DNA from: Thermomonas aquatica
GTDB taxonomy: Bacteria; Pseudomonadota; Gammaproteobacteria; Xanthomonadales; Xanthomonadaceae
Direction of reading: 5' to 3'
Assembly (NCBI RefSeq): GCF_006337105.1
Contig: NZ_CP040871.1
Coordinates: forward strand, 186,001-250,000
DNA length: 64,000 bases
Shown here: positions 1 to 64,000 of the stretch, piece after piece
Numbering within the stretch: the first letter of the stretch is position 1
Layout of the letters: each line of letters opens with the position of its first letter
Program-made: the position numbers and the translations under genes
Notes under the pieces: model-generated
What the model saw: the letters and a program-made list of their open reading frames with translations, nothing else
Told to the model about the DNA's origin: nothing
The model's database searches: none

Positions 1-361
1 GCTTGAGCGCGTTGGCGGCGACGGTGCCGACCTCGGCATCGTCCAGCAGCTCGATCAGCGGATGGATGTTGTAGCCGCCCAGCATGGTGCCCAGCAGCTC
101 GGTGGCGCGCGCGCGCGAAATCAGCGCGTTCTTCTCCGTGCCATGGGCGATGGCGGCCAGGTACGACGCCTTGACCTTCGCCGCATCGTCCACGCCGGCC
201 GGCACGCGGTTGCTGATCAGGTCGAGCAGGAACTGCTCTTCGCCCGCCGGCGGGTTCTTCAGCAGTTCGATGACCTCGGCGGTCTGCTGCGCGGTCAGCG
301 GCAGCGGCGGGATGCCGAGGGCGGCGCGTTCGGCAACGTGTTGGCGGTAGGTCTGCAGCAT
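1..361 (-). CDS. acnB: Aconitate hydratase B, N-terminal part (gene runs off the left edge)
   Basis: Bifunctional aconitase B interconverts citrate and isocitrate in the TCA cycle. Only the first 120 codons are inside the window. The translation starts MLQTYRQHVAERAALGIPPL and continues with a helical-repeat region (LTAQQTAEVIELLKNPP, then ELLGTMLGGYNIHPLIELLD) that is characteristic of the AcnB N-terminal HEAT-like domain, which AcnA lacks. The ATG at 361-359 opens this reading frame. The gene is transcribed away from the vapBC pair and from acnA. Catalytic cysteines lie outside the window, so activity cannot be judged. Identification is by recognition of the N-terminal domain. Confidence 0.9.
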   Translation of the reverse strand, partial: MLQTYRQHVAERAALGIPPLPLTAQQTAEVIELLKNPPAGEEQFLLDLISNRVPAGVDDAAKVKASYLAAIAHGTEKNALISRARATELLGTMLGGYNIHPLIELLDDAEVGTVAANALK

Positions 362-405
362 GGGGGACTCTCCGGGGAAACGTGGATCTTGGTCAGGAAT
401 CGGGG

Positions 406-804
406 TCAGGCCTTGGGCACGATCAGTTTCAGGCCCTTGAAGAAATCGCGGTGGAAGGCGGTGTCGTAGGTGATCAGCGCGTCGCATTGCAGCATCGCGT
501 GCGCGCCGACCAGGAAATCGGCCAGTGGGCGTGCTTCGCCGCCACGCTGGCGTTGCCGGCGCTGCATTTCGCCGGCGCGCAGGGCGGACTTGGATTCGAT
601 GGCGTTGTAGTGCACGCCCATGTCTTCCAGCGCACCGAGGGCTTCCGCGCCGTTGCGCAGGGAGGCGCAGACGGCAGCCAAAGCGGCATCGCAGACCACC
701 ACCCGGCCGCTGCCCAGCGCCTGGCGCAGGCAGGCTTCGGCGGCATCCGCGCGCGGGCCGTCGGTCAGCAGTTCGACCAGGACGGGGGCATCGACGGCGA
801 TCAC
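406..804 (-). CDS. vapC: PIN-domain toxin of a VapBC-type module
   Basis: Probable ribonuclease toxin of about 132 aa with a PIN-like fold. The N-terminus [17 protein letters not shown] carries the early acidic residue typical of PIN domains (Asp after a hydrophobic strand). Later residues [18 protein letters not shown] and [32 protein letters not shown] match the family pattern, with the acidic D in [11 protein letters not shown] and in TYDTAF. The GTG at 804-802 is chosen because it lies 4 nt after the antitoxin stop (811-809) and directly precedes the PIN strand; upstream residues are arginine-rich shadow coding. It forms a two-gene operon with the AbrB-type antitoxin. Targets are unknown. 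Confidence 0.82.
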
Positions 805-808
805 CGGC

Positions 809-1003
809 TCAGTCCTTGCCTGCCGTCGCGTCCAGCGCGAATTTGCCGCGCACGCGCGAGATCGCATCGTCCACGTGCTTGCTCAGCACGATGCGGCTGC
901 CTTCCAGCTCGACCTTCAGCACGCTGCCCTTGGTCAGGCCCAGCGCATCGCGCACGGCCTTGGGCAGGGTGATCTGGCCGCGTTCGGCGACGGTGGCTTC
1001 CAT
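809..1003 (-). CDS. vapB: AbrB/MazE-type antitoxin of the VapBC module
   Basis: A 64-aa swapped-hairpin AbrB-family DNA-binding antitoxin. The N-terminal stretch [20 protein letters not shown] with GQITLPK..R is the hallmark of SpoVT/AbrB domains, followed by [15 protein letters not shown] and a C-terminal tail that would neutralise the toxin. The ATG at 1003 is preceded by GGAG about 8 nt upstream. It is the first gene of the pair, 4 nt before the toxin GTG, which suggests translational coupling. By analogy with the family it probably represses its own promoter with the toxin; the inverted repeat at 1024-1050 is the likely operator. Confidence 0.85.
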
Positions 1004-1023
1004 GCGGAATCTCCACGGACGAA

Positions 1024-1050
1024 AAAGTATGCATCGATTATACGTACTTT
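1024..1050 (-). promoter_or_regulatory. vapBC promoter with imperfect inverted repeat
   Basis: Read on the minus strand, a perfect TATAAT -10 box lies at 1042-1037, about 34 nt before the vapB ATG. It sits inside an imperfect palindrome with AAAGTA at the left end and TACTTT at the right end (11-nt arms, three mismatches). This arrangement fits autoregulation by the antitoxin-toxin complex. No good -35 box is visible. Confidence 0.55.
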
Positions 1051-1171
1051 CCGGGGCATGCGGGCACTTGCATACCCGTCCGTGGCGTCCCGCAGCGTTG
1101 CCATGGCGCAACGGCGCGGTCATCCACGGGCACGTACACTGGCCCCAACGCAGCAGCCACGGAACCCCGAC

Positions 1172-3931
<2,760 letters not shown>

Positions 3932-3951
3932 GCGTCGCGGCAATGCGGGCG

Positions 3952-3974
3952 AAAGGCGGCTGTGGCCGCCTTTT
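3952..3974. terminator. Bidirectional intrinsic terminator between acnA and the lipoprotein gene
   Basis: AAAGGCGGC, loop TGTG, then GCCGCCTTTT forms a 9-bp stem with flanking A and T tracts, so it can serve acnA on the plus strand and the convergent lipoprotein gene on the minus strand. Confidence 0.8.
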
Positions 3975-3985
3975 CGCTTTTCGCG

Positions 3986-4438
3986 CTAGAGGTTCGGCGT
4001 CCAGCTGGCGCTGAGCAGCTTCCATTCGCCGTCGACCAGGCGCCAGCCGGTCTCGACCCGGTAGACCTGTCCCGTGTCGGGCAACAGCCCGCCGGAACCG
4101 CCGGTGGCGAGCACGCTGAAGCGCGCGACGGCTTCGCCCTGCCCGCGCAGTTCGACGCCGACCGGGCCGAGCTTGGCGCCGATGTCGCGGTGGCGCAGGA
4201 ACACCGCCGCGGCCAGTTGCTTCGCCGCGCGGCGGTCCATGCCGTCGTTGCCGATGAAATCGTCGGCGAGCAGGCCCTCGATGTCGCCCGCATCGCGCGC
4301 GTCGATCGCCGCCTGCATCGCCTCGACCTGCTTGCGCACCGCCTGCTCCGGCGACGCCTTGCCGCATGCCGCGAGGGCCAGCAGGAGCAGCAATGTGATG
4401 CGCTTCGCGGATCGCTGGAGGCGGTGGAATTGCTGCAT
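3986..4438 (-). CDS. Small lipoprotein with an NTF2/SnoaL-like domain
   Basis: A 150-aa predicted lipoprotein. The ATG at 4438 yields MQQFHRLQRSAKRITLLLLLALAACGK, a basic n-region, hydrophobic core and lipobox LAAC, so the mature protein would start at Cys. The remainder (EQAVRKQVEAMQAAIDARDAGDIEGLLADDF, then WRLVDGEWKLLSASWTPNL) has the helix-rich start and terminal beta strand of nuclear-transport-factor-2-like proteins with a W...DGEWK motif. An earlier ATG at 4480 adds 14 residues in front of the signal peptide and is less likely. Substrate or partner is unknown. Convergent with acnA and divergent from rpfB. Confidence 0.75.
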   Translation of the reverse strand: MQQFHRLQRSAKRITLLLLLALAACGKASPEQAVRKQVEAMQAAIDARDAGDIEGLLADDFIGNDGMDRRAAKQLAAAVFLRHRDIGAKLGPVGVELRGQGEAVARFSVLATGGSGGLLPDTGQVYRVETGWRLVDGEWKLLSASWTPNL

Positions 4439-4557
4439 TGCGGCATTGTTCCGGCGGCGTGAAATCGCCTTGTCAGTCATTGGAGCCTATGCTCAAATCG
4501 GGTGCAATCCATACGCCGCCGCATCCGCGCGCCGGCTCACTCGCAGGGGAATCGCGC

Positions 4558-6234
4558 ATGTCCGAACAACGTCCTTGGCTGGCCCACTATCCCGCCGGCG
4601 TGCCCGCGCAGATCGACATGGACGAGTTCGCCGCGATCACCGACGTCTTCGACGCAGCCCTGCTCAAGTACCGCGACAAGCCCGCGTTCACCAACATGGG
4701 CAAGACCATCAGCTATGCCGACCTGGATCGCCTCAGCCGCGACTTCGCCGGCTACCTGCTCGGCGAGCTGAAGCTGAAGAAGGGCGACCGCGTCGCGATC
4801 ATGATGCCGAACTGCCTGCAGTACCCGGTGGCGGTGTTCGGCGTGCTGCGTGCCGGCCTGACCGTGGTCAACACCAACCCGATGTACACCGCGCGCGAGC
4901 TCAAGCACCAGCTGATCGATTCCGGCGCCACCGTGCTGGTCGTGCTCGACAACTTCGGCCCGGTCGCGCAGGAAGTGCTGGCGCAGGTGCCCGGCGTGCG
5001 CGCGGTCACCACCGGCCTGGGCGACATGCTCGGCTTCCCCAAGTCCCTGATCGTCAACTTCGTGCTCAAGCACGTGAAGAAGATGGTGCCGGACTACGAC
5101 ATCCCCGGCGCCGTGCGCTTCCGCGACACCCTGACCCTGGGGCGCATGCACCAGTTGCCCGTGGTGAGGAACGCGGCGGAAGACCTCGCCTTCCTGCAGT
5201 ACACCGGCGGCACCACCGGGGTCTCCAAGGGCGCGATGCTGACCCATCGCAACCTGGTCGCCAACATGCAGCAGGCCGCGTCCTGGGTGGGCACCAACAT
5301 CCGCCTGGGCGACGAGCTGATCGTCACCGCGCTGCCGCTGTACCACATCTTCGCGCTGACCGCGAACTGCCTGACCTTCATGAAGTTCGGCGCGCACAAC
5401 CACCTGATCACCAACCCGCGCGACATGCCGGGCTTCGTCAAGGAGTTGAAGTCGATCCCGTTCACCGCGATCACTGGCGTCAACACGCTGTTCAACGGCC
5501 TGCTCAACACGCCCGGTTTCGCCGACATCGACTTTTCCAGACTGCACCTCACCCTGGGCGGCGGTATGGCCGTGCAGCGCGCGGTGGCCGACAAGTGGAA
5601 GCAGGTCACCGGCGTGACCCTGGCCGAAGCCTACGGCCTGACCGAGACCTCGCCCGCGGTCTGCATCAACCCGCTCGACCTGCGCGAATACAACGGCTCG
5701 ATCGGCCTGCCGGTGCCTTCCACCGACGTCTGCATCAAGGACGACGACGGCAACATGCTGCCCACCGGCGAGATCGGCGAGTTGTGCGTGAAGGGGCCGC
5801 AGGTGATGAAGGGCTACTGGCAACGGCCGGAAGAGACCGCCAAGGTGATCGACGCCGACGGCTGGCTGCATACCGGCGACGTCGCGCGGATGGACGAACA
5901 GGGCTATTTCTACATCGTCGACCGCAAGAAGGACATGATCCTGGTGTCCGGCTTCAACGTGTATCCGAACGAAGTCGAGGACGTGATCGCGATGATGCCG
6001 GGCGTGCTCGAAGTGGCCGCGATCGGCGTGCCCGACGACAAGTCCGGCGAGGCGGTGAAGGTGTTCGTGGTGAAGAAGGACCCGGCGCTCACCGCCGACG
6101 CGATCAAGGCGTTCTGCCGCGATCAGCTGACCGGCTACAAGCAGCCCAAGTTCGTCGAGTTCCGCGACGAGCTGCCGAAGAGCAACGTCGGCAAGATCCT
6201 GCGCAAGGAATTGCGTTCGCCCACGCCGGGCTGA
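4558..6234 (+). CDS. rpfB: Long-chain fatty acyl-CoA ligase RpfB
   Basis: A 558-aa AMP-forming acyl-CoA synthetase. The ATP-binding P-loop-like motif YTGGTTGVSKGAMLTH, the adenylation motif EAYGLTETSP, the hinge region TGDVARMDEQGYFYIVDRKKD and the catalytic lysine motif KSNVGKILRKELR are all present. The ATG at 4558 has AGGGGA about 10 nt upstream. It lies directly upstream of rpfF in the same orientation, which is the rpfB-rpfF order of Xanthomonas, where RpfB is a FadD-like ligase implicated in turnover of DSF-type fatty acids. Its place in the cluster makes rpfB more likely than a housekeeping fadD, although the enzyme activity is the same family. Confidence 0.93.
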   Translation: MSEQRPWLAHYPAGVPAQIDMDEFAAITDVFDAALLKYRDKPAFTNMGKTISYADLDRLSRDFAGYLLGELKLKKGDRVAIMMPNCLQYPVAVFGVLRAGLTVVNTNPMYTARELKHQLIDSGATVLVVLDNFGPVAQEVLAQVPGVRAVTTGLGDMLGFPKSLIVNFVLKHVKKMVPDYDIPGAVRFRDTLTLGRMHQLPVVRNAAEDLAFLQYTGGTTGVSKGAMLTHRNLVANMQQAASWVGTNIRLGDELIVTALPLYHIFALTANCLTFMKFGAHNHLITNPRDMPGFVKELKSIPFTAITGVNTLFNGLLNTPGFADIDFSRLHLTLGGGMAVQRAVADKWKQVTGVTLAEAYGLTETSPAVCINPLDLREYNGSIGLPVPSTDVCIKDDDGNMLPTGEIGELCVKGPQVMKGYWQRPEETAKVIDADGWLHTGDVARMDEQGYFYIVDRKKDMILVSGFNVYPNEVEDVIAMMPGVLEVAAIGVPDDKSGEAVKVFVVKKDPALTADAIKAFCRDQLTGYKQPKFVEFRDELPKSNVGKILRKELRSPTPG

Positions 6235-6257
6235 GCGGCCTTGCAGGCGGTCCAGCG

Positions 6258-6284
6258 GCGGGCCCGGGCATTACCTGGGCCCGC
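6258..6284 (+). terminator. GC-rich hairpin after rpfB
   Basis: GCGGGCCC and GGGCCCGC form a perfect 8-bp stem with an 11-nt loop in the 169-bp gap between rpfB and rpfF. No uridine tract follows directly, so it may be an attenuator or processing site instead of a strong terminator. Confidence 0.4.
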
Positions 6285-6403
6285 GTGCTTCTGCTGCTTG
6301 CGCTTTGCGGTTTTTAGGCGCATAGAGGCCGCACGGGCCTACGCACGATATCCCCTGACCCCGCCGGCCAGGCCCGGGCTGGCTTCCCACGCCCGGAGCG
6401 ACC

Positions 6404-7294
6404 ATGGCCACCCTGGAAAAGCTGACCCCTGTTTCGCGTTATTCCAACCTGCGCGCCGCCGAGAGCGCGGACGCGAGCGTGCATTGGTGCTACATGCATG
6501 CCGACCTGGCGCACCAGCCCGGGCGCGCATGCTTCAAGCCGGCGTTGGTGAACGAGATCATCCAGTACCAGTGGTCGCTCGCCGACCGCATGCGCCGCGC
6601 GCGCGGCCATGACGACGGCGGCCTGCAGCACGTGGTGCTGGCTTCCGATTGCGACGCCTTCAACCTGGGCGGCGACCTGGAGTATTTCTGCGATGCCATC
6701 CGCCGCCAGGACCGGCATGCGCTGCTCACCTATGCGCGGCAGTGCGTGCGCGGCGTGCATGCCTTCCATACCGGGCTCGATGCGGGTGCGCACAGCATCG
6801 CCCTGGTCCAGGGCGACGCGCTCGGCGGCGGTTTCGAGGCGGCGCTCAGCTGCCATACCATCGTCGCCGAGGAAGGCGTCGGCATGGGCCTGCCGGAAGT
6901 GCTGTTCGACCTGTTCCCCGGCATGGGCGCCTATTCGTTCCTGTGCAAGCGCATCCCGCCGCACCAGGCCGAGCGACTGATGCTGTCCGGCGAGATCCAC
7001 GGCAGCGACGAGCTCCACAAGATGGGCCTGGTCGACGTGCTGGTGCCGCGTGGCCAGGGCGTGCAGGCCGTCGAGGAAGTGATCCGCGCGAACCGCCGCA
7101 TCCCGCATGCGCGTACCGCCATGCACCGGGTCCGCGCGATGTCGCAGCCGGTCACCCTGGAGGAGATGATGGCGATCACCGAGGTCTGGGTGGACACCGC
7201 CCTGCAGCTCGGCGAGAAATCCCTGCGCACGATGGAGCGTCTGGTCCGGGCCCAGTACAAGCGGCACGGATCGCGCGCAGCCGCGCTCGCCTGA
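6404..7294 (+). CDS. rpfF: DSF synthase RpfF (crotonase family)
   Basis: A 296-aa enoyl-CoA hydratase/crotonase-fold enzyme that makes the diffusible signal factor, a cis-2-unsaturated fatty acid, from acyl-ACP. The two catalytic glutamates expected from Xanthomonas RpfF (E141 and E161 there) correspond to E145 in GGGFEAALSC and E165 in MGLPEVLFDLFPGMGAY. The N-terminal region LRAAESADASVHWCYMHADLAHQPG is typical of RpfF and absent from ordinary crotonases. It follows rpfB and is convergent with rpfC, whose stop is only 7 bp away. Production is normally restrained by binding of RpfF to RpfC. Confidence 0.97.
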   Translation: MATLEKLTPVSRYSNLRAAESADASVHWCYMHADLAHQPGRACFKPALVNEIIQYQWSLADRMRRARGHDDGGLQHVVLASDCDAFNLGGDLEYFCDAIRRQDRHALLTYARQCVRGVHAFHTGLDAGAHSIALVQGDALGGGFEAALSCHTIVAEEGVGMGLPEVLFDLFPGMGAYSFLCKRIPPHQAERLMLSGEIHGSDELHKMGLVDVLVPRGQGVQAVEEVIRANRRIPHARTAMHRVRAMSQPVTLEEMMAITEVWVDTALQLGEKSLRTMERLVRAQYKRHGSRAAALA

Positions 7295-7301
7295 ATCCGG
7301 C

Positions 7302-9479
7302 TCAGGATGCGTCTTCGCCGCGCGCGGGCTGCCACGTCCCGCGCGCAGCCAGCGCCTGTTCGCCGCCGCGCAGGCGTTCGACCAGCATGGCCACGTGCTG
7401 CCGCCAGTGGCGCGCCAGCTCGAATCCGTTGGTCTTCATCACTTCGCCGGCTTGCGCGGCGACCTGGACCAGGCCGAGGTTGCCGGCGATGCCCTTGAGC
7501 GCATGCGCCTGCTCGCGCACTTCGTCCCAATCCTCGCCTTCGCCGGCCCGGCGCATCCGCGCCAGCGCCACCCTCGCATCGGCCACGCACTGGCCAACGA
7601 AGTCGGCCTCGAAGGCATGCCCCATCCCGAGCGCGGACAGTTCGTCGAGCACGCTCGGATCCAGCACGCCCGCGGCGCCGAGGCCGGCCGGGCTGCGCGA
7701 CTCCTCGAGCTTGCCGATGGTGCCGCCGGTGGCGATCTCGGCGATCGCATCGAGCAGCCTGGAGACCGCGAACGGCTTGGCGATGAACGCGCGCGCGCCC
7801 GCGTTGGTGCATGCCTGCACCGATTCCGGGGTGGCATCCGCGCTCAGGACCACCACGGGGGTGCGCTCGCGTCCGCCCGCTTCCATCACCCGCAAGTGGT
7901 GCAGCAGGTCGATCCCGCTGAGCGAAGGCATGTGCAGGTCGACGATGGCCAGGTCGAATGCGTCGACCGCGAGGGCATCGAGCGCGGCCTCGCCGTCGTC
8001 GACCATCAGGATGCGGTGCCCGGCCTTCTGCAGCACGCCCTGCAGGACCATGCGGTTGGCCGCGTGGTCGTCCGCGATCAGCACGTGCAGCGGCTTGATC
8101 CGCGCGCGATGGCGCAGGAACGGATCGGCGAAGGCGATGATGTTGGCGCCCTGCTCCGCCTGGCCCGGCTGCCGCAGCGCCGGCGCCGGTTTCGCCGTGG
8201 CCGGCGCCTGCGCGATGTCGGCCGGGAGCTCGAACGGCAGTTCGACCCAGAACCGGCTGCCGATGTTCTCGCTGCTCTCGAAGCCGATCGAGCCGCCCAT
8301 CGCCTCGGTCAGGCCCTTGGCGATGGTGGTGCCCAGTCCGGTGCCGGCATGCTTGCGCGACAGGCTGTTGTCGGCCTGTTCGAAGGCCTCGAACAGCTTG
8401 GCGCGGGCCGATGCCGGGATCCCGATGCCGGTATCCGACACCGTGAAGCGCAGGCGTTGCCGGCTCGCGCCCGAGGCGTCCGCGAGCGCCACCTGCAGCC
8501 GCACTTCGCCGGAAGGGGTGAACTTGATCGCGTTGCTCAGCAGGTTCAGCAGGACCTGGCGCAGGTGGCCAGGATCGCCGCGCAGGCGCGGGGACACCTC
8601 GGCGGCGACGGCGACGACGTAATCCAGCTGGCGCGCGCGCGCATCCGGCCGCAGGATCAGTTCGATCTCGTCCAGCAGGGCGGCCAGCTCGAATTCCTCG
8701 AGCTTGAGCTTGAGCTTGCCGGCTTCGATCGCCGAGATGTCCAGCACGTCCTCGACCAGCGAAAGCAGCGAGCGCGCCGCCGCCTGGATCGTTTCCAGGT
8801 AGCCGCGCTGTTCGGAATCAAGGCGGGTGCTCGCCAGCAGCTCCGACATCCCGGACAGTCCGTTGAGCGGGGTGCGGAACTCGTGGCTCATGTTCGCCAG
8901 GAAGCGGCTCTTGGCCAGGTTGGCGCGACGCGCCTCGTCGATCGCCGTGGTCAGCGCCTTCAGCAGCGAGGCGAAATACAGCGGCACCGCGATCAGGCCG
9001 ATCAACAGGCCCCACGACAGGTAGGGGTTGTCCTGCCAGTACGGGGTGATCCGCATCATCAGCAGGAACGACAGGCTGGCGAGCGCGGTGGCGGCGAACA
9101 GGTAACGGGTGCCGTAGCGCATGCCGTTGCCGATCGTCACCCACAGGTAGACCGCGTACAGCGGCGAGGCGGTCTCGCCCTGCAGGTACATGACGGCGCC
9201 CATGGCGGTGTAATCGGCCAGCATGCCGATCCAGCGGCGCGGATTGGACGGCATCGGCGACCACAGGATCGCGACCAGCAGGCCGATCGAGAGCACCCAT
9301 TCGCCGACCAGGATCCACCAGGTCGCGAACAGCGCGGGACTGCCGCCGCCGCCGCTGACCTCCCAGCCCAGGTAGGTCGCGAACAAGGTGGTGATCGCGA
9401 TGCGCACGAACACCTGGGCGTGCTCGCTGTCCGCGCGGCCGCGCAGGCGCGACTGCATCCAGCGCAGGCCCGCGCGCAT
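7302..9479 (-). CDS. rpfC: DSF sensor hybrid histidine kinase RpfC
   Basis: A 725-aa membrane hybrid kinase. Five or six transmembrane segments fill residues 25-178. They are followed by HisKA with phospho-acceptor H199 in [15 protein letters not shown], HATPase_c with [16 protein letters not shown] and [12 protein letters not shown], a receiver domain with D514 in [11 protein letters not shown], and a C-terminal HPt domain with H659 in [12 protein letters not shown]. This is the RpfC layout: it perceives DSF, passes phosphate through the relay to RpfG, and also binds RpfF. The start is 3 nt after the rpfG stop, so the two are co-transcribed. In X. campestris rpfH lies between rpfG and rpfC; here there is no room for it. 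Confidence 0.96.
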
Positions 9480-9482
9480 CGT

Positions 9483-10541
9483 TCAGTGCGTCTCCGGCTG
9501 CGGCACGACCTGTGAGTAGCGTTCGCAGATCTCGTGCAGCCTAGGCAGGTTGTCCATCAGGGCGCGCACGCACTGCGGATCCAGCATCTTGCCGCTCTGT
9601 TCCTGGATGAAATCGAGCGCTTCCTGGATGCTCCAGGCCCGCTTGTACGGGCGCGGCGAAATCAGCGCATCGAAGACGTCGGCCACGGTCACCACCCGCG
9701 CCTCGATCGGGATGTCCTCGCCCGCCAGCCCGTCCGGATAGCCGGTGCCGTCGTAACGCTCGTGGTGGTGGCGCGCGATGGTCGCGCCGATCTGGATGAA
9801 GCGGTTGTGGCTGTCCTGCAGCAGCTCGTAGCCGATCCCGGGATGCCGCTGCATGCGCTTGCGTTCGCCGTCGTCGAGCGGGCCGGGCTTCATCAACAGC
9901 GAATCGGGGATCGCGATCTTGCCGATGTCGTGCAGGGGCGCCGCCAGTTCGATGGTGCGCGCCTGCTCCTCGGGCAAGCCCAGTCCCTCGGCGACCAGCC
10001 CGGCGACGTGCGCCATGCGTTCCAGGTAGGCGCTGGTGCCGGTGTCGCGCAGCTCGATCGCGCGCGCCAGGCGCGACAGCGTCTCGCGCTCGCGTTCCTC
10101 GACTTCGTGCATGCTGGCCAGCAACCGCTGTTCCAGCGACAACGCCCGTTGCTTCACCGATTCCGATTGCTGGCGCAGCTGCAGCAGGTTGCGGCAGCGC
10201 GCGCGCAGCTCGCGCGGGCGGATCGGCTTGACCAGGAAATCGATCACGCCGGCGTCCAGCGCGGCCTGCCGCACCTGCTCGTCGCCGACCACGGTCACCA
10301 GCACGATCGGCACGTCGCGGTTGCGCAACGGCTTGCGGAACGCCTTCGCCAGTTCCAGTCCGTCCATGCCCGGCATGCGGTAGTCGAGCAGAAGGAGATC
10401 GGGCAGGTGCGCGTTGCACCACTCGAGCGCCGCATCCGGCTCGCTGAAATCGTGCACCGCGAGTTGCGGGCCGATGTCCTGCACGATGTGGCGCAACATC
10501 GTGCGCGCCGAGGCTTGATCATCGACGATCACGATGTCCAT
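9483..10541 (-). CDS. rpfG: Response regulator RpfG, HD-GYP cyclic-di-GMP phosphodiesterase
   Basis: A 352-aa two-domain regulator. The N-terminal receiver has D7/D8 and phospho-acceptor D53 in LLDYRMPGMDG and K105 in FLVKP. The C-terminal HD-GYP domain has the HD pair at H204/D205 in APLHDIGKIAIPD, then ARHHHERYDGTGYPDGL with the GYP signature at about 267-269. It degrades cyclic-di-GMP when activated by RpfC, linking DSF sensing to virulence, motility and biofilm genes. ATG at 10541 (MDIVIVDDQASART) is chosen because the receiver starts there; the open frame upstream is arginine-rich shadow. First gene of the rpfG-rpfC operon. Confidence 0.97.
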   Translation of the reverse strand: MDIVIVDDQASARTMLRHIVQDIGPQLAVHDFSEPDAALEWCNAHLPDLLLLDYRMPGMDGLELAKAFRKPLRNRDVPIVLVTVVGDEQVRQAALDAGVIDFLVKPIRPRELRARCRNLLQLRQQSESVKQRALSLEQRLLASMHEVEERERETLSRLARAIELRDTGTSAYLERMAHVAGLVAEGLGLPEEQARTIELAAPLHDIGKIAIPDSLLMKPGPLDDGERKRMQRHPGIGYELLQDSHNRFIQIGATIARHHHERYDGTGYPDGLAGEDIPIEARVVTVADVFDALISPRPYKRAWSIQEALDFIQEQSGKMLDPQCVRALMDNLPRLHEICERYSQVVPQPETH

Positions 10542-10701
10542 GCAGTGCCCCCTTGCCGATGAATACGGGATCGCTCGACGCCTGCATCGTCCCCGCAAAG
10601 CAGGCGCTTGGCAAGGGGCGCGATCGCGGGTGACGCGTTGCGTCACACGGACGCATCGGACACTACGCGGGCAAGGCCGCGATCAGGCCATCGCCGGCGG
10701 T

Positions 10702-12222
<1,521 letters not shown>

Positions 12223-12268
12223 GGAAGTGTTCGTCTGCGTCGGATGGGCGATTCGGGGGACGATGCGG

Positions 12269-13397
12269 TCAGGCCGCATCGATCCGTTTCGACCCGGCCT
12301 CCAGCCCCGACTTCAGGCTGGCTTCCACGAATTCGTCGAGGTCGCCGTCCAGCACCTTCTGCGTGTCGCTGCGCTCGATGCCGGTGCGCAGGTCCTTGAT
12401 GCGGGACTGGTCCAGCACGTAGTTGCGGATCTGGCTGCCCCAGCCGATGTCGGACTTGGTCGCTTCCAGCGCGTCCTTTTCGGCGTTGCGCTTCTGGATC
12501 TCGAGTTCGTACAGCTTGGCCGCCAGCATCTTCATCGCGGTGTCGCGGTTCTGGTGCTGGCTGCGCCCGGTCTGGCAGGCGACCACGGTATTGGTCGGGA
12601 TGTGGGTGATGCGCACCGCCGACTCGGTCTTGTTGACGTGCTGGCCGCCGGCGCCGGAAGAACGGTACACGTCGGTGCGCAGGTCCGCCGGGTTGATCTC
12701 GATGTCGATGTCGTCGTCCACTTCCGGCGACACGAACACGCTGGTGAAGCTGGTGTGGCGGCGGTTGTCGGAGTCGAACGGCGACTTGCGCACCAGCCGG
12801 TGCACGCCGATCTCGGTCTTCAGCCAGCCGTAGGCGTAATCGCCCTCGACCCGGAAGGTGGCCGACTTGATGCCGGCCACGTCGCCGCCGCTGACTTCCA
12901 TCAGCTCGGTCTTCCAGCCGCGCGCTTCGGCCCAGCGCAGGTACATGCGCAGCAGCATTTCCGCCCAGTCCTGGGCCTCGGTGCCGCCGGCGCCGGCCTG
13001 GATGTCGACGAAGGCGTTCGCCGAATCCATCTTGCCGGAGAACATGCGCTGGAATTCCAGCTGCTCCACGCCCTTCTCGAAACGGTCGACGTCGGCGACC
13101 ACCGCCAGCGCGGTGTCCTCGTCGTCCTCCATCTCGGCCAGTTCGAGCAGTTCGCCCGCGCCGGCCAGGCCGTCCTTCAGGTCGCGGATGCCGTTGACGG
13201 TCTTGTCCAGCATCGAACGTTCGCGGCCCAGCGCCTGCGCGCGTTCGGAATCGTTCCAGACGTCCGGGTTTTCCAGTTCGCGTTCTACTTCTTCCAGGCG
13301 TTCGCGCTTGGCGTCGTAGTCAAAGAAACCCCCTCAGCGCATCCAGCCGACCAACGAGGTCGGCGATGCGCTGGCGGATCGGGTTCAGTTCGATCAT
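12269..13397 (-). CDS. prfB: Peptide chain release factor 2 (two segments joined by programmed +1 frameshift)
   Basis: RF2 terminates translation at UGA and UAA. It is encoded in two frames: codons 1-25 (13397-13323, [25 protein letters not shown]) end at an in-frame TGA, and the remaining 350 residues (13321-12269) continue in the +1 frame with [20 protein letters not shown]. The joined product is 375 aa. The peptidyl-tRNA hydrolysis motif GGQ is in [18 protein letters not shown] -10-like TAAAAT lies at 13438-13433 upstream of the ATG. The frameshift allows autoregulation by RF2 levels, as in E. coli. The upstream gene-sized gap holds only this promoter and the divergent DUF2945 gene. Confidence 0.95.
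13319..13335 (-). promoter_or_regulatory. Programmed +1 ribosomal frameshift site of prfB
   Basis: On the minus strand the sequence reads GAGGGGG TTT CTT TGA C: an internal Shine-Dalgarno-like GAGGGGG, the slippery CTT codon and the UGA stop followed by C, which is the canonical RF2 frameshift signal. The ribosome slips +1 on CTT and reads GAC next. Confidence 0.93.
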
Positions 13398-13507
13398 GTA
13401 TGGCTCGGCTCGGTACCGCAAAATGGTCGCGGATTTTAACAGTTTGCCGGCATCGCGCTCACGAACAAGCTGCGATCCTTCCCGCCCCCCCCTGATTGGA
13501 GGCATCC

Positions 13508-13720
13508 ATGCAAGCGTTCGAGGTGGGCGACCACGTGGGCTGGAATTCGGAAGCCGGACGCGTCAGCGGCCGCATCGTCAAGGTGCATACCGCCGATTTC
13601 GACTACAAGGGCCACCGCCACCGGGCCACGCCGGACAAGCCGCAGTACGAAATCAGGAGCGACAAGACCGAACACGTGGCGGCGCACTACGGTGCGGCGC
13701 TGACCAAGCTGGCCGACTGA
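13508..13720 (+). CDS. Small DUF2945 (Tudor-like, hypervirulence-associated) protein
   Basis: A 70-aa protein, MQAFEVGDHVGWNSEAGRVS followed by GRIVKVHTADFDYKGHRHRATPDKPQYEIRSDKTEHVAAHYGAALTKL. The pattern of G.HV.W.S.AG.V.G.I, then YEI.SDK, then A.H...AL.K is that of DUF2945 proteins, small SH3/Tudor-like barrels found in fungi and bacteria. GGAGG 6 nt before the ATG sets the start. It stands alone, divergent from prfB. No biochemical role is established that I can cite. Confidence 0.85.
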   Translation: MQAFEVGDHVGWNSEAGRVSGRIVKVHTADFDYKGHRHRATPDKPQYEIRSDKTEHVAAHYGAALTKLAD

Positions 13721-13751
13721 GGCGGCCACGCCGCCCCGGCCGGCCCGCGGC

Positions 13752-13913
13752 TCATTTGACCTCGAACTCGCCCACCAGCACGGACTCGTCCTTGCCGGAC
13801 AGGCGCAGGGTCACGGTCTGGTCCTGCTGCCGCGGCGTGGCCCAGCCGGTGCTCAGCCGCAGCGTCAGCCCGGCGATCCAGCCAACGCGCGACCAGCGTG
13901 AACGGGGTTGCAC
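13752..13913 (-). other. Possible small ORF or gene remnant after rpfD
   Basis: A 53-codon minus-strand frame with a GTG start and a TGA at 13752 encodes a protein-like tail (LTLRLSTGWATPRQQDQTVT, then LRLSGKDESVLVGEFEVK) with alternating hydrophobic strands. It could be the C-terminal remnant of a lost gene downstream of rpfD or a short real gene. No ribosome-binding site is clear, and I do not recognise it. Confidence 0.25.
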
Positions 13914-13926
13914 GCCCGCCGCAAGC

Positions 13927-14796
13927 CTAGCCCGAACGCTGCCGCAACCCGCCGCGATACGTCCGGCTGCACGGCAGGCGGCTGCCGTCCTTCATGTGCA
14001 CACGGGCATCGCCGGTGTCCAGCGGTTCGATCGAGGCCACGTGGTCGAGGTTCGCGATGTAGCTGCGCTGGATGCGCACGAAACGTTCGGGGTCGAGCTT
14101 GGCCTCGATGCCGGCGATGGTGCTGCGCAGCGGATAGTCGTGGCCGCGCACGCGCAGGTTCACGTAGTTGCCCGAGGCCTGCAGCCATTCGATGTCGTTG
14201 GCGGCGACCAGGAATTCGCGGCCGAGCTTGCGCACCAGGAAGCGCTCCGGGCGCTCCAGCGGCTCCACCGGCGGCCCTTCGTCCGGGATCGAGAGCAGGC
14301 TGGCTTCGCCCTGCAGGCGGCGCATCACGAAGCGATAGCCCTCGACCGTGAGCACCACGCCGGCATAGGAGCGCACGTCCTTCAGGTACTCGTAGCCGAA
14401 TTCCCGCCACCACGGGCCGAAGTCGTAATGCTGGCCCTGGCTGGCGTAGACCGCCTTGCGGATCGCCACCATCCCGGCCACGTGCAGGGCCGACCAGGCG
14501 ATGCTGGCCAGCACATGGATCGGCAGCATCCGCCGCCAGTTGTCCAGGTGCACCGGCCAGCGACGGGTGAACCAGACCACGGCCGGCACCAGGGCCAATG
14601 CCGCCAGCGCGCTGCTGGCTTCCCACACCGGCGGTTGCCAGACGGCGAAACCGAGGTCCAGCCGACGCACGTCCATGTTGGCGGTCAGGCTGTTGGCGAT
14701 GGCGCTGGCCAGGTAGCTGAGCACCCAGAACCCGATTTCGAAACTGCGCCGCCACGGCTGGTAACGCTGGTAGAAGGTCGGGGCGTCGGAATCCAT
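13927..14796 (-). CDS. rpfD: Membrane-anchored LytTR DNA-binding regulator, RpfD-like
   Basis: A 289-aa protein with about four hydrophobic segments in residues 15-150 (FEIGFWVLSYLASAIANSL, ASSALAALALVPAVVWF, IHVLASIAWSALHVAGMVAI, SYAGVVLTVEGYRFVM) and a C-terminal LytTR domain (KLGREFLVAANDIEWLQASG, NYVNLRVRG, RSTIAGIEAKLDPERFVRIQRSYIANLDHV). LytTR domains bind direct repeats in promoters. The rpf cluster of X. campestris contains rpfD, a LytTR-type gene; position and architecture point to that assignment. ATG 14796 (MDSDAPTFYQRYQPWRRSFE) is taken as start. No partner kinase is adjacent. Confidence 0.78.
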   Translation of the reverse strand: MDSDAPTFYQRYQPWRRSFEIGFWVLSYLASAIANSLTANMDVRRLDLGFAVWQPPVWEASSALAALALVPAVVWFTRRWPVHLDNWRRMLPIHVLASIAWSALHVAGMVAIRKAVYASQGQHYDFGPWWREFGYEYLKDVRSYAGVVLTVEGYRFVMRRLQGEASLLSIPDEGPPVEPLERPERFLVRKLGREFLVAANDIEWLQASGNYVNLRVRGHDYPLRSTIAGIEAKLDPERFVRIQRSYIANLDHVASIEPLDTGDARVHMKDGSRLPCSRTYRGGLRQRSG

Positions 14797-14950
14797 CCGC
14801 GCATTGTATGGGCGGCACTCGCGGCCGCCATCCCGACTCGTCCCCGCCGTCCGCGCCTCGTCCCCAAGCCGCGTCAAACGGTCACTTCAGGCTGGCGGCG
14901 TGTCCTGCCGGATCGAATCCTGACCCTTCTTCCCGAACGGACCTCGTGCC

Positions 14951-16138
14951 ATGCAGCGCCGCTTCGACCTCGACTGGGTCCGCATCCTCGCCTTCGCCCT
15001 GCTCGTCCCCTACCACGTCGGCATGTACTACGTGAGCTGGGACTGGCACGTCAAAAGCCCGCAATTGGTACCCGCGCTGGAACCGTTGATGATGCTCAGC
15101 GCACCCTGGCGACTGTCGCTGCTGTTCCTGGTATCGGGCGTCGCGACCGCGTTCCTGAAGGCGAAGCTGCCCACCGGCTTCCTGCGCCAGCGCTCGTGGC
15201 GGCTGCTGCTGCCGCTGTTGTTCGGCATGTATGTGGTGGTGCCGCCGCAGGCCTACCTGGAGCTGGTCGAGAAGGTCCCGGGCGGCTACCACGCGGGCTA
15301 CCTCGGCTTCATGGGGCAATACCTGCAAGGCGGCGACATCTACTGCATGGCAGCGCACGACTGCGTCGACGGCCCGGCCTGGAACCACCTGTGGTTCGTC
15401 GCCTACCTGTGGGTCTACACCCTCGCGCTATGGGGCTGCACCCGCCTGCTGCCGCAAGCGTGGCGCAACCGGGTGGCGGCCTTCGTGCGCGCTGCCTGCA
15501 GCCGCCGCGGTGTCCTGCTTTGGCCGATGCTGTGGCTGGTGGCAGCGCGGGTGCTGGTGTATCCGCATTTCCCTTCAACGCACGACCTCGAGGGCGACTA
15601 CTACAACCACCTGCAATACGGGCTGATGTTCGCGCTGGGTTACCTGTTGGCGAAGGCGGATGGCCCGTGGGAGCAGTTGCGTCGATCCCGCCACTGGATG
15701 TTGACAGCCGCACTCGCCAGTTACGTACTGATGATCGCCGGCTACCTGCAATTCGACGATGTCGACGCGATTCCGGATGGTCCGCTGATGGCGCTGCGCA
15801 CGCTGTGGGGCGTGATGGAATGGGCTGCGATCGCCGCCATCCTCGGTTACGCGCGGGCATGGAACCCGAAGGACAGTCCGCTGCTGCGCTACCTCACCGC
15901 GGCGGTGTTCCCCTTCTACATCCTCCACCAGACCGTGATCGTGGTGCTCGCCCACAACCTGAAGCCACTGCACATCGCGCCCGCGTTGGAAGGCCCCTTG
16001 CTGATCGCGGCGACCTTCGCCCTGTGCCTGCTCGGTTATGAAGTCATCCGCCGCATCGGCTGGCTGCGCCCGCTGTTCGGGCTCAAGCGGGAATCGAAGC
16101 CGTTGCCGCTTCCCGATGCACGACCAGCAGCTGGATAG
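14951..16138 (+). CDS. Acyltransferase 3 family membrane protein
   Basis: A 395-aa integral membrane protein with about ten hydrophobic segments. The start MQRRFDLDWVRILAFALLVPYHVGMYY carries the conserved early R/D..R and H (residue about 22) of the acyltransferase-3 family, which transfers acyl groups to periplasmic or surface glycans. WNHLWFVAYLWVYTLALW and FPFYILHQTVIVVLAHNL are further family signatures. Related proteins include OpgC-like and MdoC-like enzymes, but the acceptor here is unknown. Its 3' end overlaps the convergent recJ by 56 bp. It is divergent from rpfD. Confidence 0.85.
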   Translation: MQRRFDLDWVRILAFALLVPYHVGMYYVSWDWHVKSPQLVPALEPLMMLSAPWRLSLLFLVSGVATAFLKAKLPTGFLRQRSWRLLLPLLFGMYVVVPPQAYLELVEKVPGGYHAGYLGFMGQYLQGGDIYCMAAHDCVDGPAWNHLWFVAYLWVYTLALWGCTRLLPQAWRNRVAAFVRAACSRRGVLLWPMLWLVAARVLVYPHFPSTHDLEGDYYNHLQYGLMFALGYLLAKADGPWEQLRRSRHWMLTAALASYVLMIAGYLQFDDVDAIPDGPLMALRTLWGVMEWAAIAAILGYARAWNPKDSPLLRYLTAAVFPFYILHQTVIVVLAHNLKPLHIAPALEGPLLIAATFALCLLGYEVIRRIGWLRPLFGLKRESKPLPLPDARPAAG

Positions 16139-17816
16139 CATCGCCGCCGCGGTAATCGTCTGGTGCCAGGCGATAGGCGATGCGCACCCGCGCCGGCGGC
16201 GCATCGCCGTCCCAGCCGCCGAAGTGGATGGCGTTCAGGCGCTTGCTGCCGATGCCGAGTTCCAGTTTCAGATGCCGCTCGCCGACGATGCGCCAGCCCA
16301 GCACCGCGAATTCGCCGTCGAACAACGGTTCCGGGTATGCCTGTCCCCAATGGCCGCCGTCGCGCAGGGCGATGGCGGTGTCGATGGCGAACTCGTGCGC
16401 GTCGAGTTCGCCATCGCTCAACAGCTCCGCCTGCAGCAGGGCGGGATCGAGCACCGCCTCGGCCGCGGCGCGCAGCGCGGCCTCGAATGCCGGCAGGTGG
16501 CGTCGCTCCAGCGTCAGCCCGGCGGCCATCGCATGCCCGCCGAAGCGCTGGATCAAGCCGGGATGGGCGGCATCCACCGCCGCCAGCAGGTCGCGCACAT
16601 GCAGGCCGGGGATCGAGCGCGCGGAACCGCGCAGTTCGTCGCTGCCGGGCTGAGCGGGGGCGAACACGAAGGCCGGGCGATGCGCGCCTTGTGCCAGCTT
16701 TGATGCGACCAGCCCGATCACGCCCGCGTGCCAGGCCTCGTCGTGCAGGACCAGTACCGGCGGTGCCGAGTCGAGCGCGGGCAGCAAGCGCGCCAGCGCG
16801 GCCTCGGCTTCGTCGGTGGTCTGTTGCTGCAAGCCGCGGCGTTCGCGATTGATCGCATCCAGCGTGCCCGCCAATTCGCGGGCGCGAACGGGATCGTCCT
16901 CGAGCAGGCATTCGATGCCCAACGCCATGTCTTCCAGGCGTCCCGCCGCATTGATCCGCGGGCCGACGGCGAAACCGATGTCGCCGGTGGTCAGCGTCGC
17001 TTCGCGGCGGCCGGCCACATTGATCAGCGCGCGCAATCCCGCGCTGCCCTGCCCCGCGCGCAATCGGCGCAGCCCGGCGCCGACCAGGGCGCGGTTGCAC
17101 GCGTCCAGCGGCACCAGGTCGGCGACGGTGCCGACCGCGACCAGGTCCAGCAGGCGGGTCAGATCAGGCTCGCCACCGGCGAACGCGCCGGCATCGCGCA
17201 ACTGCCTGCGCAGGGCCAGCAACAGGTAGAACATCACGCCAACCCCGGCCAGCGCGCGGCTGCCGAATGCGTGATCCGGCAGGTTTGGATTCACGATGGC
17301 ATCGGCCTCGGGCAAGGTCTCGCCCGGCAGGTGGTGGTCGGTGACCAGCACCTGCCAGCCGCGCGCCTTCGCCGCCGCGATGCCGGCATGGCAGGCGATG
17401 CCGTGGTCCACCGTGACCAGCAAGTCCGGCTGCAGCGCCGCGAGTTCCTCCACCAGTCCCGGGGTCAGCCCGTAACCGTGCACGGTGCGGTTCGGCACCG
17501 CGTAGGCGACCTCGGTTGCGCCGAGCATGCGCAGCCCGCGCACGCCGACGGCGCAGGCGGTGGCGCCGTCGCAGTCGAAATCGGCGACGACCACGATCCT
17601 GCGTTGCGCCGCGATCGCCTGCTCCAGCAGCGCGACGCCTGCATCAATGCCGGGCATCGCGTCCGGTGTCGGCAGGTCGGCCAGTCGCGGCATCGCCTGC
17701 GCCGGATTGCTGGCGCCGCGCGCGGCATGCAGGCGGCGCAGCAGTGGCGGGTAGTCCGCAGGCCATTCCCCTGCATCGACCATCTCGCGCCGACGGATTC
17801 GTGGTGCCGCATTCAC
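16083..17816 (-). CDS. recJ: Single-stranded-DNA-specific exonuclease RecJ
   Basis: A 577-aa DHH-family 5'-3' ssDNA exonuclease for recombination and mismatch repair. Motif I is VVVADFDCDGATACAVGV (DYDADG is the more usual form), motif III contains DH in VTVDHGIACHAG and DHH in VLVTDHHLPGETLPEADAIVNP, and the DHHA1 region has GSARSIPGLHVRDLLAAVD and QRFGGHAMAAGLT. It is the last gene of the operon carA-carB-greA-rpfE-recJ; its ATG overlaps the rpfE stop by 4 bp. The 3' end overlaps the convergent acyltransferase gene. Confidence 0.95.
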   Translation of the reverse strand: MNAAPRIRRREMVDAGEWPADYPPLLRRLHAARGASNPAQAMPRLADLPTPDAMPGIDAGVALLEQAIAAQRRIVVVADFDCDGATACAVGVRGLRMLGATEVAYAVPNRTVHGYGLTPGLVEELAALQPDLLVTVDHGIACHAGIAAAKARGWQVLVTDHHLPGETLPEADAIVNPNLPDHAFGSRALAGVGVMFYLLLALRRQLRDAGAFAGGEPDLTRLLDLVAVGTVADLVPLDACNRALVGAGLRRLRAGQGSAGLRALINVAGRREATLTTGDIGFAVGPRINAAGRLEDMALGIECLLEDDPVRARELAGTLDAINRERRGLQQQTTDEAEAALARLLPALDSAPPVLVLHDEAWHAGVIGLVASKLAQGAHRPAFVFAPAQPGSDELRGSARSIPGLHVRDLLAAVDAAHPGLIQRFGGHAMAAGLTLERRHLPAFEAALRAAAEAVLDPALLQAELLSDGELDAHEFAIDTAIALRDGGHWGQAYPEPLFDGEFAVLGWRIVGERHLKLELGIGSKRLNAIHFGGWDGDAPPARVRIAYRLAPDDYRGGDAIQLLVVHREAATASIPA

Positions 17817-18745
17817 GACGGCAATGCCAACGGCTTGCGCCAGAACCGCCAGCGCTGGTTCGCGCGCAGGGTGAACACCTGTCCATCGGAAAAATCGAAC
17901 ACGATCTCGCGTCGTGCAAGCGATTGCGCCGCCGGCGACAACCAGCGCTCGACGACTGCGCGTGGATCGCGCGCATCGCGCAGGTCAATCAGTGCGGCGT
18001 CGATCCCGGGATTCGTGCAGGCGGCAAGCGGCATGGCCTCGAGCCTGCCGATGCGGGCGATGCCGTGCAGCAGGACATCGTCCGAATACAAGGTCGGGCA
18101 ATCGCCCGCGATGCTGTCGGGCAACACGCCGCCGCCCCAGAACCACAGCGAATTGACCGGTGGCTTGCCGGCCGCGATGCGTTCGGCATTGCGCGGATGG
18201 TTGTGCAGCAGCACCTGCGCCTCGCTGGACAACACGCGCCAGCGTCGGGCTTCGGGTCCATCCGGGATATGTTCGAACACGTCGTCGCCCAGCGCATCGT
18301 CGGGCGTGGTGAACGACGGCAACCTCGCCTCGCACGGCAGGCGCAGGTACCAGCGCGAGGGCGTCGGCGCATCGAGGGTGACACCGACGTCGCCGAACAG
18401 CGGGCGCAAGGCCGGCAGGAAGGCGTCGACATCCGCCTGCTCGATGCCGAGCGCCGCGCCGATGCCGAGCAGGCGCGCGCCATTGATGTCGGGGCGGATG
18501 TAGGCCGGATCCGCACGCAGCCATGCGCTCAGGCGCGCATCGCCTTCATCGGTATCCGCGACACGCGTCAGCGCGGCGTCGCTCCAGCGGTTCGGGATCG
18601 GCCGGAAGTAGCGCGACAGTTGCGCCTGCTCGCCAGCACCATGTGCGGCGCGATCCGCCCTGCCCAGCGCCTTCGCCAAGGCCGCCGGCAACGGAATGCC
18701 GGCGAACTTCTGCGTGGCGGGCAGCAACAGCGTCAGCCGCGGCAT
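17813..18745 (-). CDS. rpfE: RpfE, phosphoglycerate-mutase-like protein
   Basis: A 310-aa cytosolic protein between greA and recJ, exactly where rpfE lies in Xanthomonas. Recognisable segments are RLTLLLPATQKF at the start, NRWSDAALTRVADT, ADPAYIRPDINGARLLG and NSLWFWGGGVLPDSIAG, which fit the RpfE/cofactor-independent phosphoglycerate mutase-like regulatory family. The catalytic set of a true iPGM is not obvious, so a regulatory or unrelated phosphatase role is possible. It is translated within the greA-recJ operon (3 nt after greA, 4-bp overlap with recJ). Known rpfE mutants in Xanthomonas show modest effects on exoproducts; the molecular function is not settled. Confidence 0.8.
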   Translation of the reverse strand: MPRLTLLLPATQKFAGIPLPAALAKALGRADRAAHGAGEQAQLSRYFRPIPNRWSDAALTRVADTDEGDARLSAWLRADPAYIRPDINGARLLGIGAALGIEQADVDAFLPALRPLFGDVGVTLDAPTPSRWYLRLPCEARLPSFTTPDDALGDDVFEHIPDGPEARRWRVLSSEAQVLLHNHPRNAERIAAGKPPVNSLWFWGGGVLPDSIAGDCPTLYSDDVLLHGIARIGRLEAMPLAACTNPGIDAALIDLRDARDPRAVVERWLSPAAQSLARREIVFDFSDGQVFTLRANQRWRFWRKPLALPS

Positions 18746-18748
18746 GGA

Positions 18749-19224
18749 TCAGCCGATGTACTTGACCGAAATGATCTCGTATTCGCGGGTGCCGGCCGGG
18801 GCGTCGATGCTGATGCTGTCGCCCTCGTGCTTGCCGATCAGCGCGCGCGCCACCGGCGACGAAATCGCGATCAGGCCCTGCTTGATGTCGGCTTCGAGGT
18901 CGCCGACGATCTGGTAGGTCTTCTCTTCGTCGGTATCGGCATCGGCCAGCTGCACGGTGGCGCCGAACACGATCTTGTCGCCCGCGGTCAGCGTGGCGAT
19001 GTCGATCACCTGCGCATGCGACAGCTCGCCCTCGAGGTGCTTGATGCGGCCCTCGATGAAGCCCTGCTGCTCGCGCGCGGCGTGGTATTCGGCGTTTTCC
19101 TTGAGGTCGCCATGCGCGCGCGCCTCCGCGATCGCGTTGATCACCGCCGGCCGCTTGACCGACTTCAGTTCCTCGAGTTCCGCGCGCAGGCGGGCGGCGC
19201 CCTTGGCGGTGATGGGGGCACGGC

Positions 19225-19228
<4 letters not shown>
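18749..19228 (-). CDS. greA: Transcription elongation factor GreA
   Basis: A 159-aa Gre factor that rescues backtracked RNA polymerase by stimulating transcript cleavage. The N-terminal coiled coil has the catalytic tip acidic residues in [22 protein letters not shown] (D41 and E44 by E. coli numbering), and the C-terminal FKBP-like domain ends in [22 protein letters not shown]. Length equals the family norm (158). ATG overlaps the carB stop by 4 bp, indicating coupling. Confidence 0.97.
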
Positions 19229-22464
<3,236 letters not shown>

Positions 22465-22465
22465 G

Positions 22466-23617
<1,152 letters not shown>

Positions 23618-23657
23618 GTGCGTCGCCCTGCGGAAAGTTGCACAAAAGACAGGTTGC

Positions 23658-23677
23658 AAAAAAGCGCCGAAGCGGCG
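23658..23677 (-). terminator. Intrinsic terminator after dapB or attenuator before carAB
   Basis: On the minus strand CGCCG, loop CTT, CGGCG is followed by C and six T residues. It lies in the 130-bp gap between the dapB stop and the carA start, so it can end dapB transcription. A role as a carAB attenuator is also possible because it sits about 40 nt upstream of the carA start. Confidence 0.65.
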
Positions 23678-23747
23678 GGGGCCGGTCCGGAGCTGGGGTG
23701 TTTAGGCGAGCGGGAATTGTACGGGGTCGCGGCCCGCGACGCCAGCC

Positions 23748-24449
23748 TCAGAGCAGGTCGGCGACCCGATAGCGGCCCGGCGCGCGGCCACGGATCGTGC
23801 CTGCGACATGCAGCGCGCCCCGGGCGAAGATGTCGCGGTTGGTCGCTCGGTGGACCAGTTCGATGCGCTCGCCGGCGGTGGCGAACTGCACCAGGTGCTC
23901 GCCGACGATGTCGCCGGCGCGGATCGAGGCGTAATGCGGGGTGGCCCCGCCCTCGCCGGCGGCGGCACCGAGGGTCAACGCGGTGCCGGAGGGCGCGTCG
24001 AGCTTGCGCGTGTGGTGCGCTTCGACGATGTCGCAATCCCAGCCCGGCAACGCGCGTGCGGCGCGTTCGACCAAATCGTGCAATACCGCCACGCCGAGGC
24101 TGAAATTGCTGGCCCAGACCAGCGCGATCTTCGCGGACGCGGCTTCCAGCGCGGCGAGTTGCGCCTGCGACAGCCCGGTAGTACCCGAGACCAGCGGCTT
24201 GCCGCGCGAAACGCACAGGCCGAGGATCGCATCGAAGCCTTCGGGCAGGCTGAAATCGATGGCGACGTCGAATTCGGGGACGCCGGCGAGTTCGGAGGCG
24301 GCGAATTGCGGGATGCCGTCGATTACCCGCGGCCCGACCTTGCGCGAGACGGCAGCCACCACGCTGCAACCGGATTGGTCGTCGCACAGGCGCTGCAACG
24401 CCTGGCCCATGCGGCCGTTGGCGCCATGGATCAGCAAGCGGACGCTCAT
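23748..24449 (-). CDS. dapB: 4-hydroxy-tetrahydrodipicolinate reductase
   Basis: A 233-aa enzyme of the lysine/diaminopimelate pathway. The NAD(P)H-binding loop is LLIHGANGRMGQALQRL, with family motifs VAIDFSLPEGF, GTTGLSQAQL, ASNFSLGV (substrate site) and the catalytic EAHHTRKLDAPSGTAL. It is slightly shorter than E. coli DapB (273), mainly in the first domain. ATG at 24449 overlaps the stop of the upstream transglutaminase-like gene by 4 bp, so they are co-translated. Confidence 0.96.
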   Translation of the reverse strand: MSVRLLIHGANGRMGQALQRLCDDQSGCSVVAAVSRKVGPRVIDGIPQFAASELAGVPEFDVAIDFSLPEGFDAILGLCVSRGKPLVSGTTGLSQAQLAALEAASAKIALVWASNFSLGVAVLHDLVERAARALPGWDCDIVEAHHTRKLDAPSGTALTLGAAAGEGGATPHYASIRAGDIVGEHLVQFATAGERIELVHRATNRDIFARGALHVAGTIRGRAPGRYRVADLL

Positions 24450-26344
24450 GGCGATGCGCCCTTGCCGGCATCGCCCAAGTAGACGATCTGCTGGCGCAGG
24501 CCGGGGAAGATGCCGCGCATGGTCTTCGCGTACGCCGCGTTGTATTCCGCCGTGCAGACCGGGCCGGGCGTGCGGTCGTCCAAGCTGCGATTCACTTCGA
24601 TGCGGTTGCCTTGCTGCCGGAAGGTGGCGGCATAGCGCACGTTGCCCTCCTGCACGGATGCATCCATCGGCACTGCCGCAATGCGCATGCTGGACGGGAA
24701 CTCGAAGCTGAAGGTTTCCTCGGTCAGGATGCCGCCGCAACCGCTTTCGCCCGCAGGCGTTTCCTCGTCGCCCAGGTTGCGCGCCACCGTGCCGGATACC
24801 GGCGCGTAGCTGACGAACCACGGCTGCACGGGCAAGCCGCCGGATAGCGGAAGCGCGCGTTCGACTTCGAAATCGGCTTCGATCCAGAACTTTTCCAGCA
24901 TCGGTTTCGGGTCGTCGAAGCGCAGCTTGCCGTTGGCCTTGTAGCCGCTGCCGCGGAAATAGCGCTTGACCAGCTTGTCGGCATCGTCCGCCGGCATGTT
25001 GCGGAACTGTTCGCGCGCGGCCACCGCCAGGCGACCGCTCAATTCCAGCCGCTGGCTGCCCTTGACCGAGCCATCGGGCAGGATGGACAGGCGCGTCTGC
25101 AGCTTCTGCCAGTCGTTGCCCATCTGCCGCGCCGGGGTTTTCGCATCGTCATGATGGCCGGACACCAGCAGTACCGGCTTTTCGTACAGTCCGTCGGGCA
25201 GGCTGGCGAACGGTACCGTGGCCGCGGTGGAATCCAGGTACAGGTCGAGGCCCGGGACGTAGTTGATGACGTGGTTGACCACCGATGCCACCGGCACCTT
25301 CGGCATGGAGTAACTGCCGCCCGCATTGATCAGCGCCTGCGTGCTTGCGATCCCGCGCGCGGCCAGCAAGGCCTGCAGCAGGGTCGCGTGGTCCTTGCAA
25401 TCGCCCATGCGGTTGTCCAGCACCACGTCGAGGTCGCGCGGCACCACCGCGCCCAGGCCGATGCAGTTGCCGGCGTAGCTGATGTTGCGCGACACCCATT
25501 CGTACAGGCGCTTGGCGGCTTCGCGCGGCTCTTTCGCATCGCCCGCGGTGTCGTCGGCCAGCTTGCGGATGCGCGGCGTGACGGCGGCCTTCGCTTCGGC
25601 GCGTTCGCCATACGCCTGGGCGATGGCCGCATAGCTTGCGAACGTGGAATAGGCGTAACCGGGATAGCGCTCGTACTTGAACACGCCATCGCGCAGGCTT
25701 TCCGGATCCGCAGGCTTGCGGTTGCTCCACTGCCATTCGATGCGGCGGCGGCCGTCGCGCACGCGATCGCCGGTTTCGTGCAATTGCCAGGCTTCGTGTT
25801 GCGCAGCCATCGATTCCGGCGCATCGATGCTGATCCGCACGTCGCCGTAGTACGTGGTGGGGCTGAAGTTCTCGATCACCGAGAACTGGCCATCGAACAT
25901 CGGCTTGCTGGCCTCGAGGCGATACGAGAAGACGGTGGCATCGCCTACCGCGAGATCGGGGAACACCGCCGTCAACGTGGTCTGGTCCGAATAGAACGGC
26001 GAGTCCCCGTTCTGCCCGGCGCTGCTGTTGACCTGGAAATTGCCGGCAGGCACCGGGATGCGGCGGCCATCGGCCTTCAATGTGTAGGCCACGACATCTC
26101 GGGCTTTCTGGATGCTGGTGCTGTAACTGACCGACGCGCTTTTCGCCGAGTCCAGCGCGGAGTCCTTCAGGACCCGAATGGTCTGTTCGCGCGCTTCGGT
26201 GTAGCTGCCGTCCGCATTGACGGTGTAGGCGACGATTTCGCGTTCCACCTTGAGCGACAGTTCGCGCTCGCCCGCTTGCGCGACCGGCATCGCAAGCCCG
26301 ACGCCTGCCGCCACGGCGGCCACAAGGCCCAGAATCGTTCGCAT
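24446..26344 (-). CDS. Exported DUF3857/transglutaminase-like protein
   Basis: A 632-aa secreted protein. A signal peptide (MRTILGLVAAVAAGVGLAMPVAQAG, likely cut after AQA) is followed by a DUF3857 region (RELSLKVEREIVAYTVNADG, ASVSYSTSIQKARDVVAYTL) and a transglutaminase-like core with Cys-His-Asp elements: NISYAGNCIGLGAVVPRDLD, NRMGDCKDHATLLQALLAARGI (Cys in GDCKDHA) and the downstream Ala-rich helix. This pairing is common in Bacteroidetes and Xanthomonadales and is usually of unknown substrate. It precedes dapB with a 4-bp overlap. The open frame continues 180 codons upstream, but the signal peptide fixes the start. Confidence 0.85.
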   Translation of the reverse strand: MRTILGLVAAVAAGVGLAMPVAQAGERELSLKVEREIVAYTVNADGSYTEAREQTIRVLKDSALDSAKSASVSYSTSIQKARDVVAYTLKADGRRIPVPAGNFQVNSSAGQNGDSPFYSDQTTLTAVFPDLAVGDATVFSYRLEASKPMFDGQFSVIENFSPTTYYGDVRISIDAPESMAAQHEAWQLHETGDRVRDGRRRIEWQWSNRKPADPESLRDGVFKYERYPGYAYSTFASYAAIAQAYGERAEAKAAVTPRIRKLADDTAGDAKEPREAAKRLYEWVSRNISYAGNCIGLGAVVPRDLDVVLDNRMGDCKDHATLLQALLAARGIASTQALINAGGSYSMPKVPVASVVNHVINYVPGLDLYLDSTAATVPFASLPDGLYEKPVLLVSGHHDDAKTPARQMGNDWQKLQTRLSILPDGSVKGSQRLELSGRLAVAAREQFRNMPADDADKLVKRYFRGSGYKANGKLRFDDPKPMLEKFWIEADFEVERALPLSGGLPVQPWFVSYAPVSGTVARNLGDEETPAGESGCGGILTEETFSFEFPSSMRIAAVPMDASVQEGNVRYAATFRQQGNRIEVNRSLDDRTPGPVCTAEYNAAYAKTMRGIFPGLRQQIVYLGDAGKGASP

Positions 26345-26436
26345 CCAATCGCTCCCTTCTCCATGCAGCACACCGCCGCCGGCGCAGTGTAACCGGCGGG
26401 TTCGGGACGACGGAGCGGTGCCGCCGAGCGTTTGGC

Positions 26437-28623
26437 TCAGCCCTGGTTCGCCGCGTTCTGCAGGCGGCCGGCGACCTGGTGCAGCGCGTCCTCGAACGGG
26501 CTTTCGCCTTCGCGCAGCGAGACCTTGCCGAGCTTGGCCATCGCCGCGAGTTCCTCGGCGGAGGCGACCAGCACGCGGATGCCGCGGCGGTTGACCAGCA
26601 ACAGGCGGCCGGAGATCGGGCTGATCCACGACACCTTGGCCGGTTCGATGCGATCGGCCGAGGTGGCGAGCTGGATCCAGCCGCCGACCTGCAGCTTGCG
26701 CATGCGCTCGAGCACCGCGCCATCGAAATCCAGGGTATCGGTGCCGGCAACCACTTCCAGCACCGGCTCCGGCTCGTGCAGGACGACCGGTTCCGGCGCC
26801 TGTTGCGGCTCGGGCATGTGGGTGGTGTTGTCGGCGGCGCGTTCGCCGCTGGCCAGCCGCACCAGGGCGTCCTGCAGGCAATCGATGGCGGCTTCCGCGC
26901 CATCGCCGAGGCAGCCGGAACTGGCCAGGATCGCCTCGAACCGCGGCCGATGCAGCGCCGGCAGTTCCTCGACCGGGGTGCGCAATTCGGCATGGTCGAA
27001 GGCCTGCATCAGCTCATCGACCGCCAGCATCGCGTCGTCGTAGCGCGGCGAGCCATGGCCATCGCGCAGCATCACCTGGATCAGGTGGTGCGAGGTGTAG
27101 CCGGACAGGAATTCGGTCATCACCGCCGGCAGCACGCGTTCGCCGCGATGCTGGGCCAGCAGGGCGTTGGTGGCGCTGCGCGCGTGCTCGAGCCGCTCGC
27201 GGCCGCGCTGGGCTTCGGTCGCGCGCTTTTCCGCCAGTTCGAAGCGCTTGCGGTGCTGCGCCATGTAGGAACGCAGTTCCTGCTCCAGCGTCTCGAAGAT
27301 CGCCACGTCTTCGTTGAACTCGGTGACCAGGCGATCGATGGTGCCATCGACGCGCCCCAGCAGTTCGCGTTCCTGCGGCGCTTCGCCGTGGTTGCCTTCG
27401 CAGGCTTCGGCGACGGTATTGAGCAGCTTGCGCGCGGGGTGTTCCTTGAACAGGAACATGCGGCGATCCTGCACCGCGACCTTGACGTAGGGCACCAGCA
27501 TGCGGCCGATCTTGCGGCGGATGTCGGCGTCGTATTGCGGGCCGTCGAGCAGCACGTCGAACAGCATCGCGACCAGGTCGACCGCATCCTCGTCGAGGCC
27601 GTCCAGGCTCAGGTTGTCGCTCTGGACCCCGAGCTTGCGCGCGCCGCCGAACACTTCCTGGCGCAGTTGCTCGGCCAGCGATTGCTGCGGGTTGCGCCTG
27701 GCGGGCTCGAAGCCGCTTTGCGCGTCGCGCTGCATCAGCGAGAGGATCGACATCAGCTCGTTGGAGCTCAGGGTCTGCGCCGGGCCGACCGCGCCCTGGC
27801 CTGCATGGCCGTTCAGCGCCGGCCCCTGGCTGGTGCGCCAGCCCTGCAGCAGGCCCAGCAGGTTGGCGAACACCGCCTGCTCCGCCGGCGACGGCGGATG
27901 CGACATCGCCGGCAGCGTGGCGGAATCGAATGCCTGCTCGCCGGGGCCCGCGGGTTTCGGCGCTTCCGCCCTGACCGTGGCGCGCAGCTGCGGGAGCACG
28001 CCGGCCGACACCAGCAGGGTGTTGCCGCGCTCGTAGCTGCTGCCCAGCGCGATGGCCAGCTCGCGCTCGAAGAACTTGAACACCACGATGCGCACGCCGG
28101 CATCGAGATCGACGCCTTCCAGCGCGCGCCGCAGCAGGGCGGCGATGAAGGCCGGGTTCATCGGGTTGTCGAGCGCGTCCAGCGAGTCGCGCCCGGCCAG
28201 GTGGGCGATGCGCTTGCCCAGCACTTCCAACTCCGGGGCGTGCATCCGGGTCAGGCTGGCGGCCAACTGTTCGTTGGCCAGCTGTTCCTCGAGGGCGTCC
28301 TCGCTGACCAGGGCCAGCAAGCCGCTGTCGGCGCCGCCCATGCCCGCGCGCGGGTCGATCAGTGCGCGGAAGCCGGCGATCAAGCCCTGCTCGAAGCGCT
28401 GGCCGATCTGGCTGCGGGCGCGGCGCAGGTCGCGCAACGCGTTCAGGCCGAAATCGTCGTGGCCGGATTCGCTGCGCTGGAAAAGATAGTCGTCCACCCG
28501 CCCCAGCGCGGCATCGAGCGCGGGCTTCAGCTTTTCGAGCGCGACCTTCTGCAGCGCGTCGAGCAGCAGGGCCGGGTCTTGCCGGCCTTGGCCGAACGGA
28601 TTGGCGGGGGGATCAAGGGACAT
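26437..28623 (-). CDS. DUF1631 family cytoplasmic protein
   Basis: A 728-aa protein with no signal peptide or membrane segment. The N-terminus (LLLDALQKVALEKLKPALDAALGRVDDYLFQRSE) and central helices (DAVDLVAMLFDVLLDGPQYDADIRRKIGRMLVPYVKVAVQDRRMFLFKEHPARKLLNTVAEACEG) match the DUF1631 family of Xanthomonadales, Pseudomonas and related bacteria. The C-terminal 100 residues (LRKLQVGGWIQLATSADRIEPAKVSWISPISGRLLLVNRRGIRVLVASAEELAAM) resemble a PilZ-like beta barrel, so cyclic-di-GMP binding is possible, which would fit a genome with RpfG; the RxxxR and D/NxSxxG motifs of classical PilZ are not clear. Function not established. Confidence 0.75.
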   Translation of the reverse strand: MSLDPPANPFGQGRQDPALLLDALQKVALEKLKPALDAALGRVDDYLFQRSESGHDDFGLNALRDLRRARSQIGQRFEQGLIAGFRALIDPRAGMGGADSGLLALVSEDALEEQLANEQLAASLTRMHAPELEVLGKRIAHLAGRDSLDALDNPMNPAFIAALLRRALEGVDLDAGVRIVVFKFFERELAIALGSSYERGNTLLVSAGVLPQLRATVRAEAPKPAGPGEQAFDSATLPAMSHPPSPAEQAVFANLLGLLQGWRTSQGPALNGHAGQGAVGPAQTLSSNELMSILSLMQRDAQSGFEPARRNPQQSLAEQLRQEVFGGARKLGVQSDNLSLDGLDEDAVDLVAMLFDVLLDGPQYDADIRRKIGRMLVPYVKVAVQDRRMFLFKEHPARKLLNTVAEACEGNHGEAPQERELLGRVDGTIDRLVTEFNEDVAIFETLEQELRSYMAQHRKRFELAEKRATEAQRGRERLEHARSATNALLAQHRGERVLPAVMTEFLSGYTSHHLIQVMLRDGHGSPRYDDAMLAVDELMQAFDHAELRTPVEELPALHRPRFEAILASSGCLGDGAEAAIDCLQDALVRLASGERAADNTTHMPEPQQAPEPVVLHEPEPVLEVVAGTDTLDFDGAVLERMRKLQVGGWIQLATSADRIEPAKVSWISPISGRLLLVNRRGIRVLVASAEELAAMAKLGKVSLREGESPFEDALHQVAGRLQNAANQG

Positions 28624-28716
28624 CGAGGTGCCTGGAGACGACTGACCGCACCTTACACGTTACGTCACATTTCGTCACAAGTCGTTGACCAGCGTCATGT
28701 TTCGACGCGGGCGCGG

Positions 28717-28740
28717 ATGACTGCAATCGTATGCAGTCAT
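28717..28740 (-). terminator. 9-bp perfect hairpin downstream of dnaJ
   Basis: ATGACTGCA, loop ATCGTA, TGCAGTCAT: a perfect inverted repeat 17 bp past the dnaJ stop. There is no T tract, so termination would be weak. The neighbouring 28660-28700 shows spaced copies of GTGACG read on the minus strand, upstream of the DUF1631 gene. Confidence 0.4.
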
Positions 28741-28756
28741 TCCGCCCTGGCCGCGC

Positions 28757-29884
28757 TCACGACACCATCCGGTCCCAGAAGCCCTTGACCCCATCGAGGA
28801 AGGTGGCCGACTTCGGCGAATGCCGGCGCGCGTCCTCGCCGCTGAAGCTGGCTTCGAACTGTTCCAGCAGGGTGCGCTGTTCTGCGGTCAGGTTGACCGG
28901 GGTTTCCACCGCGACCTTGCAGTACAGGTCGCCCGGGGCGCGGCTGCGCACCGACTTCACCCCGCGGTCGCGCAGGCGGAACACCTTGCCGCTCTGGGTC
29001 TCGGCGGGGATGCGCAGCTCGACTTCGCCGCCCAGGGTGGGCACGCGCACGGTATCGCCGAGCGCCGCCTGCGAGATCCGGATCGGCACTTCGCAATGCA
29101 GGTCGTCGCCGTCGCGCTGGAAGATCGCATGCGGGCGCACGCGGACTTCCACATAGAGATCGCCCGCCGGGGTGCCGGCCGGACCGGCCTCGCCCTCGCC
29201 CGCCAGGCGGATGCGGTCGCCATTGTCGACGCCGGCCGGGATCTTCACCGACAGGGTCTTGTCTTCCTCCACCCGGCCGGCGCCGTCGCATTGCTGGCAC
29301 GGGTTGGCGATGGTCTTGCCGCTGCCGCCGCAGTGCGGACAGGCCGCCTGCATCGCGAACGGCCCGCGCTGCATGCGCACCTGGCCGCGGCCGTGGCAGG
29401 TGGCGCAGGTGTCGACCTTGCCGTCGGCCGAGCCCGAGCCCTTGCACGGCGCGCATTCGGCCAGGGTCGGGATCTCGATGCGCTTCTCGATGCCGGCAAC
29501 GGCCTCCTCGAGGTCCAGTTCCATCACGTAGCCGACGTCGGCGCCGCGACGCGGGGCCTGGCGCCCGCCGCCGCCACCGAAGATGTTGCCGAAGATGTCG
29601 CCGAAGATGTCGCCGACGTCGTGGAAGCCTGGGCCGGCGTTGCCGCCGCCCATGCCGTGCTCGAACGCGGCATGCCCGTGCTGGTCGTACAGGCGGCGCT
29701 TGCCGCCGTCGCTCAGCACTTCATAGGCTTCCTTGCACTCCTTGAACGCGGCCTCGGCGGCCTTGTCGCCGGGGTTGCGGTCCGGGTGGTGCTTCATCGC
29801 CGCGCGCCGGTAGGCCTTCTTCAGCTCCTCGTCGCCGGCATTGCGGGCCACGCCCAGCACTTCGTAGTAGTCGCGCTTGCTCAT
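28757..29884 (-). CDS. dnaJ: Chaperone DnaJ (Hsp40)
   Basis: A 375-aa type I J-protein that stimulates DnaK ATPase. The J-domain holds the HPD tripeptide in [16 protein letters not shown], followed by a Gly/Phe-rich linker ([20 protein letters not shown]), four CxxCxGxG zinc-finger repeats ([32 protein letters not shown]) and the substrate-binding C-terminal domains. It is the last gene of hrcA-grpE-dnaK-dnaJ, 74 bp after dnaK with an 11-bp hairpin between them. Confidence 0.98.
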
Positions 29885-29905
29885 TCGTACTCAACTTCCC
29901 TCACG

Positions 29906-29936
29906 GCGACGGGCAGACCACTGGCCTGCCCGTCGC
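29906..29936 (-). promoter_or_regulatory. 11-bp perfect stem-loop between dnaK and dnaJ
   Basis: GCGACGGGCAG and CTGCCCGTCGC form an 11-bp stem with a 9-nt loop. No poly-U follows on the minus strand, so it is better read as a transcript-processing or stabilising element that could lower dnaJ output relative to dnaK than as a full terminator. Confidence 0.6.
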
Positions 29937-29958
29937 GTTTCCTGCCTCGCTGCCGCGA

Positions 29959-31887
<1,929 letters not shown>

Positions 31888-31942
31888 GTGTGTTCCCTCT
31901 GGAATCTTTGAATGTCGGGGGCGCCGTGCGCCGATGACCGTG

Positions 31943-31970
31943 ATGTGGGGCTTTGGCGCGCGGCTTCAAG
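31943..31970 (-). promoter_or_regulatory. Sigma-32-like heat-shock promoter before dnaK
   Basis: On the minus strand CTTGAA (31970-31965), a 14-nt spacer and CCCCACAT (31950-31943) resemble the RpoH consensus CTTGAAA / CCCCATNT. It lies in the 102-bp grpE-dnaK gap, about 56 nt upstream of the dnaK ATG. Confidence 0.65.
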
Positions 31971-31989
31971 GGCCGCGTGTCGATGCCGT

Positions 31990-32493
31990 TCAGTCGTGCC
32001 TGGCGACCATCACCAGCGCCGGCCGCAGCAGGCGTTCGTTGAGCACGTAGCCCTTCTGGAAGGTCTGCGCGACTGCGCCCGGGGCCACGCCTTCGGCATC
32101 GACCATGCCCATCGCCTGGTGGTGCTCCGGGTTGAAGGCATCGCCGGCGGCCGGGGCGACTTCGGTCAGGCCGTTCTTGCCGGCGACGATATGCAGCTGG
32201 CGCAGGGTGAGTTCGAGGCCGGCGCGCAACGGATCGTCCGCCGCGGCGTTGGCTAGGCCGGCTTCCATGCTGTCGAACAGCGGCAGCAGGTCGCCGAGCA
32301 GGCGCTCGTTGGCGAACTTGCGGGCCTGCTCGATTTCGCGGGCCAGCCGCTTGCGCTGGTTCTCGAGGTCGGCGCGCTCGATCAGCGATTGCGCCTTGAG
32401 TTGCTCGAGTTCGGCGCGCAGCGCCTCGAGTTCGTCGATCTGCGGCGCATCGCCGGCGGTGTCGAGTGCATCCTGCATCGGGTCGTTGCTCAT
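31990..32493 (-). CDS. grpE: Nucleotide exchange factor GrpE
   Basis: A 167-aa GrpE that releases ADP from DnaK. A long N-terminal coiled coil ([57 protein letters not shown]) is followed by the beta-wing region ([47 protein letters not shown]), which is the family signature. It lies between hrcA and dnaK and is preceded by its own sigma-32-like promoter. Confidence 0.97.
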
Positions 32494-32540
32494 GTCTTGG
32501 GAGTCGTCATTCGCGGCCCGGTGCCGCGTCCACCGAGGCT

Positions 32541-32567
32541 ATGGGGCCGCGGCCCGACGGATTCAAG
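32541..32567 (-). promoter_or_regulatory. Sigma-32-like heat-shock promoter before grpE
   Basis: CTTGAA (32567-32562), 15-nt spacer, CCCCAT (32546-32541) on the minus strand is a very good RpoH match. The -35 box overlaps the hrcA stop codon (32565-32563), about 48 nt upstream of the grpE ATG, so grpE-dnaK-dnaJ can be induced independently of hrcA. Confidence 0.75.
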
Positions 32568-33612
32568 CGTCGGGGGCGAGCGCCGCGCCGAGCACGGCCG
32601 CGGTGGCCTCGACCACCGGGATCACCCGCTCGTAGGCCATCCGGCTGGGGCCGATCACCCCCAGCACCCCCAGCATGCGCCCGCCGCTGCCGTAGGGCGC
32701 GGTCACCAGCGACATCCCTTCCAGCGGCGCCAGCCCGGTTTCCTCGCCGATGAACACCCGCATGCCCGGCGCCTTGGCGGTGCGTTCCAGCAATTGCAGC
32801 AGTTCGCGCTTTTCGGCGAAGGCCTCGAACAGGGCGCGCAGGCGTTCCAGGTCGTTGATGTCCTGCAGGCCCATCAGCCGGGTCTGGCCGGCCACCAGCA
32901 TGTCGTCCCGGCTCGGCGCGAACGCCTGTTCGGCCAGTTCGATCGAACTGGCCAGCAGCCGGTCCATCTCGCTGCGCGCATTGCGCAGGTCGCGCAGCAG
33001 GGCGGCGCGGATCTGCGCCAGCGGCTGCCCGGCGAAATGGGTGTTGAGGTAGTTCGCGGCCTGTTCCAGCTCGGCCGGGTCGAACGCGCGGCGCACCTGC
33101 ACCATCCGGTTCTGCACCTCGCCATCGGCGAACACCAGGATCGCCAGCACCCGCTGCGGATCCAGCGCCACGAACTCGATCTGGCGGAAGGCGAAGCTCT
33201 CGCGCCCGGGCACGCTGACCATGCCGACGAAATGGGTCATCGCCGACAGCAGCTCGCTGGTGCTACCGAGCAGGGCCTGGGTGCCCGCGCCGGCCGGCAG
33301 CTCGCTGCGCAGCCGGCTCAGATCGCCTTCCGGCAAGGGTTTGACCTGCAGCAGCGCGTCCACGAACAGCCGGTAACCCTGCGCCGTGGGAATCCGCCCG
33401 GCGGAACTGTGCGGCGCGGCCAGCAGGCCGGCATCCTCCATCGAGGACAGGATGTTGCGGATCGTGGCCGGGCTGACGTCCAGCCCGGCATGCCGGGCCA
33501 GGGTCTGCGAGCCCACCGGCTCGCCGTCGCGGATATGCCGCGACACCAGCGTGCGCAGCAATTGCCGCGCGCGCGGATCGTCGGCGATGCCGGAGGCCGT
33601 GGGGCGTGCCAT
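32563..33612 (-). CDS. hrcA: Heat-inducible transcription repressor HrcA
   Basis: A 349-aa repressor of class I heat-shock genes. The N-terminal winged helix (RQLLRTLVSRHIRDGEPVGSQTLARHAGLDVSPATIRNILSSMEDAGLL) is the HrcA DNA-binding signature, followed by PHSSAGRIPTAQGYRLFVD and the GAF-like dimerisation domain. ATG at 33612 is supported by homology; there is no Shine-Dalgarno sequence and a -10 box sits only 6 nt upstream, so the transcript may be leaderless. No CIRCE operator (TTAGCACTC-N9-GAGTGCTAA) is visible near hrcA, grpE or dnaK. Confidence 0.95.
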   Translation of the reverse strand: MARPTASGIADDPRARQLLRTLVSRHIRDGEPVGSQTLARHAGLDVSPATIRNILSSMEDAGLLAAPHSSAGRIPTAQGYRLFVDALLQVKPLPEGDLSRLRSELPAGAGTQALLGSTSELLSAMTHFVGMVSVPGRESFAFRQIEFVALDPQRVLAILVFADGEVQNRMVQVRRAFDPAELEQAANYLNTHFAGQPLAQIRAALLRDLRNARSEMDRLLASSIELAEQAFAPSRDDMLVAGQTRLMGLQDINDLERLRALFEAFAEKRELLQLLERTAKAPGMRVFIGEETGLAPLEGMSLVTAPYGSGGRMLGVLGVIGPSRMAYERVIPVVEATAAVLGAALAPDA

Positions 33613-33618
33613 GCCGAT

Positions 33619-33647
33619 GTTGTAAGCGCCGTTCCGCCCGCGTGCAA
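33619..33647 (-). promoter_or_regulatory. Sigma-70-like promoter of hrcA, possibly leaderless
   Basis: TTGCAC (33647-33642), 17-nt spacer and TACAAC (33624-33619) on the minus strand. The predicted transcription start would fall at or next to the hrcA ATG (33612), which has no ribosome-binding site. Confidence 0.5.
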
Positions 33648-33689
33648 GCGCTATCGAATCCGCCCATCGAACAGGCACAATGCGCGCCG

Positions 33690-35348
33690 ATGCTGAGCCG
33701 CCTGTCCATCCGCGATTTCGCCGTGGTTGCCCATGCCGAGCTGGAATTCGGCGCGGGCCTGACCGTGATTTCCGGCGAGACCGGCGCCGGCAAGTCGCTG
33801 CTGGTGGATGCGCTGGGCTTCCTTTGCGGCGCGCGCGCGGATGCCGGCGCGGTGCGCCACGGCGCCGAGCGCGCGGAACTGGAAGCCGGCTTTTCGCTGG
33901 CCGATTGCCCGGCGGCGCGCGACTGGCTGCGCGAAGCCGAACTCGACGATGGCGATGACTGCCAGCTGCGCCGCACCCTGCGCGCGGACGGCGGCTCGCG
34001 CGCCTGGATCAACGGGCGTGCGGCGAGCATCGGTCAACTGGCCGAGCTTGCCGCGCTGCTGGTGGAAATCCACGGCCAGCACGAACAACAGGCGCTGCTG
34101 TCGCGCGCCACCCAGACGCAATTGCTGGACGCCTATGCGCAACACCCGGCGCTGCTTGCGGCCACGCGCGAATCCGCGCTCCGCTGGCGCGGATTGCGCG
34201 ACGAACGCGATGCCCTGCTCGCCCGCGGCGACGTGACCGAGCGCAAGGCCTGGCTGGCGCACCAGCTGGACGAACTGCAGGCGGAGACGCTGGAGCCCGG
34301 GGCGCTTGCGGAACTCGATGCCAGCCATCGCCGGCATGCGCACGCGGCCTCGCTGATCGCCGCCTGCGAGCAGGCGCTGCAGCGCCTCGGCGGCGACGAG
34401 GCGCTGGCGCCGCAACTGCAGCGGTTGCGTGCCGGCCTGCAGCGCGAAGCCGGCAACGAACCGCGCCTGGACGAAGTGGACGCGATGCTGGATTCGGCCG
34501 CGATCCAGCTGGACGAGGCGCTCGGCCTGCTCGAACGCATCCGCGGCGACCTGGACCTGGACCCCGAGGCGCTGCAGGAGATCGAGCAGCGGCTGGTGCG
34601 CGTGCAGGACCTGGCGCGCAAGCACCGGGTCGCGCCGGACAGGCTGGCCGCGCACCGCGATGCGCTGGCGCTGGAACTGGAATCGCTGGCCGATGCGGAT
34701 CAGCGCCTGCAACGCCTCGACCGCGACATCGCCTCGGCCCTGTCCGACTGGGACGCCGCGGCCACGCGGCTCGGCGCATCGCGCCGCAGGGCCGGCGATG
34801 CGCTGGCGCAGGCGGTCGAAACCCTGATCGCCGAACTCGGCATGGAGGGCGGCCGGATCGAGGTGGCGCTGGAAGCGACCGCCGACCCGCACGCGCCGGA
34901 TGCCAATGGCGCCGAACGCGCGGATTTCCTGGTCTCGGCGAATGCCGGCCAGTTGCCGCGGCCGTTGCGCAAGGTGGCTTCCGGCGGCGAGCTTTCACGC
35001 CTCTCGCTGGCGATCGAAGTGGCCACGCTGGGCCTGGATGCGGTGCCGACGATGGTGTTCGACGAGGTCGATTCCGGCATCGGCGGCGCGGTCGCCGCGG
35101 CGGTCGGCGCCAAGCTGCGCGCGCTCGGCGATACACGCCAGGTGCTGTGCGTGACCCACCAGCCGCAGGTCGCCGCGGCGGGGCATGCGCAGTACCGGGT
35201 CAGCAAGGCCGCGCGGGACGGCATCACCCAGTCGTCGGTGGAAGTGCTGGATGCGGCCGGCCGCATCGGCGAAATCGCCCGGATGCTGGGCGGCGCGCAG
35301 GTGACCAGGGAAGCGCAGGCCGCGGCGAAGCGGCTGCTCGGGCTCTAG
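33690..35348 (+). CDS. recN: DNA repair protein RecN
   Basis: A 552-aa SMC-like ATPase for double-strand break repair. The Walker A motif is in GLTVISGETGAGKSLLVDALGFLCGARAD, long coiled-coil arms occupy the middle (for example LDQTALGEL-type heptads in residues 160-370), and the C-terminus has the ABC signature KVASGGELSRLSLAIEV, Walker B PTMVFDEVDSGIGG and the CVTHQPQVAAAGHAQYRV switch. Length matches E. coli RecN (553). It is divergent from hrcA and its last codons overlap the convergent fur gene by 4 bp. Confidence 0.97.
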   Translation: MLSRLSIRDFAVVAHAELEFGAGLTVISGETGAGKSLLVDALGFLCGARADAGAVRHGAERAELEAGFSLADCPAARDWLREAELDDGDDCQLRRTLRADGGSRAWINGRAASIGQLAELAALLVEIHGQHEQQALLSRATQTQLLDAYAQHPALLAATRESALRWRGLRDERDALLARGDVTERKAWLAHQLDELQAETLEPGALAELDASHRRHAHAASLIAACEQALQRLGGDEALAPQLQRLRAGLQREAGNEPRLDEVDAMLDSAAIQLDEALGLLERIRGDLDLDPEALQEIEQRLVRVQDLARKHRVAPDRLAAHRDALALELESLADADQRLQRLDRDIASALSDWDAAATRLGASRRRAGDALAQAVETLIAELGMEGGRIEVALEATADPHAPDANGAERADFLVSANAGQLPRPLRKVASGGELSRLSLAIEVATLGLDAVPTMVFDEVDSGIGGAVAAAVGAKLRALGDTRQVLCVTHQPQVAAAGHAQYRVSKAARDGITQSSVEVLDAAGRIGEIARMLGGAQVTREAQAAAKRLLGL

Positions 35349-35746
35349 CGCTTCTTGCGCACGTACAGCACCAGCGCGTGGTCCTCGATCACGTAGCCGT
35401 GCTGGGCGGCGATCTTCTGCTGCAGGGCCTCGATCTCGTCGCTGTGGAACTCGATCACCTTGCCGCTGTCGACGTCGACCATGTGGTCGTGGTGCTCGCC
35501 GCGGTCGAGTTCGTAGACCGCATGGCCGCCCTCGAAGTTGTGCTTGAGCACCAGCCCGGCGGATTCGAACTGGGTCAGCACCCGGTAGATCGTGGCCAGG
35601 CCGATTTCCTCGCCGTCGCCGAGCAGCTGCCTGTAGATGTCTTCCGCGGTCATGTGCCGCGGCCGGGTCTGCTCCAGCAGTTCCAGGATCCGCATCCGCG
35701 GATGGGTCACCTTCAGTCCGGCCTTGCGCAGGTCCTGCGATTCCAT
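35345..35746 (-). CDS. fur: Ferric uptake regulator Fur
   Basis: A 133-aa iron-responsive repressor. The winged helix has DIYRQLLGDGEEIGLATIYRVLTQFESAGLVLKHNF; metal-binding residues are in AVYELDRGEHHDHMVDVDSGKVIEFHSDEIE (HHDH). The structural CxxC pair of E. coli Fur is replaced (HMVDVDSGK), so a cysteine zinc site is not conserved. ATG 35746 gives MESQDLRKAGLKVTHPRMRIL. Divergent from bamE, an arrangement conserved in Pseudomonas and Xanthomonas. Confidence 0.97.
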   Translation of the reverse strand: MESQDLRKAGLKVTHPRMRILELLEQTRPRHMTAEDIYRQLLGDGEEIGLATIYRVLTQFESAGLVLKHNFEGGHAVYELDRGEHHDHMVDVDSGKVIEFHSDEIEALQQKIAAQHGYVIEDHALVLYVRKKR

Positions 35747-35862
35747 TGGCGCTCCATGCATGCAACAGCACATGAACGCGAGCCGGCTGGGCGGCCGCAG
35801 GCACTGTGCCGCGAGGGCTTCAGTGTATCATCGGCGCCACCGTTCACTGCCCTCTCCTGCCG

Positions 35863-36273
35863 ATGCGCAAGCCCGTTTTGAGCAAGCTCGTTGCTCTCGT
35901 CCTGATCGTCATGTTCGCCAGCGGTTGCGGCGTGCTGTACCGGCAGCCGATCTACCAGGGCAACCTGCTCGACAAGGCCGCGGTGGACCAGTTGCAGCAG
36001 GGCATGGACAAGCGCCAGGTGATGACCCTGCTCGGCACGCCCTCGATCCGCGATCCGTTCCACCACGACCGCTGGGACTATGTCGCCAGCCGCCGTACCG
36101 GCCGCAGCGGCCCGACCGAAGTCAAGAACATGACCCTGTACTTCGAGAACGAAGCGCTGTCGAAGTGGGAAGGCGAATACTTCCCCGAGGAAGACTCGGA
36201 GCTGGCCAAGACGATGGCCAAGTTCGGCAACCTGGCCAAGGACAAGGACAAGGGCAAGAAGGGCCGCCGCTGA
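35863..36273 (+). CDS. bamE: Outer membrane assembly lipoprotein BamE (OmlA)
   Basis: A 136-aa lipoprotein of the BAM complex that inserts outer-membrane beta-barrels. Signal peptide and lipobox are MRKPVLSKLVALVLIVMFASGCGVLY (cleavage before C). The SmpA/OmlA fold motif QPIYQGNLLDKAAVDQLQQGMDKRQVMTLLGTPSIRDPFHHDRWDYV is clear, with a lysine-rich tail. The upstream -10-like TATCAT is at 35826-35831. Divergent from fur. Convergent with rnfH. Confidence 0.95.
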   Translation: MRKPVLSKLVALVLIVMFASGCGVLYRQPIYQGNLLDKAAVDQLQQGMDKRQVMTLLGTPSIRDPFHHDRWDYVASRRTGRSGPTEVKNMTLYFENEALSKWEGEYFPEEDSELAKTMAKFGNLAKDKDKGKKGRR

Positions 36274-36283
36274 GGCCGGTCTT

Positions 36284-36553
36284 TCAGGGCTTGCCCTTGG
36301 CGCGCGCGGCCCGCAGCCGGCGCGCCTGTTTCGGATCCAGTCGCAGGCCGCGCAGCAGTTCGATGCGGTCGCCCGCGTGCAGCACGGTCGCCGGCGTGGC
36401 GGCCTGGCCGAACACCGCCAGCCCGACGAACTCCGCGTCCAGCCGCCAGCCGCCCGCGTCCAGCGCATCGGCGACGGTCGCGCCGTCCGCCAGTTCGATC
36501 GACATCGACTGGTGCCGTTGCGGCCAGGCGCGCACCAGCTCGATCCGGATCAT
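36284..36553 (-). CDS. rnfH: RnfH/RatB family ubiquitin-like protein
   Basis: An 89-aa beta-grasp protein: [75 protein letters not shown]. The ending [16 protein letters not shown] is characteristic of the RnfH (formerly UPF0125/RatB) family. ATG overlaps the ratA stop by 4 bp, the conserved ratA-ratB gene pair next to smpB. Molecular role is not established. Confidence 0.9.
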
Positions 36554-36987
36554 GCCGCGCCGCCGCCGCGGTCCGCCTCGCGGACGAAATCGTCGACCAT
36601 GCGATCGGCCAGTCCCTGCATGCCCAGCGCCAGCGCCGGGCCCAGCAAGCGGTTCTGCGGCTCGAAGTCGAGCTTCAGGCTGACCTTGCAGGCGGATTCG
36701 TCGAGCGCGTGGAACTGCCAGCGGCCGGACAGGCGCTTGAACGGGCCGTCGCGCAGGGCCATGTCGATGTGGTGCGGCGGCGCCAGGGTGTTCTCGGTGG
36801 TGAACCAGGTGTGGAAGCCGCCGATGCCGAGGTCGAGGCGGGCGACGATCCGATCCTCGCCCTGCTCCAGCAGCTCGGCGGCCCGGCACCAGTCGAAGCG
36901 CCGCGGATAGGCGGCGATGTCGTTGACCAGCGCGAACATCCGCGCGGCGGAATGTTCGACCAGGGCACTGCGGACGATTTCGGGCAT
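36550..36987 (-). CDS. ratA: RatA, START-domain ribosome-association toxin family
   Basis: A 145-aa polyketide-cyclase/START-like protein ([54 protein letters not shown]). In E. coli the homologue RatA binds 50S subunits and can block 70S formation; in other bacteria similar proteins are linked to ubiquinone (Coq10-like). Here function is inferred from family and from the conserved neighbourhood, divergent from smpB. The [10 protein letters not shown] start is preceded by weak ribosome-binding sequence. Confidence 0.9.
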
Positions 36988-37029
36988 CGCGGCTCCAACA
37001 GGCAACGTCGATCGGCGACAATGCGCGCG

Positions 37030-37524
37030 ATGAACAAGAAGACCGGCAAGGATAAGCCAAACGGCGGCGGCACCATCGCCCTCAACAAGCGCGCGCGCCA
37101 CGAGTACCACTTCGAGGAGAAGTACGAGGCGGGCATGGCCCTGCAGGGCTGGGAGCTGAAGTCGATCCGCGCCGGGCGCGCCAACATCGTCGACGCCTAT
37201 GCGGTGGTGCTGCAGGGCGAACTGTTCCTGGTCGGCTCGCAGATCACCCCGCTGATCCAGGCCTCGACCCATGTCGTCGCCAACGACCGCCGCACCCGCA
37301 AGCTGCTGCTGCACCGTCGCGAGATCGACGTGCTGGTCGGCCGCGTGCAGCGCGACGGCTTCACCCTGATCCCGACCGCGCTGTACTGGAAGGGCAACAA
37401 GGTGAAGATGGAACTGGCGCTGGCGCGCGGCAAGCAGAGCCACGACAAGCGCGAGGCCAGCAAGGAGCGCGACTGGAACCGCGAGAAGCAACGGGTGATG
37501 CGCCGGCACAACAAGGACGCGTGA
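37030..37524 (+). CDS. smpB: SsrA-binding protein SmpB
   Basis: A 164-aa OB-fold partner of tmRNA in trans-translation. Family signatures are [39 protein letters not shown], and the basic C-terminal tail ([19 protein letters not shown]) that inserts in the mRNA channel. ATG 37030 is preferred over the in-frame ATG at 37021. It lies about 2.4 kb upstream of ssrA, its functional partner. Confidence 0.97.
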
Positions 37525-37626
37525 GTCTCCCGGCGACGCCGGAAGACCCGGCACGCCATGCCGCCATCGCCGATTCGCGCCACCGGTGCGGGGGCGGCGG
37601 AAACGCCGGAAGCGGCGGCCCGGCGA

Positions 37627-39855
37627 TCAGCCCGCGTCGCTGGCGGGATCGACCGGCTCGCCGAGCTTGAAACGGAAGGTGGCCCCCTGCCCCGGCGAAC
37701 CGGATGCGGCGATCTGCCCGCCGTGGCGTTCGATGATGCGCTTGACCGACGCCAGGCCGATGCCGTGGCCGGGGAATTCGTCCTGGCTGTGCAGGCGCTG
37801 GAACGGACGGAACAGCTTGTCCGCGTAACCGGCATCGAAGCCTGCGCCGTTGTCGCGCACGAAGAATTCCGCCGAGCCCTGCGCATCCATTTCCATGCCG
37901 ACTTCGAGCCGCGCTGCCGGCGTGTTGCCGGTGAACTTCCAGGCATTGCCCATCAGGTTGTCGAGCAGGGTCAGCAGCAGCGCGCGGTCGCCGCGCGCGC
38001 GCATGCCGGGCTGCACGCGCAGCTCGACCTTGCGCTCCGGGTTGGCATCCGCCAGCCCGGCACCGACTTCCTCGGCCAGGGCGCTGAAGTCGACGTCCTC
38101 CAGGTTGAGCCCGCTGCGGCCGATCCGCGAGAGCTTCAGCAGCGCGTCGATCAGCTCGCCCATCCGGCCGGTGGCCTTGCGCACGCGTTCGAGGTAGTCG
38201 CGCCCGGTCTGGTCCAGCGCACCGGCATGGCGTTCGCCGAGGATGCGGCTGAAGCCCTCGATCGCCCGCAGCGGCGCGCGCAGGTCGTGCGAGACGCTGT
38301 AGGCGAAGGATTCCAGCTCGCGGTTGGCCTCGCTGAGCTCGCGCGTGCGCGCCGCGACCCGCGCTTCCAGGGTCCGGTTCAGCGCCTGCACCGCGCTTTC
38401 CGCGCGCACCCGTTCGCTGACGTCGTCGACCTGCACGAGGCGCACGACGTCGTTGCCGGGGTCGTTCGGCACCGGCGCGAAGGTGAGTTGCACGTGGCGC
38501 ACGTCGCCGTCGCGGCGGCGCAGGGTGCGGGTGGTGCGCACCACCCCGCCCTGCTCGTCGAGCACCGGGTTCATCTGCGCCGTGCGCAGCGGTTCGCTGT
38601 CGACCGTGTCCAGCAAGTCCGCCAACGGTTGCCCGACTAGGTCCTGCGCTTCGCGGCCGACGATCGTGGTGAACGAGGGATTGACCTCGACGATGTTGCC
38701 GCGCGCATCGAGCAGGGCCTTGCCGATCCCCGAATAGCGCATCGAATTGCGGAACCGCTGCTCGCTGCGGCGATAGGAGGCGGTCATGTCCCGCGCGATG
38801 CGCTGCGCGCGCGCTTCGGTCGAGGCCAGCATCCAGGCCAGCGCGAACAGCAGCAACGAGGCGCCGATCCCGGCGACCAGCAGTTTGTTGATGGTCGCGA
38901 GTTGCGGCGCCGCGGTCCTTTCCGGGCCGGAGAAGAAATCGAAGCGCCAGCGGCGCCCGTAGAACGACAGCTGCAGGCTGTGGGTGAAGGTGTTGACCTC
39001 GCCGATCGCGGGATCCGCATACAGCACGACCTGCGCCGGATCGGTCACGTCCACCACCCGCATGCGTTCGTTGCCCTTGGCGGGTTCGACGGCGGCCTGC
39101 AGCATGGTGTCGACGTGGAACGGCGCGTACACCCAGCCCTTCATCGCCTGCCTGCGCTGGATCGCGTTGCCCGGAGGCAGGCTGGTGTCGTAGACCGGGG
39201 TATACAGCAGCAGGCCGGGGATCTCGCGCCCGCCATCCTGGACCAGATGCACCATGCCGGTCATCCGGGTCTGGCCGTTGTCCATGGCGGCGCGCATCGC
39301 GGCCTGGCGCACCGGCTCGGAATACATGTCGTAGCCCACCGCGCGCAGGTTTTCCGCGGTGTGCGGCTCCAGGTAGACGATCGGGCCGTACTGCGGGCGC
39401 AGGCCGTGCGGATGCACGTTGAAGCGGCCGTTGCCGGTGTCGCGTATCAGCAACTGCAGCCTGGCCAGCTTGGACGGGTCGGCATAGGCCGCGAAGCCGA
39501 GCCCGGCCAACGAGGGAAAGCGGCCTTGCAAGGCCAGGCCGTCGGTGTAACTGCGCCAGTGCTCCGGCGACGGCCATTTCAACGCGGCGAACAACGACGC
39601 CCCGCCGCGCAGGGTGATGTCGAAGCTGGTCAGGCGCAATTGCACCAGCGACGCAAGCTTGCCGACCGTGCTGTGGAATTGCGACTCGGCGAGCTCCAAC
39701 TCGCGTTCGCGCGCGTTGTTCCAGGCACTGAACACCAGGCCCAGCGACACCAGCAGCACCAGGATCGCGAACGGATAGCCCAGCCGCCAGCGCAAGCCGG
39801 CCGCCGGCGTGCGATCGTCCGGGGAATGCGGAGCGTCCGTGCCTTGCGCCATCAT
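37627..39855 (-). CDS. CHASE-PAS sensor histidine kinase
   Basis: A protein of about 742 aa (ATG 39855 or the adjacent 39852). The first transmembrane segment (YPFAILVLLVSLGLVFSAW) precedes an extracellular CHASE domain (TLRGGASLFAALKWPSPEHWRSYTDGLALQGRFPSLAGLGFA), then a second membrane helix (LLVAGIGASLLLFALAWML), a PAS domain with PAC (GIGKALLDARGNIVEVNPSFTTIVGR), HisKA with H in SYSVSHDLRAPLRAIEGFSRIL and HATPase_c with NLMGNAWKF and GIGLASVKRIIERHGG. There is no adjacent response regulator, so the pathway is unknown. Its 5' end abuts the ssrA promoter region. Confidence 0.88.
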   Translation of the reverse strand: MMAQGTDAPHSPDDRTPAAGLRWRLGYPFAILVLLVSLGLVFSAWNNARERELELAESQFHSTVGKLASLVQLRLTSFDITLRGGASLFAALKWPSPEHWRSYTDGLALQGRFPSLAGLGFAAYADPSKLARLQLLIRDTGNGRFNVHPHGLRPQYGPIVYLEPHTAENLRAVGYDMYSEPVRQAAMRAAMDNGQTRMTGMVHLVQDGGREIPGLLLYTPVYDTSLPPGNAIQRRQAMKGWVYAPFHVDTMLQAAVEPAKGNERMRVVDVTDPAQVVLYADPAIGEVNTFTHSLQLSFYGRRWRFDFFSGPERTAAPQLATINKLLVAGIGASLLLFALAWMLASTEARAQRIARDMTASYRRSEQRFRNSMRYSGIGKALLDARGNIVEVNPSFTTIVGREAQDLVGQPLADLLDTVDSEPLRTAQMNPVLDEQGGVVRTTRTLRRRDGDVRHVQLTFAPVPNDPGNDVVRLVQVDDVSERVRAESAVQALNRTLEARVAARTRELSEANRELESFAYSVSHDLRAPLRAIEGFSRILGERHAGALDQTGRDYLERVRKATGRMGELIDALLKLSRIGRSGLNLEDVDFSALAEEVGAGLADANPERKVELRVQPGMRARGDRALLLTLLDNLMGNAWKFTGNTPAARLEVGMEMDAQGSAEFFVRDNGAGFDAGYADKLFRPFQRLHSQDEFPGHGIGLASVKRIIERHGGQIAASGSPGQGATFRFKLGEPVDPASDAG

Positions 39856-39895
39856 CGAAGGATAACCGCTGCCCGGCCTGCGCTCCGCATCGCCC

Positions 39896-39923
39896 TTGTG
39901 AACGGCGCATCCGGCCCTATACT
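39896..39923 (+). promoter_or_regulatory. ssrA promoter
   Basis: TTGTGA (39896-39901), 16-nt spacer, TATACT (39918-39923). The predicted start lies about 20 nt before the mature tmRNA 5' end, consistent with RNase P processing of a short leader. Confidence 0.65.
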
Positions 39924-39950
39924 GGATCGGTCGGTGATATCGACATTCCC

Positions 39951-40305
39951 GGGGGTGCACTGGCTTCGACGGGGGTCGCGAAATCGCACGGCGCATGCCG
40001 AGGGGGTGGCTTTCCTCGTTAATCCAGCTGCAAAAACCCAGACGCCAACGACGACGTCTACGCTCTCGCCGCTTAAGGCGTAAGCCCCGAACCCACTTGT
40101 GCCCTTGCTCGTGGATGTAGGGTCATTATCAAGGGAATAGGCACCGGCGGCGACCCGCCAACCGGCGCCGAAACACAGCGGGTATGGATGACGGCGTGCT
40201 TCGCACGTTGTGTTGCCGGCATCCGAGACCAAACAACGGGCTAAGCATGTAGTGCCGGGCATGGAGTGCCTTCGGACGGGGGTTCGATTCCCCCCATCTC
40301 CACCA
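39951..40305 (+). ncRNA. ssrA: Transfer-messenger RNA (tmRNA)
   Basis: A 355-nt tmRNA that rescues stalled ribosomes with SmpB. The 5' end GGGGGTGCACTGGCTTCGAC and 3' end with T-arm TTCGATT and CCA (40303-40305) pair to form the acceptor stem. The tag frame at 40044-40076 encodes ANDDVYALAA followed by TAA, close to the E. coli tag ANDENYALAA. Pseudoknot-rich sequence follows. The last 39 nt are element-derived (attL), so the 3' end of the functional gene is supplied by the integrated element; the T-stem is still perfectly paired, but the acceptor has one G-U pair where the displaced original had G-C. Confidence 0.97.
40267..40305 (+). repeat. attL, 3' end of ssrA
   Basis: A 39-nt direct repeat of 61724-61762 with three differences (positions 13, 27 and 31). 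Two of the three are a compensatory swap of one T-stem pair (G-C here, C-G at attR). It restores the T-arm, acceptor stem and CCA of tmRNA. Confidence 0.9.
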
Positions 40306-40330
40306 TACAATGCAGTAGAAACAAAGACTT

Positions 40331-40356
40331 AGGGTGCCTCTCGGGGCGCCCTTTTT
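40331..40356 (+). terminator. Terminator of ssrA provided by the element
   Basis: AGGGTGCC, loop TCTCGG, GGCGCCCT followed by TTTT: an 8-bp stem with one G-T pair and a T tract, 26 bp past the CCA end of tmRNA. Confidence 0.85.
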
Positions 40357-40360
40357 CTTT

Positions 40361-40382
40361 GTACGGACGCGGGTACGGAAAG
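40361..40382 (+). repeat. Left pair of GTACGGA repeats (probable integrase arm sites)
   Basis: GTACGGA at 40361 and GTACGGAAAG at 40373, 12 bp apart, same orientation. A matching pair lies at 61610 and 61621 close to attR. The rest of 40383-40652 holds only a possible 32-codon ORF and no other recognisable feature. Confidence 0.6.
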
Positions 40383-40513
40383 CTGATCCCGGAATGGATG
40401 CCCGCCTGGCCTTGGGGTAGGCATTCCCCTACTCGAGGATCTGGGCTTTGCCGATGCCCCTAATCCCTCTGGTAGCCGATCCTTCCCGCAACCAATCCAT
40501 GTGAGCCCCTGCT

Positions 40514-40612
40514 ATGTCTCCCGAAGCCCTGCTGGCCGCCCTGCGTGTCGCAACCGCAAGTGGCGATCTCAAAGCTGCTTGGATGCTTCGCTTACTTTGC
40601 CGGAGCAACTAG
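40514..40612 (+). CDS. Possible 32-aa ORF at the left end of the element
   Basis: MSPEALLAALRVATASGDLK followed by AAWMLRLLCRSN and TAG: an amphipathic helical peptide. The reading frame looks protein-like, but there is no clear ribosome-binding site and no match I recognise. It may be a small element protein or chance. Confidence 0.25.
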   Translation: MSPEALLAALRVATASGDLKAAWMLRLLCRSN

Positions 40613-40652
40613 CCCGTATACCTTCCCAAGGCCCAGCGTGCCCTTTTCGCCA

Positions 40653-40868
40653 CTACTCAGGCTGCAGCAGCCCCATCAAGTCCGCTTTCTGCATTAGCTC
40701 GCGATAGTGGTCGTCAAGGGCGCGTTGGTCGCTTTCAGTTTCGATATGGGGAAGGATCGAGGCCATCTCATCATCGACCACGCGCCAGATGTCCTTCAGT
40801 TCCGGATGCGCCCCCGCCAGGTTAGGTAGTCGATTGACCAACGCAGCCATACGCTCAGCGATTGTCAT
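40653..40868 (-). CDS. Hypothetical 71-aa protein, last gene of the defence-like operon
   Basis: MTIAERMAALVNRLPNLAGA, then HPELKDIWRVVDDEMASILPHIETESDQRALDDHYRELMQKADLMGLLQPE. It is acidic and all-helical by appearance, with no known motif that I recognise. Its ATG overlaps the stop of the SRAP gene by 4 bp, so it is translated with the operon. It could be a small accessory or regulatory subunit; that is inferred from position only. Confidence 0.7.
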   Translation of the reverse strand: MTIAERMAALVNRLPNLAGAHPELKDIWRVVDDEMASILPHIETESDQRALDDHYRELMQKADLMGLLQPE

Positions 40869-41839
40869 GCCGCCTCCTTGACCAACTCGTAGAACGGATG
40901 CCGTCGGTCGTCGAAGATCGCGAATAACTCTTCGTCTGACCTACCTTTAGGCGTCAGCCATGCATCGACGTGCTCAGGCTTGATATTGATGATTGTGCGG
41001 TCGTGACCTGCCGCGGCTACTTCTGGTTCTGGCTCGTCGGTGATGGCCGCGAACGACCACAGATCCGGTTCCTGGCCCTTCGGGTCGACCCAATGTGAGT
41101 ACAGGCAGGCGATGTACATCGTCTCGCCGGTGCGGGGACGGAACTGGATCTTCTTGCTTCCGCCCCGGCCGTCATCCACGTTCTCGTAGAAACTTTCAGC
41201 CAGCATTAGGGCGTGAGTGTGCCCGAACTGGTTGCGCCACCAACGGGTGAGGTTGTCACGTCGAGCGTTGTAGGTGCCTGAGATGCTGCCGTCCTTCACA
41301 TAGTCACTGGGTGCCGGCAAGCCAGCCAAGCGACAGTGATAGCGCATCGGGCGGATGACCTTCCGACCATCCTCGAGGATTAGCACCGGCGCATACCAGT
41401 CGGGAAAGATGCAGTCATCCCGTGCGGGTTCGTGCCGGGTGCGCTTGGCATCCTCGATCCAGCGCTGCATCTGTTTGATCTTGTTGCCGGCGATCCGTTG
41501 CTCGTTGAGCGCGGTCTTGGTTTCCTTGACCGCGAGCTTGGCTTCGGCCGCGGCGAGCCGGGCTTCCTGTTTGGCCAGCCCCTCCTCACTCTCGGCGAGC
41601 TTGCGCCCGTTCCATTCGCCGATCAGATCCTGAATCTTGCGCTCCAACTCGGTCTTGGGCCGCAGGAAGTTCAGATCCATGCCCTTGGGGATCTTCGTCC
41701 CATCGGACAGCTTTTTTCGGATGCGGTATTTCTCATCGCGCCCCAAGTACAGCTCCCAGAACGCCTTGATGTCGATGTCTGCGCCGAACTCGCGCACGTA
41801 GCCGTCGTACAGGGACCAGCATTCCGCGGAGTAGCACAT
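40865..41839 (-). CDS. SRAP-family protein (YedK/HMCES-like abasic-site sensor) with coiled-coil insertion
   Basis: A 324-aa SRAP protein. The catalytic set is visible: C2 directly after the initiator Met (MCYSAECWSL), N191 in GTYNARRDNL, E219 in AESFYEN and H279 in AAGHDRTIINIKPEHVDAWL. In YedK and HMCES the exposed Cys2 forms a thiazolidine crosslink with abasic DNA. E. coli YedK is about 222 aa; the extra length is mainly a charged coiled coil at residues 65-135 (ELERKIQDLIGEWNGRKLAE, then long KLAVKETKTALNEQRI heptads). It lies 3 nt after the GIY-YIG gene and 4-bp overlaps the 71-aa gene. Role in the operon is inferred: protection or sensing of damaged ssDNA produced by the nuclease/helicase. 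Confidence 0.88.
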   Translation of the reverse strand: MCYSAECWSLYDGYVREFGADIDIKAFWELYLGRDEKYRIRKKLSDGTKIPKGMDLNFLRPKTELERKIQDLIGEWNGRKLAESEEGLAKQEARLAAAEAKLAVKETKTALNEQRIAGNKIKQMQRWIEDAKRTRHEPARDDCIFPDWYAPVLILEDGRKVIRPMRYHCRLAGLPAPSDYVKDGSISGTYNARRDNLTRWWRNQFGHTHALMLAESFYENVDDGRGGSKKIQFRPRTGETMYIACLYSHWVDPKGQEPDLWSFAAITDEPEPEVAAAGHDRTIINIKPEHVDAWLTPKGRSDEELFAIFDDRRHPFYELVKEAA

Positions 41840-41842
41840 GGG

Positions 41843-43042
41843 TTATCCCTTGGCCGGTACCAGCCGCGCCGATTTCGGATCGTAAACATACTTCGTGATG
41901 GAGCCGTCGCGGATACGGTTCACAGCATCGTCAATGGCTTCCAGCGGGACAAAGAACCACTCGCGCGGCTTCACCGGCTTGCCGAACCGATCTTCAATGG
42001 TCAGGTCGAGCTGCGCGGGCCCGAAGATCTTGTGGAACAGGTTTTCCAGCTTCGTGCGATTGATATGCGCAAGCTTGTAGGTGGCCACGATAGTCACGCC
42101 TGCAAGCAGATAGGTCGCATCGTCCTTCGCTCCGGCAATGCGGGTTTCCACCTTCATGCCCGTCACACCGATCTTGTGGATCAACTCGCGATGCTCCACC
42201 ACATAAGGGTGATCTGACTGGCTTTGCAGGACATAGATGGTGCCGCTTTCGATGTCGTCGGGCTCCATGGTGTCGCCGAACAGCGGGCCTGCATCCACCT
42301 TGATGATCCGGCGCCCTACGGGCGTGTCGCCATCCGGATAAAGCGAGCGGGACAAGGAACGCAGTAGCAGATCGCTTTCGGTCTGGTTGTCGAAGATCAC
42401 GCGCAAGCGCGGGTTGTCGCGCCCGTCCTTCGTCTTACCGCCATCCATGATTTTGGCAACGTAAGCGATCTGGCCACCGATGATGAAGAAGTCGCCCAAT
42501 TCAATACTGGCGTCCTTGGCAAACGGTTTGGTGATCCACTTGCCAGTCTTCAAGCCGATTTCCACTTCCTCGAACTTCGGCCGGAAAAGCTCGAAGTCCT
42601 GGCATCGAGTTCGGTTGGCGATTTCCTCTGCGGCCTTGCGGTCGGCATAGGACGCCACATGGCGTAGCCGGGAGATGTCATTCTCGTCGGCTGGTGCTTC
42701 CGCCCCCAACTCGGCCAACAGCGCCTCGTCGTCCAGCGCGTCTAGGTTGACTGGAATGGCGGCGCCCGCGCCTTGGAGCAATCCTGCTGTGTCCAAGTTG
42801 GCCAACAGGTCGCGTGCATCCGGGATGCCGCGCAGGCGATCCAAGCGAACGGCATAAATGCGCTCGAAGATGTCGCGGTCTTCGCCGTGCTGAGGGGCCC
42901 TTCCATTGGCTTCCACGAAGTGCAGGATGTCCTCGAAACCGGCGATCAGCCGCTCTTGCTGCGCCGTATGGGTACTTGCCTTACTAGGCGCGGCCTCAAC
43001 GCCCAATGCATCCAGCAGGTCATCGTCATCCAGGTCAGCCAT
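41843..43042 (-). CDS. GIY-YIG nuclease family protein (T5orf172-like)
   Basis: A 399-aa protein with a C-terminal GIY-YIG-type domain: GTIYVLQSQSDHPYVVEHRE (residues 267-286, GIY strand), LIHKIGVTGMKVETRIAGAK (YIG-like KIG at 290-292 and Arg 301), then LENLFHKIFG (Glu 333) and KPREWFFVPLEAIDDAVNRI. This is the T5orf172/Mug113 form. The N-terminal half is unknown and contains two acidic-leucine repeats, DDDDLLDALGVEA (5-17) and DALDDEALLAELGAEA (101-116), which could be interaction motifs. ATG 43042 overlaps the helicase stop by 8 bp. It probably supplies the DNA cleavage missing from the methyltransferase; that is inference from context. Confidence 0.82.
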   Translation of the reverse strand: MADLDDDDLLDALGVEAAPSKASTHTAQQERLIAGFEDILHFVEANGRAPQHGEDRDIFERIYAVRLDRLRGIPDARDLLANLDTAGLLQGAGAAIPVNLDALDDEALLAELGAEAPADENDISRLRHVASYADRKAAEEIANRTRCQDFELFRPKFEEVEIGLKTGKWITKPFAKDASIELGDFFIIGGQIAYVAKIMDGGKTKDGRDNPRLRVIFDNQTESDLLLRSLSRSLYPDGDTPVGRRIIKVDAGPLFGDTMEPDDIESGTIYVLQSQSDHPYVVEHRELIHKIGVTGMKVETRIAGAKDDATYLLAGVTIVATYKLAHINRTKLENLFHKIFGPAQLDLTIEDRFGKPVKPREWFFVPLEAIDDAVNRIRDGSITKYVYDPKSARLVPAKG

Positions 43043-45137
43043 TGGCGGCCTCTTTGGCTTTCTCGTCGGCCCGATACTTGGCCAGGGCGGCAACGCCTTC
43101 GGCCATGCGCTTCTCCCAGGCATCAGGCGAATTGATGTCGGGCAAGCGCCCCTTCTCAGTCTTGAACTCCAACGCACGCTTAGCCAATTCGCGCGCCTCT
43201 TCCTTCGGGATGTTCACGCGCTTGGCCGAAATGCTGGCCTGCACCTGACGCAACACCTTCTCGTCCATGGCCTTGGCCAACACGGAATACGCTGCCTCAA
43301 ACGGATTGATACGGTCAATCAGGTCAATGTCCAGGTCACGGACATTGATGAAACGGCGTACGCCATCGATCAGGGCGGTATTACCCTGCTGTTCGGATGC
43401 CGTTCCATCCGCTTCGGCCTTTGCCAGCACTTGCTTGGCCTGTTGAGTGAGGTTGAGCGCAGCGATGGCATGTTGGCGGATAGCCTCCTGATCGGACTCG
43501 CTCAACTCGGGGTAGCGATCGCGCACGATCTTGCCCATCTGAACCTGTGTCAGTTCCTCGGGCAGGGTGTTGTCATTGAACAAGCCGTTCTCGATGGCCG
43601 TCTTGTCCTGGACGAAAGCGGTGATGACCTCGTTCAAGTCCTCCTTGCAGATCCGCTTGGCCTCGTGGGTCTCGGGCATGGTCAGTCCGCCAATCTCCAC
43701 GTGGACTTGGCCGGTTGCTGCGTTCACACCAACGTTGCTTCCGCCCTCGACATAACCGCCTTCGTACTCGAAGCCTTCGAGCTTGCCTTGGTTCTTGGGC
43801 GTGAACTCGAAACGTGGCGCCAACACCTGCTCCATCAGCAGGCTTGCGGCAATGGCTTTCAACGTGTCGTTGACAGCCGCCACGACTTCCGCCTCGCCTG
43901 CGGCAGGCTCGGCAATCAGGTTGGTGAAACGCGAACGCTCCTTGCCGGGTGCATCACGGGTGGCGCGGCCAATGATCTGAACGATCTCGGTCAGACTGCT
44001 GCGGTAGCCGATGGTCAGCGCGTGTTCGCACCAGATCCAGTCGAACCCTTCCTTGGCCATCCCCAGCGCGATGATGATGTCCACGTGATCGCGGTTGTTC
44101 TTCTGCGTCGGGTCTTTCAGCGAGTTCAGCACCTTCGCGCGCTTCGTCGCGTCGCTGTCGTCCACCAGATCGGCCACCTTCAACATGGAGCCATCCGCCC
44201 GCTCCACCAGGTGGAAGCCCGTGACGGGATCGGCGCCCTTCCACGTACCAAGCGACTCCAGGATTTCCTCGACTTCCCGGTATTTGTCTTGCAGGCTCTC
44301 GCGCGAGTTGACGTTCGGGATGTGGACGATGGTCTTCAACGCCGGATCCAGCACCTTGGTGATCGCGTCCAGATATCGGCCCGTATAGAAGAAGTAGCCG
44401 ATTTCTAGCGATTTCAGGTAGGTATAACCGTTCAACTGCTCGTAGTAGGTGTACGTCACCGTCTCGAAGCGGTTTTCATCTTGCGGCGCCAGCACCGCCA
44501 CCGTATCGCCGCGGAAGTAGGAGCCGGTCATGGCCACCAAGTGGGCCGAACCGGCGCCAATCAGTTGCGTGAGCTGGCTACCCAACACGTTGTCCGGGTT
44601 GCTGCTGACATGGTGGAACTCGTCCACGGCAATCAACCGGTCATTGAAGGCCTCGATGCCGTACTCCTCCACAGCGAACCGAAAGGTGGCGTGCGTACAG
44701 ACCAACACCCTGTCCTCGCTCCCCAGGAACTGTCCAACGGCCCGCACTTTGCTCTTATCGACCTTCACCTCGTCGTCGCCCGGCGCATTGCATAGGTTCC
44801 ACTGCGGCTGAACCTTCCAGTCCGCCCAGAACCCGTACTTGGACAGTTCCTCGTCGGCGAAACTGCCGCCGATGGACTTCTCGGGCACCACGATGATGGC
44901 CTGTTTCAAGCCCTGGTTCTGCAACTTGTCCAGCGCAATGAACATCAGTGCGCGCGACTTGCCCGATGCCGGCGGCGACTTGATCAACAGGTACTGCTCG
45001 CCACGTTTGGCGTAGGCGCGCTCCTGCATGGGGCGCATGCCCAGGGCATTGATCTTGCTCGACGCACCCGTGCGCGCCGTCGCAATTGAGACCGACGGGA
45101 TTTTCCTGGTGTCGGTTGGGTTGCCATCCGAAGTCAT
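43035..45137 (-). CDS. SF2 DEAD/DEAH-box helicase of a restriction-like system
   Basis: A 700-aa superfamily 2 helicase related to type I/III restriction translocases. Walker A is SPPASGKSRA (54-63), motif II VDEFHH (171-176), motif III AMTGSY (202-207), motif V GMAKEGFDW (359-367) and motif VI QIIGRATRDAPGK (387-399). The last 250 residues are helical and unassigned. No nuclease motif is visible. ATG overlaps the methyltransferase stop by 4 bp, and its own stop overlaps the GIY-YIG start, so the three are a coupled operon. It would drive DNA translocation or unwinding for restriction. Confidence 0.9.
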   Translation of the reverse strand: MTSDGNPTDTRKIPSVSIATARTGASSKINALGMRPMQERAYAKRGEQYLLIKSPPASGKSRALMFIALDKLQNQGLKQAIIVVPEKSIGGSFADEELSKYGFWADWKVQPQWNLCNAPGDDEVKVDKSKVRAVGQFLGSEDRVLVCTHATFRFAVEEYGIEAFNDRLIAVDEFHHVSSNPDNVLGSQLTQLIGAGSAHLVAMTGSYFRGDTVAVLAPQDENRFETVTYTYYEQLNGYTYLKSLEIGYFFYTGRYLDAITKVLDPALKTIVHIPNVNSRESLQDKYREVEEILESLGTWKGADPVTGFHLVERADGSMLKVADLVDDSDATKRAKVLNSLKDPTQKNNRDHVDIIIALGMAKEGFDWIWCEHALTIGYRSSLTEIVQIIGRATRDAPGKERSRFTNLIAEPAAGEAEVVAAVNDTLKAIAASLLMEQVLAPRFEFTPKNQGKLEGFEYEGGYVEGGSNVGVNAATGQVHVEIGGLTMPETHEAKRICKEDLNEVITAFVQDKTAIENGLFNDNTLPEELTQVQMGKIVRDRYPELSESDQEAIRQHAIAALNLTQQAKQVLAKAEADGTASEQQGNTALIDGVRRFINVRDLDIDLIDRINPFEAAYSVLAKAMDEKVLRQVQASISAKRVNIPKEEARELAKRALEFKTEKGRLPDINSPDAWEKRMAEGVAALAKYRADEKAKEAANG

Positions 45138-47905
45138 TTCGCTTTCCCCTTCTTCGGCTTGGCCTGGCCCGCCGTCATCTTGGTGTAGAGGTCGAACAGC
45201 TTTTCCAGCCGCTCGGTATCGTTCTTGAACTTGCGGCCGATGTAGATGCGTTCCAGCGTCTCATCGTTCTTTTCGTGCGCCCGGCGCAAGTCGTCCGGCA
45301 TGGTGTCCGGGTCGTATAGGTCGGCGATCGTTGCCGGGAAATGTGCTTCGCGGGCCAACAGGATTTCCTGGGCGCAGGCCGTCAGGTCGGCCTTGTTCTG
45401 TTCGGTCAGCGTTGGGATCGGGAAAGTGTTCCAGCCGAGGGTGTTGGAATACGAGAAATCGGTTCGCATTCGCACGCAAACTGTTCCCACCCAAACCCAG
45501 TGCAAGCGTGAAGCGATAAGGGCAAGGTTCCACAGCGGAGCATCATAGAGCGCAAAGTTGCGATCACTTATGACGTTCGGCGCTGGCAATAGACCGACCG
45601 GAAGAAACGGGCGACCCTCAGAACTCACTCTTGGCACTACAAGCAAGTGACTCTCTGACTGATTCATTTCACGAAACTGGTGCGGTCTCGCTGCCATTTT
45701 CCGAGCACCAGGATCAGGACTTTTCAGTCTTGTCGCTCTAACTGCCTCTAAACGCTGCGCCAATCCACGGATCGCTAACGCCTCATCGAGGTATTCGTCC
45801 TCGATCCAAATACAAAATCGTATGGAACCGTTGATGAACTCATCAGACCCATAAACTTGACGAACAAAGCGGTCGCGCTGATCTTTCGTAAGCTCTAAGT
45901 CGCGCAGTTGACTAGGAGTCAAATACAAATGGCCGCCATCGTATCCCGTGTTTCCGCGGACCATTTCAGCAAAGCCATTACTATTTCGCGTCGCAGGCTC
46001 AACGATGTAACTAGGCCCTGAAACCAAATAGGCGTTGATGTTCTCAACTTCTTTTAGGATGGATGAGTCATTTTCCCCAGGAGAGAAAAGACTCTTCATT
46101 CTCCGCGGCTCCCGCGAAATGCAAACGATGACAACGGTAACCCCTGCATTGTGGCTAGCCAGGTTTGCCCACTTGAATGACGAGTAGGCGAATTGAATCT
46201 GGCTCTCCGTCGCGTAGATCGCTGGCCATAGAATTGGCACCTGTTGGCCCTGGCAAATGGAGTTCGTAGCCACGAAGGCTGCCGATGCCTGCGTGTGCCC
46301 TCCATACTCCGCAGCCTTCATGAACCAACCAGCTACATAGTCAAGCAGTTTCCAGTTCTTTGCGCGTCCTTCAAACACCGCGGCCATATCGGATTTTTGA
46401 TCCTTCGTCTGCCACGTTGAACCAAGATAAGGAGGGTTACCGCAGATGTAGGTTTCGCCGCCCTCGTTCTCGAAGTCGATTTCCGACTGGTCCAGCGGCG
46501 TATTGAACAGGTCATCGCCGACCAGCTTCACTCCCGTGCCAGTCGGTGGACAAATGGCCAGCCAATCCAGGCGCAAGGCATTTCCGCATGTGATCCAGTT
46601 CTGGCTATCCAACGGGAGCACATGCGTCAGCGCTTCCTTCTGACCGCGATACATCACATCGCACTGGAACTCCGCGATGATCAGCGCCAGACGCGCAATC
46701 TCTGCAGGGAAGTCGCGCAGCTCGATCCCGCGGAAGTTGTTGATCGGGATTTCCGATGCCAGATTGGCCTCGCCACGGAGGCGGTTGATCTGGGCTTCGA
46801 TCTCGCGCATCTGCTTGTAGGCGATAACCAGGAAGTTGCCGCTGCCGCACGCCGGATCGAACACCCGGATGTGTGCCATGCGCTTGCGCAGGTTCAGCAG
46901 CTTGATCTTGTTGTCGCCCGCGGCTTCCAGTTGTGCCCGTAGGTCATCCAGGAATAGCGGGTTCAGCACTTTCAAGATGTTGGGCACGCTGGTGTAGTGC
47001 ATGCCTAGGGCGCCGCGCTCTTCGTCATCGGCCACCGCCTGGATCATCGACCCGAAGATGTCGGGATTGATCTGCCTCCAGTTCAATTGCCCGGCCTGGT
47101 ACAGGTAAGAGCGCGCCGTGCGCGTGAACTTCGGTACGTCGGTGCTACCGGAGAACAGCCCGCCGTTGACGTAAGGGAACTCGGTCGCCCAGCGCGGCAA
47201 TCCGGCTGCAGCCCGGTCTTCCGTCTTGGTGTTCATGGCGCGGAAGATCGTTTCCAGCACCTCGTGGACGTTGGAGCCGTCTCGCTCGCTCATCCGGTCC
47301 ACGGTGGTGGTGAACAAGGAGGCGCCGGGGAAGATGTCGGTGTCTTCGGCGAAGAAGCAGAACACCAGGCGGGCCATGAAGTGGTTCATGTCCGGTCGGC
47401 GCTCGAACGTCGCCCATGCCGGGTTCTCGCGCAGCAGCTCGATGTACAACTTGTTCAGGCGACCCGTCGCCCGAACGTCGATGGGGTTGTCCTTGATCTC
47501 CTTGATCGTGGAGATGCCGGCCAGCGGCAGGAAGAAGCCGAAGTGGTCGGGAAACTGGGGGAACTCGCAGGCGATGGCGTCGCCCGTGGCCAGCTCCTCG
47601 GCTTCCAGCGTCGTCCCGTCGGTGGCCAGGATGAACTTGGCCTTGGCCTGGGCGGTCTTCGGGCTGGCCTTCAATGCGGTGAGGGTCTGCCCCACCTGGC
47701 CCGGCTCGGCCACGGCGATGTGGATATGGTTGCGCTGCAGCACGCCGCCCGGCAGATCGGAGTTGTTGCTGTCGCCCTTGCGCAGGCGCGCAATGGTCGT
47801 CGCCTTGTTGCCGAAGGCTTCCAGGAACTGGAACGGGAACTCCGCGCCCACGAACGCCTTCTCGGCTAGTTCGGATAGTGCCTGTTCAATCTCTACGGCA
47901 TTCAT
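45134..47905 (-). CDS. Class I SAM-dependent DNA methyltransferase, MmeI-like without nuclease motif
   Basis: A 923-aa adenine-type DNA methyltransferase. SAM motif I is VFDPACGSGNFLVIAYKQM (about 350-368), and motif IV NPPY is in YICGNPPYLGSTWQTKD (about 488-491). The N-terminal 150 residues correspond to the MmeI N-domain, but the PD-(D/E)XK signature expected there (an ExK such as YKGK) is absent; this region reads HIHIAVAEPGQVGQTLTALK. The helical spacer (MNHFMARLVFCFFAEDTDIFPG) and target-recognition region (about 495-780, AT-rich at the DNA level) follow. First gene of the leftward operon; divergent from umuD with a 219-bp shared promoter region. Confidence 0.88.
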   Translation of the reverse strand: MNAVEIEQALSELAEKAFVGAEFPFQFLEAFGNKATTIARLRKGDSNNSDLPGGVLQRNHIHIAVAEPGQVGQTLTALKASPKTAQAKAKFILATDGTTLEAEELATGDAIACEFPQFPDHFGFFLPLAGISTIKEIKDNPIDVRATGRLNKLYIELLRENPAWATFERRPDMNHFMARLVFCFFAEDTDIFPGASLFTTTVDRMSERDGSNVHEVLETIFRAMNTKTEDRAAAGLPRWATEFPYVNGGLFSGSTDVPKFTRTARSYLYQAGQLNWRQINPDIFGSMIQAVADDEERGALGMHYTSVPNILKVLNPLFLDDLRAQLEAAGDNKIKLLNLRKRMAHIRVFDPACGSGNFLVIAYKQMREIEAQINRLRGEANLASEIPINNFRGIELRDFPAEIARLALIIAEFQCDVMYRGQKEALTHVLPLDSQNWITCGNALRLDWLAICPPTGTGVKLVGDDLFNTPLDQSEIDFENEGGETYICGNPPYLGSTWQTKDQKSDMAAVFEGRAKNWKLLDYVAGWFMKAAEYGGHTQASAAFVATNSICQGQQVPILWPAIYATESQIQFAYSSFKWANLASHNAGVTVVIVCISREPRRMKSLFSPGENDSSILKEVENINAYLVSGPSYIVEPATRNSNGFAEMVRGNTGYDGGHLYLTPSQLRDLELTKDQRDRFVRQVYGSDEFINGSIRFCIWIEDEYLDEALAIRGLAQRLEAVRATRLKSPDPGARKMAARPHQFREMNQSESHLLVVPRVSSEGRPFLPVGLLPAPNVISDRNFALYDAPLWNLALIASRLHWVWVGTVCVRMRTDFSYSNTLGWNTFPIPTLTEQNKADLTACAQEILLAREAHFPATIADLYDPDTMPDDLRRAHEKNDETLERIYIGRKFKNDTERLEKLFDLYTKMTAGQAKPKKGKAK

Positions 47906-47968
47906 GCAAGGGCGGTTTCCGGCTCTGGACGCGGCCCGGATGGGCCAGATAGGGGATTTCCGATTCTC

Positions 47969-47985
47969 CCACGGCCCTGCCGTGG
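47969..47985. promoter_or_regulatory. Perfect 17-bp palindromic hairpin between the methyltransferase and umuD
   Basis: CCACGGC, loop CCT, GCCGTGG. It lies 64 bp upstream of the methyltransferase ATG in the divergent gap and could be an operator of a regulator or a 5'-UTR hairpin. No T tract. Confidence 0.4.
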
Positions 47986-48014
47986 AACAACAACCTCCTA
48001 AGCGTGATCGCAGG

Positions 48015-48043
48015 TTCCACGCCCCAGTTCAGTCAAATACTAA
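48015..48043 (+). promoter_or_regulatory. Putative umuDC promoter with LexA-like box
   Basis: TTCCAC (48015-48020), 17-nt spacer, TACTAA (48038-48043). The -10 overlaps TTCAGTCAAATACTAA (48028-48043), an imperfect match to the TTAGN6TACTA-type LexA box known in Xylella. SOS control is expected for umuDC but the left half-site is degenerate. Confidence 0.4.
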
Positions 48044-48124
48044 TGGCGAGGCATTGGGGCCGGGCGTAGCCTCTTCTCCCCGTGTCTCACCGTTTGAGTC
48101 GCGGGCCTTTCAGGATCACCCGCC

Positions 48125-48580
48125 ATGCTCGCCCGACACATACCCGACCCCCCTACCTTGATCGGCCCCATCGGGGTCTTCACCGCCCGCTCGCTGCCCA
48201 TGCTGGCCATGCGTGCGGCGTGTGGCTTCCCTAGTCCGGCGGAAGACTTCTTCCGCGAAGACGACCGACTCGATCTCAACGAAAAGCTCATTGCCAACCC
48301 GCCGGCCACCTTCTTTGCCTGGGCCGACTGCGGGGGCTCGATGGTGGACTACGGCATCCACGACGGTGATCTGTTGATCGTCGACCGTTCGATCAACCCG
48401 CGGCCCGGGCATACGGTGCTGGTGCTGTGGGAAGGCGGGTACACCGTCAAGCGGCTCGCCGTGCACGCTAATCGGTTCATTCTGCTGGCGAGCAAGGGGC
48501 ATCCTGCCATCGTCGTCCCGGACGACATCGAGCTCGATGTCTGGGGTGTCGTGCGCAGCAACGTGCATTTCCATGTCTGA
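48125..48580 (+). CDS. umuD: UmuD-like S24 peptidase, Pol V accessory subunit
   Basis: A 151-aa self-cleaving protein. The likely cleavage site is Cys33-Gly34 in [13 protein letters not shown], the nucleophile Ser72 is in [23 protein letters not shown], and the general base Lys109 is in [10 protein letters not shown]. RecA-stimulated cleavage gives UmuD', the active partner of UmuC. Length is close to E. coli UmuD (139). It overlaps umuC by 8 bp and is divergent from the methyltransferase operon. Carried on the integrated element. Confidence 0.93.
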
Positions 48581-49871
48581 GCCGGCACCACGCTTCGGCC
48601 TGATCGACGGGAACACGTTCTATGTCTCGTGCGAGCGGGCGTGGGATGCCTCGCTACGGGACGTGCCTGCGGTCGTGCTCGGGAATGGCGATGGGTGTTG
48701 CATCGCCCTGTCGCCGGAGGCCAAGGCGCTGGGGCTCAAGATCGGCACTCCGATCTTCCAGGTGCCCGACGACATCCGCAGGCAGGTGCAGGTGCGTTCG
48801 GCCAACTTCGCGTTGTATGGCGATATCTCCGCCCGGATCGTGACGATCCTGCGCGACCTGTTCCCGCGGGTGGAGGTCTACTCGATCGACGAGAACTTCG
48901 TCGATGTCGAGGGCATCAAGGATCCGGTCGCGCTCTGCCTGGAAGCGCGTCGACGCATCCTCCAGTGGGTCGGGATCCCCTGCTGCGTGGGGCTCGGTAT
49001 CACGCGCACGCTGGCCAAGGCGGGCAACAAGCTCGCAAAGAATCAGTCCAAGCGCGCCATCCGTGCTGGACGCCTCGCCGTGTTCCACGCCACGCCAGAG
49101 AACATCCACCAACTTTCGGTCGAGGATGTCTGGGGAGTGGGCCATCGCTATGCCGCTCGCCTCGCTAAGGAGGGCGTCCACACGGCAGCCGACCTAGCTG
49201 CGTTGCCAGAGGAGGCAGTTCGGAGTCGCTACGGGGTAGTGCTCGCACGCACACAGCAAGAGCTACGTGGCATCCCATGCGGCGACCTCGAGCTGGATGA
49301 GCCTGACCGCAAGCAGATCGTGGTCTCGCGGATGTTCGGCCGGGACGTGGTTGACCCATTCGATGCTCTGGCGACCTTCGCAACGGTGGCGTGCGAGAAG
49401 ATGCGCGGCCGGGGCCTGGCCGCCGGCGCCCTTTGGGTCTGGCTGGACGGCAACGCTCACAAGGACGACGGGTTCCACGCCTCGCGCGCCGTGCCCCTCC
49501 CCTTCCCGACCCGCGACACGGGCGAGGTGCTACGCGCCGTTCGCTTCCTGTCCGAGACGATGATGAAGCGCGACCAGCTCTTCAAGCGTGGTGGCGTCGG
49601 CCTCGCTGATCTTGTTCGCAGCGAGCAGCGACAAGCCGACCTGTTCCACGGCCCAGATGAGCGCAGGGAACGCGGCATGGAAGTCATGGACCGCATCAAC
49701 GCCAAGTTCGGACGCGGCACCGTAGGCGTTGGCACCACGGGCTGGAGGGTTGGTGGCCGTCGTCCAGGCGAGCCGATCAGGACGCCCAAGGACGCGCAGT
49801 GGCGCCCAACGCTGAAGTTCCTCTCGCCTTCCTACACGACGAAATGGAGCGAGCTGCTGCGGGTCCGGTAA
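48573..49871 (+). CDS. umuC: DNA polymerase V catalytic subunit UmuC
   Basis: A 432-aa Y-family polymerase (E. coli 422). Catalytic acidic residues are in [18 protein letters not shown] (D12) and [13 protein letters not shown] (D106, E107). The thumb and little finger follow ([35 protein letters not shown]), and the UmuC C-terminal domain is complete. It extends lesions left by replicative polymerase, with UmuD'. ATG overlaps the umuD stop (ATGTCTGA). Confidence 0.95.
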
Positions 49872-49887
49872 GGCTGGGCGGCCCCGC

Positions 49888-49929
49888 CCGGCAGGACGTT
49901 CCCGCGGCGATTGCGGGCTTGCCTGCCGG
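49888..49929 (-). repeat. Stem-loop motif, copy A
   Basis: On the minus strand an outer stem CCGGCAGG/CCTGCCGG encloses CAAG, an inner stem CCCGC/GCGGG, a 7-nt loop and a 5-nt bulge. The same architecture with substitutions occurs at 52137-52175. It lies about 120 nt downstream of the ParB-like remnant at 50050 and directly after umuC on the other strand. Confidence 0.55.
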
Positions 49930-49990
49930 CCGATGCCGAAGAGATCCCCCAACCGGATCCCCGGAAACTAAGCCAGGGCGCTGGGGGTGC

Positions 49991-50049
49991 AGCCCCCACG
50001 CTGGGATGAAACCATGCCCGATAGGCATGTGCAGCCATACGTGGGGGCT
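49991..50049 (-). terminator. Large stem-loop directly after the ParB-like remnant
   Basis: AGCCCCCACG (49991-50000) and CGTGGGGGCT (50040-50049) pair perfectly over 10 bp and enclose a small hairpin ATGCC/GGCAT. It abuts the stop codon at 50050, so it may end that transcript or mark a recombination boundary. Confidence 0.45.
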
Positions 50050-50307
50050 TCAGAAAGTGTAGTGCCATTCCCGGCCACCTGCATCTGCCACACGCACTAG
50101 TGCGGCGCGACCGATGTTCTCGGTGTTCATCGTGGCGGTCTGCCCGTGCTTGTTGGTGAACTTGCGTGACGGCTGCTCCTCACTCTGCGTTTGCAGAGTG
50201 AGGGTGGATTTCATGTCGGCGACCGTGTGCGGGCTGACATGCACACGTCGCGCGATTTCCTCGTTGCTCCATGTGCGCCACTCGTCATCCGCGAGCATCA
50301 GACTCAC
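50050..50307 (-). pseudogene. C-terminal remnant of a ParB-like plasmid/phage partition protein
   Basis: The frame encodes RHAVSLMLADDEWRTWSNEE, then IARRVHVSPHTVADMKSTLTLQ, an HTH region typical of ParB-like proteins of plasmids and phages (pattern ADKR.AV..LL.D.EW..WS..EIAR...VS), followed by KFTNKHGQTATMNTENIGR, the conserved short tail motif. The open frame extends upstream to about 50380 (TQTPRANADKRHAVS) before a stop, and the N-terminal ParB nuclease-like domain is missing, so this is a truncated gene. The GTG at 50307 is a nominal start. Confidence 0.6.
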
Positions 50308-50436
50308 GGCATGGCGCTTGTCGGCATTGGCGCGCGGAGTCTGTGTTTGGGCCAGTGTGCGCTGCGTGTTTGCGGCAGTCCGCTATGGGCCCCTTTTTAC
50401 GTAATTTCCATCCGAACGCAGCCAACGGGGAACTAC

Positions 50437-51174
50437 ATGGAATGCAACAATTGCGGAAGCGAGCTTCTCGCTGCGCACCGCTATTGCCCCTCGTGCGGGC
50501 ATAGATCCGATCCGGACAGCTCTACTGCAACCTCTGAAGGTGAGCCAGCTCCCATAGATTCTCCTTTACCTCATTTCGGAAGGACAAAGCTGAAGTGGTG
50601 GGGAATGCTTCCCTCCGTGGCTAAAGGGCCTCTCATCCCTGCTGAATATGCTTGGTTGAAAGATGAGCTTGCGATCTCGGTTCATGAGAACTATCTCATC
50701 GTTACGCCAAGTGCTGATACGCACTCTGGGGTGGCGGACTTCGCCACAAGCGGTGCGATCCCACTACTCACACTGTTTGCTGGGCCTATGCGTATCGCAA
50801 AAGACAAACTAGCCAACGCGAACGAGGCTGCGTCTGACAGTGGGATGCAGCGAGCCTTTGATTCGAAGGCGATGCTGTGGGGCAAGGTGCAGGGGGCTCA
50901 GGTCTGGGAGTACTGCCAGCGCAAGTTCTTTGGGATGAAGACCCCTTCGAAGATCGCATTGAGATGCGACCTCTACTCGCCGAACGGCGCTGTGCCATTC
51001 CTGATTCCGTTGGTCAGGTCACAGGACACCCTGGTTCAAGATCCGGTTAGAGCGATTGGCTGCCCGCTTATAGTGAAGTTGGCCGACATTCGAGAAAAAG
51101 ACATGCTGGGCGTATTCAATGACGCCATGCGTCGCTTCTACACGCAAGAGTGGTGCGAGGAACCGTTCCAGTAG
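50437..51174 (+). CDS. Hypothetical protein with N-terminal zinc ribbon
   Basis: A 245-aa protein starting MECNNCGSELLAAHRYCPSC, a four-cysteine zinc ribbon, then an acidic linker and an unknown globular domain (LIPAEYAWLKDELAISVHENYLIVTPSADTHSG). A segment ADFATSGAIPLLTLFAGPMRI is hydrophobic but short. GGGGA 6 nt before the ATG supports the start. AT content and codon use differ from the flanks. Function unknown; stands alone between the ParB remnant and the toxin-antitoxin pair. Confidence 0.75.
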   Translation: MECNNCGSELLAAHRYCPSCGHRSDPDSSTATSEGEPAPIDSPLPHFGRTKLKWWGMLPSVAKGPLIPAEYAWLKDELAISVHENYLIVTPSADTHSGVADFATSGAIPLLTLFAGPMRIAKDKLANANEAASDSGMQRAFDSKAMLWGKVQGAQVWEYCQRKFFGMKTPSKIALRCDLYSPNGAVPFLIPLVRSQDTLVQDPVRAIGCPLIVKLADIREKDMLGVFNDAMRRFYTQEWCEEPFQ

Positions 51175-51240
51175 CAGTACGACCCTCGCGAGGAGATTGG
51201 CATCGTCTAGATTTAAGTCGTCAACACGCGAAGGGCGCGC

Positions 51241-51660
51241 TCAAGCGAGCACTTCTAAACCCTTGCGCTGTACGAGATTCAAGAGTTTGAGTGCGGGGCC
51301 ATCAGGATTCTTTTCCCCCGACTCCCATTGCGCAACGCTACTCTTGCTGACGTTCAAGTACATGGCAAAAACTGGCTGAGATACCTTTTCACGCTTCCGA
51401 AGGGCAGCAATTTGCGCTCCCGCAAATTTGACCACGGGTTCCAGGCAAAGCTTGTCAAATTCACGCATGGTTTCAACCTTCACCACGCCCGCCTTATGCA
51501 AGCCAGACATGGTCTCGTGAATGGAAGCCAAGATTGGGCTTGCGCTCTTCCTGACCGCCTTGACCTTAACCATCGTTACCTTCGCTCGCCGGGCCTTCGG
51601 ACCGAGACGAGCCTTCTTAATGGCCACATCATTCGGCTTCTTCAACACCTTCATCGTCAT
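51241..51660 (-). CDS. XRE-family antitoxin / regulator
   Basis: A 139-aa protein (ATG 51660, or 51654). The C-terminal XRE helix-turn-helix is FAGAQIAALRKREKVSQPVF, then AMYLNVSKSSVAQWESGEKNPDGPALKLLNL; the N-terminus is Lys-rich. It is encoded just after, and overlapping by about 30 bp, the RelE-type toxin, so the pair has toxin-first order as in HigBA. It should repress the promoter at 52068-52040. Confidence 0.82.
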   Translation of the reverse strand: MTMKVLKKPNDVAIKKARLGPKARRAKVTMVKVKAVRKSASPILASIHETMSGLHKAGVVKVETMREFDKLCLEPVVKFAGAQIAALRKREKVSQPVFAMYLNVSKSSVAQWESGEKNPDGPALKLLNLVQRKGLEVLA

Positions 51661-52024
51661 CTTCAATCTCCGAAATCTCGCCAGCGGCAATAGCCTCCTC
51701 AATTTGCGCCTGAGTGAGCTTGCCAAACTCCTTCGCCATCTTTTTGAGCGCCTTTTCCTCTTTCTCGTCGATGTTGTCTCTCTGGCTCTTTGGGAATCCA
51801 TACACGAAGAACAGGTGGTCGCTGGTTTTGTGCGTCACAAAGGTTCTGTAGCCACCGGATTTCCCACCTCCGTCTCTAGCGACACGCTTCTTAAACACGC
51901 CTCCACCAAGGTCAGCCTCATAGCTACCATCCAATACTTCTTGGGCTGCTTGGAACAACACCGAGTCTGGAATGCCGTTCTGGCGAGCGAAGCGACCAAA
52001 CGCTTTTACCTTGTAAAAGGCCAT
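51629..52024 (-). CDS. RelE/HigB-type toxin
   Basis: A 131-aa protein with the RelE-like core AFYKVKAFGRFARQNGIPDS, VLDGSYEADLGGGVFKKRVARDGGGKSGGYRTFV and HLFFVYGFPKSQRDNID. This is the family of mRNA-cleaving toxins (RelE, subgroup with FFVYGF..K...N). The acidic C-terminal tail is unusual. ATG 52024 has GGAG 5 nt upstream; a TTG two codons earlier is less likely. Two-gene operon with the downstream XRE antitoxin. Confidence 0.82.
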   Translation of the reverse strand: MAFYKVKAFGRFARQNGIPDSVLFQAAQEVLDGSYEADLGGGVFKKRVARDGGGKSGGYRTFVTHKTSDHLFFVYGFPKSQRDNIDEKEEKALKKMAKEFGKLTQAQIEEAIAAGEISEIEDDDEGVEEAE

Positions 52025-52039
52025 CAAAGCTCCGTATTA

Positions 52040-52068
52040 AATATATCACTTAGTGGTACACAAATCAA
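52040..52068 (-). promoter_or_regulatory. Toxin-antitoxin promoter with palindromic operator
   Basis: TTGATT (52068-52063), 17-nt spacer, TATATT (52045-52040) on the minus strand. The spacer holds CACTTAGTG (52047-52055), a 9-bp near-palindrome that is a likely antitoxin operator. Confidence 0.65.
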
Positions 52069-52136
52069 CAGGTTGGAGAGATGTCAAAAGAGGGCGCCAT
52101 GCGCCTGCTGAGCGAAGCATAAGGGTGGCACCGCGC

Positions 52137-52175
52137 GGCAGGACATCCCCGGCACGATTGACGGGCTTGCCTACC
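52137..52175 (-). repeat. Stem-loop motif, copy B
   Basis: On the minus strand GGTAGG/CCTGCC (one G-U pair) encloses CAAG, CCCG/CGGG and a 10-nt loop. About 80% identical to copy A at 49888-49929. On the plus strand the G-U pair would be a C-A mismatch, which suggests the minus-strand RNA is the functional form. Confidence 0.55.
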
Positions 52176-52545
52176 AGCCGAAACCAACGGGGCCGGTCAG
52201 GTAGGTCGTTCCAGTCCGTATGATGCCTACACCATCAAAAGGACAAGGCGCCACCTTCTCGTTGAGTTCCGGGATGCCCTTCTCGCGCACCGTGATGGCG
52301 CGGCTGACGGTGCGTGCGCCGACCCCCGCCTTGTCCGCGAGCTTTTCGACCGTCCTACCAATGTCGGCACCTTGTTGCCGAACGGCGACAAGGTCCTATT
52401 TGCGACTGCCTGCGAGCGCAACCTGCCGCTCCCTCGCCTTGCGCTCCTCGAACGGCTTCATAGCCGCAACCGCACGAGCGAGCTGCGACGGCGTGAGGTG
52501 CCGACGCGCTGCGTTCTCGCCGGTGACGAACGGGAAGGGGTCGGC
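52171..52545 (-). pseudogene. ParB-like pseudogene with an internal stop
   Basis: The frame reads FPFVTGENAARRHLTPSQLA, then RAVAAMKPFEERKARERQVALAGSRK, a TAG at 52398-52396, and after it ADIGRTVEKLADKAGVGART, VSRAITVREKGIPELNEKVA. This is the middle of a ParB-like protein (NLHRRHLT..QRA helix-turn-helix region). An upstream TAA at 52548-52546 cuts off the N-terminus, and the C-terminus ends in unrelated sequence overlapping stem-loop copy B. It is decayed. Confidence 0.65.
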
Positions 52546-52561
52546 TTAGCGCCCTTGGAGT

Positions 52562-52717
52562 CTACGGCGTCTCGCTGATCTCGGGCTTGATGGTGTCCGG
52601 CACTGGCTCGATGTAGGGCGTCAGGCAGGGAATCCGATCAGACAGACCCAACGCCTTTCTGTGCGCCAGCACCTTGAACAGGTCGCGAATGTAAGCCTCG
52701 GTGTTCTGCTCAGACAT
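52562..52717 (-). CDS. Hypothetical 51-aa protein
   Basis: MSEQNTEAYIRDLFKVLAHR, then KALGLSDRIPCLTPYIEPVPDTIKPEISETP. GGAG 6 nt before the ATG and a protein-like composition support it as a gene. No family recognised. The ORF extended to 52927 includes shadow sequence and is not used. Confidence 0.55.
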   Translation of the reverse strand: MSEQNTEAYIRDLFKVLAHRKALGLSDRIPCLTPYIEPVPDTIKPEISETP

Positions 52718-53042
52718 TGCCGTCTCCAGACAAGGAACCCCCGCGATCCGCAGTCGGTCTTGCCCGATAAGCAAGAGGAGGCGGACCGCGAGGGTGACTC
52801 TTTGGATGCGAGCCGGGCCCAGCGCGTCACCGGCCAAAGCCGGCCCCCTTTTCCCTGGGGCCAAGGCGACAAGTGGATAGTAGCCAAAGACGAAGGCTCC
52901 GGTGCCCGCGTGCCAGTTCGGGTCCAACTCTCGGAGGTTGCGGGCTACCGCAGCCTTCGGGTTAGGTTACACCGGTGCCCGGAGACCGCTGGTGGTGGTT
53001 TTCGCAAAGCCCATGAGGAATGCGCGCGCACGCGCGTCACCG
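52718..53042. other. Stretch without a convincing gene
   Basis: 325 bp between the 51-aa gene and the HGG-motif gene. It contains small hairpins (CTTGCCCGATAAGCAAG at about 52763; CCGGC/GCCGG at 52830-52843 with CCCCCTTTT) and a short minus-strand frame beginning MGFAKTTTSGLRAPV. Frames on both strands are weak. Possibly regulatory or decayed. Confidence 0.5.
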
Positions 53043-53231
53043 TCATGTCACCGGCTCGTCTCTGCTTCTCGGCAAGTTCATTGCAGCCCTAGCCTTCCCC
53101 TCAGCCGTTTTCGGTCCAGTCGAGAGCCCGCCGTGGTTCGGACAGCGAGCCTTACCGGGGACGACCTTGCGCACGCAGGGAAACCCCTTCCGAGTCTTGG
53201 CGCCACATAGCGGCCGATCGCGCTTTCGCAT
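53043..53231 (-). CDS. HGGxSTGxKT-motif small protein (phage/island type)
   Basis: A 62-aa protein: MRKRDRPLCGAKTRKGFPCV, then RKVVPGKARCPNHGGLSTGPKTAEGKARAAMNL. The pattern CGA.T..G.PC...V.....C..HGG.STGPKT..GK is typical of small zinc-binding proteins next to replication or packaging genes of phages and islands. ATG 53231 is used; a longer frame exists but looks like shadow. Molecular role unknown. Confidence 0.7.
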   Translation of the reverse strand: MRKRDRPLCGAKTRKGFPCVRKVVPGKARCPNHGGLSTGPKTAEGKARAAMNLPRSRDEPVT

Positions 53232-53298
53232 GCGCTTAGGACCAACCCGGCGGGGGCGGGTTGGAAAGGAGCCGTCCGGCTTCAACGGTGCGCGGGCC

Positions 53299-53613
53299 TC
53301 AGGCACGGCCGGCATGGGTGACTTCGCCTGGGAGGGTGACGGGCATGACCAGGCCGAGATGATCCGCCACCTCCTGCGCTGTCGCGTAGTCCTCGAAAGG
53401 CACGACCGTGTTGTCGAGTGCAAGCACCGGGAAGGCGTCCATCCCGGACCTCGTGATTTCGCACTGCGCGATGTGAACGTTGCCGATGAGCACCAGGATG
53501 CCGTCACCGGATGTTCCACCGCCGGCCACGACCCAGAAGCTGACCGTAATGCCATCCTCGGCACGCTCGAGGGCGAGGCTGGTGTTGTGCGAGTTGATGA
53601 AGTACCTGCCCAC
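53299..53613 (-). CDS. Hypothetical 104-aa protein
   Basis: Start VGRYFINSHNTSLALERAED, then ITVSFWVVAGGGTSGDGILVLIGNVHIAQCEITRSG. A GTG at 53613 lies 2 nt past the stop of the upstream gene and has AGGA about 10 nt before it, so it is preferred to ATG 53685. The beta-rich sequence resembles small phage proteins, but I do not recognise a family. Confidence 0.6.
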   Translation of the reverse strand: MGRYFINSHNTSLALERAEDGITVSFWVVAGGGTSGDGILVLIGNVHIAQCEITRSGMDAFPVLALDNTVVPFEDYATAQEVADHLGLVMPVTLPGEVTHAGRA

Positions 53614-53614
53614 C

Positions 53615-55132
53615 TCACTGTTCCTGGACGTGCAGATTGCCGGCTTGGTCACGGTAAACGGGCCTGCCGCCCTTGGTGCCCACAAGCGTCATCCCTGCAG
53701 GTGCACCCGAGGTCAGGTGGTTGATCTGCTGCTGGAGCACAGCGACGCGCTGGTCATAGGCAGCCTTCGCTGCGTCATCACCCGCCATCGGCGGACTCTG
53801 CATCAACGTGTCGAGCTGGTCGTTCAAGGCTTGGTACTGCATGGCGGCGGTGATCTCGCCGTTGGCCTTGGCCACCTGACCCTGGACCGCCCGACCATCC
53901 TCGTAGCGCACCGGGCGCGCGATCGAGCCAGCAATCTGGATCATGTTGCCGGCGCGGTCCTGGTCATAGCGGGGCCGGGCGATCTCGGCGGCGAAGCCTT
54001 CGCGCGCGGTGGCGCCTTCCATGGCCGCGATGCGTTCAGCAGATCCACGGGCACCATCCGCACGGCTGGTCTGTCCTGCTTCCTGCAGGCTCGCGATGTC
54101 GAACTGGTTGTCACGCCCTGCCCGGCCTTGCACCGCGGCAGACGACTGGCCAGACAGCGCCGAGGCAAGCTGCGCTTGCTGACCCGCGATGTCCCCCAAT
54201 GCCGCGGTCGCCGCACGCCCTGCCCGACCTCCGTGGGCTTGCACCAGCTCTTGCCGGAAGCGGGCCGAGTCGTTGTCGCTGATGAGCTTACGAACGATCT
54301 CCCGATCCTCGCGGGAGTTGTACTGCTCGGCCATCGCGTCCGGGCCCCGGACGGCGACGTTGGGCCGGGCGATGCCGGCCTGCTGCTCGTCGATGCGCGG
54401 ATCGTTGACCGACAGGCCGTAGGTCGAAGCCACCTGCGGGCGTCCCAGCGGCGCGAAGGTCGGCGCGGGGATAACGGACTGCGTGGTGACCCCAACTGGA
54501 GCCCTGCCGCCCGCTGCAGCCGTCGCCGCTGCGACCGTCTCTCCCGTGCCGCTGAACTCGCGCACGCCGTTGGCACCCACGCGCATGGAGATCCCCGCCG
54601 GCAGGTTGGCCGTGCGGCCGTCACCCGTGCGAAAGGTCGTGGGTGTCGTGGGGGTGGCCACGGAACCACCGCCCTGCCCACCTTGCGGCGGTTTGGCGAT
54701 CGTGCTCGCAGGGGTCTTGAACAGGCCGGCAGGCTCCGGATCGACACCAGCGAAGCGGACGCCGGGGAACTGCGGCTGGGCGACGGCGGGAGGGGCAGGC
54801 GCGGCAACAGGACGCGGCTGCGCCTGCTCCATCGCCTTTCCGATGTTGGCCATGCTGGCGTCGCGGCGGGCCTCCATCGCATGGAAGGCATCGCCCAAGG
54901 CGCGCACACCACGCATACCGAGGGAGTTGCGGACACCCTCAGCGTAGGCCGTCTCGCCGGACGCGGTGCTGGTGGGCGCAGCAATGGCCGGCTTGGTGGC
55001 AGGGGCGCCGAGCTTGGCCGCTGGCTTCACCAGTGTCGGCCGCGGCATGGCGCCGATCGACGGGCTGGCGATGGCCTGCTTCTTGGCCTGGTTGGGATCG
55101 TCGTTTGGGTCAAGCGGGTTCGTGATTGCCAT
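53615..55132 (-). CDS. Large Ala/Gln-rich protein, possible phage-particle or DNA-transfer component
   Basis: About 505 aa (ATG 55132; 55144 is possible), low-complexity and rich in Ala, Gln, Gly and Pro. Segments: AYAEGVRNSLGMRGVRALGDAFHAMEARRDASMANIG; AEQYNSREDREIVRKLISDN; then repeated Gln/Ala helices (GDIAGQQAQLASALSGQSSAAVQGRAGR) and a charged C-terminal region ending YRDQAGNLHVQEQ. No signal peptide or membrane segment. Helical Ala/Gln-rich phage proteins injected with DNA look like this, but with no capsid genes here the call is only a suggestion. It overlaps the upstream gene by about 23 bp. Confidence 0.6.
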   Translation of the reverse strand: MAITNPLDPNDDPNQAKKQAIASPSIGAMPRPTLVKPAAKLGAPATKPAIAAPTSTASGETAYAEGVRNSLGMRGVRALGDAFHAMEARRDASMANIGKAMEQAQPRPVAAPAPPAVAQPQFPGVRFAGVDPEPAGLFKTPASTIAKPPQGGQGGGSVATPTTPTTFRTGDGRTANLPAGISMRVGANGVREFSGTGETVAAATAAAGGRAPVGVTTQSVIPAPTFAPLGRPQVASTYGLSVNDPRIDEQQAGIARPNVAVRGPDAMAEQYNSREDREIVRKLISDNDSARFRQELVQAHGGRAGRAATAALGDIAGQQAQLASALSGQSSAAVQGRAGRDNQFDIASLQEAGQTSRADGARGSAERIAAMEGATAREGFAAEIARPRYDQDRAGNMIQIAGSIARPVRYEDGRAVQGQVAKANGEITAAMQYQALNDQLDTLMQSPPMAGDDAAKAAYDQRVAVLQQQINHLTSGAPAGMTLVGTKGGRPVYRDQAGNLHVQEQ

Positions 55133-55613
55133 GTTCGTGGGCATCCTGAAGGGAGGGAGATGGGGGCGGGGTCGGGATAGCGGTGCCAGCCTTGCGGTGG
55201 CGGCACCAGGGGCAGGCGATGACGTGCGGGGGGCAGCCAGACCACAGATAGACCGGACCGCAGCCGTGACAGGTGACGGGCTCCGTCCAGCCTGCTGGGA
55301 CTACACCTGCAGCGAGATCAACATCGCGGCGCAAGGCGCGGATGTAGGCGAGAAGAGTTTCCTCGGGCTCGCCGACGCAAGCGGCCAAGTCTGCCCTGCT
55401 CAACCGGTGGACGACGCCAGGATCGACGCCCTCACGTTCCGCAACGCGAAGCATGCGAGGCAGTGGATCTAGGGAAATTTCGCCACGGGGGCCGTTTGGG
55501 TCACTGACAAAACTGACAAAACCGGGTTCTGTCAGTTTTGTCAGTTCATCGTTTGGCCCTGTCCCTGCATCTACCGCAGAGAGGGACGCCAATCGATCGC
55601 GCCACGCGCTCAT
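55110..55613 (-). CDS. Hypothetical protein with C-terminal zinc ribbon and embedded CTGACAAAA repeats
   Basis: A 167-aa protein. Residues 23-37 (ELTKLTEPGFVSFVS) are encoded by the inverted repeat at 55503-55545. The C-terminus has a Cys/His cluster CHGCGPVYLWSGCPPHVIAC followed by PWCRHRK, likely zinc binding. ATG 55613 overlaps the DUF3987 stop by 4 bp (ATGA) and is preferred to 55622. Proteins of this layout are common next to DUF3987 and primase-like genes in integrative elements, but I know of no assigned function. Confidence 0.65.
   Translation of the reverse strand: MSAWRDRLASLSAVDAGTGPNDELTKLTEPGFVSFVSDPNGPRGEISLDPLPRMLRVAEREGVDPGVVHRLSRADLAACVGEPEETLLAYIRALRRDVDLAAGVVPAGWTEPVTCHGCGPVYLWSGCPPHVIACPWCRHRKAGTAIPTPPPSPSLQDAHEHGNHEPA
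55503..55545. repeat. 16-bp perfect inverted repeat built from CTGACAAAA units
   Basis: ACTGACAAAACTGACA (55503-55518) and its exact complement TGTCAGTTTTGTCAGT (55530-55545), 11-nt spacer. Each arm holds CTGACA twice in tandem, 9 bp apart. It lies inside the coding region of the 167-aa gene and reads as LTKLT and FVSFVS there. Confidence 0.75.
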
Positions 55614-57157
55614 GCCGCCCACCTGTATTCGACGGTTGGGCGGCCACCGGCATCACGGGAAGGTACGTTCGTTTCGTGGACGTGGCGGTACTCAGCGAGG
55701 GTGTCCAACCCGCCGGCCACCACCTCGGCATCGGTGAGACCAGCCCAGCCCTTCCGATAGACATCCCGAGCAGTGAACCCATCAGGCAAGCTCGTGCGCT
55801 TCTTCAGGAGTAGGTGCGCCGCACTCAGGCCGTTGTCGCTTGCCGGCGCGTAGATTCGACGGGCATGGCCCTCTAGGTACTCACACCAGCCCAGCGCTCG
55901 AGCCATTGCGTTCCCACTCACCGGCCCGGTTCCACCATCGGCCAGGTGCAAGATCAATGCGAGGCGCCCGGCAAGGCTCTGGTACTTGGCCAAGTGGCTC
56001 TCCATGTGTGGTGGCTCTGCCCCCTCCCTCAGCCGGGGCATCAACTCTTCTAGCCACTCGATGAACATGCTCTGCGCGTCGTCAGACAGAGGCAGGTACG
56101 CCACGTCACTAGAGCCGTCCCGGATGGCCCCGATGGCATCAACCTGCAGATTGCGCATGCGGGTGAACGCAGCGCGCGCCTCTGCCTCAGCAGCAGGATC
56201 AAGCGCGCGATCGGTGTATCTCCATGAACTCGGCAGGTCTGGGTAGACGGCGAGCTGGAATCGCTGCATGAGGCCGTCGTCGGCGAATCCACCGCGGACG
56301 GCACCTCTAACGTAGTCGGCAAGCTTTCCCGGCTGTGCGCCACCCAGCACGCTCACTGCGCAGGCTTCAATGCGGATCGTGCCGCGTCCGATGCGATCCA
56401 CCGTGTAGCCGCCCGCGCCGTTCCAACACTCCAGCCAGAACGCCCGGTCAGACTCGCGCCCTTCGCGGTCCATAGTGGCCAGCCAGCCCATCAGTTCGTC
56501 GCGGAACTGGACGAGGCCGAGCGGGTTGGCGTTGAGCAACTCGCCAAGCTTCTCCACGGTGGCGTCGTTGACCACGATGCGGGGCTCCTCGGGGATCTTG
56601 TCCTCCGTCCTCTTGGTTCCCTGAAGTTGGTCGAGAACGTCCGCACGGTTGGCGCCTTTCTTCAGCGCCTTACGTGCGACTTCCTGAGCGTTGGATGCCT
56701 CCATCTTCGAGACCTCCACCATCGCCATGAACTCGTCGCGCTTGACCTCCCATGCCTCCCGCTCGGTGGCTTCCAGCTTCTCGAGCATGCGACGGGCCGG
56801 GCTGAGTGCCGGGCTCTTGCCGCTGCTCGGCCGTCCGATGACGCAACCCCAGAGAATCGGATGCTCGAACCAGGCAGCATTGCGCTTCATGCGTACGGCG
56901 ATGCGACGCCCTCCCAGCGAGGACGCCAACGCGACCATCGCTGGGATGGCGGTGAAGTCCAATGGCACTTGGATGCTCTCTGCGGCGTCCTCACACCACC
57001 GGCGTACTGAATCGGGCAGTAGCGCCGAGTTGAGGCGCGGCACGGGCGGCAGTGGATTCGGCAAAGGCTCGGGTGAGGCACTGACAAAACTGACAAAACC
57101 TCCCCCTTCACCAATTTCACGTTCGGCACGGGCTTCCAGTGACATGTGTTCAGCCAT
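55610..57157 (-). CDS. DUF3987 protein, replication-associated
   Basis: A 515-aa protein. DUF3987 signatures: IQVPLDFTAIPAMVALASSLGGRRIAVR, HPILWGCVIGRPSSGKSPALSPARRMLEKLE (a GxxxxGKS-like P-loop), GLVQFRDELMGWLATMDREG, DRAFWLECWNG, SVLGGAQPGKLADYVRG. In phages, plasmids and satellites DUF3987 proteins act with primase-like genes in replication initiation; helicase activity is plausible from the P-loop but is not established here. ATG 57157 overlaps the stop of the upstream CHC2 protein by 8 bp. Residues 21-26 (FVSFVS) are encoded by the copy of the CTGACAAAA repeat at 57079-57100. Confidence 0.82.
   Translation of the reverse strand: MAEHMSLEARAEREIGEGGGFVSFVSASPEPLPNPLPPVPRLNSALLPDSVRRWCEDAAESIQVPLDFTAIPAMVALASSLGGRRIAVRMKRNAAWFEHPILWGCVIGRPSSGKSPALSPARRMLEKLEATEREAWEVKRDEFMAMVEVSKMEASNAQEVARKALKKGANRADVLDQLQGTKRTEDKIPEEPRIVVNDATVEKLGELLNANPLGLVQFRDELMGWLATMDREGRESDRAFWLECWNGAGGYTVDRIGRGTIRIEACAVSVLGGAQPGKLADYVRGAVRGGFADDGLMQRFQLAVYPDLPSSWRYTDRALDPAAEAEARAAFTRMRNLQVDAIGAIRDGSSDVAYLPLSDDAQSMFIEWLEELMPRLREGAEPPHMESHLAKYQSLAGRLALILHLADGGTGPVSGNAMARALGWCEYLEGHARRIYAPASDNGLSAAHLLLKKRTSLPDGFTARDVYRKGWAGLTDAEVVAGGLDTLAEYRHVHETNVPSRDAGGRPTVEYRWAA
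57079..57100 (+). repeat. Second copy of the CTGACAAAA repeat
   Basis: Twenty-two bases identical to 55502-55523 (core CTGACAAAACTGACA). Here there is no second inverted arm. It lies in the N-terminal codons of the DUF3987 gene. Confidence 0.75.
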
Positions 57158-57641
57158 GGACCACCTCCGGACGGAAGCGCGCAGGCGGCGGGCAGAGCAC
57201 GTTGCGGGCGTTGGCGATGCGCGTCTCGGCGAGCTTGAGTCGGGCGTCGTCCTCTTCCGACAGGAACTGCCAGCGAACGAGTTGTTGCTGTGCCAAGTGC
57301 ACGATAGCCGCCTCCTTGCACAGCACCTCCAGTGCTGCCTGCCACTGCGCAATTCGGGCACGCTCACGGGCATCTCGGCGCTCGGCATCCGTTGCCGGGC
57401 GCAGGCGTTCGGGGAACAGATCGCCCAGCGTCAGGCCAATGGAGCCAAGGACTTCGGATGGCGCGCAGCCGCCAAAGCAGTGCATCAACACTGCACCGTT
57501 GTCGGCCTCCGTGACGGACAACTTTGCCGACTTGCCGCCGCAGGATGGACACGGGCCACGGGAGCCCTTCCCCGCAGGCTTCATGGACTCCAGGCGGGAC
57601 AACAGCAAGTCGATTGGGCGCATGGTGAGGGCGGCGGTCAT
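57150..57641 (-). CDS. CHC2-type zinc-finger protein (primase-like)
   Basis: A 163-aa protein with a primase-type zinc finger: MKPAGKGSRGPCPSCGGKSA, then LSVTEADNGAVLMHCFGGCAPSEVLGSIGLTLGDLFP. The CPSC-x-C..GGC pattern and following helix match CHC2 fingers of DnaG-like proteins; there is no Toprim domain. The rest is helical (RDARERARIAQWQAALEVLCKEAA). Part of the coupled cluster HTH, CHC2, CHC2, DUF3987; ATG overlaps the previous stop by 4 bp. Confidence 0.78.
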   Translation of the reverse strand: MTAALTMRPIDLLLSRLESMKPAGKGSRGPCPSCGGKSAKLSVTEADNGAVLMHCFGGCAPSEVLGSIGLTLGDLFPERLRPATDAERRDARERARIAQWQAALEVLCKEAAIVHLAQQQLVRWQFLSEEDDARLKLAETRIANARNVLCPPPARFRPEVVHG

Positions 57642-58069
57642 GCGTTCCTCCCCAGCACTAGGAGGCGCACGGCATCGACAAATGCAATGCCGTAATGGCG
57701 CATGGCGAACCCCACCATATCGCCGTGGCCGCAGACCGGGCAGGACCAGACGCCCTTGGTGCCCGCGACATCAACCGTCAAGTTGCGGCCGCGGTCGGCG
57801 TGCATTGGGCACGGGGCGGTGCCGACGCCGTTGTAGATCACGATCTCCGGCACGTTCTGCGCGTACCACGACGACGGCATCGGCGTACGACCGCGCCAGT
57901 TGCTCGGCAGCCTGCCGGTGTTACCATTCCGCTTGAGGGTGTGCCGGTCAGCCACCTGGACGCCTTGATCGTTCGCAGCGATCAGGGCGTCGTCGTATTT
58001 GCCGGGCGGAGATCCGTAGAGTCGCGCGAGGTCACGGGTCGCGCGGCGCCCGTCGATAGCGGGCCTCAT
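57638..58069 (-). CDS. CHC2-like zinc-finger protein
   Basis: A 143-aa protein. The C-terminal part has CPMHADRGRNLTVDVAGTKG, then VWSCPVCGHGDMVGFAMRHYGIAFVDAVRLL, a CHC2 primase-type finger. The N-terminal half includes RPAIDGRRATRDLARLYGSPPG and is unassigned. It overlaps the HTH gene and the next CHC2 gene by 4 bp each, so all are co-translated. Likely part of the element replication machinery. Confidence 0.75.
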   Translation of the reverse strand: MRPAIDGRRATRDLARLYGSPPGKYDDALIAANDQGVQVADRHTLKRNGNTGRLPSNWRGRTPMPSSWYAQNVPEIVIYNGVGTAPCPMHADRGRNLTVDVAGTKGVWSCPVCGHGDMVGFAMRHYGIAFVDAVRLLVLGRNA

Positions 58070-58272
58070 TCGGCCTCCTTCGCCAAACGGTCAGGCAAGG
58101 AGCGGAACTCGTCGGGGTCGATGTAGGTGCGTCGTCCGATGCGGATGACGTTCAACAGGCCTCGTTTGACCAGGGCATACCCCGTGGTCTTGGACATGTC
58201 GTGTGCTTTGCACGCGGGCACAAAGGCAACGAAAGCGGGCCGTTGCGCCGAAGGTGCGGAGGTGGGATTCAT
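58066..58272 (-). CDS. Helix-turn-helix protein (AlpA/excisionase-like)
   Basis: A 68-aa protein: PAFVAFVPACKAHDMSKTTG, YALVKRGLLNVIRIGRRTYI, DPDEFRSLPDRLAKEAE. The arrangement of helix-turn-helix followed by a basic wing is that of small MerR/AlpA-like regulators and excisionases of islands. ATG 58272 has GGAG 6 nt upstream. First gene of the replication cluster; likely controls it or excision. Confidence 0.72.
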   Translation of the reverse strand: MNPTSAPSAQRPAFVAFVPACKAHDMSKTTGYALVKRGLLNVIRIGRRTYIDPDEFRSLPDRLAKEAE

Positions 58273-58454
58273 TACGGTCTCCGTTTGTGGAGAGCCGCTA
58301 AGGGCTAGCGGCGGCCGTGGTTGGCAAGTCACCAACTACAGTGCCGACGCTATCCGCCTAGAAAATGGTCCTGCAAAGATCCGGGAAGTCTCTGGAATGT
58401 CTCCGGCACTTCTACCCCATACCGCGCAGAAAGTGCGCGAAGAACGCTATCCCA

Positions 58455-59459
58455 CTACCCCGCTTCCGCTGAAAGCCTCGATGAAATTGCGTCCAACTGG
58501 TTCTGAATCGCGCCATGCGATAGATGCTTCCATCCGGAGCCGTTGTTGTATTTGTATTTGCCGCCATCCGGTCGAATGAAATCTCTGTGCTCGGCACTCC
58601 TCGACAACCAGTTGATAATCTTCGGCGGCGTCACTTCGTTAGGCAACTTTTTCAAGCCATTAAGAGCAGCGATCACAAGGTGCTGAATCCTTTGCGCCTT
58701 GGGCGATGGATCGATCTCCTTCCATGCCCCAACAGATGACGCTTCCTGACCTATATCGACATTCGGGGCCGCCGGGGACAACTCGATCAACCGCGCGATC
58801 TCAGCAAACGCTTCGATTGCCAATTTCAGATTGCGGATCTCTGCAAGGTCTAGCTTTTGTGCCGCGTGATCTCCTTCGCTTTGCGCCCTTTCTAGAGCCT
58901 CACAGGTGCGCAATCCAGCTTCGGCAAGGACTGCCAGTGCGGAATCGGTATCGTCACGATTGAGGGCACCGATCAACCAGTCGGGAACGTACAGGAAGCC
59001 ATTGGGATTTCCTCCTAGCGGCGCCGAGTCCATGTTGTTCAATGCCCAAGCCAAGGCCTGGTCTGTAGAGCAAGGGAACGACAATCGTCCCGGCCGAATG
59101 ATGTTCTCGATTCGGAAGATGATCTCGTGCTCTTCTTCTAGACTCTCGGCGGCCAGAAGGGCTTCTTCCGATTGGTGCCAACGCACACCTGAGGATTCAA
59201 TTACATAGTCTCGCGTGCCATTGGCGAAAGTCTCCGCGAACAATTTCCGAAACAGCAGGTGATCGATGACCCGCTGAGACTTCATCAAAGTTCCATCGCC
59301 TGGCTTGAGTCGGGCTCTTAGCTCCCGAAATTCGACTGGCAAAGCCTCAAGTGCAGCCGCATGCCTTCGCACAAAGTCATCCTTGGCGGCTTTCTTTTCG
59401 GCTTTTCGTCGTTCGGCATCTGCCGAAAGTAGACGATCTTCCAGCGACCTCTTAGCCAT
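58455..59459 (-). CDS. Hypothetical 334-aa protein
   Basis: Charged, helical protein starting MAKRSLEDRLLSADAERRKA with a coiled-coil N-terminus. The middle contains RWHQSEEALLAAESLEEEHE, and the C-terminal part a possible winged-helix (IQHLVIAALNGLKKLPNEVTPPKIINWLSRSAEHRDFIRPDG), which looks DNA-binding. GAGGG precedes the ATG. No family recognised. Separated from the HTH gene by 182 bp in which I see no other gene. Confidence 0.7.
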   Translation of the reverse strand: MAKRSLEDRLLSADAERRKAEKKAAKDDFVRRHAAALEALPVEFRELRARLKPGDGTLMKSQRVIDHLLFRKLFAETFANGTRDYVIESSGVRWHQSEEALLAAESLEEEHEIIFRIENIIRPGRLSFPCSTDQALAWALNNMDSAPLGGNPNGFLYVPDWLIGALNRDDTDSALAVLAEAGLRTCEALERAQSEGDHAAQKLDLAEIRNLKLAIEAFAEIARLIELSPAAPNVDIGQEASSVGAWKEIDPSPKAQRIQHLVIAALNGLKKLPNEVTPPKIINWLSRSAEHRDFIRPDGGKYKYNNGSGWKHLSHGAIQNQLDAISSRLSAEAG

Positions 59460-59545
59460 CGCGCACCCTCGCCCCTGAAAGATCCCGCGCCGGGCCGCCA
59501 GGGTGGGCGGCTGTTCGCTCCGTCGAGCTAGGCACGGGTGTTTGG

Positions 59546-59743
59546 CTAGGCCTTTCCTTCGGAGATGGGCATGCCCCAGCGCCTTACAAGGTCGGGATTT
59601 GCATCCAGTACCCTTTCGATCCGTTCGGCTAGCTGTTGAATGCGTTGGTGGTTGATCGTCACCCGAGGCGCAGGAGCCGGCCGCTCAGCCGTGCGTAGCA
59701 TTCGCTCTCGTCTGGATGGAAAGCTGAGGATACTAGCGCTCAT
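59546..59743 (-). CDS. Hypothetical 65-aa protein
   Basis: MSASILSFPSRRERMLRTAE, then RPAPAPRVTINHQRIQQLAERIERVLDANPDLVRRWGMPISEGKA. Basic N-terminus and amphipathic helix; no family known. It overlaps the stop of the upstream 79-aa gene by 4 bp, in a run of three small coupled genes. Confidence 0.6.
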   Translation of the reverse strand: MSASILSFPSRRERMLRTAERPAPAPRVTINHQRIQQLAERIERVLDANPDLVRRWGMPISEGKA

Positions 59744-59979
59744 GGCTGCTTCCCCCGAGCCGCACGCAAGCGTTCTTCTGCGCTGACCTGCTCGACGGCA
59801 AGGCCCAATTGGTACATGAGGCCGGCGTAGCTGCTAATCGTCTCTGGGGCCATCTGGCCGGGGTCGCCTTTGCACATCAGCACATCACTCATGGCGTTGA
59901 TCCAGCTCAGGTAGATCGAGCTATCCCACATGGCGAATGCCTGCGGCGCGACTGGAACACTATCCGTGGCGGTGCTCAT
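59740..59979 (-). CDS. Hypothetical 79-aa protein
   Basis: MSTATDSVPVAPQAFAMWDS, then SIYLSWINAMSDVLMCKGDPGQMAPETISSYAGLMYQLGLAVEQVSAEERLRAARG. Helical, resembles small phage or satellite proteins next to integrases. Coupled to both neighbours (4-bp overlaps). Confidence 0.6.
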   Translation of the reverse strand: MSTATDSVPVAPQAFAMWDSSIYLSWINAMSDVLMCKGDPGQMAPETISSYAGLMYQLGLAVEQVSAEERLRAARGKQP

Positions 59980-60350
59980 CGGCTATGCACCTCGGGCCCA
60001 CAGCATCCATGCTCATTCTCGCGAACATCCTCCAGGCTTTCCCGCGCCCGGCTCAACAGCTCAATCGCAGCAACATTCAGCCCGTCCACGTCGAACAGAT
60101 CGAGTCCCTTGTGAACAACTGTTTCGTCATCCTCGGCATGTGATTTGCCATTGGAGTCTGCGTAGGCCAAGCCAAGCAGCACTCCTGCGGCGAACAGGCA
60201 CCGATCGACCCGAGCCAACCGATTCGTAACCCCAGAGCTGAAGTGGCTCTGTCGCGCACGCCAGCGCATGTCACTACAGCCCTCAGTGGATGCGAAACGG
60301 AGCGGCTCCACGGGCTCGATAGGTTGGGTTGCTACACTTTGAATCGCCAT
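59976..60350 (-). CDS. Hypothetical 124-aa protein
   Basis: MAIQSVATQPIEPVEPLRFA, then TEGCSDMRWRARQSHFSSGVTNRLARVDRCLFAAGVLLGLAYADSNG. It ends with Cys-rich GCCGPEVHSR. No function recognised. First of three coupled small genes downstream of the integrase. Confidence 0.6.
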   Translation of the reverse strand: MAIQSVATQPIEPVEPLRFASTEGCSDMRWRARQSHFSSGVTNRLARVDRCLFAAGVLLGLAYADSNGKSHAEDDETVVHKGLDLFDVDGLNVAAIELLSRARESLEDVRENEHGCCGPEVHSR

Positions 60351-60386
60351 GACTGTTACTCCATTTAACGGTTGTGGAAGGCGTGG

Positions 60387-60407
60387 CCGGGTGCCGCTAA
60401 CACCCGG
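60387..60407 (-). terminator. Hairpin downstream of the integrase
   Basis: CCGGGTG, loop CCGCTAA, CACCCGG: 7-bp stem in the 88-bp gap after the integrase stop. No T tract, so termination may be partial. Confidence 0.45.
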
Positions 60408-60438
60408 TCCCGCCGCTTAACCCTTCCGGGATTTTTCG

Positions 60439-61587
60439 CTAAACGAACTCCATGCTCGCAAGCTTCTCTCGGGCGGCCGCATGCACCAGATGCCCGTAGG
60501 TCTTGTTGATCATTTCGATGGACGTGCCGGTGAGTCGGGCCACCGTCACCACATCCATGCCGCTGCCGATCGCGTCCGTGATCCAGCAATGCCTCAGGGT
60601 GTACGCGACAACGTTGCTGGTCAGGCCGGCTTTTCGTGCAGCAGCTTTCACCTTCGGCGCCCAGGCTTGTGCGGTCCAGGCCTCCCCGCCGTCGGTGAAC
60701 ATGAGCGCCTTGGGCAGCTTGTCCTTGGCCAACCTGTCGAATAGCTCCTTCGCCGCGGGTGAGACCGGAATAATTCGTTCGCCAGTCTTGGTGCGGAATT
60801 TGACCGTCGTGCTTCGAGCGTCATAGTCCTTTCGCACCAGGACTGCGGGATCTCCCGGCCGGCAGCCGGTCAACGCGATGCAGGTGAGGAAGTTGCGTAG
60901 GTCGCCCTCTGCGGCCTCCAGCAGTGCCTTCCTCTCGGGAAGCGCGAGGTACACGTCACGTCGCCCGTCTGCGCTCTTGTGCGGCTTGATGGACGCCCAC
61001 TCAACGGAGCGGTCCTGGGGGATCTCTCGGCGACTGACTGCGCGATTGAGCGCGGCCTTGAGCGAGGTGAGGTTTCGATTGAACGTCGCCTTGGAGGGCG
61101 CGGCTCGCTTGCGCCCCTTCATCTCTCCGGCCTCCATCCTGGCCATCCAGGCTTCCAGGTGCCGCTGGGTGAGCTTGTCGGCGCGCATGCTACCGATTGG
61201 GTCTGAGTGCACGATGCGGTCAAAGCGCTTGCGAGCGTCAGTTTCGGCGCGCTCGCGGCCTTCAGCCTTCAACGCGTCGGTGTAGTCGCGGCAAACGTCC
61301 GAGACAGTCAGCAGCCGGTCGGTCTGCACCCCGGCGTCAACGGCGACGCGCCAGCGCCGCGCCGCAACCTTTGCGGTTTCGTAGTCGTTCGTGGCCGATA
61401 CGGCGCCGAGGGTCTGGTAGACCTGCTTGCCCTCCACATTGCGGTAGCGGGCGATCCAGTTGCCGCCCATGGCCAGGCGGCGGTAGCCCACGAAAAGGCC
61501 ACGCTCTACAGGCGCACCCCAGTACGGCTCGCGTCGCGGTTCGAGCTCCGAACGGGTCTTAGCCTTGTCGATAGCGTGACGCGCCAC
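60439..61587 (-). CDS. int: Tyrosine recombinase (integrase)
   Basis: A 382-aa phage-type integrase. Residues of the catalytic centre: Arg in LTGCRPGDPAVLVRKD, Lys in RTKTGERIIPVS, the HxLRH-like box as VVAYTLRHCWITDAI (first His replaced by Tyr, as in some families), and the nucleophile Tyr in INKTYGHLVHAAAREKL. The N-terminal arm-binding and core-binding domains precede. The start is a GTG at 61587 with AGGG about 9 nt upstream. It lies 137 bp from attR, transcribed into the element. Directs integration into ssrA. Confidence 0.95.
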   Translation of the reverse strand: MARHAIDKAKTRSELEPRREPYWGAPVERGLFVGYRRLAMGGNWIARYRNVEGKQVYQTLGAVSATNDYETAKVAARRWRVAVDAGVQTDRLLTVSDVCRDYTDALKAEGRERAETDARKRFDRIVHSDPIGSMRADKLTQRHLEAWMARMEAGEMKGRKRAAPSKATFNRNLTSLKAALNRAVSRREIPQDRSVEWASIKPHKSADGRRDVYLALPERKALLEAAEGDLRNFLTCIALTGCRPGDPAVLVRKDYDARSTTVKFRTKTGERIIPVSPAAKELFDRLAKDKLPKALMFTDGGEAWTAQAWAPKVKAAARKAGLTSNVVAYTLRHCWITDAIGSGMDVVTVARLTGTSIEMINKTYGHLVHAAAREKLASMEFV

Positions 61588-61609
61588 TCAAATCGCCCTC
61601 AAAATATCC

Positions 61610-61630
61610 GTACGGAAACAGTACGGAAAG
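61610..61630 (+). repeat. Right pair of GTACGGA repeats (probable integrase arm sites)
   Basis: GTACGGAAAC at 61610 and GTACGGAAAG at 61621, 11 bp apart, same orientation as the left pair (40361, 40373). They sit between attR and the integrase start, so they could also regulate int expression. Confidence 0.6.
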
Positions 61631-61723
61631 ACGGGGGCGAACGCAAGCGGTCGAGCGCGGCCTATGAAATAAGGCTTATGCGGGTTTCAAGGTCGACTGC
61701 GAACACTGGCGGACGCTATTTAT

Positions 61724-61762
61724 TGCCTTCGGACGCGGGTTCGATTCCCGCCACCTCCACCA
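61724..61762 (+). repeat. attR, displaced original 3' end of ssrA
   Basis: A 39-nt repeat of attL with GCGGG/CCCGC T-stem and acceptor CACCTCC plus ACCA. The acceptor pairs with the host ssrA 5' end by Watson-Crick at position 5, and the strong terminator follows directly, so this is the pre-integration host end. Confidence 0.9.
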
Positions 61763-61769
61763 ATGCAAA

Positions 61770-61797
61770 CGGGCCGCCCAAGGGCGGCCCGTTTTTT
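61770..61797. terminator. Original ssrA terminator
   Basis: CGGGCCGCC, loop CAAG, GGCGGCCCG followed by TTTTTT: strong 9-bp stem with T tract on the plus strand. It may also act against the convergent OmpA gene. Confidence 0.85.
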
Positions 61798-61813
61798 CCT
61801 TGCGCTGCCGGGA

Positions 61814-62488
61814 TCAGGACTTCAGCGGCAGCAGGCGGATCTCGACGCGACGGTTGAGCGCGCGGCCGGAATCGGTGTCGTTGCTGGCGACCGGGTAGCG
61901 TTCGCCCATGCCCACCACCTCGAACCGCTCGCGCACCACGCCCTGCCCGATCAGGTAGCTGGAAACCGCGTTCGCGCGCCGTTCCGACAGGGTCTGGTTG
62001 GCGGCATCCGAGCCGACGCTGTCGGTGTGGCCGCTGACCTCGACGATGGTCTGGTTGTACTCCTTGAGGGTGTCGGCGATGGTGTTCAGCGCCGGGTAGA
62101 ACTGCGGCTTCAGGTCGTACTTGGCGAAGTCGAAGGTCACCCCGTCCGGCAGGTTGAGCTTGATCACGTCGCCGTCGCGGCTGACGTCGATGCCGGTGCC
62201 GGCGGTCTCGCGGCGCAGTTCGGCTTCCTGCCGGTCCTGGTAGGCGCCGATGCCGCCGCCGGCGAGTGCGCCGATGCCGGCGCCGACCATCGCCCGCTGG
62301 CGCCGCTCGACCGCATCGTCGCCGCTGAGCAGGCCGGCGGCCGCGCCGATCGCCGCGCCGATCAGCGCACCGCGCTTGGTGCGGTTGGGATCGTTCGGAT
62401 CGTTGGTCTGGCCGGTGTAGGTGGCGCAGCCGGCGGTGAAGGCCGCGAGGGTGGCGGCAAGCGCGGCGAGTTTGAGCTGGGACGTCAT
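61814..62488 (-). CDS. OmpA-family outer-membrane lipoprotein (YiaD/YfiB-like)
   Basis: A 224-aa lipoprotein. Signal and lipobox are MTSQLKLAALAATLAAFTAG before Cys21. A glycine-zipper region (ALIGAAIGAAAGLLSGDD, GAGIGALAGGGIGAYQD) is followed by an OmpA C-terminal peptidoglycan-binding domain with TFDFAKYDLKPQFYPALNTIADTL and VSGHTDSVGSDAANQTLSERRANAV. It anchors the outer membrane to peptidoglycan. The larger open frame upstream is shadow. Confidence 0.9.
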   Translation of the reverse strand: MTSQLKLAALAATLAAFTAGCATYTGQTNDPNDPNRTKRGALIGAAIGAAAGLLSGDDAVERRQRAMVGAGIGALAGGGIGAYQDRQEAELRRETAGTGIDVSRDGDVIKLNLPDGVTFDFAKYDLKPQFYPALNTIADTLKEYNQTIVEVSGHTDSVGSDAANQTLSERRANAVSSYLIGQGVVRERFEVVGMGERYPVASNDTDSGRALNRRVEIRLLPLKS

Positions 62489-62586
62489 TGCACGGCTCCT
62501 TGTACGGAAATGTTCAGGCCAACCCTGAAGACGCACGAAAGGTAGGCGGGCGGATGTGGCTCGAATGTGAACGGGCGCATGCGCCG

Positions 62587-64000
62587 TTAAGCCGCGGTTG
62601 CGTCTTCCAGCAAAGCCGTCGCCGCCGCGGCGTCCAGCGGCACGTCCCAATTGCCCATCATCGCCAGGTACAGGAGCTTGTCGAATTCGGCGCCGAAGCG
62701 GCGGATCACCCCGTCCGGGTCCGGGATCAGGCGGGCGTCGCTGATCAGTCCGAAGTGCACCTGGCCGCGGTAGCTCAGGATCGACAGGCCGAGCCCGATC
62801 GAGCCGGTCTGCGGCACCCAGAACATCATGTCGCGCAGGGTGCAGCCGGCCATGTACAGCGGTTGCTGCGGCCCCGGGACATTGGTCGCCACCGCGCTGG
62901 CCTTGCGGCTGAACATTTCCAGCGCCAGTTCCTGCACCGCCGGCGGCGCGATGCCAAGTGCCGCTAAAAGGCCATATGCAACAATGGCTTGCCGTGAGTT
63001 TTTCAACTGATTCATACAATCGGCGACCCGCTCGAGGCGGCGCAGCGGATTGTCTTCGCCGACCGGCAATTCCAGGAACACCAAGCCGAAATGGTTGCCC
63101 AGCTTCTTGGCGTGTTCCAGCGGCCGCAGGTTGACCGGTACGGTGGCGCGCAGGGTCATGCCCTCCAGGTTCTCGCCGCGCTCGAGCATGTAGCCGCGCA
63201 GCGCGCCGGCCGCCGCGGCCATCAGCACGTCGTTGACCGTGCAGTCGCAGGCGCGGCCGACCGCCTTCACTTCCTCGAGGTCCAGCGGTTCGGCCCAGGC
63301 CACGCGCTTGCTCACGCCCAGCCTGCCGCGCAGCAGCGAGGGCGGATCGTCGGGCAATGCCAGCGCGGTGACCAGTTCGCGGGCGATCTCGCCGCCTTCC
63401 TTGGCGATCAGGCCGGCGAGCGTGGGGTCGCGGTACACCGCCATCCCCTGCTCCAGCATCTTGCCGCCGAGCTTCATGTACCTGTCGACCGCACCGACGC
63501 GACGCGCGACCGGCGCGGCATCCTGCTTCAGCCAGCTCTTGTCGAGCCGGCTGGCCCTGGAGGAGTCGCGGCTGGTGTCGGTCAGCGACAGCAGCACCTG
63601 CACCAGCGCGATGCCGTCGGCATAGCAATGGTGGATGCGCGCCACCAGCGCCGAACCGCCCTGGTAGCGTTCGACCAGGTGGAATTGCCAGAGCGGCTTG
63701 GTCGGATCCAGCGGGCTCGAGGCCAGCTGGCTGGCGAAGCGCTCAAGCGCCTTCTTTTCCGCAGCGGGACTGCCCTTGCCCGGCAACCCGGACAGGCGCA
63801 CATGCCAGTCCAGGTCGAAATCCCCGTCTTCCACCCACTGCGCGCCGGTCGCGCCTTCCACCGGCTTCTGCTTGAACCGCGCATACGCCAGGAAGCGCTG
63901 CTGGATCACCTTTTTCAACTGCACCAGCGACATCTGCTCGGCGAACATCAGCACGCCGGTGATCATCATCGGATTGGTCGGCCGCTCCATCCGCAGCCAG
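62587..64000 (-). CDS. Wax ester synthase / diacylglycerol O-acyltransferase (start off the right edge)
   Basis: A WS/DGAT-family enzyme that makes wax esters or triacylglycerol from acyl-CoA. The active-site HHxxxDG is HHCYADG in ALVARIHHCYADGIALVQVLL, preceded by DWHVRLSGLPGKG and PLWQFHLVE; downstream are NDVLMAAAAGALRGYML and NVPGPQQPLYMAGC. At least 471 codons are in the window. The reading frame continues to the edge (WLRMERPTNPMMITG), so the N-terminus is missing. TAA stop at 62587. Confidence 0.92.
   Translation of the reverse strand, partial: WLRMERPTNPMMITGVLMFAEQMSLVQLKKVIQQRFLAYARFKQKPVEGATGAQWVEDGDFDLDWHVRLSGLPGKGSPAAEKKALERFASQLASSPLDPTKPLWQFHLVERYQGGSALVARIHHCYADGIALVQVLLSLTDTSRDSSRASRLDKSWLKQDAAPVARRVGAVDRYMKLGGKMLEQGMAVYRDPTLAGLIAKEGGEIARELVTALALPDDPPSLLRGRLGVSKRVAWAEPLDLEEVKAVGRACDCTVNDVLMAAAAGALRGYMLERGENLEGMTLRATVPVNLRPLEHAKKLGNHFGLVFLELPVGEDNPLRRLERVADCMNQLKNSRQAIVAYGLLAALGIAPPAVQELALEMFSRKASAVATNVPGPQQPLYMAGCTLRDMMFWVPQTGSIGLGLSILSYRGQVHFGLISDARLIPDPDGVIRRFGAEFDKLLYLAMMGNWDVPLDAAAATALLEDATAA

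Follow-up and report, generated by a model that had tools for sequence, protein, structure and literature searches.

A probable Type I-like restriction-modification cassette of the dnmA-yeeB-yeeC family between umuDC and an SRAP gene in Thermomonas aquatica

Five leftward genes of Thermomonas aquatica, for an MmeI-like DNA methyltransferase, a helicase, a GIY-YIG protein, an SRAP protein and a 71-aa product, are packed so tightly that they raise the question of whether all five form one defence system. They lie in the 64,000-nucleotide stretch of the chromosome analysed here (the window). A first-pass annotation, made from the sequence alone, had read them as a five-gene candidate anti-phage system that it could not match to a named one. 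The layout it described was confirmed in our ORF check, with all five genes at the coordinates it gave (Table 1) and with junctions, in order, of a 4-bp overlap, an 8-bp overlap, a 3-nt gap and a 4-bp overlap; the ORF list also holds a longer GTG start for the GIY-YIG gene at 43177. The cassette, the SRAP gene and umuDC all lie within a 21.5-kb integrative element that sits in the tmRNA gene. Sequence comparisons indicate that the core is probably (at a probability of roughly 0.7) a three-gene, Type I-like restriction-modification (R-M) cassette of the dnmA-yeeB-yeeC family, with the SRAP gene and probably the 71-aa ORF outside this core. The three core genes make up a set that is widespread and has been described before, and whose probable role is to mark and cut foreign DNA.

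Table 1. Coordinates of the features discussed, in positions of the window.
Feature	Position	Strand	Details
tmRNA gene (ssrA), integration site	39951..40305	+	ARAGORN
att repeat, left (3' end of ssrA)	40267..40305	+	92% identical over 39 nt to 61724-61762
71-aa ORF	40653..40868	-	overlaps SRAP stop
SRAP (abasic-site protein, YedK/HMCES family)	40865..41839	-	324 aa; Pfam SRAP
T5orf172/GIY-YIG nuclease (YeeC type)	41843..43042	-	399 aa from ATG; 260-aa N-terminal part
SF2 helicase (YeeB type)	43035..45137	-	700 aa; Pfam DEAD/ResIII
MmeI-like N6-adenine DNA methyltransferase (DnmA/YeeA type)	45134..47905	-	923 aa; NPPY motif present, nuclease motif lost; Pfam, PDB
Operator-like element TTAGTATTTGACTGAA, between umuD and methyltransferase gene	48028..48043	-	pattern search
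umuD, divergent from cassette	48125..48580	+	Pfam Peptidase_S24, NCBIfam NF007621
umuC	48537..49871	+	Pfam IMS, IMS_C, DUF4113
Tyrosine integrase of the element	60439..61587	-	Pfam Phage_integrase 3e-08
att repeat, right	61724..61762	+	pairs with 40267-40305

The methyltransferase shares all five MmeI domains (MmeI_N, _hel, _Mtase, _TRD and _C; best Pfam E-value 5.6e-116) and matches the MmeI structure 5hr4 at 2e-128. Its best PADLOC match is a Type IIG enzyme model (REase_MTase_IIG, 1e-278) despite a lost nuclease motif. The MmeI-type nuclease motif is D-x9-E-x-K, and a motif scan of the window methyltransferase did not find it, in agreement with the earlier remark that the MmeI cleavage site is missing; a second MmeI homologue of the same genome, serving as positive control, keeps the motif as DVFWPGVMLAEHK at residue 66. 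A looser form (D-x8-12-E/Q-x-K, residues 31-110) was likewise absent from 82 of 85 aligned methyltransferases, the window protein included, and occurred at residues 67-88 in the remaining three, two of them from one contig. In a BLASTP alignment the glutamate at the E position is retained and the D and K are gone, with the register of the lost residues uncertain. Whereas Type IIG/IIL enzymes such as MmeI join nuclease and methyltransferase in one chain, the window methyltransferase has no D-x9-E-x-K, and helicase and nuclease are separate proteins.

The helicase (Pfam DEAD/ResIII, 8.3e-07) has a generic SF2 fold, its matches including EcoR124I HsdR, LlaBIII and HamB, and its helicase motifs SPPASGKS, DEFHH, TGS and QIIGRATR are invariant or nearly so among 36 aligned proteins. 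The GIY-YIG protein matches T5orf172 (2.9e-11) and MUG113 in Pfam, and its catalytic residues are invariant among aligned relatives.

The first three genes correspond to a described cluster, so that the failure to name the system did not stand for them and the match to a described system that the first-pass annotation had listed as a refutation exists for this core; the SRAP gene and the 71-aa ORF fall outside the match. As in that cluster, the first gene encodes an MmeI homologue whose N-terminal nuclease motif is missing, and an SF2 helicase gene and then a T5orf172/GIY-YIG gene follow on the same strand. The likeness to dnmA-yeeB-yeeC of Bacillus subtilis and its Vibrio crassostreae homologues, in proteins, order and strand, is drawn from domains and from the descriptions in two reports (PMC7261158, PMC9973331); the window cassette differs in being followed by SRAP and the 71-aa ORF and in being divergent from umuDC. 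A B. subtilis control genome matched PF20473 and PF10544 at the level of Pfam families. The cluster is reported to have been proposed in 2009 (Morgan et al.) as a Type I-like R-M system (PMC7261158), and in V. crassostreae deletion of the dnmA or yeeB homologue reportedly made the bacteria more sensitive to some phage subclades but not to others (PMC9973331).

The gene order held across the best 80 helicase loci. The methyltransferase gene lay upstream of the helicase gene in 76, the four misses having about 1.5 kb of upstream sequence or less, and the GIY-YIG gene lay downstream in 77, the three exceptions being two loci cut by contig ends and one true absence (L007). At least 590 stretches matched, and of the 590 listed 580 encode helicase relatives; several stretches may share one locus. 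Between methyltransferase and helicase genes, 43 insert proteins (from 51 ORFs, after removal of short ones and of those mostly on the other strand) included DUF1016 nucleases (11), AlbA_2 (7), RhuM (3) and GmrSD_N (3), accessory types that also occur in Type I loci. With Type I and Type ISP R-M enzymes (EcoR124I, LlaBIII) the cassette shares matches to the SF2 fold and a logic in which one recognition module serves both methylation and helicase-driven restriction. Those systems use HsdS for recognition (Type I) and a PD-(D/E)XK nuclease; here an MmeI-type target-recognition domain (TRD) and a GIY-YIG protein take these places, and none of HsdM, HsdS and HsdR was found by Pfam among the five operon proteins. 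The cassette may work like a Type I R-M system without being a member.

This likeness is strengthened by how the proteins vary together. Conservation was followed in 85 methyltransferases, 96 helicases and 84 GIY-YIG proteins, all from loci whose matches reached at least 90% of the query and were free of stops, and co-variation in the 79 genomes common to these sets (77 once two duplicates were removed). Mean identity over the 79 genomes was 42% in the TRD and 72% in the remainder of the methyltransferase. Over the 77, TRD distances tracked neither the helicase (rho -0.01) nor the GIY-YIG protein (0.00), whereas the rest of the methyltransferase tracked both (rho 0.66 and 0.64, Mantel p 0.001), most strongly for the helicase in windows within residues 1-375 (rho 0.71-0.76). 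Among 71 pairs with helicase identity of at least 90% (40 genomes), the TRD was below 60% identical in 68; in L152/L153, for example, helicases are 98%, GIY-YIG proteins 97% and TRDs 45% identical. Because the TRD varies independently of helicase and nuclease, neither of these seems to require site recognition of its own. The pattern fits a Type I-like system in which one protein recognises and methylates and the others translocate and cut.

MmeI family enzymes read an asymmetric site and methylate a single adenine. By this model the window methyltransferase would do so through an exchangeable TRD, while its N-terminal former nuclease domain may have become a docking face. At an unmethylated site it would recruit or license the helicase, which would translocate along the DNA, and the GIY-YIG protein would make the cut. 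The first-pass suggestion of an anti-phage set in which cutting falls to a separate GIY-YIG protein, with a helicase in between, thus gains support.

Alternatively, the methyltransferase could be an orphan regulatory enzyme whose partners are defunct, a reading put forward for DnmA of B. subtilis, where deletions gave no restriction phenotype (PMC7261158, PMC9973331). We consider this unlikely, since helicase and nuclease genes are both retained with their motifs and catalytic residues conserved, and the recognition domain differs among near-identical cassettes, which is a poor fit to a fixed regulatory motif.

An integrated four- or five-gene system, in which SRAP is functionally required and caps abasic sites or ends arising from the nuclease or in phage DNA, is quite improbable. 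The SRAP gene begins 3 nt after the GIY-YIG gene and overlaps the 71-aa ORF. Its product (Pfam SRAP, 5.3e-17), with a coiled-coil-like insert seen by eye, keeps C2, N191, E219 and H279, each in at least 98% of 121 close aligned proteins; Cys2 with Asn, Glu and His is what we take, after YedK, to be the SRAP active site. In two genomes (G125 and G266), cassette and SRAP gene lie about 11 kb apart on the same contig. Against this, neither SRAP nor the 71-aa protein was found in any of the best 80 helicase loci (SRAP by tblastn, which distant SRAPs might escape); 64 loci with a GIY-YIG gene had at least 1 kb of sequence beyond it. A downstream scan is uninformative on SRAP because of its ORF selection (54 of 133; same strand, at least 75 aa) and because it gave only the best 25 of 69 families.

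The SRAP gene keeps other company. Of 19 other close SRAP loci, 15 have umuD as the divergent neighbour across the gap; of the remaining four, three have umuDC at a greater distance and one ends at a contig edge. Six of the 15 gaps are almost empty and nine hold varied cargo (31 of 42 ORFs scanned), a GmrSD enzyme once; none contains the three-gene cassette. The cassette occupies this gap here and in one genome of the same genus, where its three genes are kept and SRAP is a 25-codon remnant. SRAP has been described as a neighbour of umuDC (PMC3765255); here a restriction cassette separates the two. By this comparative evidence, SRAP belongs with the neighbouring umuDC DNA-damage unit, outside the cassette, which appears to have entered a umuDC/SRAP unit that already existed; because it fills the divergent gap, SRAP comes to lie 3 nt after the nuclease gene and would share the cassette's transcript. 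The proposal of a five-gene system is not supported. The 71-aa ORF, without a Pfam match and with itself as sole match in a protein search, is probably also outside the core. It is weakly similar to small ORFs adjoining other SRAP genes, with which it possibly forms a loose family of proteins of about 75 aa.

BREX-like exclusion, in which a methylation-based block would stop phage with no DNA cleavage and the GIY-YIG protein would serve some other function, would suit the methyltransferase's weak similarity to PglX/BrxX, its DrmMI match (PADLOC, 4.4e-25) and a cutting activity that is only predicted, but is very unlikely given the invariant GIY-YIG residues and, among the matches listed for the five operon proteins (for the methyltransferase the best 25 of 43 PADLOC families), no BREX partner (PglZ, BrxC) and no DISARM DrmA helicase, DrmB or DrmC, DrmMI being the sole Drm model.

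Tentatively, and with the odds against it, the umuDC-SRAP gap could serve throughout this bacterial family as a permanent slot for restriction and nuclease-helicase cargo, and its damage-inducible divergent promoter would induce the cassette together with an error-prone polymerase and an abasic-site shield upon DNA damage, for instance from phage infection or the system's own cuts. The region between umuD and the methyltransferase gene carries a variant element, TTAGTATTTGACTGAA, instead of a classical LexA box. With up to one mismatch allowed, this pattern matches the 3.0-Mb genome once, as does a reversed control pattern. Of the 20 umuD upstream regions compared, 11 have an element of this form and six others a LexA-box-like site; the genome's one exact LexA box lies ~0.8 kb before recA. 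If the slot drives its cargo, restriction would be tied to the SOS response.

In summary, work in B. subtilis did not decide between a working R-M system and a relic for dnmA-yeeB-yeeC (PMC7261158, PMC9973331). A recognition domain that varies independently beside a near-constant helicase and nuclease favours a system that works, in a Type I-like way, and near-identical cassettes with differing TRDs, such as L152/L153, would provide natural pairs for testing this model.

The first-pass annotation described five leftward genes and their junctions, all confirmed by the ORF list and Pfam: an MmeI-like methyltransferase, an SF2 helicase, a T5orf172/GIY-YIG protein, a SRAP protein and a 71-aa ORF. 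It also could not match the set to a named system, which must be revised, as the first three genes form a cassette that by domain content and gene order belongs to a described three-gene cluster, dnmA-yeeB-yeeC. According to two papers (PMC7261158, PMC9973331), Bacillus subtilis DnmA (YeeA) is an MmeI homologue without the nuclease motif that methylates GACGAG, and its gene is followed by yeeB (helicase) and yeeC (T5orf172). They also cite Morgan et al. 2009 for a proposed Type I-like R-M system and Makarova et al. 2011 for yeeB/yeeC homologues as putative antiphage defence-island genes. In agreement with this, the Pfam profiles MmeI_Mtase and T5orf172 both match in the B. subtilis control genome.

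Residues 1-159 of the window methyltransferase match Pfam MmeI_N. As previously noted, the protein lacks the MmeI-type nuclease motif D-x9-E-x-K, a loose form of which is missing from 82 of 85 aligned methyltransferases. A second MmeI homologue in the 3.0-Mb single-contig host genome (window, bases 186001-250000) has 930 aa, 33% identity and the motif as DVFWPGVMLAEHK; no helicase or GIY-YIG gene was seen beside it by eye in the ORF listing. The window's GIY-YIG protein is the sole T5orf172 match in the host genome. Its residues G267, Y270, G292, R301, E333 and W362 do not vary across 45 aligned proteins, and the helicase motifs are invariant or nearly so in 36.

A helicase scan of one genome per species returned at least 590 matching stretches, at least 580 of them encoding helicase relatives, from which the best 80 loci were retained (70-94% identity; mostly Alpha-, Beta- and Gammaproteobacteria by record labels). 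An upstream methyltransferase gene is present in 76 of these, the other four having no more than ~1.5 kb of sequence on that side, and GIY-YIG lies downstream in 77, the misses being two contig ends and one real absence (L007). SRAP and the 71-aa ORF were each found in 0/80 at E 0.001, a search that distant SRAPs could escape; 64 of the loci have at least 1 kb past the GIY gene. In these 80 loci the gene order is kept for methyltransferase-helicase-GIY-YIG and not for the other two, and the proposed five-gene system fails. The methyltransferase and helicase hits are spaced by ≤150 nt in 40 of 76 loci and by >500 nt in 34, and the 43 scanned proteins from the inserts between them include DUF1016 nucleases (11), AlbA_2 (7), RhuM (3), GmrSD_N (3) and Fic (1), types common in Type I R-M loci. 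GIY-YIG relatives occur in 224 plasmid records (92 predicted conjugative) and, at 1e-5, in no phage records.

The last 39 nt of the tmRNA gene are repeated with 92% identity, and a tyrosine integrase gene lies just to the inner side of this right-hand repeat, which on sequence grounds marks the operon as cargo on a 21.5-kb element integrated in ssrA. G+C is 58-60% across 40-48 kb versus 66-71% in the first 40 kb of the window. The same element carries a RelE-type toxin gene and a DUF3987 gene, the latter with a CHC2/primase zinc-finger gene, which suggests that it has its own replication genes.

Coordinates of features in the window and in other loci
Feature	Position	Remark
tmRNA gene (ssrA)	3' end at 40305	
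Repeat of ssrA end	61724-61762	
GTGGAAC + GTTCCAC, inverted	47980-48022	near umuD promoter
umuD, umuC	from 48125	rightward; opposite flank of operon
RelE-type toxin	51241-52027	toxin 1.4e-42; with an overlapping HTH antitoxin-like ORF
DUF3987 and CHC2/primase zinc-finger proteins	55610-58069	
Second MmeI homologue	L192:5396-8188	G000:C1 ~2.204 Mb
SRAP remnant	L151:10837-10911	25 codons
GmrSD protein	L115:6575-8482	8 nt before SRAP
74-76 aa family, just 5' of SRAP	L177:11781-12011	
	L181:6818-7042	
	L182:7576-7800	
	L185:5958-6185	

The cassette sits inside an SOS unit; that SRAP adjoins umuDC was already published, in PMC3765255. SRAP matches came from Luteimonas, Pseudoxanthomonas, Thermomonas, Lysobacter and Stenotrophomonas, with relatives in 60 of 149 family genomes. 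Among 19 close SRAP loci that were read (L112-L115, L172-L186; 72-86% identity), umuD is the divergent neighbour of SRAP across a gap in 15; it lies 5.9 and 4.6 kb away in L181 and L182, umuDC is on the other side in L183, and L186 ends at a contig edge. The gap, taken between tblastn hit ends, is 190-356 bp in six loci, two of which were given a short opposite-strand ORF by the ORF caller, and in the remaining nine it measures 0.8-3.2 kb. In L115 it is taken up by a protein that has both domains of GmrSD (Type IV restriction), and the 31 gap-cargo proteins scanned (L181-L183 included) also comprise UvrD-like (1), CoiA_N (2) and HNH (3) proteins, much of the cargo being small or without assigned function. 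The cassette occupies none of the 18 readable gaps of the close SRAP loci; it fills the gap in the window (6.3 kb) and in L151, a locus of the same genus. GIY-YIG is present in 17 of 296 genomes of the host's own family, its own included, and L151 is the only one of the 16 other loci with a SRAP trace and the only one with umuDC divergent beside the methyltransferase; umuDC and cassette are in matching position there, and the SRAP remnant, its start gone, adjoins the nuclease gene. The distance to the GIY gene in L156 and L157 is ~3 and 6 kb for umuDC and, in both genomes, ~11 kb for a full SRAP.

The stretch separating umuD from the methyltransferase gene holds TTAGTATTTGACTGAA, the sole genome match at ≤1 mismatch, a reversed control pattern also giving one match; shuffling predicts no match for the window. 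Of 20 sequences compared upstream of umuD, 11 have the form TTAGTAnTTnnCTGA, derived from these related loci, another six have a LexA-box-like site (1-2 mismatches), and three lack both; the host genome's exact LexA box, TTAGTAGTATTACTA, lies ~0.8 kb before recA. The variant element may be a LexA or related operator and may act towards the cassette. A sigma-70 promoter scan gave no match. The inverted GTGGAAC/GTTCCAC pair, which visual inspection also showed upstream of umuD in several other loci, is a possible second operator. That the umuD-SRAP gap is a standing cargo slot, with the cassette induced together with umuDC on DNA damage, is unlikely.

The 71-aa ORF occurs in one of 149 family genomes, its own, and a protein search requiring shared 5-residue words returned itself alone. 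It bears a weak likeness to 74-82 aa ORFs beside SRAP in L114, L177, L181 and L185 (shuffle p 0.001-0.017, five comparisons, uncorrected), which makes it a possible member of a fast-changing family in the SRAP neighbourhood. The tabulated 74-76 aa proteins share 54-97% identity with the first (L177), and L114 has a separate 74-aa ORF, with six relatives, immediately 3' of SRAP.

Distances were compared across 77 genomes, the target-recognition domain (TRD) being methyltransferase residues 630-833. TRD distances bear no relation to helicase (rho -0.01) or nuclease (0.00) distances, the methyltransferase minus TRD tracks both (rho 0.66 and 0.64; Mantel p 0.001), and helicase and nuclease track each other (rho 0.78). 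Along the methyltransferase, rho with the helicase is 0.71-0.76 for residues 1-375, already 0.09 for 451-600, ~0 for 526-825 and 0.36 in the last window. Where the two helicases of a pair are ≥90% identical (71 pairs, not independent, from 40 genomes), the TRDs are <60% identical in 68 (median 45%). A site-reading helicase or nuclease should change with the TRD and neither does, which suggests that a single TRD is used for methylation and restriction alike, the logic of Type I systems. The methyltransferase N-terminal domain, formerly a nuclease, is likely the docking face; building on the observed conservation and independent variation, partner proteins would dock there, and translocation on DNA would then lead to cutting. 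As reported in PMC7261158 and PMC9973331, dnmA deletion left transformation of B. subtilis unaltered and single deletions left growth of three phages unaltered, which counts against a Type I-like working, and V. crassostreae dnmA and yeeB deletions were more sensitive to some phage subclades and not others. The T. aquatica cassette probably works as a Type I-like R-M system.
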